Shown: in pieces, positions 1 through 64,000 of the stretch
Numbering within the stretch: position 1 is the stretch's first letter
Layout: each line of letters begins with the position of its first letter
From: Strigops habroptila
Taxonomy: Eukaryota > Chordata > Aves > Psittaciformes > Psittacidae
Direction: 5' to 3'
Assembly (NCBI RefSeq): GCF_004027225.2
Contig: NC_044282.2
Span: 65,147,225 to 65,211,224, forward strand
Length of the DNA: 64,000 nucleotides
The notes under the pieces: model-generated
Told to the model about the DNA's origin: nothing
The model's input: only the letters and a program-made list of their open reading frames with translations
The model's database searches: none
Position numbers and translations under genes: made by a program

Positions 1-2313
1 TTTCCTTCTGTAAAGAGTTAGTTTTTAAACAACTAACTTTAAAAGTCAACATTGTAAGACATCATTCTCCCTCCCCAGGTATTTCTAGTGATATTTTCTT
101 TAAAACACCGTTGAATAACTGAGGGGAAAAAAGGGAGGAAAAAAAAAATCATTCTGAATAATGGCAGCTGTATAATTTTGTAGAACTTGAAGTGTTACGC
201 AGGTTATTTCTTCTTTAGAATACCAACCTGCCTATTCTAACTGGGTCTAGAACACATGGACACTTTCTTGTTGTTTCATAAAACAAAGAGGAAACTGAAT
301 GAAGCAGCAATTGCACAATACCAAGATGATTTCAGATGTTCATAAAAAAGCAGATTTTCATTGCTCATATGCTCACGGCTAATGCATTAACACGCCAGTT
401 TTACTGAACAGGAACATACTAAAACAGGTTGGTACAACATTCATTCAAAAGAAGCAATGTGATGTATATGCCTTGGAAACTCACCGTATCAGCACAACAA
501 TTTCATCACACTCCAAAAAATCCAATTAACCAAGGAAATGTACCATTTCTTGTGATCAATGTGGCATTCTTTTCACATGTATCCCTAACCTCACATTCTT
601 CTTGGTGCATTTCAATTAGGAAGTCCTATTTTCCAAGGCAATTGCTTTATTACTTTTATATAGTCTGCATGGAAAAAAATCTCGCTAGATGCACTTTACT
701 GAAAATGTTTCAAATAGTTAACTAATTGGAAACTCACTTAGCAGAACAGGCAGACAGCAAATAGAGAAAAGAACTTTCTGCTGTACTCATGCCATTCTCC
801 TGTTTTCAAAGGATGCTTTTACTCCTCCCCTCTCTCCATTTCCCATCTCGCAGCGGTTTGCAAAAGCCTCTGCCACCTCAGTTCACCCACCATGGGAAGA
901 AGTACCTAATTCACCCAGAAGTTACAAATCACAATCAACCTCCTCTAACCACTAACACTGCAGTTAGTGAGTAGAAAGTTCACACACTGCTGTCACAAAG
1001 TGTCTGTTCAACCAATAAACAAAATGTGTGTTAAGGTAAAGGAGAATCCAGTAAGACTATTTCTCATGCACCAGGAACACAATTTTTCTGTCCTCTTTGA
1101 TTCAGAGATCGACTGAATTTACAGCCAACATACCAAAGGCTTTGTGTGCATATGTGTGCGCTTTGGTTGTTCTGTTTTGATTTTTAACAGGGATTCTCTA
1201 TACCTTGTAATTGGAAATCCTCCAAAAATGGTTCACAGATGGTGGACAATGTTAAATCTTCCAGGGTCTCTCGGCTTTGTCTACAACAGGGTTGCTACTA
1301 CTAAGCCGCTGTGCTACACCACAATCCCTAGTCGGTGATGGAGCCCTGCAATACCTCAGCTGCACTCCAGGTACTGGAGGCCTGAGTATCGGACCAACCA
1401 CCTCGGATATAACTATGCACAGACAGCAATGGAGGTCTTAACAGTTAATGTTCTCTGACAAACATACAGTAGCTGTTTGTATTATTAACCTACTTAGAAA
1501 CACTAAACAAAAAAGAACTTTCTGTTCACAATTTTTATTAAGATTTGACTCATGCATAGTCCGCAAAGATTACTAATACATATTGCAAGATACCAGTTCT
1601 GTCTCTTCACAGACAGTAGGCACATGAGGACAGAATGTTTTATGTCATCCTATCTACCTATTAAAAACATACTAAAGGTTGTATAAATCAATTAATGAAT
1701 GATTAATTACTTCTAATTATGTAAAAAAACCAATTCAGCTATTAAGAAGTAAAAATTAAGCCATAGGATAAAATCAAACCAGTTCCATAGAAGGTAAAAT
1801 TTCTCTTTAAGAAAAAAAGTTTTCTGAAGCACAGCAAAAAAACCCAATCAAAAAAAAAGCACAGGGTTATAAGCAGAGTTTCTAGCTATGTCAGTTTCTC
1901 CATACTATTTAATGTCTATGCAGTATCACATAACTCTGAAGTTTAGAAATTAACAGTGAAAAAATTAGGTTTGGACATTAGCACTATGAATACAAAAAAT
2001 AATATATAAAAATATAAATTCTTAATGAAAATGTGTCTATTTTAATTTTCTAAACTAAGATTTTAATTGTTCTCTCTTATATCCGTCTTTATCTTTTTCA
2101 AACTCTATTAAAGATTTCTCACATACTTTAAGAAATAGTTTTTGGTTCTCTTAATCCCATTTCAGTATTTTTTTTTTTAATGCTTTATTTCGTTTCTGAA
2201 AAATCCCTTATTATTCTTCCCCTGGATCATAACCCAGAAGAAGCTTCCAAAACGGTTCCAATTCCACTGCTATTTCTAGGATTGAAACCGGCCTTTATAG
2301 CTTATTTTTCTAC
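1..2313. other. AT-rich sequence, no gene recognised
   Basis: This falls where intronic DNA of the divergent neighbour would be expected. The only unusual part is a GC-richer, hairpin-rich patch at about 1268-1400. No exon of a known protein was recognised on either strand. Confidence 0.6.
1268..1400. other. Hairpin-rich patch, possible structured RNA or old element
   Basis: Two consecutive inverted repeats stand out from the AT-rich flanks. One hairpin is closed by GGCTT/AAGCC at about 1270-1304. The other has arms CTCAG..GC.CTCCAG and CTGGAG.GC.CTGAG around a GTA loop at about 1355-1386. The layout resembles a two-hairpin RNA, but I could not assign a family. A decayed repeat is equally possible. 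Confidence 0.25.
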
Positions 2314-2376
2314 ATAGAATCATAGCATGGTTTGGGTTGGAAGGGACCTTAAAAGATCATCTAGTTCCAACCCCAC
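2314..2376 (-). mobile_element. CR1 LINE 3'-end fragment
   Basis: ATAGAATCATAGCATGG followed by TTTGGGTTGGAAGGGACC is the reverse complement of the CR1 3' terminus. Only about 60 bp remain. Confidence 0.85.
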
Positions 2377-4216
2377 ATAGTCTTAAGCATTTTAAACATT
2401 AATTTTATTACACAGACTTAGCTACAAAAGACACATTTTTGCATTAAAAATTTTAAGTAAAAGCATAAAAGAAAAACTGTATTATATGTGGACACAATAA
2501 ATAGACAACTTTACGAATTGTAGAAAATCATGTGTAGAAACTTACCTAAAAAAATGCATCCGTTTCTACAGCTGGCAATGAAGAAAAAGAAAATTCCATC
2601 CAAAATACAGTTAAAGAACACGGCAGCTGTTAAAAGAAAACAATTTATTTTAAAATATATTAAAAAAAAGAGAAAGAAAATTCTGTCACCCTACCCTTCA
2701 AAACTACTAGTTGCCTTGAAAAATAATACTTACTCCCCCCAAAATGGAGATTAAATAACCTAGAGCATTGTGTTGTTTAATTATATCCATTTCCAAGTAA
2801 TTCAATAACTTTTGAGAGCAAAAACTGTAACGTGTATTTCAAGAATTAGCTGAGAGCTCAATCCATGTGAACACTAAATTTCCGTTACTTCTTTTGCACA
2901 TAACATGTTTTCATTTATGCAACTCTTTGTCTTAAAGCGCTACACAAAAGAAACATAATATCAAATAAAACATGGGGAAAGCAGTAAAGAACATTAAAAA
3001 ATTACACCTATGATTACCTTATGATCTAAAAAAAAATAAATACTGGCAGTAGAAAGCACAAACGTGGCAAGAAAATTATGAGACAGTAACAAACTGGAGG
3101 AAAACTGAAGAAAAAGTTGACAGGAAAAACAGCATTCCATTTAGAATGAAAATATCCAAAACTTCGTAAAGGTGCTAAGACTAATAAATCAGCAAAAATA
3201 AATCAAATATACCACACTTCTTGAAGATAAAGAGAAGATGGAAGAAGATTTGGAAGAGAAGATTTGGAAGACCAGGTTGCAGGATTTCAAACATCTGCAT
3301 ATTTATAGATTCCTACAGTGACAACAGTCTGGAGACAGTGGCATGATTTAATGAGAAACACTACCAAGGACCAAAACTTCCTACAACACCAGAAATGTTT
3401 CCATCCAGAAGCAAAGGAGGTATTTTAGAAACTAAAAAACATCAGGAAAAGGACTTATAAAAACCAGATGGGAAGACAAAAGCATCACTCTTTTATTTCT
3501 GTACATTCATATTTTGCTTGAAAATATTAAAGCTTAACAAGTAGAAATAAAATTTAAGCCAAGTAAGAAGAAAAGTTGAGTTGTTAAGTTTCACTAACTT
3601 TAAAAACCGTATCACATTCATAGAAGGCAAAACTTTATGGTATCTTTAGTTAAACAGGCACAAGACAGTGCAGACAGCCTTACACCAATTTAACTCTCTC
3701 ACAGACTAATTATACCGGAAACAGATTTAAAACAAACTGACACACAAAAGCTTTTACACATGGCTTTACACCATATTCATTACCAATCACTTTCAACACA
3801 AGATATGTTGTTATCTTCCAACACCAAATAACTCAAGGAGCACAAGCTTGGGCAAAAAAAGGACCAAGAATGAAAACGGAGCCTTACCTACAGAAGGAAG
3901 TTCAATTAGCTTAACCAAAATCCACTAACCCCACACAATCTGCTATTCTGACACAAACAAATCAGTTTACAGCATGTAAACACTGAATCAGTTGAAAATT
4001 GATAAGCAATCAATTTAAACTGAACCGATTATGCTGAGCAGAAATTACCTCACCTGGGTCCACACCAGGGTTTTTGTACATTTAAATCTTAAATAACCTT
4101 AAATAGTGTTAATTAAGTCTGTACAATGTCCAGGTGCAAAAAAGGTTAGAACCACCAACGTAAAACATTTTAGGACATTGTGGAATAATCTGACTGGAAA
4201 ACAAGCTCCCTTCTAC
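2377..4216. other. AT-rich sequence with one exon-like segment
   Basis: No repeat or known gene was seen, apart from an 81-bp exon-like segment on the minus strand at 2546-2626, described separately. Confidence 0.5.
2546..2626 (-). other. Exon-like segment (81 nt), unassigned
   Basis: On the minus strand a good acceptor (TTTTCTTTTAACAG) and a strong donor (TTTTAG|GTAAGT) enclose 81 nt with a single open frame. That frame would encode a hydrophobic stretch, AVFFNCILDGIFFFFIA, like a membrane segment. I do not recognise the protein, and it is not a WDPCP sequence I know. It could be a non-coding exon, or chance in AT-rich DNA. Confidence 0.22.
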
Positions 4217-4566
4217 CTACCAAGTTCTCTATACTTCCCAGCAAGCCAGACCTCAGCCTTGCTTGCAGCTATTTGCCTTTCAAATTCATCCCCGGAAGGG
4301 ATAAACAAGGTACAATCTTCATCCACATTAAAAACGTAGGGTTATTAACGTATATAAATCACTGTAGTTTGACATTTAAAACACACTAAGTACAACTGTA
4401 CCTTTCCATCCCCGACACTGCAGGTTTCTGTACTGCAGAAGCTGTCAGAGTCTTGCTCAAGCCACAGGAAGTTTTGAGCTGCGGCATGAGCGCGATTAGC
4501 AACAAGACTTGCTAAAACGAGAGCGCTTTTGCATGACAAGCATAAATATTTACGCCTTACACCCAC
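4217..4566 (-). other. Coding-like minus-strand segments, unassigned
   Basis: Two open stretches here have protein-like composition and are GC-richer than their flanks. One (4345-4566) starts MGVRRKYLCLSCKS and includes NFLWLEQDSDSFCSTETC. The other (about 4200-4337) includes CTLFIPSGDEFERQIAASK and ends GKYRELGR at a TAG. They lie on the strand expected for the divergent neighbour, but splice sites are poor and I recognise no family. They could be 5' exons of the neighbour, an old pseudogene, or chance. Confidence 0.25.
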
Positions 4567-5345
4567 TGCCCTAAAGGAGTAACTTCTTATTTCTGCCTGA
4601 GGAAGAAATTGCGTAAGTGTATATGCTGATTGTTAAAAAAACCCCAAACCAAACACTAAAATACAATCAACTATAAGGGTTAATGTAAAATTGATAACTA
4701 ATCCTGCAGAAACACATTCAGACACATTCAGACAAGTAAGACTTCGTACGAAATCACAGAATTTGTCTAATAAGGAACCTCGTCAGTATGTGAGGAAGAA
4801 AACAACCAACTGTGCCACACAAGACTCTTCCATAGCATAACAGAGTTTAGGAACCTGTGGGTTTTGCTGTTATTTATTCCAGGATCAGCCTCACTGTTGG
4901 CACAGACCGAGAGAGTTTACTGCAGTCGACAATCAAAAATACCACTAAATGAATAGTGTTATTTTTGTACAGCAGACCGCTACTTCAGTCCCGCCGTTAG
5001 AATAGCAAAGCTAAGCTCTCGGTTTTCCCCGTTAGAAGTAAATCGAAGGAAACGGCCGGGCGCAGCTCACAGGACCGTGAACCTCTCTCTGGGCCTGAGG
5101 AGAGGAGCTCCCGCCTGCGCCCCCCACCCCTGCCCGCCGGCCTCACTGAGGCAGGGCGGGCGCGGGGTGGAGGGAAGGCCCCTGCGGGTAGCGCCCGGAA
5201 GCGGCCCGGGACCACCGGAGTGCCCACCCTGGGAAGGGAAAGGCACAGCGAGGCCAGGCCGCGCCGCCGAACCCACCGAGCGCTCCGAGGGGACGGGGCG
5301 GAATTGAGGGGGGGGCAACGCCGGTGCCGCTGCCCGCGCGCCCCC

Positions 5346-5358
5346 GTCACCTAGCAAC
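5346..5358 (+). promoter_or_regulatory. RFX X-box
   Basis: GTCACC-T-AGCAAC fits the X-box consensus GTNRCC(0-3N)RGYAAC at every fixed position. RFX factors drive ciliary genes through such sites, and the expected divergent partner WDPCP is a ciliary gene. Binding is inferred. Confidence 0.7.
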
Positions 5359-5376
5359 CACCGAAGCACCGCCACC

Positions 5377-5388
5377 TGCGCACGCGCA
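5377..5388 (+). promoter_or_regulatory. NRF1 site 1
   Basis: TGCGCACGCGCA is a full match to the NRF1 consensus YGCGCAYGCGCR. NRF1 activates respiratory and metabolic genes. Confidence 0.75.
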
Positions 5389-5441
5389 GCAGACACGCGC
5401 TCCCGCGCCGCCCGCCGTCCCCCCGCCGGTGTCTCCTCTGG

Positions 5442-5453
5442 CGCGCATGCGCA
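5442..5453 (+). promoter_or_regulatory. NRF1 site 2
   Basis: CGCGCATGCGCA is a full match to YGCGCAYGCGCR. Confidence 0.75.
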
Positions 5454-5493
5454 AGCAGAAACGCCCGCGCTTGCCGCAGCCCGCGGGCCCACA

Positions 5494-5503
5494 GCGCATG
5501 CGC
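5494..5503. promoter_or_regulatory. NRF1 site 3 (palindromic core)
   Basis: GCGCATGCGC has the perfect core, with a flanking mismatch on either strand. It is the third such core within about 125 bp. Confidence 0.65.
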
Positions 5504-5585
5504 GAGGAGGGCGGCGTATGTTACCCCCTAGCGAGCACCGCTTCAATGAATGGGGCAAGCTCGGGGGGGGGCGGGTAGCTCTGCG

Positions 5586-5590
5586 CCAAT
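5586..5590 (+). promoter_or_regulatory. CCAAT box
   Basis: CCAAT in the context GCGCCAATGGCGC fits an NF-Y site. It lies about 235 bp upstream of the ATG, next to a GC box. Confidence 0.55.
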
Positions 5591-5598
5591 GGCGCTCG

Positions 5599-5608
5599 GG
5601 GGCGGGGC
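5599..5608 (+). promoter_or_regulatory. GC box (Sp1 type)
   Basis: GGGGCGGGGC is the classical Sp1/KLF site, placed just after the CCAAT box. Confidence 0.6.
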
Positions 5609-5612
5609 GAGA

Positions 5613-5712
5613 GCGCCCCGAGGCACGCCGGGAGTTGTAGTTCTCCGCTGACCCTGCGCCACGCTGTTGAGGCGATAGGCACGACTACAGCTCCCAGCGT
5701 GCCTCGGGGCGC
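5613..5712. repeat. Inverted repeat enclosing two ZNF143-type sites
   Basis: Arms at 5613-5641 and 5684-5712 (29 bp each, about three mismatches, 42-bp spacer) are reverse complements. Each arm holds a motif like ACTACANCTCCCRGCRTGC: minus strand at about 5624-5642, plus strand at 5684-5702. This fits the ZNF143/Staf SBS consensus. The arms place two sites in convergent orientation just upstream of MDH1 translation. Confidence 0.75.
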
Positions 5713-5822
5713 GCCCCGCTCCCGCCCCCCTCCCCGCGGCAGCTCCGCGCAGCGCCGCCGCGGCCCCGGTCGTGCTGTTAGAGGTGACCTCGAGGCGGTC
5801 GGACCCGCAGCTCCCCGCGGCC

Positions 5823-17073
<11,251 letters not shown>

Positions 17074-17076
<3 letters not shown>

Positions 17077-17136
17077 CTAGATCCTGAAGAAATACAAAAT
17101 GATTTAAGAGTGGGAGAATCTAAAAGTCGTCTCTAA
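17074..17136 (+). CDS. MDH1: MDH1x stop-codon readthrough extension with peroxisomal PTS1
   Basis: The MDH1 stop is TGA followed by CTA, the tetra/hexanucleotide context known to allow several percent translational readthrough in vertebrates. After the TGA the same frame stays open for 19 codons and stops at TAA (17134-17136). The extension starts LDPEE and ends SKSRL. The final tripeptide Ser-Arg-Leu fits the PTS1 peroxisome import consensus (S/A/C)(K/R/H)(L/M). Established work on MDH1 and LDHB shows that this arrangement makes a minor peroxisomal isoform. The frame and the motif are seen directly here. Actual readthrough in this bird is inferred. Confidence 0.85.
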
Positions 17137-17290
17137 GTCTGCTACCAAACACTATTACTGTATTCAAGTCAACTGTCTGTGGCAATTGTGCATTTTAAAG
17201 TCCTTATGCTTACTGGTACTGTTGTGCCTGTTGAGTTATTAGCAAAAGGTTATTAAAGAAGTAAAACTAGTTTGTTGACCAAACTTTTTC
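17137..17290 (+). other. MDH1: MDH1 proximal 3' UTR
   Basis: This short AT-rich stretch follows the readthrough stop and leads to the ATTAAA signal at 17252. I see no further open frame. The exact cleavage point is not visible. Confidence 0.6.
17252..17257 (+). terminator. MDH1: MDH1 poly(A) signal ATTAAA (proximal)
   Basis: ATTAAA, the commonest variant poly(A) signal, lies about 175 bp after the stop. A GT-rich stretch (TTTGTTGACC) follows at about 17271, as expected of a downstream element. Confidence 0.65.
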
Positions 17291-17561
17291 TGTTCAATAC
17301 TAGTTGCTTTCTATGTATGATACAGAATAATTGTTTGCCTCAGCCTTGGCTTCTAACGCACAATCTGAATTTTGATTAGAAATTGGCACTATTGGAACTC
17401 AGTCTGTGATCACTTCAGCATCCTATGGCTCAACTGAAAATGAAATTAGAATGCCAATAGTTCTCCTTGAACCAGTAGTTCAGTGACTCATCTATCACTG
17501 GACAGACTCCAAGTATATACTGTTCACTCTGGTTATGCTTACAATGTTTGTCAATAGAAAT

Positions 17562-17567
17562 ATTAAA
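17562..17567 (+). terminator. MDH1: Possible distal MDH1 poly(A) signal ATTAAA
   Basis: A second ATTAAA is followed by a TG-rich run (TTGTGTAATGG, then GTTTGTTGTGC). It could define a longer 3' UTR. The choice between the two sites cannot be made from sequence. Confidence 0.4.
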
Positions 17568-17628
17568 AGATGCTTAATTGTGTAATGGCTAAGAGTAGTT
17601 TGTTGTGCTTTATTTGCATGTTTTAGTT

Positions 17629-17692
17629 GTGTAACTAATAATATAGTACAGTGTAACTAATAATATAGTATAGTGTAACTAATAATAGTACA
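17629..17692. repeat. 22-bp tandem repeat, three copies
   Basis: GTGTAACTAATAATATAGTA plus two bases is repeated three times, the last copy shortened by 2 bp. An octamer, ATTTGCAT, lies just before it (17612-17619). Confidence 0.9.
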
Positions 17693-17750
17693 ACATAAAA
17701 ACCCCTGAAGACCTATTTTAACAAACCAAGGGAAACTGGTTTTAAGAAGC

Positions 17751-17756
17751 TTTATT
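17751..17756 (-). terminator. Minus-strand AATAAA, possible 3' end of an antisense transcript
   Basis: AATAAA on the minus strand lies about 460 bp past the MDH1 proximal poly(A) signal. No gene is tied to it. Another AATAAA on the same strand lies at 18419-18424. Confidence 0.2.
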
Positions 17757-18349
17757 GATGACTAGCACTTCCATTTGTTTTTTTCCAGGCAAAGTTGCTT
17801 TATGTCAACATCAGACACAAGCCTCAAGGCAGGTTTATACTCCAGCACTACAGTTCAAAAGCAGTGTTGGTACTGTAGCTCAGTATTAATTTCATTGTAG
17901 CTTCAAAGCCTTTTGTTCTAGGAGAAAAGGACTCACTTGATTAAGACCAACTGATGTTAATATACTTGCTTGAGAATTTTCCTGGTGCAGCCTTTAACTT
18001 CAGGAAGGTTCAAATACATTGTACTGTAATTATTCCTTTGCAAACACGCAGGTGAATGTTGCTGGTAACTCTTCTAGACTCCTGCCTATAGTAACCCACC
18101 TGATGTAGACTGAAGAGGTTTAGACTAGGTTTGTTCTGAGAGTTTCTTAGATGTACTACTACCCATTTTGTTTGTTTTCTAAGCACCTTAAATAATAATA
18201 ATGGTATTCTTCTCATACACATAATGTCAATGTTGTCTGTCCTGTTCCAATATAAGTGTTTCTGCCTTGTACTAACATAAATCTTGGGTCTGTCATACCT
18301 GGAGTCATCTCATTTCCCTTTTTTTGGTTTGTTGTCATTAAATGAAGAT

Positions 18350-18943
18350 TCAAAATACAGAATTATTTTGACAAAAAGAAAAAAAAAGCTTAAACTGAAT
18401 TTTAAGGAAATTGAATGGTTTATTTGAGGATTTATCAACTAGAATATAAAATAAATCAGCAAACATCAATAAGCTTATCCTTAAAAATGAGTCTGCTCTC
18501 AGAACATTACTGTAGCAATTAAGTACAGTGACAGTAATGCAGCAAAGACTATACATAAATAGCTGAAAAGGAAAATGAGCATTTTGGAAAATGGGAATAC
18601 CTGCTGCAGCATAGGCCAGCTGGAGACAGCACAGTAGGTGAATGCCTTGAATGCTTATGAAGCAGCTGTTGCAAGAACTTATGTGTTCTTGCAGTCTTAG
18701 GAATAGGCAAGAAGTGTATATACTGTATTTTTCCACTGTTTTTCTTGTTCCTCTAAACCAGTTGGAGTTCAGCTGTGATTGATAAGAAAATTTCATACTT
18801 CCCTCTTTCCATGACAGTTTGGAACTTGTGCGGAAATTAGGGAGGTAAGGCAAGCTGCCAATGTGATGACTGCCTTCTGGTGTTACAATACAAAGTAAGT
18901 GAAATCTCATTTCAACATGAACCTTGGGACCAAAGGAATTCAT
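18350..18943 (-). other. Open frame of 197 codons, unassigned, probably not a gene
   Basis: This minus-strand frame starts MNSFGPKVHVEMRFH and is rich in Phe, Leu, Ser and Cys, as expected of translated non-coding DNA. No domain is recognisable. It ends close to minus-strand poly(A)-like signals, so a transcribed lncRNA or 3' UTR is possible. Confidence 0.15.
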
Positions 18944-19854
18944 TCCAATAATTCCCTACAACTTATTTTAAAACAAAGTGTCTTAGAGGAGGTGGTTGCA
19001 GTCCACACTGTTACTCAGTTTAAGGTGGCAACAGGCTAGGTAAGAAGAGTACACATCTGTGCCTGAAAACCATAAATAAGAGAGGACAAATCCTGCTGGT
19101 GTGCAGGGTGTTTTGTGCCATACCTACGGAAGCATAATGTAGGGAAGGAGCTTTAAAAAAAATCTGGAAGATCTGTTTCTTCAGGGGGGTTTGAGATCTG
19201 TTTTAAAACAGCTTTCTCCAGGAGACAACTCACTTCTAGTAAAGTGATGCTTACAACACTTAGTGTATCGGAACAATTGTGTAATTAACCTCAGTACTTG
19301 ATAGACTATCTCATGGCATATTTAATTCCTCAAGTTAACACTTGAATCTACATTTGGCTCCTCTAATGAATTTTAAGCACTTTGTATTTCCTTCAGGCTT
19401 CTGTGAAGCAATTCAACAGCAAATCTCTCATCTGGTCATTGACCACATACTTAACTACTATCCCACTACTTACAAATTCTTCAGTGGTGGATATTCTTTC
19501 TGTTCGTGTTTCTGAACTGTTTTGTCCTCTGTTCTACTTTCTTCAGTTTCTATATTTCTGGGAGTTTCCCTCGTGCTGTTGTTAGCTATTTTTTAATTAT
19601 TGTATTACTTTGTACAATCTGCACTGTTTTTGCAGGGTGCTTTGGTTATCTCTTAGTAGATATATGAAAATACGCATATGGAAGCAAAAATAGTAGCCAT
19701 CCGCTTTTCCCTCTGCCTTTCAGACAATCAGTTTTCAAGTACAAGAGGAAATTTGCACATTGCTACTCCAAACTTACAGTACTAAGTACTTTGCTCTTCA
19801 CTGAAATGTTTCTATTCTGTGATTTTGGTTTTTTGAGTGTTCGTGGGCTGGAGG
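18944..19854. other. Intergenic, nothing recognised
   Basis: AT-rich unique-looking sequence. No repeat, RNA gene or exon was identified. Confidence 0.6.
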
Positions 19855-20150
19855 ACACGATGTACTAAATGAGGCTGAGAGAACTGGGTTTCCTCATCCT
19901 GGAAGAGGAAATGCTCAGAAGAGGTCTCTTCTCAGAAAAGCCTACCTAATGGGAGGATGCAGAGACAGCAGAGCCAGGCTCCGTGGAAGATCAAGAGGCA
20001 ATGTACACAAGTTGTGACACCAGAAACTGATTTATCAAATCTGAGGATGATCAAATACAGAAGCAACCAAAGCCTTGGACCTGGCCTAGAGCAACCTGCT
20101 ATAGGTCAGCTCTGTGTTGAGCAGGAGTTTGCACTGAGTGACTTCTAACC
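19855..20150 (+). mobile_element. Very old CR1-like fragment
   Basis: AGGCTGAGAGAACTGGGTTT, CATCCTGGAAGAGGAAATGCTCAG and GACCTGGCCTAGAGCAACCTGC follow the order of CR1 sense sequence on the plus strand, with heavy divergence. Confidence 0.45.
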
Positions 20151-21753
20151 GCTGTGATTGAAAGCCACTGAATATGTTCACACCAACTGCATCTTGTAAA
20201 CAACTCTAAATACATACATATCAAAAGTTATTCTTTAGTTAGTGATGAGCATATTTTCAGCACATACAAGCTTTCTGTGCAGGAAGGAATTTCACATCCA
20301 TTTTTTACTTGCTGATTCCTTCCCCAAGAGAACAAAAGCTAGGACTTCAAACAGCAGCTCCTGAGTGAGTACATACACACTTTCTTTGAGAAACAAATCC
20401 TTGGGGAAATTAAGATTTGAATTGTCAGATCCACTTCTAGAAGGTTTCTACAGGCAGCCGCTGAGAACATTAGGGCTCCTGGCTGAATCTCTGTGTTGGG
20501 GGAAAGGTTCCTAGGGAAGACTGGAAATTGTTCAGTGCAGCTGGCATGCTTTGTCACGGAGCACCTGGAAAATGCAGATCCCAAATCCTCCCTTCATGCC
20601 ACTGAAAGATGTATGAGGCAGGCTTCTAAGCTGATCTCTTTGTGCTTTCTCGACAGCTTTCCATGCCCAGCAAGAATTCTTTTGAGGGAGAGAAGAAATA
20701 AAGCTTTTCCCCAAATGAATAAAAACTATTTCAAGTTTGTCTCACATTGTTGTTCTCGTACTGCAGCTATTCCTGCTATTTTTTACAGTGACTGCGGGTG
20801 AAGCTGGAAACTCCAGCTCTTACAAAAGAATGTAAATCAACATGATGCTGATGCTCACCACAAAGCTTTGCAGCCTGGGCATATCTATAAGGCATCATGT
20901 CATATCAAATCGCTAGGACTTGAATCTCACTTTGCACAAGGAAAGGCAGGAGAACTTCTCTAGCAAGTAAAACAGATGGTGTGCTTTCAAAGCACTAGAT
21001 TTACAGAACAGAGGAAAGTTGACATGGAAAAGTTTATTAGAATTCTTTCTTTCTTGTCCCCCATTTCCTGTGGTTTGGGGACTTTTTTTAGATTTATAAA
21101 CACATTTTGAATTCCAAATAGCAAATCCTAAAGGGTAACTACAGCTTGGTTGTCATGAAAGAGGAACTTACATAAATATAACTATTTGCAGCTGAAAATG
21201 CAGGTATTTTGTGTTCAAACACCAAGTTTTGTTTTGTTTTCAAACATTCCAGCAACTTTTTAAGTGGCAGCTTTGCAGAGGAGCATGACAAATGCTTTTG
21301 TATCGGAACAGAGGCTGGCCAGTCAGCTGCTTAAAATAAAATACCGTAACTGCAGGTAAATAGAGAAATTAATAGGTAGAGATGCAGTCTTCAACTTCAC
21401 CAGAACTGAGCCCACTGGTTTGGTTTTACAGAATCTTTAATTGTGCATTTTAGTTTATTAGTAAATTGCACAGATGCTTTCTTTTTTCAAGTCTGCTAAC
21501 CACAATTATCAAGGGGTTTGTAGCTAAATGATACAAAGGGTTTGCACAGAGACCTTTGCCTACTTTCTGTCAAAAAACGTAGTCATCATACCGCATGGGA
21601 GTTGTTGAAATGCATTAAAAGCTCAAGCCAACTTGTATTTGAGGCTCTGAGTGTTTGTCAGAGCATCTCAGTGGAGAGAAGAGGTGACCACTGCCTTCCC
21701 AACAAACAGCACTAACACAGATGTTGTGTGCATCCATACACATGCATACATAT
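20151..21753. other. Intergenic, nothing recognised
   Basis: Overlapping short frames on both strands lack any recognisable domain. No repeat was identified. Confidence 0.6.
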
Positions 21754-22465
21754 TATAGAATCATAGACTCATAGAATAGTAAGGGTTGGAAAGGACCTTA
21801 AGATCATCTAGTTCCAACCCCCCTGCCATGGGCAGGGATACCTCGCACTAAACCATGTCGCTCAAGGCTCTGTCCAACCTGGCCTTGAACACTGCCAGGG
21901 ATGGAGCATTCACAACTTCCTTGGGCAACCCATTCCGGTGCCTCACCACCGTCACTGTAAAGAACTTCTTCCTTATATCTAATCTAAACTTCCCCTGTTT
22001 AAGTTTGAAGCCATTACTCCTTGTCCTACCACTCCAGTCCCTAAGGAAGAGTCCCTCCCCAGCATCCTTATAGACCCTCTTCAGATACTGGAAGGCTGCT
22101 GTGAGGTCTCCACACGGCCTTCTCTTCTGCAGGCTGAACAGCCCCAACTTTCTCAGCCTGTCTTCACACGGGAGGTGCTCCAGCCCCCTTATCATCCTCG
22201 TGGCCCTCATCTGGACTCGCTCCAACAGCTCCATGTCCTTTTTATGTTGAGGACACCAGAACTGTACACAACACTCCAAGTGAGGTCTCACAAGAGCAGA
22301 GCAGAAGGGCAGGATCACCTCCTTCGACCTGCTGGTCACGTTTCTTTTGATGCAGCCCAGGATACGGTTGGCTTTCTGGGCTGCAAGCGCACACTGCCGG
22401 CTCATGTTAAGCTTCTCATCAACTAACACCCCCAAGCCCTTCTCTGCAGGGCTGCTCTGAATCTC
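21754..22465 (-). mobile_element. CR1 LINE 3' segment with an intact reverse-transcriptase tail
   Basis: This is the longest and least decayed CR1 copy here. On plus it starts at ATAGAATCATAGACTCATAG (the element's 3' end). Its minus strand holds an uninterrupted 195-codon frame (21848-22435) that is the C-terminal part of the CR1 ORF2 polyprotein: [52 protein letters not shown] and [20 protein letters not shown]. The catalytic reverse-transcriptase motifs are absent because the copy is 5'-truncated, so it cannot move by itself. Confidence 0.96.
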
Positions 22466-25400
22466 TTCTCTCTCCTGATCAGACCATGATGGAAAACCTC
22501 TCCAGAGGAGCCACCTGACTGGCTGTCCTTACAAGCCAAGACCTTCATGGCTATTGTCAAGCTACACAGATCAACCATGCATGCTTTTATTGTAGCAGGC
22601 AACTAATAACACTTGGGATGAAGGTGAGCTTTCATTTGTTATCAGCAGTACAACAGCCAGGACATCCCTGAGCGAGTAATTCCAGCCCGGCAGCTCGGGT
22701 TGGCTTCAGTGAGCAGCTGGACTGAGTTGTGCATCCTTTAGCATTGGGGTGTTCAGCAGCAGCAGTGCACACATACATGTGCAAAGGCAAAATAATGAAG
22801 CTAAGTCAAAGGCTGAGAAAACACACATTGCAGTTTGCTAAACTTTAGGCTCTAGTTTTTAAATCAACTTAGCATTTGTAAAGCCACAGATTTGTGATTT
22901 CCAGAGATCCAGCATAGCCCTCTGTCATGAATTTTTCACTGATTATATTCATATATTCAGTTTTGCTTTCTCATTCAGGCCTGTTTCTCAACATAGATGG
23001 CTTGATTCATTTTAAAATGAGACCAACACCTTAGCTATTGTGACCCTAATGAAAAAAACTTATTATACGATTATTTCCTAAGCCAATGGGAACAGAATCC
23101 TCTCAAAGCTTGAGATGGAGGATTTAGAAAGCCACTAATAAACCAGCATGGAAGTTATTTCAGGAGAAATTTGAACCCCTGCTGAAAGCTCACTGACAGA
23201 GACTTAATAGTCTGGCTGAAAACTGGTTTATAAGAAACCAAACAGCAACTGAAATGGATGGTTTTTGGGAAAAGCATTTTAAGTTTTTTAGTGCCACAGT
23301 AAATACTGCCTCGCATGGAAAGCCCAGCCAGGTCTCTCCTGCAGATGGTGGTGGTTCTCTTGGTTGGGAATGTGGCAATAGAAAGCTCTGTCCATAGCTT
23401 TGCGCTTGCGCGCTCCTGGGAGGGGAAGAAAGAACATTAGGGCTTTCTGCTGGAGGGAAAGCATAATAAGTATATTTAGCTAAATGTCTTCTGCATGCTG
23501 AGCTGACAACAGGCTTTTTATATATGAGGATGCCTGACCAAGGAGAGCACACTGTGAGCTGCTTACGACAGCAGGCTTGAACGCCAGCCCTACAGGTAAG
23601 CTTGCTGTTCAGCAGGATTTTAAACAGAGGATGTGCCACTTTCTCAGCACCACAAACATGAGTACATGGTGCTAATTCCCACTCAGAACTTCAGTTCTGG
23701 GAAAAAAAACCCACCTTCTTTAAGGCAGGCTCTTCCTGGAAGATCTCTATGAAACTAAGCTCAAAGGGAGTCCAAAAAGGTGAAGAGCCAGGGAAAACAG
23801 GGAAGAATGAGGTTTATTCCTCAGACAAGAGGTTGCAGGAGAGAATTAACCCCCCAAGAGAATCTCATTAAAGGTTCTCTTGCATTTTCTAAGTTTATAA
23901 AACAAACAAAGCAGCAAAACAAACTCCTAAAAGGCAATGTTAACAATTCGTCCTGATATTAAAAGGGAGATTGACTTCAAAATAAACCTAAGCCATAATA
24001 CTCATGGCTGTGTTGTGTATGTATCCCACAGGGGAATGGGGATGTGTATTAGCCATACCCATCGCTCCCTGCTGGATCAAGGATGGAGAAAGACAGCTTA
24101 TGTTAGATGAGCGAAAATACACAGCGCTTCTAGGACTGAAAACCAGAGAAAACAGCTCAGCAGGAAGTAAAACATGAGAGTCTGAAAGTTTCTCCTTGAT
24201 CAGTCATTAGGTGCTCATCTCACAGATATGCACTTGTTCCAGTGATTCCTGTGTACTTGAGGTGAGGGTCCCAGGAGGGAAGCACGTCTTTGGGCTGATA
24301 ACTGCCTCAAAGAAGCTGCAATTCCAGCACAACCTAAGCAGCAACCAGCTTCACCGACAAGCTGAAAGCCCAAGTCCCAGGAGGAAGAGCAGGAGGCCAG
24401 CACGGGACAGCTTGCAGTTATCCTTGGAACAAGGGTCAGGTAGTCAGGCAGCCAGGTGCCATTCCTGGTCACACACCATAAGTGTGACAGTACAGGAAAA
24501 GATAAGGAAAACAGGTTTGGACAATTTCAAGATAGAATTTTACCACATCCAAGTTTTGATGCCTGGCCTTTCATGCGTTTCATGGCTGAAAAAGGTCAGA
24601 TTGTTCCCTAAATAGTTAAAACTAACAGACATGTCACTGCCCAGCTGTTTGCAGACCCAGAGTTCAAGAGCATAAGCTTGATTTAACAAGAGCTTTCAGC
24701 ATGGGCTTGTTATCAGTTAGAGGAGGAAAAAATAGATTTGGCAACGTCCTGCCTTCATGCTGCATGGACACCAGGCAAGACAACATCTGACTTCGGAGCA
24801 CCCTGGGTACGTTAATTATCACTCTAGCTGGGTACTCATCCAGCTTCTGGGGTAATTATCCCATTCAAAATTATTATCCCTAACAGGAGGTATCTTCCTC
24901 ATTCTCTCTTTGTATCCCTCTCCCTGGACCACCACAGGCCAACAATCATGATGCATCTTTAGCCTGCAGATGACATTGCTAGTGCTATGATTGTTCTACC
25001 CAGGATGTCTGAAGCAGTTGCAGCTTCCCAGGTTGGCTGTCTCACCAGTGGAGGCAGAGAGGGCACACACTGCTCTGGCATGTCCCCTTCCCTCTGCACC
25101 TAGTTACTATTAGATTTGTGGAGCGGGAAGTCTCAGAGAGACTTTCTTCACCTTGGGCTGTCAAGTGCGCACACCAGGGCTGTCCTATGTAACTCCTCCT
25201 TTGGGAGAGGGCAGTGTATGCATCTGTGGTGGGACTTTACTATAAGAATAATATGTGATGCTATAGTATTTATCCCAGGATACTGCCAAGTGAACTGTTT
25301 TTTAAATGGATCCTTGAGCTGAATGGTGAATATAGTGCTTTTGGCTCTGCTTAGTAGGCTGGACAGCAGCAGAGAGAGTTTTCTGGCCTCACAGCTGCTG

Positions 25401-28400
25401 CTGCCTTGATGCTTTTTAGGCATTAGTGGTTTTCAATGCCAAAACAGCCTTAAATCCTAAATAAACAAATAGATAAATAAATAAAAATAGAAGTCATTTT
25501 ATAACGCAAGTTTTTTTGGAACCTCCAGATGGAGCTATTAGAGAGGGAGTCACACTGAGAGGATTTTTCCCCCCTCAATCTGTGAGCCTGCAGAATTTAA
25601 ATACTTAACCAAGAGAAAACAGACCAATCTTCTTCCAATTCTGCAGTTACAAGGCTGGGGACACAGAAAATGCTTGAACAGGAGAAGGAAGGTAGCCCTT
25701 GTCCCCACCAGGGTGGGCATCCAAAGGACATGTCCTACATGAAAGGCAGCTTATCCTTGGCAAGGAGAATAAATTCCAGACACATGTTGTGTTAGACACC
25801 TGGTGCTATCCCGGCCGCTGACCCTCCCTTCCATTCCCAAGCAGGAATAGCACTTGAGATCCAGTTATAGATGCAGGAAATGAGTTCTGCTGCTGGCTCT
25901 GCAAGAGACATCCTGGCCAACAGCAGCCAGATAACCCGTCTGTGCCCCTCAGCTTCTCTTAGCTGATATGTGTGGAATGAGTTGCCATTAAGGGCATGGT
26001 CAGAGTTTCCTTCCAAGCACTTTGGAGAAGACAGGGTGACCATGCACCAGGCAACACTGGCATGAAAGGCAAGCGGAGCAGGAAAGCTCAGCCACTTCTT
26101 AATCCACAAGTCACCACAAAGCAAGTAATGCTGACCTATTAACTTCTCCTTTCCTAACTGGAGAAGTTAAGGTGAGGTGGGGGTGGCTATGCTGCTTTTG
26201 TGGGCTTTCAAGGCAAAACTCAAAGACTAGCAACGCTTCTCATTGTGAAATATCGTATCGCAAGAAACCCAAATGCTGTTTGGTAACTTCTCCTCAGTGT
26301 GGACTGGTGGTGGTGCCGGCGCTGATGCCTGCAGAGCAGAGCATCCCGCTCCATGATAAACATCTGCCTGCCCTGCGAAACAGCAAGAGCTTCCCTCGAA
26401 GCTCTGCCTTCCTGCAGGGAGATGGAGGAGATGAGCCCATGGAGACCGACCAGAGGCCACCTCTGCGGGTTTTAGGCTTATTGGTGTCACTGAATGGAAA
26501 CAGCTGGAAGATGGAGGAAGCCTCCCTACCAGGGAGCTGGAGGGTTACCAGCCATTCCCATTTCTCTCTGCAAAGCCACAGAAGACAAGGTTGGCTTTTT
26601 TGGCAAGTGCCAGGCGATTCATCTGCATGTTACACAAATAGATAATAATTAACACAGGCTCCACATAAGCCCTGCTCCTATCTGGCTGCATCACTTCGAA
26701 AATTGATGTGGGGTAAATTAAGCTTCTCTTTAGTGCTCTTTAGGCTGGTAACAGCTAAATCTGAGGAACTGTTTGGTCTCAGCTGCTACAAACCAACTCC
26801 CTGCAATTGAGTCCCTGTCAGCACCTCCCTAGCACCGTCACTGCCACCCCTGTGGGGCTGGACTGGTGTTAATGGGACTCACTGGCCAGCAGGAGAGGAC
26901 AGCAGCCAAGCACTGCTGTGTAAAGGCACATGAAAGTTTTGGGGTTTCTAACTCAGCCATTTATAATTCCCCTAAGAAGGCTTCTGTCACATATGTATTC
27001 TGTATTTATTCTGATTTAAATCATGTGCAGAATGCACCTGAAATTTATGTACTCCCTACCCCAAATCCATGTGAATATACTAAAAAGGGAAAAGATTAGG
27101 GTCTTATTCTATGGGATTATCACAAGTTTCCTGAAGGGGAAAGAGCTCTGTAGCAATATGTCTGAATTTTTCTATGAGCTTTCTATTATAAACATACAAC
27201 AAGGTTTTGCAATCTTGCTTTTTGGCAGGCAATTGTTTGCTCAAGTGTATAATCATGGCATGTTTGTTTCTATTTCTGTTTCTCCAACTCTGCCCAGTGC
27301 AGCACATGTGGATACCTTCCCAGCACTCCTGCAGTTGCGTGCTGTGATGTGAAGAGCACATTATCCTTCTGTAGAGCAGAACCAACATTTGCCTCTGCTG
27401 TCTCCGTGTACAATGAGAAGTTTACAAAATGTCATCCCTTCCTCCCTTATTTCTATCCCCCCTTTCCCATGGTGGGGCAAAGGAAGGAAACCTATTGCAT
27501 CGTCTCACAGGCATATGTGCCTTTCACTAAACTGCTCCAGTTTATGCCTGGCAGCAGGATTTAGGCAAGCCTGTTGTCACGACCATGGGGACACTTATGC
27601 TTAAAGGTTTCCGAGGTTTCGATAGCTGATCTCTGTAGAGGAAGTAAATGGACCACATTGTACATTTCCTGGGGGCCAGCATCATCCTGGGCAGAGAGGG
27701 TGAAGGTTAAATGGAGGTAGAGGGTACAAAACATAGGATAGCAGGGCTGGATGATATCTGAGAGTGTTTCGCTGCTCCTGCCCTTGCTCTGCCAATCTGC
27801 CTGCTCACAGCAGGAAAAACCAACCGAGTTCCTTGGTCAGTCCCACCTGGCAGAGCAGAGCATGCTCTCATAAAATATAAAATGATATATCAGTATACCA
27901 AAATATAAAATAAGTTGCTAATAGAATATTAAACCCCCAAATCCTCTTCCTAGCCTGCTTAACGTGTTCATTGAAATGAGCCAGATGTCTGAGTAGGGTG
28001 ATGCTGAGCAGCTGTGCCTGGCCATCACTGGGCTCTTGCAACTACCATGAGTGTCTAGGACAGACTGGTGGGCTGTGGGCTAAGCTTTGCCACTTCAGGA
28101 TCTTAGTCCCCCTCTTTTCATCTGTTCTCTGCTGGTGTTGAAGTTTCCCACTCCTGTTGCCCGTTTGGCCAGTTAAGGCAGGTTTGCACTAGACTGACCT
28201 GCAGTGTCCAACCTCTAAATGGAGCTGGCCACCCTTGCAGGAGGTGTGGGGCAGACAGAGAAAGCCTCCAGGGCTGCCCAGGCTTAGCTGTCAGCGCTTG
28301 GAGGCTTTTGGGTGTCCACTGATTGCTGAATAATGAACTACCTGCTCATTCCTCCCTCCCACTCTGGCTCCTGGGGCTGCCTACCAGCAACACTGCTGCG

Positions 28401-30699
28401 ACTGTGTCAGCATATGAGCAGAGATGTGTGTATGTCTATGAGTGTACCTGTGTATTGGAGGACTTCTTGCAGCATCCAAGCAAGATTGTCATCACGAGTC
28501 CTGTTTGATGGAGCTGGTTTGTGCTTGTCTGAATGAATATTTTTATCACAACTGCAGCATGCAATATTACCCCTGTTTTCTGGTCTGTAACATCTTGTAA
28601 TGAATAAGCAGCACCTATTTACCTGTGAATAGTGGCAGATACCAACACATTTTGCTCATGTTCAGCTTCTCTGCTTGGAAAAATAGAAAGCAGCACATCA
28701 GGATGGTTCTTTCAAAGCTTTCTTCTTCTCCATCCCCAGCCTTCCATCCCTTTGCTCTTAATCAGATTCCCAAGGTCTCGCTCTCAGAGCTTTGTATTCT
28801 TTAACAGCAGGTGCTGTCTGTCTGTTTGTCTTTCAGTCACCCCACGCTCTCCTGGCTCTGGCTCTAGTTCTATACTGCTTACCACATGTGTGGGTCTCGC
28901 ACTCAGGTCATCTGCATTATTCACCAGTGGAGTTACCTGGAGTTATCACTCATGGAGGTTTCCTAGCTTGCTGGTAACTTGTGGCAACTTCACAGGCCTG
29001 CAAGAGGTCCTAGAGGACTGGAGGGCACGGGAGATGTAGAAGGAGCCTAGACCTCTCACACATTGTTTTTTTGCCTCTTTGAGCCTTTCTTACCACGAGG
29101 CCACCTGGTCACCTTGGTGCAGAGATAATTTCTGGATGTTCCTGTAGAAGCACTCAGTTAAATTATTTATGCATTACAAAGATGCATAAGAACCAAAGTA
29201 AACAATGACAAAAATAGTTGCTGTTTTTCTATTTGGATGTCTGGGTATCCAGGCAGTATCTAAGACTATAGGTAAAGCAAAATCTGCAGGGAGGGATATC
29301 TTTTATTATACCCACTGATGTGTGTTGGAAAATCAGACTGTTAGGCACACAGCTTTTCACAGAAAGAAGAAATCATTTGGCTTTTCTTCCAAATAAATAA
29401 CCTGGTTTAATAAAAATGCAAAGCTTTGAAGGAAGAAACAACAGGAACAGAAAGACCTTGAGGTCATGCAGAGAGAGGGAAAGTGGCCTCTCCTGCAAAG
29501 GCTGAGTTTACATGTATGTCACCTAGCTGGGCCACCTCCTCAGCTAGCCGTGATGCTCTTGAGGTGTACAGCAGATCAACTGTACTGTGGATGGACTGCT
29601 CTGGTTCCCATCATCAGAAGATTAGTTCATGAGCATGATAAGCCCCTGAAGCCTTGGTGGTGAAGACCACACTTCTAGTTGACTCAGGCCAAGGTTCATC
29701 AGACACTTGGGATCTGCCTTGGACCTGTCCGTCCTCTGCGAAGCCAGTAAGGAGCCTCACACTGCGCCTAACTTGATCATGCAATGTTATGCCCATGAGA
29801 AGAGCGCCTGTGAAGGCTTTGCAGTTAAAGAGGTTTTATGCAGGGAGCAGAGGCATCTCATAAAACCAGTGCATGGTCCAACATGATTAGTCTCTTGCGC
29901 TAAAGAAAGCAGCAAGAAGGGTTTGGACAAATGGGCTTTCCACTAGGAGGCCAGCATGACAAATGCACCCGAAATTAATAGCATGTCACCTCTCTACAGT
30001 ATAAAAAATAACCAGGTTTTCTTTCCTGCAGATCACCCCAACCTTTTCTTCATACTCCGCATGACAACAGTGAGTCTTTCACAGGTCTTCACCCTGATGG
30101 TGTCATGCCCTTGTCCATGGCAAGCCAGCAACAAAAACTTGTGCCACAGCTATCTGGTGTTTTACAGAGACAGGACATCACTGCAGAACATGGCTCCTGT
30201 TGCTGCTTCCATCACAGGAAAATGAGAATCTGCTGTTAGGAGCAGGACCTTTCCATGTTAGAGGCCAGCCTTTATCACAAGCACATGGCAGGCACTGCTC
30301 CAGGACAGGAAAAATGTCTCTAGACATACACATGCATTGCAAGGTGTAAACACTTGAAAGAAAAGAATATGCTTTGCAGGAAGAATACCAAGGGTTGTTC
30401 TCCCAGAAGGATAAAATGAATGCTGGGGTAGCTTCAAGCTGGGCAGGAGTTTTAAACACATGCAGCAAAGGGAAAAGAAAGCAAATCAAGCATTTTCCCC
30501 ACAATGCATAATACACAGAGTAATTAACTTCATTTTCAAGTTTCCATCAGTGAAGCGCTCATGTCCTGGTCTGGTTTTGTTTCTTTCTGGCCTAACTGCC
30601 CATTTTTCAAAGGTGTGTGTTTTAAAACCTCAGGAATTGGAAAATAATGGGTTCATGGCCTTATTACCCAGCACTAGGCCCATCTGCCATGTAGCTGTA
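22466..30699. other. Intergenic, nothing recognised
   Basis: Eight kilobases with only short chance frames. I saw no CR1, RNA gene or exon with recognisable protein. Exon-poor regulatory or lncRNA content cannot be excluded. Confidence 0.55.
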
Positions 30700-31225
30700 G
30701 AAAGACCCATGTTGGAAGGGACCTCAGGAGATCCCTTGCCTACGCCGCGCTCAGAGCAAGGCTGATAGCAAGATCAGACGAGGTTGCTCAGGGCTTTATG
30801 CAGTCAGGCTTTGAAACCAAGGGTTGACACCAGACAGCCTTTCTGTGCAACCTGCTCTGGTACTTTCTTAACCTCACTGTGATTTTTTTCCTCCAATACC
30901 CAAGAAAATCCACTGTTTCAGTTCATGTCTGTAATCTCTCTGCTGTGCACAAGAGTGAAGAGCCTGGCTCTGTCTTCTCAGTGACCTCCTTGCAGGTATT
31001 GGAAGACCACATTTAGGTTCCCCTGAAGCCTCCTCTTCTCCATGCTGAACAAGCCTCAGTCCCTCAGCATCCCCTCATACACCATCTTGGTGGTCTCCTT
31101 TGAGCTCTCCCCACTTTATTGACATTGCTGTTTTACTGGGGCCCCCAAAACTGGGTTCAGTATCCAGATAGGAGCTAACAAGTGCCAAGTAAATGGAAAC
31201 CATCACTTCCTCAATCTACTGGCTG
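30700..31225 (-). mobile_element. Old, diverged CR1 LINE fragment
   Basis: CATGTTGGAAGGGACCTCAGG through GAGGTTGCTCAGGGCTTTAT, TCCATGCTGAACAAGCCTCAG and CCCAAAACTGGGTTCAGTA keep CR1 order on the minus strand, with many changes. Confidence 0.8.
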
Positions 31226-34200
31226 TCGGTTTGATCTAAGAGTGGTGAATACTCAGGGAAACCGAATCTCTCACGCAACATTTTGGGTTTTGTCTGAAAT
31301 GGGCACTAGCTGCTAAGATGATCATCAGAGGAGTGGGTATTTGACAAAAATCATAGATTAGACTTATCTCCTTTAGCTTCCACCTCCAAATATGACCTCA
31401 TGTTTCACCTCCCAGCTGGCACAGTGGTAGTTAAAAGTATTTTACACAGATCATAGTGTAGTGACAAGGTGTTGTTTCCCTGAAGGCAGCCACCAGCACC
31501 CAAACCAAAGGTGCCCCTGGAACCACGAGGTGTCCCCACAGGGCAGCTGCATGGGCTTGGGGAGGACTTGGAGGAAAGGCAAAGTGGCTTCAGCCATAAC
31601 CCTGCAGTGCTGGACATGAAGATGTGCCTCTCGATTATTGTCTTTTTAATGTTAAATGTTTATTTTTTGGCTTATGGTAGGAACAGTCCTTCCCTTTCAT
31701 TTGGGCAGAAAAACACCCAATCTTTCCCATTCTCCCCTGGATCCCTAACTGGAATAGAGAGCATATAGGTGCAGGAGAAAACACAAGTGCCATTTACCTT
31801 GTCCTCCTCTATTCTCACTGCCCTGCTGTCTCAGGATGCCTGCCAGACAGATGCAAAGAAGTACATCCTCTACAGAGAAATAATGTTGCTTGGGCAAGCA
31901 GTAACTTCACAAAAAGTGATCATTTTGGTGCAGAAAGTTTCCATCCTAGTTCCGACTCTTTTGATCCAGAGAGCAAAAGGGTGGCATAAGGCTATTTAAC
32001 TTCCCATGGAGATTACAGCAAATAGGTCTTGAGAGTATCAGTTCCTACTGCTGTATGGTTATTTCTACAAGGTGAGATTAGGAGAAGTTCCCTTAGTGTC
32101 CTAAAATATGCAGGAGTGTGGGCATTTTTCTGAGCAGTTCAAAGCCTCTGAGGCAAAGAGGACAGCAGAAGTAATAGCTCTTTGTGAAGCTCTGAGCTAC
32201 TTGGTAGACACAACCGAAAGCACCTCTGTGATGTGAAACTATCCTTCCCTTTCTTTTCCTTTTCACTCAAGCATGGAAACAAAATACTTCATTTTGTTTC
32301 ATAGAGAAACCTTCGATGATGGAAGAAAACACCACAGATTGAATTTCTTTTTGGTGAGTGGGGAAAAAAAAGGTGGTTCACAGTTTCTACATTTCGACTT
32401 CTACACTTCAGCATCAGGCCTCTCACTCTTACTGCTATTAACTGAATGAGGCTATTATTCAGGGTTTGACTGATGTTGATACTTTTCAGCACTGATTGTT
32501 TTCCCTTCCAGACTAGAGAAGCCAAGAGAAGGAAAGACCTGACCAAAAAGTACCTGCTGAAGGGTCTTTCCAAACCTACAAGCTGGCTGCTTTGAGACAT
32601 GGCTCAGTGTAACCTGCACTGAAAGTCCTTTGGTCTTTCCACCAGGTCTTTAAACCTGGATAATGACCTTGGCCATGTGATGAATGGGGAATAACCTCTT
32701 ATCTTGGCTTTTGGCATTGAAATTGCTGGCGATGTGTTCAGTGAATGCAGGGAGCTGGACAGTGTACTCGGGGTTACTGCCTCCCTGTATCGGCTGCATG
32801 GAGGACAGCGGTACACCACAGCTGAAGGGTTACTGCTGCTCCTCTTCCAAACCCCAGGCTGTCTTGCTACAGGCTATCATTGACACCACCAAACCTGTGG
32901 AAGCTGACACTTGTCCCTCTTGAATCACCCAAGCAAAGTGTTTCAATTACACATTCATCAACAAAGATGATCTTGGAAAAACTGCTTGAATTCTTAGCGG
33001 GAAAAAAAAATGCAGACATATTGCCTATGAATACTTTGCTATGTATCTTCATAAAAAAAACCAGTCGTAAGCCTCCCAAATACTTCTTCATCAGTGAGAG
33101 AAGGGCTGCCGCATCCTGGACCCTTATTGCAAATGCCATAGTCTTTTTTCACGTCATAGGCCATCTGGTTCCTGGTCTGTCCACAAAGGAGGTGATGAGG
33201 CCCACACCTACATAGGGGTAGAGTATTTCTCTTGGCAATGGGAGTAATACCTGAGCAAATAACCTGTCGCCTGACTCACAGTGCTCTTACGTGGTGCTCT
33301 TCCACCCATGACATGTGCAGCGCTGCTGTGCTGCAGAGGCAGAAGGGGAAGGTCAGGGAAGTGATTGCAAAAGAGTCATGTATATCGTCACGCACACAGT
33401 TAAACAAACAGAAGAGTGGTAAAAGAAGTTATAAATGATTATTCAAAGTTTACCTTGGATTTTCTTTCTTTTTCAATTTCTCTGGAAATGTAAACATTGG
33501 GGTATCATGGCACAAAGGGGATTTCAGATATTTTTTTAAGGAGGTTGAACTGAAAAAAGTCAAGAAACACAGTTTGAGTGACCTCGAACTGAAACTCAAA
33601 TCCACAGAGATGTAACCTGATCAAAGCTGTCTTGTGGTTTCACAACCGCTTTTGCTATTGATTTTGACTAGGGTTTGGTTATGGACTTTGATAAAAGCAG
33701 GGTCAGGCACAAAATCAATGCAGCTTCTCACCCTTCTTTTCAGTCCATTATATGCTATTGATAGCACCTGATATTTTTCATCATGAAGTTTTTATCTTCC
33801 CCTGGTTAGTCCATGAACTTAATCTCAAGGTACCTTTTGCCTGTCCAGTAGGTAGACGCTGTGCTGTCCAGACAACTTTAATGAGATCCCTCAATTTCAG
33901 TTTTCAGCATCCTTCCTTTTTTTCTTGCATCATGTCCCATCACCTTCCGACTACTTCAGCTAAAAGGCCTGCTCTTTTCTTTTTTTTCCATTTTGGAATG
34001 GGTTGAGAATAATCTTTTTGTGGGTGTGTGCTTAATAAGAAAAAGAGCTTTCCTGGTTTTTTTCCCTCAATAGAAGGTATGGTTTTGATTCTAGCACAGG
34101 TTAACCTACTTTTTGAAAGCAAAGTAAAGGAACAGCTATTAACAGTATGAATTTCAAAAGACAGGAGAAAATGAGTAAATGAGCTAAAGAAACCAGTAGA

Positions 34201-37200
34201 CTGAAGTTCACAAAACCAATTGCTGAACCCCAAAGAGAGGGGACAAAAAGAAGGAAATGTGTGATACTGGTAGAAAGACAACCTGGCCAGGAGGACATGG
34301 AGGTCACCTCAACTTAGGAGGAGCTGATTAGGTGGAAATGAGAGGAGTGGGAAGAGAGCCAGCGTGGTCTGTGGGAGTTATTGAGTTTGAGTCTGCGAGA
34401 AAGAGAATACGGAAATAGGGATAATTTAGGGGAATGGAGAAGGATGGATGGATTAGCCTTGCAGTAAGGAGAAAGCAGGTGAGGAGACAGGACAGAAGGT
34501 GCTGGTAGGAGGTGGAAGTAGGACAGAGAAGAGGTCTATGCGTGGAGAAATTGGGCGGATGGTATCCATCTTATGACCTGACCCCCTGCTTGGGGAAGTA
34601 TGAGACAAGCAGCAGCACCATCACTCCCAGCACGTCTTTGAAGGAAACTGGCGGGCCACCAAGCTGCAGCAAAGGCCACTAGGAGACAGGTGTGAGAGCA
34701 CGTGGCAGGAGAAGTGCCTGTTCCACGTGGCGCCTCTGCTGTGTTCGCCCTGGCGTTGGCCAGGCAAACGAGATTAAAGCAGAATACAGATGGCAGACAG
34801 CGTGGCTGGGGGGGGTTGCAATAGGTTATCTTGCCCTGCTGAAGTGACAGTGTGGGAGCAGAGACAGAGGGAGAAATGTTGCTTGAGCAACTTTGACACT
34901 GCCATGAAGAAGTCTGAGTAAATGTCAGCAGATGAGGTTGCAGGAGTGGCTTAGGAGGAAATCATGTGGGTCAAAAATCCAGACCAAGGCAGTGACAGCA
35001 AGAGAGCCTGTGCTTGGAAATGACCCTGCGTGCAGAGCTGGGGCAGGGCTTACGGAATTTGCTAGAAATTCCATGAAACAGAATGTCCATCTCATCACCA
35101 CTGAGCCAAGTCCTTCAGTTCAGTCAGGAGCACGTGGGGTCTGTAGGGTCCCCCTGTGCCAGAGAAGGCTCTTGTCCTCACCCAGACCTTGATCCCAGCA
35201 AGATCCCTCTCCACACATAGCCGGGATGCAGCACAGCTCAAGGTGAGGGTCTGGAGGGGCGGAGGACAGTCATTTCTTCCATTTCTGGGCACAGTTTCAG
35301 CAGCCAGCCAGCTGTATCTAATGGCCATTTCATCTGGGTGCACAGTGGCGCCAAAGGCGGGCAGCAGCCAGTCAGCTTCTTCTCTGAGGAGTGAATGCAT
35401 GGCGTGTCCTGCAGCAACTCTTGGAGCTTGCTTGGAAATTCAGCTGAACCCCTATCTGCAGCAAAAAGCGACAATGCAAGGAGAGAGGCAGGAGCCCAAG
35501 CTGGAGAAAATAGCATCAGTACTGTACAAAAACCCAGCATGTGCTGCTCTCACGCTTTTCCACCCGTGCTTTTCTGAGGCAGCTCCTGTCCTTGAACACC
35601 TGAGTAACTGGGAGCAATCAGGACACGCCTCACCTTTTCTTCTGACTCATATCCTGCTGTGCAATTGGTTAGCAAAAGCAAAGGGTTGCGCTATTTTTCA
35701 GGCCACCGCCGTTTAAACAGCTTCATCCGAGCCCGGGAGCTGACCTGCCAGAAGTCTGGGAAGCAGGTGGCTCCCAGGCTTCCACGCTTCCCGAAAAAGC
35801 ATGCTCATTATATCAAACAGAGGCAGCACTTTGGTACTTAGGCTCAAAGTCTTTTCTTTCATTTATGCCGCTTTGACAGAATCAATATTATAAAGATGAA
35901 TTGTTTGGCCAAACTACTGTTTCCCTTCCAGACTCCCTGGGGTGAACACATTTGTGTTATCTTTTGTACATGAGCAAAGGTTTTTTCAGAGATTTATTAC
36001 GTTTATGTGAGAGGAGGGGAAAAGAGCAAATCATTAATCCACAGTGTACCCACCTCCGTCTAGCTGTGTCACGAAAGATATGATGGGGCTGGGAGGTGAG
36101 TTTGCACACTCTTACAGTAACTATTTTAACATCCTCCCTGTGTAGCTGTATAATTGCCACTAAATTTGAGCTCTTGAAGCAGTCATCAATTTTCAACAGA
36201 GCAGAGAAATGTAAAGAAGATGGAAAGGCCTTAGCTATGATTGCATCCAGTACCTAACAGCGCTGCCTACTTTCAGTCCATCCCTCCCTTTTTAAGTGTT
36301 TCTCTTCTGTTTCTAATGACTTTATCCCAAGTTTGCATCATTTCAAAAGTGACTGTTTCACTGGTGATCCGAGATTTTCTTTGCTGTACATGAAACTGCA
36401 AGTGATGCTTTGGTGAAGCACATTGTAAGTGCTATAAAATCAGCCAACTGGGAAAAAAGGTTTGGTTTGGGTCTGTCTCTCTGGAGAGTTTTATTCAAAG
36501 ACACATGAACTTTTCCCAAGCAGTTGTAGAGCAGAGAGAAAAGAAGAACTGTAATTAAAAGCATGCAAGTCAATCTCAAAGAGTTAAATCAGAGCTGGAA
36601 GGATAGGTTAGATGTTGTTATGTTATTTATGTAGCTATTCACCCTACCCAAAATGGGAGTATGACGTCAATTTAACTGAAGGCTTTATTCACTATCAGTA
36701 CTGTGCATAACTGAGCTCCCACATCATTCAGCTTACCATTAACTACTGCATTCCTGGAGGAAAGATCTTCCATTGGATCTAGAACAATGTGGATGCACTG
36801 CAATAAATCTTAATATTTAATCACCTGTGGTTTGCCGGCCCTCTGGCACATGCAATGGCAGGAGCTGGAGCCTGGAAGCAGGTCCTCCATTCACAGTGTA
36901 CACACACTGGCCCACTGATAACAAGGATGAAATCTTAACTTGTCAAAGTCCCTTTGATAAGATGAACTGAGTCAACCTAGGAGCTCTTGACACTAAAAAA
37001 ATCATTAAAAAAGCAGGGTTTGCTTTTCCTGCAATAATCCCACTTGGTATCGAGCTGGACTCAAAGACAAACCAAGGATTTTCCTGGTTACAAAGAGCAG
37101 AAAACCTACTCATCCTCACCACCTAATGTATTTCTAAAGCACTATTTAAGTTGCTTTGTACTTATTTCATCCAGCCTTTCACTCCGCAGGTCTGCCCAGT

Positions 37201-40200
37201 GATGGGCAAATGTAGTCATCTGTGGCCATCTGGGAAAGGTGGATCAGCCGGGTCTGAGACAGCCTCAGCTCCAGCACTGGCATTCGCCCAGCCCTTGTCA
37301 GCTCTCACCTTCAGAGGAGAAGTGCCACTGAGTCACGGGTCTTGACTGCTGGCACCCCCGCCAAAAATACTGGGCAGGGCTCTGGAGGATTTAGAGAAGG
37401 AGGGGACGACAGGTAGAGGATGTATTGTTAGAAGAGAGAGAGTATTTTTATAGCTTGTTCCTTTTCCAAGGAAGCTGTTGAGACAGCTGGGATATGTGAC
37501 TAGATAAAAAAGAGGAGATCAGAGACACTTGGATAACTATAAGCTAATGAGGCCCGGGTCATGGTAGGTATCGTGTCCCTGTCAGGAGGCTACCAAAGTC
37601 AGAGTAAGATTCAGTGAAAAGGCATATCTGGAGGAAAGTGGCAATGAAGTCCCTGTTTTAAGCTTACTGACCAGGGACAAGACACTCCATGGCATGGGAC
37701 ACAAGCGGTTGCCTCCTGGCTTGTTGCTTTTAGGGGATTTAGGCTGTTTTGCCAGCTCTTGTTGGGCAAATAGCTGCTGGAGTTTCTTATAGGGCTCTTT
37801 CAAGAAGATGGTGAAAGTCATGAAATTATTTTATTGTCTCATTTCCCCCTGCGAAGCTCCTGTCTTTTCTGCCTTGCCTCTACCAACATGTGAGCATCTT
37901 TCCAGGTCTCAGTGTCTAACCTGACACATGGCCACAGCTGCTCCCCCTTATCCGTTTTGCTTCATTTGAGACAGTAACATCAGAGGATGTTTTCTCTTCC
38001 AGTATGAGCTCTGGAAACCCACCCTGGCAGGGCAGCTTTGCACGCCTGTCTCGCCCAGGAGCCGGTGATTAGCAGGTGTTGCATTAAAGCTGTTTATGTG
38101 GGCTCAGCCACACTGGCTCAGCCCTATTTATATCTGGGGCTAAGTTCACTACCAGGGCTATGGGGCTGTGCCAAGTGATGGACATGTTACGGGACATCAA
38201 TTCCCGGGGCTTCTTACAAATCCTTGCAGATTCCCAAAAGTCATTGAACTGCAGAAGCACAAGCAAATGCAGCCTTAGGACCTCAAATTATTGCTCTTGC
38301 TCTTCCATAAAACCAGCGTGCTTTGCTGTAGGTGGTACCAGGGGATCTTTGTGTTTACTCCCCAGTGTGTGGAATGACTCTATAAACTCATCTGAGAGTC
38401 CTGCATGTACCCTGGATGTCCTCATACCTGTATGATGGAAAGGTAGTCGGAGGCAATCACTAGCCCAACTAGGATGGATGCAAACAAGGGCAGGCTGGAA
38501 GCTGACAGCATCCAGTGGGATGTTCTGTGTGCATCCATCTGAGGCGTATATTATTTTGGGAGAGGTGGCAGGGCTCGCTGCCGCATCACCCGGGAGCTGA
38601 GTAAAAGTCATGCCAACAAACAAGGATCTATTTTAATCACAGCCCTGACAACTGTCCCTCCTCTATGGGGTTTTGAAATGTCACCTTAAAGACAGGGGGC
38701 TTGGTACATGCTGTACAGTTTAATGAAAAAAGCCACGTGGAGCCTCGTGGATGGAAGTTTGCTGAGTTATACCCAGAAAATTAAACACGAGTCACACTCC
38801 AGCTGGGTTTTGTACTACCTCATTTATCATATTAAAATAATTTTTCATGTGATGGTAATGAAAGGCCAAATTCTGTCTTCGCGTAGCCAAACACATGTGC
38901 TGTTGTTGAACCAAGACTGAGGACACTATGGAAGGGTTCATCTACCTCTGCAGGAATTGCTGCTCCTCAGTTGCAGAGCACAGTTCTTTAATACAAGCCC
39001 CACTGTGGAGCAGATTTTGGTTAGTGTCCCTTGTGGTTTTCGTGGGTACTTCTAAATCTGGACATGCTCAGCCTCCTAATTTCCCATGGAAATGGTGAAT
39101 CTCTCAGTGGGTCCCATTATAGTCCTGATTTACAGGCCAGTCTTGGAAACAATATTGTATTTAACAGGAAAAATTCCTGGTAGAATTACTGGTAGGAAAC
39201 ATACAATTCAGAGAGGCAATGAAGAGTTTTAGAAAATACAGCATTTTAAAACTTAAATTCCTCTTGGTGTTATGCTTTTTCCCTTGCATTATACCATGTA
39301 ACGCTTAGATGGCAAATGTTTACAGTCAGAGTTCATTATAAAGGATTCACTTTTACAGGAGGACACAGGTTCAGTCCAAGTAGTTGCTCATCTGAATAAA
39401 GCTGCTTGCTTATTCCCTTTTGGAGAATTAGGAAATGAAATCTCTTTAACTGAATAGCACTGGCCATCTAATTTTCATTTCTCTCTGTAGCAAGACTTCA
39501 CAAAAAGTTGACCACTGCTGAATATCAGAACAGTATATGGTAAGAATTAATGATATATAGTTAGCATCTGCTCACAGTAAAGCATTTGGGGAACAGACAA
39601 CTGAATAAAACAGGAGGACAGGGACTGCATATAAGAATAGCACTTCTTAAGAACTGATGACAATAGATGCTCTGTCTCCTGTACTAGGAAAATGCACAAG
39701 TGTTTTGTTGCCATGTTTATTATTTAACCGCAGGACAACTCACAGCCACTGAAAACATTCCACTGAAGTCCTAGCATGCTGCTGAGTCCAACAAAGATGT
39801 GTTTTAAAGGGAAATAAAGCACAGAAATCAGCTTCTCCTCCCCACCTCAAATGGGTACAAGAAGGCCAATACCACTGGAGCCGGTGGGACCAGGATGGGG
39901 AATGGCTCAATAACCCTCCCCTGTCTCTCTGCAGCAGTGAGCAATGAAAAGCTCACTCAGCATGCAGTGCTATCAATGCAGGGATTGTAATGCGACTTTC
40001 CCTCCCTTCCCAAGGTCTGCCTGCTGCCTTCCCGGCACAGAGCTGCCTTTTCAAATAGTCCCTGCTATTTTCGGTGCCTTTTAACCATCTTGTCGTGTGA
40101 TCAGCTTTGCCTCAAAATGCCGCAGGGGACATGGCCAGGACCTGCTCCAGGAGAGCAAAATGGGAGCACTGGATCGACCTGGAAGACATGGAAAGCCTTG

Positions 40201-40778
40201 CACGAGGAATTACAAGCCATTACCTTATTATATGCTTGAAAAAAGGTACAAAGAAGTTGAGCTAGCCAGAGCTCCCCCCAAAGCACATACAAGAAAGATT
40301 TAATGGGAGCGATGCACTGTCAAACTCCTACCTAGCCCACTTTTCTAACAATGGGGCATTAACTTCTCTTCCCACCAAGCATTACTGCCTTGTTCAGCAT
40401 TTAGCTCTTAAGCATCTCATTCCCCTACAAAGGCTGCTCTCCTGTGTGCACACCCTGAGCTAATTTATATTTGCTGTTTATGCTGGAGCATTAATTTGCC
40501 TAGCAACCACAGACATTTTTTCCATGCTGGTTTACTATTATTTATGTGTGTTTGCAGTGGCAGGTCTGTTATAGACATGGTTTATTAGGGCATCTTTTTG
40601 CTTGTTTTCCTCCATGCTGGCTCCTCTTGGGTGGCTCAGCCAGGTGCTGGTGCACTTGAGGGAGCAGATGCAAATGTACAGATGAGCCAGAGAGAAAAAT
40701 GCCTCTTTTCTCACTTTGCTTCTGCTCCACTTGGCACTTGCAGGTGCGTATTTTAAAAGCATGTTTCTCTCTCTGTCG
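31226..40778. other. Intergenic, no gene recognised
   Basis: Long unique-looking stretch. A purine-rich segment occurs at about 34315-34560, a palindromic CRE (TGACGTCA) at 36662-36669, and a 186-codon open frame at 35156-35716 without recognisable domains. None amounts to a gene call. Confidence 0.55.
36662..36669. promoter_or_regulatory. Palindromic CRE motif
   Basis: TGACGTCA is the full CREB/ATF site. A single isolated site in intergenic DNA is weak evidence of function. Confidence 0.25.
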
Positions 40779-40947
40779 AATCATAGAATCATAGAATGGT
40801 TTGTGTTGGAAGGAACCTTAAGATCACCCAGTTCCAACCCCCCTGCCATGGGCAGGGACACCTTCCACTAGATCATGTCGCCCAAGACCCTGTCCAACCC
40901 TGCCTTGAACACTGCCAGGGATGGAGCATTTACCGCTTCTTTGGGCT
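40779..40947 (-). mobile_element. CR1 LINE 3'-end fragment
   Basis: GAATCATAGAATCATAGAATGG through CCTTGAACACTGCCAGGGATGG is the CR1 3' end in reverse. Similarity stops abruptly after CTTCTTTGGG. Confidence 0.95.
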
Positions 40948-43900
40948 GGTCAGGTCTGCCTTTGTCTTTAGGTGCATCCCTCAAAGGCACCAGAGACCTC
41001 TTCTGCAAGCAAGGTGCCCGCTGTGCTCAGCCACCTCTTTGCTCATCACAGAGCTAGGAGAGGTGCTAAGGAATGGTTTGGGACAGGGCTGGTTGGCTTG
41101 GCCAAAATTGTTGGGGCTGTGCTAATGGTTTACCCACAGAAGTGGTCAAGACCTTGCACTTGGAACCTCCATGGCCACCTATGCTGTATATGTTAGTACA
41201 TGCTAGTGTAAAACCAGGCTGTGAGTCCAAGGTAGAGGGTTTGGACCTTTTACTCCTGGTATTTTGGGTCCAGACTGGGCTGATAGATTCTGGACCCAGA
41301 CTCTATCTGCAATAAATCTGTGTTTCCTTCTGCAAATACGTTTTCTTGATGGGGGATCTGGCAGCTACATCTCATCCCCTTGGGAAACGTGAAGCTGCTG
41401 GAGTATTTCTGTAGCTCTTTTTCTTAAGCCTTTTGTTAGACACAGCTTCACAATTGCCCTGTCCAAGCTGGGAACATGCATTTGAGGGTTTTTTGGCATA
41501 AGGGGCCAACTGGCAAAGAGCAGGTCATATCCACACTCTTAAACTCTCTTACCCTCAACCACGTCCAAGCTGCCAAGGTCACCAGCCAAGCCATGGACTG
41601 GGAATGCTCTGTGACGAAATCACGGGTGATACATACCCTGTGCTGCTGACAAAATCACAGCAGAACCATGCGATTTACAACAGTGGCAGACACAGCCTTG
41701 ATACTTTAAATTCTGTTCACATGTTTTCTGGTTGCTAACTCACACATTGTTAGATGTCTCTGGTTTTGGTTTGGTGCAGAGGCTCCAAACCATCTAAGAC
41801 CTCCTGAGCTTCAGAGGAGCTGGATCAGAAATAAGCACCAGGTCCTTATTTTAGAAGAAACCCCAAATCATGCTTGGAGCACTCCATGTGTGGGAAAAGC
41901 ATGGATCTCAATTTAGGTGGGAGCTTTGCAGCTCTGGTATTTCTCTGACCTGGCAGCTACCAGGCTGCAGAGACTGGTGTAGCTTCTGTCCTCTGTGTGG
42001 TGTAATCTAGCCAGCACAGGGACAACAAGGGAGGCTTTTCTCCTCTTCCCAAATACACCGCGCTTCCCAGAGGACTGTAGCTGTGGCAAACACAGAGAGC
42101 ACAGTCCACACACTGATGCAAGAGGGCTGGTGTTGAAAACCAAGCACGCTGCTGTTCATAAAGTAGAGGAGCAGATCTCCTGAGCTGCGGTCCAGCTTGC
42201 CAGGGACAGCCTTCATAGCACAGCTACAGCATGTCTGGAAGTGTTCCCTGCTCATGGTCCAAAGTGCTCCTCTTGCATCTGGGACAAGGGATGGCTTCAG
42301 GACTCTCCTCCTTCTAGCTGGTCCAGAGGAAACAGAGAGGGAGGAAACAGAGAGAGCTGAAAAGGATAGAGCTACCTGAGGGAAACAGAGAAGGAAAGCG
42401 AGGATAAAAATATCATGGCAGAAGACAGTGGTTAGGGGAAAAGCAGGTTAAGAGTGGGAAATGTCTGCAGAGATAAGTCCTAGAAGGAAAAATGGGATAA
42501 GAATAGAGAAAGTAGGAAATCGCATGCCACCGACATGCTCACACAAAGGTCTGTTAGTGTGCTTTTTTTATATCAGCCACAATCAGGATGTGATCCAAAA
42601 GTATTTCAAGCTCCAGCTGTGCCAGTCCTTCGCCCCACTCTGCCTCCCTGTATCCTGCCACAGCATCTCTTCTGGCTCAGACGTTTAGACAGATGAGGGC
42701 AGCAGGAAGGTTTCAGGACATGAAGAAGTCTTCACATCTTTTTATTTGTTTTAATATGAGATTGCAAAGCCATGCAAACGTATTTTTCTTTATATCAGAA
42801 AATGCTTGTATACCTACATACATGTATTTATTTACACACAAGCATCTCTTCCTCATGCAAAAAGAGGTTGTTTCTCAGTTCTTCACGCTACTTAACCCTA
42901 ATTTCTCCTCAAAGAGCCATGGCAGCAATCCAAGCTCTAATTCCATTGATGTAGGGATCCATGCTGATCCCATCCTCTCCATTAACCCACTAGGTGTGGG
43001 GCTGCCACTATGTTCTCCCACAGCTCATACCTGTTTCCCAGCAAAACTCCCCATTGAAGGAGAAAGGTCCTTCCTAAAATCTCTAATCTGCTGATGATCA
43101 AAGGTGACCACAGAGGTTTTCTGCACTCCCCGTTGCCCAAAGCACTGGTGCTGGGGCAGGGCAGGATTCCTGGGCTGAAGGAGATGGAGTTCTAGTTTCC
43201 ACCAGCCAGGGTCGAGCTGCTCTCCCTGATACCGATACCACCAGCTGGGCATACTGGTTTGGCTGGATTTTCGTGTTCTTTCACATATCACAGATTACCT
43301 TTGAGCAGCAGCACTGCCTCTGCACATGAGAGGGCTGATCTGCCCTGGGAAGTGAGTAGGAGGGAACCTGTAGTAGTTTGGCTCCTCTGCCTAAATGCCC
43401 TGATGGTGGTACCCGGGACCTTGTGGAGTCTATGGTGAATAGAGGTGTCACTCCAGTGAGTTCAAACCCATGAGCTACCTCCCTCCCTCCCTGCCCCATA
43501 GGCTCGGGGAGCTGGTGGGGATGATGGACCACACTCGCCAGCAAAACGCCTTTCCTGCATTATTTTACTTGTGGGGAAACATAACCCACTGTCTGCACAT
43601 ATCTGCTGACTCGAAGCCGTGATGGATGATGTCGTAATCCAAATGTCACCGCAGTGGTAATCTTACACTGGGTGACTGGGATCGTGGGTCTCATGACTAC
43701 TGTCATATTTTTGGAGCTGAGCTTAGGCCAGAGATAAGGCTTCCCTTTGCAACTTCCTTTCCCTGCCAAGATTACAGCCCTGTGCGTCGTCTTCCACCCT
43801 AGGGTGCATCACTGGCAGCTTCTGGGAGAACCCTATGGGTGGATATGGAGCAGCTATTGGGCTGCTGGGCTGGCAGGGTCCTCTCCAGTTTGGGGAAGGT

Positions 43901-45836
43901 GGTTCTTCCCTGTTTGAGGCAAACATTGGCACCTTGTCCCCAGATGGTCACCTCCAGGCTACAAGACCATCGTGCATCCCTGGTGCTTTTGGTTCAAAAT
44001 TTGTTCTGCGGAGAATGGGCTGATATCTATTGCTTTGAGTTATTTTAAAACACCATAGGAAGCTCTTTTCCTTTCTCTGTATCACTAATACAGAAAAGTT
44101 GAGCTCTTCTCTTCAGGCTTATATAGAGTTGAAAATACACATAAAGTTTAGGGAGTGTCCACCCATGGAAGTGCTGGCAGAACCGACCTGGAGGGGAGTT
44201 TTACTGACTTGTTAAGATGTTAAGATACCCCTAGAGGTACCCACAAATGGACTTGGCAAGATTTTGTTCTGCTTTTATTGGATCAATATCAGTCAGCTCT
44301 TCAGGTAGTTGCCTGAATATATGTTTCTATTTTTTATCTGTTGTGAAAGACCTGACTCTCTGTGACCAGAAAGATGCTTTCATCTCACTTGGGGGAAAAT
44401 GGGGCCTTTGAGAGTCCCATCAGCCTCGGATGCTGGTGGTCTGTGATGTTTGTCGCTCTCTCCAAATGCAGATGGCGGACTCATCCCATTTGCTCTAAGA
44501 GCACTTTACATCATCCCGGGTTATTTTAAGGCCGGGAGACAATGTAGAGTGGCTTTTGTATTAAGGAGTATCAGGCCTAGAGATTTTGTAACTCCACTTA
44601 TTGCAGTCCTCATAATCAGCTTGAAGTCTCTAATTAGCTGCAGTAATGACTCAGCCCTGTAGACAAAGCCTGAAGGTGACATGCCAGATTTGCTCTCTTA
44701 TCTGGGGAAAGGCTGAGAGGTATTGTGCCTTTTTTAAACTATTTTATAGGAGAGCCAAGCAGCAAAGAAATTCACCCTCTTCCCAGGTTTCATTAGTGGC
44801 ATTGAAAATCCATTTGATATGTTCAAAAACCATATCCGCCTCTCCTCTGACCAGATCAGGAGTCTCTCTAAATCAGCTTTAAAAGATCCAATTGCCAAGA
44901 GGTCAGGATATCTGGACGCCACCTGTTACATCGCCCTTACATCAGGTGAGATCTTGGTTTGCTGAGGACTGTGGTTTTCCCATAATCAGTGCCCAGTGCA
45001 CAGTCAGTGATCCAGGCTCTCTGCCTGGCTGAATCCGGCTCCAGGCTGGCCCTTGGAGAAGTGGCTTGGGAAGGAAAATATGCCCATCCTGGGCAAATTT
45101 AATTAAAACCTGACAAGAGAAAGGAGGAAGTTCTTGACAAAGGGGACAATGCAATGAAGGGAAGGCTGCTGTGCCAGCTCTCATTGAGTGAATAACTACT
45201 GAAGTTTCTTGAGTCCCCATAAATGGCTATAATTTGCTTTTCAACAGCTTCTACTAATGGTTTTACAGAAGTATCTCATTAAAGTTTATGGGAGCTCCCA
45301 ATCTTCCGGGCCTCTGAAAAAGGCGAAAGTTACTCTGCGCCTTCAGCTGAATTCATGAGCTGATCTCATCAAACTTCTGTCTCCAGGAAAATAAGTCCTG
45401 TGCTTATTTCCTGACAAGCTGTTGTGTTCCCAGCTGTGTGAAGCTTTGTGTCCCCACCTCCCAGTCACTTGGGTGAAATCTGCCGTCCCACAGGGTTGCA
45501 ACCAACACATGGGGATGATGATGCTGGGAGAGACTCAGGAAGCTGATAAAGTACAGCACAATCCTCAGGGTGTTGGTCGCTTGGGTATTTAGCATTTTAA
45601 TGCCCATTGCAAGGTCCTCTGCTGCTGAGCTCTACACTAAGCAGGTACAAAGTGGTTTGTGGCAGCAAAGATGTTGCTGTGCTCAGCCCTGCAGCGCATT
45701 CATTGCAGCATTGGATATGCAGCATCAAGTAGAACGCGCATAAGGGACTGTGCAGGGTTACAAGTGTTGGGGGTGCTGCATGCTCTCACTTCCCATAAAT
45801 AACATGCTTGCTGTAATAACTGCAGTCCTCATGGGA
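40948..45836. other. Intergenic, no gene recognised
   Basis: Short purine-rich direct repeats (AGGAAACAGAGAG twice) occur at about 42327-42357. A segment at about 44440-44940 looks compositionally like conserved non-coding DNA. No exon was recognised. Confidence 0.55.
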
Positions 45837-45985
45837 GAATCATAGAATCACAGAGTGGTTTGGCTTGGAAGAGACCTTACAGATCATCTAGTTCTGACCC
45901 CCTGCCACAGGCAGGGACACCTTCCACTTTCCACTAGAGCAGGTTGCTCCAAGCCCCGTCCAACCTGGCCTTGAACACTGCCAGG
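45837..45985 (-). mobile_element. CR1 LINE 3'-end fragment
   Basis: GAATCATAGAATCACAGAGTGG through CCTTGAACACTGCCAGGGG, the CR1 3' end in reverse. It has a short internal duplication of CTTTCCACT. Confidence 0.95.
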
Positions 45986-48511
45986 GGAGTGTTAGGAGAC
46001 CCCTAAAAGAAGGACCCCAGCCAAACAGAGGCATGAGATAATGCTCCAGTAGCCCTGCAGGCTGCTTTAACCACCTCTTGCATTGCCATGTTAGCTTTTG
46101 GGACCTCTCTTTCCTCAGGGCATGAGCTCTGGCATGTGGATCCTTGTGGTTGGGGCGACTGCAGCACCCCACTGCATTCCCTCATGGTTGGAGCTGGCAA
46201 AGAACAAACCACCTGCGAGCAGGGAGCCGGTGGCCGTGACCAGGCAAGGTGTTGGCTCTGCAGCCGGAGGCAGGGTTTGGCCATGCCATGGAGCTGCTGG
46301 AGCAGAGCAACCTTTGCAGTGCCATTGGAGCAGAGGGCAAGGAGGACAAGCTGGCATCTGCACTGGGCTGGACAGAGGTGCCACCAGCTAAGGAGCCAAT
46401 AGGTTATAAAGCAGTGGCTGGAGCTCCAGGCTCGGTGGGAATAGCACCAAGCAAAAATGGCACATCCCCTGGAGAGGCAGGACCTGGCAGTTTGATGTCT
46501 TGTATGGCCATGTGCCTTTCTGGTCTCGATTTTTTTCTGCCTACCTCCCCTTAAATTTTTTTATTTTTAATTCTTTTTTATTCAGTCCCAAACTTCTCAA
46601 AGGGGCAGAATGACAAGCCCTGCCTTAGAGTGCGGCAATGCATGGATGAGAGATGCCAACGGTCAGGCTAGCTTGGTCATACTAAGCATATAGCCCATAT
46701 AGACTGCTTTCAGCTGCTGCCTGGCCCAGCACTGGGCCAAATCTGTGCAGCTGACAACAGCCCCATCCCCTCACCACTAACACAGGAATGTGGCCCAGCA
46801 CATTCACCATCACAGCAAATCAACTTGTTGCTTTCCTTATTTGAGGCTTCCAGCTGGCAACCCCACAAGCCCTGTGGTTTGCCCTTCCTAACGAATTGGT
46901 TTCCAAGCTTTTTTTACTGAAAGCTGCAGGATTTGGCTCCTCTCTGCAATTTGTATTCAGTGAGAGCCTCTTGCTCCTGCCTGCTCCTTGCTACCCTGTG
47001 ATGCAGTGGTCCCATTGCAGTCTCCCCACAGCCTGATCTTGATGGCACATGAGGTCATTTCCCACAGCTACAGATAAAGCCTGGGGGCTTAGAAGGGAGA
47101 AACTGCCTGTGTTGTATAGCTGGTCTTCCACCAGTATAGCCAAACTCCTGTAAAAGCCTCTTCACTCGAGCGGAGAACATTTATTGCCCTTGATAAGCTT
47201 GTAAAACATTTCTGGCTGTTACTGGATTTCTCTGGTGAAGACGTGTAGTAGAAGATTAAACTTGCTTGTGTTTTGCTTCATAGTTTGAGGAAACTAGGGG
47301 GAAAAAAAAGGAAAGTGCTCTTGGAGACATCAGATGTGGTTGAGGTTGGAACCTGGCTTTGAAGCTCCTGTTTTTGTACAATCAGGACCCAGTTGCAGAA
47401 TAGGAAATGCTGTTGGCTTTTAGCAGCTGTTCATCAGGCAAAATACAGATCTCGGAGCACATCCCATTATATGCTCCCAGTAACAAGCATAGCCCAAGGC
47501 AGCTTCAGGTCTCCTGTCCTTCAGGCTGCCTGGCCTCTCTGATGCCCAGCAGAGAGGTTGTTCACTCACGCTCCTCACCAGCCCCATCTTGCTGAGAATT
47601 CACACATTCAGAGACCTGGCTTCCTCTCCTGCCCTCTATTTCTGAGCTGCTTAATGATGATCCTTAGGAATCGCTCATTGTGCTTCCCTTGACAAGGAGC
47701 TTTTTGGAGCAAGGAATACTTCTGGGCTTGTTATGTGCCAACCGCAGTAGCAGCTTGATCAGGATTGAAGATTTTAGGACCCTCCCATGAAAATGTACCT
47801 GGGACAGAAAGGTTTGGCTTTACGTTTGTGATGTTTCATTCTTCACGGCTGCAGTCAAAGCACAGTTTCACTGCTGGGTAAAAAGCCTAGCCAGGACCTT
47901 GGGATTTAGCCCTCGTTGCTATCCTGCAAATACAGCCTCCATAAGGACTTCCTTGTGGACACCCACTCCCAAATTTGGCTGGTGGAAGTGTGGACACCTT
48001 TAAAGAGGCTTCTTGCAATGCTTCCTTCACGCTGCCAGAGGTCTGCTGCAGCCAGGTGAGGAAGATCTGCCTGAGACAGGCTTCCCCCACCAAGCAGGAT
48101 GCAGACTGGAGCACAAACCTAATTTGTGCCTGTCTGGGTTTTGCTGCCTCTTACTCACACGTTATGTTAGGCAGCATATCACTTGGGAGTGTTGTGGAAA
48201 ACCAAAACACGTGTGCTCTAGGACCATGCGTTTCTGCTGGAGAAACATCACTGGGCGGTAAATGATTAATGGGAAAACACTGCACCGCTCCCCTCGAGCC
48301 TCCTCCCGCAGTGCTGGTGCCCTCCCAGGTCACAATGCTGCCTGGCAAACAGGGTGCAGCCATCCCCTCCCTCACTGCCCAGCTGCAGGCAGCCCAGACA
48401 AGCCTCGGAGTTACTATTTCTGATCAAGAAGTGGGAAATCCCTCCTCTGGGGAGGTGCTGCCATGTTCAAGACATTTTGAAATGCAACCATGGCTCGGTC
48501 TTGCCATTTCG
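45986..48511. other. Intergenic, nothing recognised
   Basis: Many overlapping short frames on both strands reflect moderate GC content. None shows a domain. Confidence 0.55.
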
Positions 48512-48654
48512 GCCAGGTTGGCCAGGTAGGCCAGGGCTTGGAGCAATCTGGTCTAGTGGAAGATGTCCCTGCCTGTGGCAGGGGGTTGGAACTGGATGAG
48601 CTTAAAGGTCCCTTCCAACCCTGCCTAGTCTGTTCTATGACTATGATTCTATGG
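48512..48654 (+). mobile_element. CR1 LINE 3'-end fragment (plus orientation)
   Basis: GTCTAGTGGAAGATGTCCCTG, GGTCCCTTCCAACCC and the terminal CTATGATTCTATGG mark the CR1 3' end in sense orientation. Confidence 0.95.
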
Positions 48655-51362
48655 TTTTTGCTGGAGACATATAGGTTTTGGTTCAAAGAAGGGACTCCGT
48701 CTGTGGTTGGAATCTGCTGACTAGCCCCTCTGCAGCCCTTTTCTCTGCTTGTGCTATGTCCTACAGCCACCACCTGGTCCATCAGGATAGATCATGATTG
48801 CCCTCAGGAAGCCTCCAGGACCGAAGGAATGGACTGTGCTTTGGTAAGCATCTCCTTGAAAATGCCTAAAACACAGTAATTGTGATTTATAATCAACAGA
48901 CACATTTACTGTCCAACAGAGTTACCATCCAACATTTAAAGAACAATACTGTAGGCATATTTTAACCCCCTCAACCACAAGCCTGGGTAGAAAGGATGGT
49001 GGCTGATGGTGCTCCAAGATGATTTGTGCTGCCACCAACAAAGCCTGAGCAGCTCTGACATGTCATCTAAATACAATTCAGACTCTGTCTTTGCCACCAA
49101 AATGACATGGTGACAATATGCTGTGGTGTGGGCGGTGGAAATAATAAATGGTTTTCTGACATTTCTTCTGGCTTCTCCATGACTATTTAGTACCGTAGAG
49201 AAAACATTTTCGCAGGGGTTCCAGCTGAAGTCTTTTGTCCCTCTGTAACTAAGGAAGGGAAGCAAACATGGCCTTAATTAAAAGGATTTACTAAGCACTT
49301 TTTTAAGGGAGAGTCTGTGAAAAAGAATTGTTTGAGCAGAGACAGAGCAGGGGAGTCCGGCATGGAGCAGGCAAGAACTAGAAGGATTAAATACACCCAC
49401 TTCCATTGGAGAAGGGGTAAAAGAGCACAGCAGGATTTGTGGGGAGTCACTGTCCTACCACAAAAATCCTTGTGAGTATGTCCCAGGGGCTCCAGGGAGC
49501 TTGCCTGGCATTGGATGGCTTAGCTAGAAATGCAAGACATGAAAGAAATAAGAAACATGCTCATTTGTATCAATAAATACATTATTTCCTTCCTATTACA
49601 GACTGAATTTTCAGAGAATGTGCCCAAAATGAAAAGATCTAAAATTAAACCAAAACAAAAGCAATAAGCCAACAATAACAATCCTATTACTTGAAGCGGG
49701 CTAGCAGCTGGTGTTTCTTGCCTTCCTCCTACATCTCCTTAAATATAAGCACCTGAAGTGACATTGGGGGCCCAAAGAGACCACATGTTCTTTAAGGATT
49801 TGTCCCAGGGGCAGGACATCCTCACCGAGCTGTGGCTCCAGGCTTGAGGCCATCCTGGCTCTTGATCCAGCAAAACCCTGCCAAATTTCCATGGGGATGC
49901 CTCATTCCTCCTCTCTGAAATTGCTGCAGTGTGACCTCACGAAGGTGGTATTTGCACCACGTGTTGTGTTTATGAGAAGCAGCTGTGGAGAGGCGCTCGG
50001 CTGTCGGGAAGCCTCACGTTGCTGATGAAGTTTTGGGATGGAGCAGCTTCGGTCATGTCTTTCTGTTGGATCTTCCCAATGCTGTCGCTCCAACCTGCAG
50101 CCCACTAATACAAAGCAAACCAGTGAGCCCAGGGTTTCCCTTCTGGCTTGCCCAAAGGCAGCACTGAGGACATGGCACGGCTGGAAACCCAGAGCAGCAC
50201 CACCATCATTGGATATGCTTCCTCCAGTCAAATCATAGGGGCCCAGAAAAGATCACGTGGCCTGCAGAATTTGTTACATGCTTGAGAATGGGTGATATTT
50301 GGTTCTTTACCCCAGTAGTGGTGTATATAATCCTGCACATGCAAGGGAAGGAGTGATCTGTCAGTAAAGTACTGGCTTGGCACAAGAAATAAAATGCAAG
50401 TTGAATTATTTTATGCATTTCAGGGGATAAAAGGGCTACTTGGACACAATGGGGTTGGTCTTTTGGTTGGTTTTGCAGCATTGCAGGACTAGGAGTTGGC
50501 TGAAGAGCACCATTCCCAAACTCAGACAAACTCCATTATGCTGCTGCGCATGGGCTTGTGAGCATGGACTTCGTTTTCCCTCAGAAACTTGCTGCTTGGG
50601 TAACCATGCAAAAAAAAAAAAAAAAAAAAAAAAAACAAAAATTAAAAATGTGTTGATTTGGAAAAAAAAAAAGGTCACCTCTCTGGATGGGACATTTGGT
50701 GGGAAGCTGGCTGTGCAAAGCTGGGCACACACTTGGTAGCACAGCTCTGTAATTTCCCATCCTGGATGAGTGCTGAGGTTTGTGCTCCTTGATGTACCTC
50801 CTGCACCCCTGGAGTAGGTCTGCTGGTGTGGAGGAAGAAGCTATAGCCATCAAGTGTGGACTCAGGGTGAGGAGGTTGCTGCCTCTTTCGCTCCTCCCCA
50901 TCCTGCTACTTGAAGGGATCATGACACCTCTGTTTTGCTTCCCTGTTGCATCTGTCTTACCAGCATGGAAATACCAACAGCCCATTCCTGGTGCCTCTTC
51001 AACAGAGCCTCCTTGCCCTCATGGCTTCACCTACAACCACAGAGCAGGATGTTTCAATGTTAGCATCCCCGGACAACCTCAGTGGGGCAGCTGGGGATCA
51101 TTGGAGAGACTCACCATCCAGTGGCTCAGTCTCATCCCTCACAGACACAGAGTGTTACTATCACCTCCAGACCCACACCAGCACCTGCAGCACAGCATGA
51201 CATTCCCATGCCAAGGTCCACCATGCCTTTGGTTGCAGGGGACCTGCCTGATCGTAGGCACAGACACCAGGAGGTGGGTGAGACTGGCATGGCACTGCGA
51301 GCCTCTTTCCACCTGGGATCTCTGGGTGGGCACACAGAGGTGCCCACCTTCATCAGGGACTG
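48655..51362. other. Intergenic, no gene recognised
   Basis: Contains a poly-A run of about 27 at 50609-50635 followed by a second A-rich run near 50660. Frames across the region lack domains. Confidence 0.55.
50609..50670 (+). repeat. Poly-A rich tract
   Basis: A run of about 27 A, then ACAAAAATTAAAAATG, and a further run of A at about 50660-50670. No retrocopy body could be recognised upstream. Confidence 0.85.
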
Positions 51363-51640
51363 TAGAGATAGGACAAGGGGTAATGGGTTTAAACTAAAAC
51401 AGGGGAAGTTCAGGTTAGATACAAGGAAGAAGTTCTTTACTGTGAGGGTGGTGAGGCACTGGAATAGGTTGCCCAAAGAAGTGGTAAATGCCTCATCCCT
51501 GGCAGTGTTCGAGGCCAGGTTGGACAAAGTCTTGTGCAACCTGGCCTAGTGTGAGGTGTCCCTGCCCATGGCAGGGTGTTGGAACTAAATGATCTTAATG
51601 TCCTTTCCAACCCTAACTATTCTATGATTCTATGATTCTG
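51363..51640 (+). mobile_element. CR1 LINE 3' fragment (plus orientation)
   Basis: The tail of ORF2 is readable ([20 protein letters not shown], then [20 protein letters not shown]). It is followed by the 3' UTR and the end CTATTCTATGATTCTATGATTCTG. It is about as young as the copy at 21754. Confidence 0.96.
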
Positions 51641-52593
51641 TGTCCAACCACAGACACCTTGTCTGAGCTAGGTCCTGGGTCCAGCCTTAAGCGCACGGGG
51701 GAAAACAGGGAAGGCTCTCACCCTGCCGTGGCTGTAAAGAGCTTGTTTTCCTCCCATCTCTCCAGCGTTTGGCTTTCAGCCCCAAAAGGAAGAGCACCAT
51801 GCCAAGAATTTCTACGGCTATGTCCAACGGAGTGAGCTGACACCTGATTTGCCCTTAATTACAGTGGTGGGAATCAGCCCAGGGGCAAATGTGACATGGT
51901 GATGACTGGGTGGTGGTAAGGACAAGACTCATCTGTCATTTGCCATAAGGGCTTGTCCCGAGGGTTTTATTTCCTATGAAAAGTCAGCAGAAAGATCTTC
52001 CAGTGTGTGGAGAAGCAGCTCATGGGACAGGACATATAGAAACCCCACCTTTCCCTCTGCCATGCCAACATATCCAGACCAGAGCGAGCTTCATTATTCC
52101 AATCGAAGCTCCCTCACAAGCTTTGAATCAGGAGTAATGTGCACGCTGTTTGCATGCCAACATGCCACAAGGCACCAGGTGATGCAGAATTACTGAAAAA
52201 GGGAGTTAAAAATAGATGCTGAATTATTCCAGTCTATTTGTGGACAAAATAACCCCCATTACCTTATGATGCCTGAGCAGCTCCAGCCATTCCCACCACC
52301 AACAAAGCCCCCCAAAACCAGGAAACCCTGCCCTTGCTGCCTCTGCTGTGTGCTGGTTTGCTACTTCACAAAAACACGGTTCAAAACACTGTTCAAGAGT
52401 GCTTCAGCTCTGAGTGGCAGTGCCCAAAACCTCCAGACAGTCCCTGCTGATATTGTTAAGAGCAGATTTTTGGGTGCAACCAGGCTTGTTTCTGATCCAG
52501 TGGCTTCCAGCTGCTGCCCCAAAGGTGTGCTGTGTGTCCTGGCTTTAAATGTGTAAAAGAAAGAGAGAGAGAGAAAGCCATAGAATTTAAATT
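51641..52593. other. Intergenic, nothing recognised
   Basis: Unique-looking sequence with no recognisable gene or repeat. It ends in a short GA-rich run before the pentanucleotide array. Confidence 0.6.
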
Positions 52594-52684
52594 CATTTTT
52601 ATTTTATTTTATTTTATTTTATTTTATTTTATTTTATTTTATTTTAATTTAATTTAATTTAATTTTATTTTATTTTATTTTATA
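52594..52684. repeat. (ATTTT)n pentanucleotide microsatellite
   Basis: About 90 bp of ATTTT units with a short internal stretch of AATTT units (about 52645-52663). Confidence 0.95.
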
Positions 52685-53405
52685 TAAAATTAAGAAGAAA
52701 AGCTCCCACAATTGCCTGGTGAAGCACCTCAACAGTTTCCCCGATGCTCAGTCCTGCTCACAGTGGTCTCCCTATCCATGCCCTGCTCACACAGCCCTAT
52801 CCATGCCGTGCTCACACAGTCCTCGCTCAACTCCCCCTGGTTCAATGCTGGAGCAGCCTTACGCTGCTGGCCATAGATAATGGCATTTTATGCCTTTTTA
52901 AGAAGTTGGGAAAGATTACAGAAGAATGTAGTCACAGGTTCCTGCACCCTGGGTTGGAGTCCTGGGGTATCATGGACCTGCACCCAAGAAGGATGTTTCT
53001 TAAAGACGTGATCTTAAAGCTTTGAACTGTTTGGGGCTATTAAATTTGTTAATACAATGCTTTACATCCTCCCGGGGTTATGTTTTAACTCGCTGCTCCC
53101 CAGCCAGCAGAGGCAGTTTGAAGGGGGGACTGGAGAGGGACCAATGGTGCTCGCTGATGAGCCTCTTCTCCCTTATGAAATACTGCAAATGGGTGTTGTT
53201 CCCAGGAAACGAGTCCCAGGGCACCCTGGGAATCTGTCAGGAGGGTGTTTGCGCTCACTGGACAAGCAGGAGGTGGTGGAGCTCAGATGGGGTGTGCTCT
53301 ATGCGCCCCAGCCAAGGGGGCTGTGAGGTTGATTTTTACTGTTTCACAGCCACTCACTGCCCCTTCCTGCCAAAAACTTGATTTTTAAACTCCCAAACAA
53401 CCAAA
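52685..53405. other. Intergenic, with a small tandem duplication
   Basis: A 25-bp unit beginning TATCCATGCC and containing GCTCACACAG is present twice at about 52771-52821. Nothing else was recognised. Confidence 0.6.
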
Positions 53406-53870
53406 AACCTAAATATGGTAATAATATATTGCTATATATAATTACAAGTATTCTATGTACCTCATATATATAAAAAATATGGATTTATATATACACATAT
53501 TTATATAATATATAAGAATCTAAGAAATATATGGACTATATAGAATTATATGTAGTAATATATATAGATACATAGTAATACATGTTTATATGATAAATAT
53601 AAATGTATATATTTGTATAAAAAATATAAATACACACATCCTTGGGGATCCATGTGTGTAGCATGTCTGCTTGGCTGGACACCCGGATGCATCTGCTGGG
53701 ATTATATGTATATAATATAAATATACATTTATAAATTCTTGGATTTATCTAAGTATGATTATATTAAATATGCAAATATATTTTATATACTATAGAAAAT
53801 ATATAATATAGAGAGAATATATAGTCATGTATTTTTTAATATACACATACCCATGAATATTAAATGGTGC
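53406..53870. repeat. TA-rich low-complexity block
   Basis: Almost all A and T, with many TATATA runs, interrupted by about 70 bp of ordinary sequence at 53636-53705. Confidence 0.9.
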
Positions 53871-54723
53871 TTTTACTAAGTGCAAGACCCAGCGGCCACA
53901 AAACTGGGAGTAAACCATTTCAGAGGAAGAGCAGACCTATAAAATTAGGAAATACATTAAATTCTGCAACCTTCACCCCTATTTTCTTAGCCTTGGCTAC
54001 ACGCAAGGCCCTGCCAAGGCAGCCAGGACACTCTCCTGGCAGAGCCAAGCCCTCAGGCTGTTCCTGCTCTACCCTTATGCCACAAATTAGGCTCAAGCCC
54101 CTGCTCTGAAACGGCCTCAGGGGGTGTCTGGGGGAAAAGGGCTTGGGCATGAAGGGGAAAGGGTTTCCCATGCCCTGATGGCTGGAGCTGGGGATGCTGC
54201 TTCACCTTGCAGAGAAAAAAGAAACCTGGGATGTCACCATTCGACTTGAAGGAGAAATGGCTGTAAAGCATCTGGTTGCTATTTATCTTATTTGGAGAAC
54301 CAAAAAAATTAACTTTTTTCTATTATTCCCTTGTCTTCACTCCTTGGCTTTTTTTTCAAGCACCTCCTGGGCATGTTTCCCTGGCGTTTCCTCTGTCTTT
54401 TCCCCAATAAACACTGATTTCCATTATCTGCTGATCCTGCTCAGCTCGGGAGAGTCAGTTAATTGGCAATAAATGAAGTGGCTTAAAACCAGACAGAGGA
54501 TAGAAGGAAAATAAATGTCCTTGGTGGGAAACTTAATAGGGAGAGATAAGGAAGAAATAAAAGAGGGAGATGAAGAGAGAAAGCCAGAATGGCTTTTTTA
54601 CCTCCCATGGCACCACCCACTTGCCTACCAGAAATGAGCCCATCCAAAAGCCAAAACCTGAGCCACAAACAGGATGGGGAGAAAGCCTGGAGTAAAGGGA
54701 GGATGGGACTAGCTTTTTTGCCA

Positions 54724-54786
54724 GCATCTTGCATTGGTGTCAGCTTCTCGGTTGATGAAACCAAAGGAAATCACTATTATTGTATT
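54724..54786 (+). repeat. Dispersed duplication, copy 1
   Basis: GCATCTTGCATTGGTGTCAG onward to TTATTGTAT matches 55646-55709 with only a few differences. Confidence 0.9.
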
Positions 54787-55645
54787 TATTTTATTTATGA
54801 GGCGCACTTACAAGGCATTTTATTTATGAAGCACAAAAAACCGTGCGGTGGTTTGTGTTTGGTGCCTTTCTCCTGTTGTTGCTGTTATATCAGTGACATG
54901 TTCCAGCCTGATATTCCTGGAAGATGCTGAACCCCTGGGTGAGACAGTGACATCAGGCACAGTGGGAGCAAAAGCTTAATTTTTATTCAGGCCATTTCGA
55001 CCTCCTGTTGTTGGCATTTTTATGTCTACTTAACCCAAAATGTCAGTGAAAACAAATGGGCTGCCAGCACGTTGCTCCCTGTGCATGCCCTGTTGGAGTT
55101 TTCAGGAGCAGTGACATCGGGAGGCTGTATGTATCTGCTTGCATGTGTCCTGTGAGAAAAACCACACTCTCCCATTTTATCTAGCTCTTGAGCAATTAGT
55201 TCTTTAAAAATAAGGCCAGGGACATGTGCTGCACAGCCCAAGTGACACAGTGACCTTACCAACCATCATTGCTCAGGCTTGATTTTTCCCTTACTTCCAT
55301 TAAACTCAGTGAAGGAGTGAGGGTTTTTTCTGGTTCCACCACAGTGAGACAGGTTACTGGCATTAGTTTTATTGCATGCAGATGAAAAGTTATCGCTGTT
55401 TATTACCCTGTAAGTTATGTCTGTAATTATCTTGTAAAAGGATGACTGTAAAATAAATTGTTACAGTACTACCTGGAGATCATCTAGCTTGCACTTTTGG
55501 CTTGCAGGTGTTGGTTGTGGGGCTGCTCATGCATTTAAGGTAACACCATGTTCCCATCATTGTCTGGAAAGAAGGATCAGGACTTTACTGAAGTCCTGCA
55601 TTGAATCAAGGACTTTCCCTGCTGTACGTCTAGGGCAGAAGAGGA

Positions 55646-55709
55646 GCATCCTTGCATTGGTGTCAGCTTCTCAGTTGACGAAACCAAAGGAAATCACTGT
55701 TATTGTATG
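55646..55709 (+). repeat. Dispersed duplication, copy 2
   Basis: This copy differs from 54724-54786 by one inserted C and about three substitutions. The flanks are unrelated. Confidence 0.9.
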
Positions 55710-55919
55710 TATACAATATATACAAGGAACTTTCCTTGACGGGAAGCATGCAGTGAGTCATTGAAACCATCTGACAGCGCAAAGTGCAAAGGGGTGCTCC
55801 CAGGTCAAGTGAATATAAAATTCATTCAGCACTTTAGATCTCTGCATTGTTGTTTTTCTTTAAAGCTGAAAGAAAGAAATGGGCAGATCCAGATGGGAAC
55901 CATCATGCCAAAATGAACT

Positions 55920-56135
55920 GACTGCCTCAGCCTTCTCTTTTCCAGGCTGAAACCCCAACGCTCTCAGCCTGTCATCACAGGAGAGGTGCTCCAGCGCCCT
56001 GATCATCTTCGTGGCCTCCTCTGGACTTGCTTCCACATACCTCGTGTGTTGTTGCCCCCAGAGCCGGATGCAGTACTGCAGGGGGGGTCTCATGTGAGCA
56101 GAGTAGAGGTAGAGAATCACCTCCACAACATAGTC
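55920..56135 (-). mobile_element. CR1 LINE fragment lacking its 3' end
   Basis: CTTCTCTTTTCCAGGCTGAA, CAGGAGAGGTGCTCCAGCGC and ATCATCTTCGTGGCCTCCTC match the CR1 ORF2 3' region in reverse. On the minus strand ALEHLSCDDRLRALGFQPG can be read. The usual terminal repeat is missing. Confidence 0.9.
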
Positions 56136-56879
56136 CATACAGAGCTGGCAGGAGGAAAGGAGCCCCCCTGTGTCCCCCAAAACACAGCAGAGCTGGGCAT
56201 GCCGACCCACACCACCAGTGAAGGTGGGCTTGGACCAACATGTCGGGCTGCAGAGGAGCATCAGGGGCATCTCCCTTCTGCAGGTGCTACAGCAGGGCAG
56301 TGCTCTGGCGTGGAGCTGCCTTAGCCCTACTGCACCTTCACCCTCATCAGCAAAGCTGCCGATCCCACTTTCTCAGGTCCAGAGTTTGTACCTGCTCCCA
56401 GCCCTTTTGGACTGCTGGGACTCTGTGCTGTCGGCTCCTGCGCACTGATATAAAACCAGGGTGCTGGTATCCACTTGTGTGGTACCAACACACTTGCAGG
56501 GTGCTGAGAGTGTTCACGGAGGGCAGGGACACGGGCTTTCCTGCCATCACGGGGTGTCAGCACCTCAAAGGGCGATGCCTAGCTGCTGCTGGGAAGCGCC
56601 TTCAAGCAGAAATAGGTAAAATATTAAACCAAGAGGGAAATCACAGCGAGTCCAGGAGCAGTGCTTGACCTCCTTGCTCACTAACAACGCTCCACCAGCG
56701 CGGTGTCCCCACGCTGAGGGCAGCCGGGACTGAAAGACTTTTAGATTCGTGCTAAACTTGATAAATCAGAGCTATTACACACACCGAACACCGAATTTCC
56801 TTTAATCTTGCCTCCGAGCCCCATTTTTCGAAGCTCCCACCCCTGAACCGCGGATGTCGCGATAGAACAACCACCGCAA
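56136..56879. other. Intergenic upstream of the UGP2 CpG island
   Basis: GC-richer than the flank. No promoter motif or exon could be supported. Confidence 0.6.
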
Positions 56880-56985
56880 TTTACTTCCACGCGTCTCCCG
56901 TGGGGCGGGAGACTCCCGGGGGGGCAGCGGCGTGAAGGACAACAGGGCTGATGCCCAAGCCGAGCCGAACCTAGCCGACCAGGAA

Positions 56986-56987
<2 letters not shown>

Positions 56988-57041
<54 letters not shown>
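56988..57041 (+). repeat. (GAGCCC)9 hexanucleotide microsatellite
   Basis: Nine uninterrupted GAGCCC units (54 bp) lie in the UGP2 CpG island. Read as protein they would give Pro-Ser repeats, but no gene supports that. A GC-rich promoter hexanucleotide of this type is likely to vary in length. Confidence 0.95.
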
Positions 57042-57167
57042 CCCTCCCCGCGCGGCCTATCCCGCCACCGGCGGGGGCAGACCTCCCCTCAGCGCCCGCC
57101 CCGCCCACTTCCGCCGCCGCGGCCGCGCGGGTCCCGCCGGGAAGGCGCCGGGACCCCGCCCTGGCCG

Positions 57168-57196
57168 GAGGGGGAGGGGGGAGGGAGAAGGGGGGT
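57168..57196 (+). other. G-quadruplex-type run 1
   Basis: Four or more G-runs of 3-6 are separated by short A-containing loops, meeting the usual G3+N1-7 rule on the plus strand. Confidence 0.55.
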
Positions 57197-57487
57197 CTCC
57201 GCGCCGCCGCCCCGCCCCTCCCCGCCCCCGGTGCCGGCAGCGACGAGGTGGGTACAGCGGGACCGGCGCCCCCCCCCACATCCCACATCCCCGCCCCGGT
57301 GCGGCGTGAGGGAGCGGCGGCGCCGCGGGGAGGCCCCTCAGGGCCTCTCCCGCCGCCTGAGGGAGAGGCGGGGCCGCCCTCAGGCCTAACGGCCGCGCGG
57401 GGCACACGGCCCGGCCTGTTCCGTCCCGTCCGGGAGCGGGGAGGAGCCGTGCGGGGAGCCCCGGGGAGGCTGGGCGGCCCAGCCCGG

Positions 57488-57519
57488 CGGGGAGGGGAGA
57501 GGAGGGGAGGGTCGGGGGT
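57488..57519 (+). other. G-quadruplex-type run 2
   Basis: Runs GGGG, GGGG, GGGG, GGG and GGGGG are separated by A, AGAGGA, A and TC, meeting the quadruplex rule. It sits about 320 bp before the UGP2 ATG. Confidence 0.55.
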
Positions 57520-57791
57520 GGCGAAACCCGGGGCGCGGCGGGTCCGCCTCTTTCATTGATGAAATTTAAATTCCTCGGGGGTTGCCTCCCGCCCGCCGGC
57601 CCGGGAGGGACAGCTTGGCGAAGGGGCCAGCGCGGCAGGCGGGCGGGCTACTGCCACCGGGACCGCCGTGTCTGCCGCCTCCCCGCCGCGCAGCAGCCGG
57701 ACCGCCGGCGGCCGGGCTCCGCAGGGGCGCGGGGAGGCAGCCCGTGCTCCCGCCCCAGCCTTGGGGCAAAATCCACCCGGAACGGGTCACT

Positions 57792-57800
57792 CTGTATTTA
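57792..57800 (+). promoter_or_regulatory. UGP2: TATA-like sequence before UGP2 ATG
   Basis: TATTTATAA lies about 36-44 bp upstream of the ATG at 57836. It may be only part of the 5' UTR. It is listed because it is the one AT-rich element at the island edge. Confidence 0.25.
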
Positions 57801-57835
57801 TAAGGGCAAAGTATTTGTTTTACTAAAGAGCGAAA

Positions 57836-57854
57836 ATGTCGGCTTTTGCGAAAG
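57836..57854 (+). CDS. UGP2: UGP2 coding exon 1 (MSAFAK, phase 1 end)
   Basis: Nineteen coding bases end at a strong donor, AAAG|GTAAGC. Residues 1-6 match the N-terminal pattern of the long UGP2 isoform. Confidence 0.88.
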
Positions 57855-60800
57855 GTAAGCTGGCGCGCGTTGTAATGTATTTATTTATTGACTCTTCAGC
57901 TGTGTGCACATAGATCTCTCTTTTCTCCCCCCACTTCTTTCCAGCAGCCCGTTAGAGCTCAGGCAGCGATAGGTGTAGCGGCGCGATCGGCAGCCGAGCA
58001 GCGATGTGCAAGGGCTTGCTCCAAGTGTTACTCGTTATTGAGCAGAGGGGCCTCTGCCGGCTCGGCTCGGTTGGCTTCCCTCCGTTAGATGCGTGGCTCT
58101 GGTGCGGTACAGGCGCACGGTGAAACCAGGCGGTTGTAGCGGTGGGGCTGTTATCCAGTGCCGGTGCACCGGTGGGATCTGGGGGGGTCTTGCAAGCACA
58201 AATCCCCCGTCTCCACTAAGCGGTCTGTTAAACTTGAGGGTGAAAGAGCACTGGGGTCGAACGTATTCACTTCTTTTCGGAGTGTATTTTAGCGTTTTCT
58301 GATCCCGGTGGGCTCCAGTGCTCTCCTTTACTCTCCGCATGTGTGAGCGTGTGTGTACGTGGTCTGAGTTTCAGATTCCTTTATTGCGAAATGGGGAACT
58401 AGCCCACAAGAGGTCATTTTGGGAAGAAAAACAACTTTGGTGCATTGCTGTGGCAGTTTTCTTCCCCTGCTTTCCTGTGTTCCTAATGGTGCTTGTGTGC
58501 TTTTTGTAATGAAATCCTTGCCTGTAGGTTTCCCTAAGAGAAATCCATGCAGGCCTATCAACAAATGTAATGTTGCCCATAGAAGGAACATGAGCAGGTC
58601 TTTCACTATGCAAACTTGGACACTGCAGGCAACCGAGGGCCTTGGCAGGCTCTGGGAAATCGTTGTTGCTTTCCCAGTGGATGTCTAGGACAGTTCAGCA
58701 TCGATGTGTAAAGGCATTGACTGTCTCCAAAAGTCCTGTAGCACCTGGGCAAAATGCAGTGAGCCAAAGGGGGGAAGTGTTGGAGCCATGTTGCTCAACC
58801 CTCTGCTCTGAAACTTATCAAGATAAGCCCCTTCTTGCAGTCAGACACGTTATGAAAATACATTCTGAATTGTTCTTTTTAAACAGAGAGGGCTTATTTC
58901 AGCCTACTGCTGAAGGTGGCCATCTTGCAGGCAAGTGGTATTATTTATGAAACTGAAAGCTGGAGAAACCTAGATAAAGATCATAATCAGTTTTTAAAAT
59001 ACTACCGGAGACTTGACGATCGTAGAAGCTTTTAAAGAAAGTACCTGCCATTTAAATAGTCTCTTATCGGGCCCATAGCACTACAACATGTTGCCAATGT
59101 CAAGTGATATATTTAGCATGAGGATCAGCTGCTAGACTGAGGAATCCAGCTGTGTCTGACTGTAACACCTAAACCCTTGGTGTGTGCAGCTGGCAGGAGC
59201 GGCTGCCTAGGCTGCAGACTTCTGAGTGAGCTCAGGCTGACATGCTCATCTGTTAAGGAGAGAGCACGTTCAAGTTTAGCTTCACGTGTGCTTCAGTCCA
59301 ACATATGTTGACAAACTTTGCCTGTAGTAGTAGGAAAAGAAAAATGTTTGCAAAGGCTGAGTGGGTATGTTCAGTTCTACAAAGTCAAGTGAACTACTGT
59401 TTCTTACCATTGCACATTATAGCGTGGGTAAGGAGAGATTTTTATCCTCATCAGAAATAAAAATTGCCTTGAACTTTTCAGCAGAGTTGGTGGAAGTGAA
59501 GACATTCAGTACCCTCAGCACAGAGTTCAAGGATAGAGCATTTAAAGTTCAGCTGCGTGTTATAACTTACTGGCCACCCTTGATTTTTATGCAAGTAGTC
59601 TGGCTCCAAGGAGACCTGAATAATTTTCTACTGTAGGTCTTTCTGTGTACTGACTTGGATTGCAAAAGTAAGGACAATTCATAACCCTCAGCCCAAAAGA
59701 TTCCCCTTTTTTTCATGAGAGAGGGGACTTCTTGCTTGACTTGTCCCACGACTCCCTCCTCTGCTGAGTCCTTGTGTACGGAGTACCAAGGCAGTGAACT
59801 TCTCCTCAGAGTGAATTAATGAACAAAACTAATCAATTTTAATGCATTCTCTGCTTTTAATGTAGAATGAGAGGAGGAAATACGTGCAGACCCTTAAGTA
59901 AGGGGTCACTGCTGTTCTCTTCTTGTGCAGTTTTCCTGAGGACATCTGTCCCTCATTTTGTTTCTGACAGTGTACAAAGACCTCCTTTTTATTAGCTTGA
60001 TCTGATTTATCATATTTTGTCTTTTCATATGTCAGTTCTGAAGTTCTGTATCATAAACCTGCAAATACTCAGCCATATGCTGTGAGGGCAGGGGCCAGGT
60101 TAGCAGTGAGAGCAGAGCACAAAAGCAGGCTAGAAATAACAGTGGGGGCAGGAGGGTTTGAGTGAAACTCCACGTGTCAGACACCACTATGAGCTTGGTG
60201 AAAGAGCTTCCCTTTCTCTGCTACCTGAGGAAGCTCTTTCTGCTAAAGGCATTAAAATAAGATATCCTGGGTGGTCATGTTTGCAAAGCCCAGTTTCCGA
60301 AGGATCAACTATTTAGTCTTGCTGTTCTGTTCTGTGCTAATCTCCTGCGTGGGCTGGTTCCCCAAGAGTCTTCCACTGCTTTATCCCACCCTTTTCTTCC
60401 TTCAGATAAGTGTTTAAGAACACTGATCCCATAGAAGTGGGCTTAGGCTGAAATCTGAGGCATTGGTAGCAAAATATCTTGGAAGAGGCATTTCTTTTTA
60501 AAAAGAAGTAGTGAGTTTATGTCCGCATGTACCCTTGGAAATCTCTTCCTGCAATTACCCAACACCTCTGCCTCCCATCTGACTTTCAGAGGCACAATAA
60601 CTACTTTTCATTAAGCCTTAGGAAATTTTCCTTGCCGGTAGGAAATAACTGCTTTCAGATATGCAGTTGCACTGGCCCTTCTACTTCCTCATTCCTGCTA
60701 GGGTGAAAAGGGAAATCAACCTTCGCCCGGGCTGTTAAATTTAACAGTAGCTCACACTAAAGGACTGCAGTTGTCGTGCATAAATACCAGCTTCTTCCCA

Positions 60801-63542
60801 AAAACTCTGAGGGACAGCAACATGGGAATAACCAGTACCGAGTTCGTTCATTGGGAGTGGATACGCTAATGCTGCCGTCATGGTCTTGCTCTGGGGGGCC
60901 TTTAGAGAGTGCCATAGATCCCCATCCAGTCCAGATTTTGGTGGACATCTCTTCAGATAAATGCTTAAAACCCTCTGCTTTGCAGAGGCACCTTAAAAGC
61001 AGAAAAGCTTTGAGTTGCTATTTCTCTTGGCTGCTTAGTTACAGTATTCAAATCCTTACTTAGGCAGAACAGATACAGCAGAATAGATACTTTTCCTGCA
61101 CCAGGCAAACACATGCTCTTATGGACTGCAGCCATGTCTACCTCTCTCTTTCCCCAAAATAATAATAATAGTACTAATAATGCTTTCCCCAAGCAACCGT
61201 GCCCTGGCATGTTGAATCTGGATGAGATGAGTGGGTGCAGTAGTTGTTAAATGGTCAACATAAACCCTAAATATTCTCTGTTGCCAGTAAAGGGTGCAGC
61301 CGACAGCTCTGGTAGCTTTGGCGGGCTGGGCTTTGGTAAGAAATGTCTCATCTAGCAGGCTGCTCTGCGTGGTGCTTGGAACAAGCAACAGGTTGGCTTT
61401 GCTTCTCTGTGAGGACTTTGGTGATCAAACGTGTTTAGCATTTGCTTGTTAAGCTGGGGAGAATTTTTAGTATTTATATATAAATAATATATATTAAAAA
61501 AACCCAAGACAAACTAGGACATTATCACATGTTTATTTTAATGATGCTTTTTTCTTTTGATTTGTGATGTTACTTCATGTTTAAATGCTTTTATCTGGTA
61601 GATACAAGTCTTTTGGCTAATAGGAGTGAACAGGATTTTCCTACTCACACAGGGAAGTTGCTAGCTGGTTCTGCCTTACTTAGCCTCAATGTGTTTAAGA
61701 AAAATGAATGATGGTCCCTGTTGGATACTTGGTATTTGCAGAGTTTCTTCTGAGATGCATTGCATCATATTGGGAGGTTCAAATGTTTTACAGACTGATG
61801 AACTGTGAGAAATGGCCACTGTTGCTGTAACAGAAGTCATGTATTACAACATGTTGTCAGGAGGATTACATACATATGAAAGCATCTCCAAGCAGTTATT
61901 TTTTTGGAGGTTTAAACCATGTTTCAGTGTGCATTAACCCAAAATGTGCGCATGAAAAGACATAAGTTGTAGCAGTTTGGTATGAACGTATCAAGCTGGT
62001 GTAGACCTCCTCGTTTTCCTGTAGGAGGAAGTGCTTCCTAATGAAGAGCTGTCCTGTCCATGTTTTTACATGCTCAACCTGGAAAGATATGCCTAGCAGG
62101 CTTTCAACTATTACCTGCTTTTCTACTAAATGAAGCATTTGAATAAAAAAAAAAGAACCTATTGTTCATTGCACTGTTCATCTTGAGCTGGCGTTTCCCC
62201 TGTGTTGCACCTCACACACTATGTGCACTGCAGCACTTGTCTGTCTTTTTTTTTCTCCTCCCCTACCTGCAAAACAGTGCAGTCAGGAAAATGGCTTCTG
62301 TGGGCTTCAAAGCAAGGATTAGATACTGTCGCTGAGGCTGTGGAATACTTTGCTTAAAAAACCTAAAATAAAACCAAAATTGTATTAAAATGAACTGCCT
62401 CTGGCTGTCTTATGCTCAATAGAACAGCCTTTTAATGCGTGTTCTAAATCAGTAAACTTTAAATGCAGGTTCCTCTTCTAACAATATTTTCTGGCAGTAT
62501 CACTCTGTTCACTTGCAAAGTTTCCTCCTATCCCTTTTTGCACTAGTATTCAGGGTGTTTCTAAAATCCAGCTATATTTGGCAATACATGACTCTCTGTG
62601 TTACCGAGAAGTGATTACTCAAGGGATTTGGCAGAAATTAAATTAAGTGAGGTCTTTAGAGAACATACTCAGAATGTCTTTGGAGAACACGCTCGCTTCA
62701 AACACTTTCTGTTGGAAAATAGTCCTGTCATCTCCCGCTTCTTTCTGTGATGTGGACTTTACCGTGTAGAACATTTGTGTATTTACTCTTTTTCACTTCC
62801 ACGGAGCTTATCACTTTCAAAAGCAAAACAAATGCTGAAGTGATAGACAGACGAATTTTCTGTGTTGCTTAGTAACTGAAACGCACGCTGGAGTGTGAAA
62901 ATGCTCACACGAGAAAGTAACGGAGTGTTTACTGGAACAAACTGAAGATCCTGTGAAAGTGCACTGTATAAATCATTAAAGCATATGTTTTTATTTGCTT
63001 GTGTGAGCAGAAGGATACTCTTGATCACAATGTTCTACATAAAAGAATTTTTTTAGTAAAAAGCTTTTTCACACTTCTACTTGCTAAAGCGTGTTGAGGC
63101 AGTAGGATGTGAATTCTTTGGCTCTCTAGCGAAAAAGTGTGCTGCTGTGGATTATGGACACTTCTTGAGATAGATCATTGGTCTTTTGAGAGTTTTTTGA
63201 GTTTTGAGAGAAGAATTGTTGTTCTTTTGGCCCCAATTTAAGGTCTGTTCTCCAAGTTACAAAGAACAAAACCTAGGTTCCTGGAGTGCTAGCACAGTAG
63301 TAAAATGAGGCTGGATTATATGAGTTTATTAATTTTTAAAATGAAGGCTGTTTGTAGTCTAAATAAGCTGGTTTTCTTCTTTTTCCTTTAACCCTTTTGT
63401 AATTTTTATTTAAGATTTCAGCAAAGCAATGTCTCAAGCTGGCACTTCACAGTTTCAGGAAGTCATTCGACAAGAGCTGGAGTATTCAATGAAAGTAGAA
63501 CTTGATAAGATACTCGCGACCGCACCTTCAAGTGAGCTAGAG
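57836..63542 (+). CDS. UGP2: UGP2, UTP-glucose-1-phosphate uridylyltransferase, 5' part (exons 1-2)
   Basis: This is the start of the gene for UDP-glucose pyrophosphorylase, which makes UDP-glucose and pyrophosphate from UTP and glucose-1-phosphate in the cytosol. UDP-glucose feeds glycogen synthesis, glucuronidation and glycosylation. Exon 1 (57836-57854, ending in phase 1) joins exon 2 (63415-63542) to give 49 residues, MSAFAKDFSKAMSQ and onward. This aligns closely with the human N-terminus, including SQFQEVIRQELE. An in-frame TAA lies 12 nt before the ATG, so the start is the first possible one, with A at -3. Met12 (63429-63431) is the start of the known short isoform. The catalytic nucleotidyltransferase domain lies beyond the right edge. 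The gene follows MDH1 on the same strand, as in mammals. Confidence 0.93.
57855..63414 (+). other. UGP2: UGP2 intron 1
   Basis: This 5.6-kb intron runs between strong splice sites. I saw a small AT-rich tract near 61475-61500 and an AAT run at about 61157, but no mobile element or further exon. An alternative first exon for the short isoform may be present but is not recognisable. Confidence 0.85.
63415..63542 (+). CDS. UGP2: UGP2 coding exon 2 (residues 7-49)
   Basis: The acceptor is TTTATTTAAG and the donor GAG|GTAAGG. The exon is 128 nt. It encodes DFSKAMSQAGTSQFQEVIRQ and on to SSELE, clearly orthologous to human UGP2 exon 2. Confidence 0.95.
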
Positions 63543-64000
63543 GTAAGGAGCACAATGTGGATGCAATTCAAAGCATGAGAAACTAGATGCAGGAAATTGA
63601 GGCAAATATCATGCAGGGAGACAAATCATAGAATATTATGATCCTTAATTTCAGGATGTGTTCTGGTTCTGTGTGGAAGAGTAGCCTGGATGCAGTGTAA
63701 ATAGACTTTCAGTTCCTTATTAACTGGGTGACAGAGTCACTAAGTGTTTAATCATCTTCAGTTAGTAAAGGTTTTCTGTTTAATGGGTTACAGAAAGGGA
63801 GGGTAAAGCTTTTACCCTGAAGATTGGGCCAAATTCTAGTGGTTATGATTTTGACTTGTCTTTTGGGTATCCAAGTTTGTTTTGTACATTGAGTTTTAGT
63901 GGAAATGAGCTTTTAGTCCCTTCTAGAATTTTTCCTAAATTTTAGCAAGTCTGCTTCAGTGCTGATAAAATTACTCTTGTGAGTAGATTGTACATCAAGT
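63543..64000 (+). other. UGP2: UGP2 intron 2, truncated by window edge
   Basis: This intronic sequence follows the exon 2 donor. No feature was recognised. Confidence 0.85.

Follow-up and report, generated by a model that had tools for sequence, protein, structure and literature searches.

Results

An intact MDH1 gene and its surroundings

The window (the whole 64,000-nucleotide stretch of Strigops habroptila DNA that we analysed) carries on its forward strand an intact nine-exon gene for cytosolic malate dehydrogenase, MDH1, whose 334 codons terminate in the TGA at 17074-17076. The sequence-only reading had assigned the gene ending at this TGA to MDH1, and both protein comparisons bear this out: the 41 amino acids before the TGA, encoded by the last exon, correspond to the C-terminal end of structurally solved cytosolic malate dehydrogenases (E = 2.5e-19, PDB search), and the joined 334-residue product of the nine exons aligns end to end with a cytosolic malate dehydrogenase of solved structure (E = 3.5e-203). 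AG/GT boundaries are present for the eight exons checked, of nine. We infer the first coding exon, because it comprises an ATG only (at 5823) and its donor is not a strong consensus; the candidate is the sole ATGGT on the forward strand between 5000 and 7000, and it gives MGEP- in frame with exon 2. The coding parts of the gene are as follows:

5823..5825, forward strand: proposed MDH1 coding exon 1 (inferred; ATG only, in a GC-rich stretch, then gtcggt)
11018..11116, forward strand: MDH1 exon 2 (AG acceptor, GT donor; protein match)
11838..11934, forward strand: MDH1 exon 3 (AG acceptor, GT donor; protein match)
12547..12722, forward strand: MDH1 exon 4 (splice sites; enclosing open frame matches Pfam Ldh_1_N, E = 4.9e-15)
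14096..14218, forward strand: MDH1 exon 5 (splice sites; protein match)
14347..14523, forward strand: MDH1 exon 6 (splice sites; enclosing open frame matches Pfam Ldh_1_C, E = 1e-12)
16163..16276, forward strand: MDH1 exon 7 (splice sites; Ldh_1_C match in the whole-genome search)
16492..16581, forward strand: MDH1 exon 8 (splice sites; protein match)
16951..17073, forward strand: last MDH1 exon, coding portion, with FLSSA as its final residues (PDB match, E = 2.5e-19; one whole-genome match)

Several other features lie around this gene. Downstream of it, an exon of the next gene, for the N-terminal part of UGP2 (UTP-glucose-1-phosphate uridylyltransferase), is found on the forward strand at 63414-63575 (E about 1e-11; no Pfam match), and MDH1 and UGP2 are neighbours in human as well. 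The interval 56001-58000 is very GC-rich (65% GC, with 9.3 copies of the hexamer CCGAGC at 56986-57041) and looks like a CpG-island promoter, perhaps that of UGP2. The 3' flank of MDH1 holds a tandem repeat (22-base unit, 2.7 copies, 17629-17687). On the reverse strand, a 201-residue open frame just downstream of MDH1 (18350-18955; no Pfam match) is probably due to chance, and a 226-residue open frame at 21848-22528 (no Pfam match) presumably shows similarity to the reverse-transcriptase end of CR1 LINEs, repeats that are frequent in bird genomes. No Pfam family was found in six long open frames of the window besides those of MDH1, nor in three further ones, and a 42-residue reverse-strand open frame at 4216-4341, considered as a candidate for the neighbouring gene upstream, matched nothing in PDB at E 0.1. 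We also searched the genome (1,148,577,936 bases in 89 contigs) for a second copy or retrocopy of MDH1, which we reject: among the best candidates scored, one candidate, and hence one genomic match, was returned for the last exon.

The sequence that follows the MDH1 stop

The stretch at 17074-17136 of the window sequence reads TGA CTA GAT CCT GAA GAA ATA CAA AAT GAT TTA AGA GTG GGA GAA TCT AAA AGT CGT CTC TAA, and can be divided as follows:

17074..17076, forward strand: TGA, first stop codon and predicted site of readthrough (from the sequence)
17077..17080, forward strand: CTAG, the high-readthrough 3' context UGA CUA G (from the sequence; motif as given in excerpts of PMC5133446 and PMC12233894)
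17077..17133, forward strand: predicted readthrough extension of 19 sense codons, LDPEEIQNDLRVGESKSRL (from the translation)
17125..17133, forward strand: putative hidden PTS1 tripeptide SRL (from the translation; the zebra finch MDH1x end is also SRL and works in HeLa cells, excerpt of PMC5133446)
17134..17136, forward strand: second stop codon TAA (from the sequence)

The features on which the sequence-only reading had built its case are thus present as described: CTAG stands directly after the TGA, the frame stays open for exactly 19 codons (translated as LDPEEIQNDLRVGESKSRL) before the TAA, and the final codons (GAA TCT AAA AGT CGT CTC TAA) give ESKSRL and a stop, so that the extension ends in SKSRL. 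Read in either of its other frames, this 60-base stretch is interrupted by stops. A further genomic copy of this arrangement was sought and rejected, the first 30 bases, used as a degenerate pattern, giving one genomic match. Public contigs, considered as a source of related sequences through vertebrate contamination, were set aside: pattern scans matched 0 viral contigs and 11 other contigs, all titled as bacterial.

The stop context compared with that of human MDH1

The stop context here, CTCCAGTGCA-TGA-CTAGATCCTG, is identical to that of human MDH1, TTCCTCTGCC-TGA-CTAGACAATG (human bases from an excerpt of PMC4359377), at 13 of the 20 flanking bases and differs at seven (positions -10, -6, -5, -1, +9, +10 and +11), with AG here versus TC in human at -6/-5 and T versus C at +9. 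The changes at -6/-5 and -1 are synonymous between the two sequences compared (Ser TCT to AGT and Ala GCC to GCA). According to the excerpt of PMC12233894, upstream context has a strong effect on readthrough efficiency: in human MDH1, exchanging TC for GA at -6/-5 lowers readthrough from 7.8% to 1.4%, whereas T to G at -6 gives 4.7% and G to C at -3 gives 1.4%. The AG exchange at -6/-5 does not appear among the human MDH1 exchanges reported in that excerpt. Because the context differs from the human one, including at -6/-5, positions known to affect readthrough, the efficiency here cannot be assumed to equal that of human.

It is on these departures (AG at -6/-5, T at +9) that the best surviving alternative draws, namely that the tail is a relic, homologous to that of MDH1x, and that, with the altered stop context, too little readthrough occurs to be of consequence in this species. 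We nevertheless judge this to be very improbable, since UGA CUA G, the G at -3, TC at -9/-8 and the A at +8 are all kept as in human MDH1, and both the frame and the SRL-type PTS1 are intact. No support was obtained for a stimulatory RNA structure, the predicted fold of 17074-17200 being less stable than those of its shuffled versions (z = +2.07, with 198 of 200 equalling or exceeding its stability); in human MDH1, the 50 bases after the context are dispensable for readthrough (excerpt of PMC5133446).

Expected frequency of the component features

We evaluated how often such features arise by accident by counting, on both strands, every stop for which the extension ends before the window does, with an extension end called PTS1-like if it fits [SAC][KRH][LM]. 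CTA follows 16 of the 2,275 TGA codons. Taking all three stops together, 15 of the 5,986 extensions (the MDH1 extension included) have PTS1-like ends, as do 5 of the 2,275 TGA extensions. A single TGA, the MDH1 stop, has both CTA and a PTS1-like end (1/2,275). The remaining component, length, is not selective, with 2,288 extensions (38% of the 5,986) reaching at least 19 codons. A loose tail pattern, GARWSNAARWSNMGNYTNTRA (aimed at ESK-[S/C/T]-RL-stop, although other residues also fit), has 192 occurrences across the 1.15 Gb genome compared with 269 for its reversed control. Given this proportion of long extensions and these occurrence counts, neither the tail nor the open frame is evidence by itself. 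The sequence-only reading had argued that a neutral 3' UTR would be unlikely to give such an arrangement; this stands for the combination of features but not for the open frame taken alone.

Outside the window, 28 of 2,180 TGA codons carry CTA in a sample of 21 further loci from this genome; the sample is biased, eight of its loci having been chosen for TGACTA and another eight for the tail pattern. One of these 28 sites has a PTS1-like extension end: TGA CTA A followed by LIFECHL (seven codons, ending CHL). This site (L007:1501, that is, G000:C1:67073; it is not known to mark a gene end) is also the one PTS1-like case, with context CTAA, among eight TGACTA sites that came from the start of contig C1.

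A neutral 3' UTR in which CTA, an open frame and a terminal SRL coincide by accident is a reading with some arithmetic behind it: apart from the commonness of 19-codon frames, the lack of enrichment of the tail pattern and the CHL site in the biased sample, the product of the CTA and PTS1-like rates is about 2e-5 per TGA, which over an assumed 10,000 or so TGA-ended bird genes would give of the order of 0.1-1 case. That case would, however, have had to fall on the exact gene and the exact tripeptide reported for non-mammalian vertebrates (excerpt of PMC5133446), and the combination is unique among the window's TGA codons; we give the accidental origin a very small chance, slightly below that of a relic. 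The case for a readthrough cassette thus rests on the rare combination of features together with orthology to MDH1x, and it is the orthology that is decisive. Decoding of the UGA as selenocysteine instead of near-cognate misreading, which would fit a UGA codon within an extended frame, can be set aside as having next to no probability, in that at gathering thresholds the window yields no Rfam family (SECIS included), a search of 16900-20000 at E up to 1 likewise gives no SECIS (one chance-level plastid match only), and human MDH1x has Trp or Arg inserted at the stop position (excerpt of PMC5133446).

LDHB and LDHA in the same genome

Using an LDHB C-terminus as the query, we obtained four exon matches at two places in the genome, which we take, from their identity to that query, to be LDHB (locus L024, G000:C3) and LDHA (locus L025, G000:C4). 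The LDHB-like last exon (81% identical to the query) ends CTG TAA TAT, with the next frame reading YMNVRLQQ*, and the LDHA-like one (47% identical) ends TTT TAA ATC; neither the TGA CTA motif nor a PTS1 is present at the stops of these two last exons. Among MDH1, the LDHB-like gene and the LDHA-like gene of this genome, the cassette is therefore present in MDH1 only. An excerpt of PMC4359377 describes the LDHB extension (LDHBx) as confined to mammals, leaving a 'bird gap', and this gap holds in the present genome, since both genes are without the readthrough motif and PTS1.

Discussion

Proposed function of the cassette

We interpret 17074-17136 as a bird MDH1 cassette for readthrough to MDH1x (with a probability of roughly 0.95), where readthrough, import and role are assigned by analogy with published work on the zebra finch PTS1 and on human MDH1x. 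The gene, the frame, the stop context, the tail, the one match of the last exon in the genome and the lack of an equivalent in the LDHB-like and LDHA-like genes are observed directly. By this model, most ribosomes would terminate at the UGA and yield cytosolic MDH1, and a few per cent (going by human reporter figures) would misread the UGA in UGA CUA G via a near-cognate tRNA, add 19 more codons and terminate at the UAA. The SRL end of the extended subunit would then be recognised as a PTS1, leading to its import into the peroxisome, where MDH1 would be expected to help to re-oxidise NADH.

Neither the mechanism of MDH1 readthrough nor its presence in birds is new, both having been published. 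That birds keep the signal, with Ser as its first PTS1 residue, as proposed in the sequence-only reading, agrees with the SRL found here and had already been reported for non-mammals (Hofhuis 2016). What is added here is small: LDHB without a PTS1 in this genome, and a bird stop context in which seven of the 20 flanking bases are unlike human. With this locus, functional stop-codon readthrough as already published for MDH1 gains one more genome, in which LDHB lacks the signal, as well as a concrete stop context from a bird; the known mechanism is unchanged. One could speculate that birds trade a weaker stop leak (the departure at -6/-5) for a stronger import signal (SRL over the human CRL); we regard this as unlikely. 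Were it true, the peroxisomal dose of MDH1 would be set by balancing two parameters, without LDHBx as a backup.

Comparison with known systems

The MDH1x readthrough isoform was described in Stiebler 2014 and Hofhuis 2016 (PMC4207609 and PMC5133446), which, like the other papers cited here, we draw on in excerpt. For human MDH1, readthrough of 4.34%, driven by UGA CUA, is given in PMC5133446, with other figures of 2.91% (PMC4359377) and 7.8% (PMC12233894). The excerpted literature on stop codon readthrough yielded no report of MDH1 readthrough measured in bird cells, and we found no paper titled on MDH1 that gives the tail peptide as text.

Closest in design outside MDH1 is LDHBx, which belongs to a related NAD-linked dehydrogenase and combines the same motif with a hidden PTS1 (excerpt of PMC4359377); it differs in being reported as confined to mammals, and LDHB in this genome, unlike MDH1, is without a PTS1. 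Human MDH1x also has a short PTS1-bearing extension at its C-terminus, and its stop context shares UGA CUA G A, the G at -3 and TC at -9/-8 with the present locus. The human form differs in its PTS1, CRL instead of SRL, and at the seven flanking bases; it has 19 added residues, counting the stop position, compared with 20 here by the same count, although the human count is ambiguous because the excerpt of PMC5133446 also speaks of 57 nucleotides.

Conservation extends well beyond mammals in these accounts. Among animals, conservation of the cryptic MDH1 PTS1 reaches back as far as Hydra (excerpt of PMC4207609), and the extension is conserved among the vertebrates aligned in figure 5a of PMC5133446, where the PTS1 of MDH1x is CRL in all mammals and SRL in all non-mammals aligned (the discussion of that paper excludes amphibia). 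In the same paper's HeLa cell experiments, as excerpted, the human MDH1x tail was imported into peroxisomes, and the zebra finch tail (last 10 residues, SRL end) was also peroxisomal and 43% more localised than the human one. Zebrafish Mdh1x (NP_001303854.1) acquires an SRL end via UGA readthrough to a UAA (excerpt of PMC8919083), with the same first and second stops as here. For the features compared (gene, SRL end and stops), as far as these excerpts describe them, non-mammalian MDH1x shows no difference from the locus described here: zebra finch, zebrafish and the present genome have the same gene with the same SRL-ending hidden PTS1.
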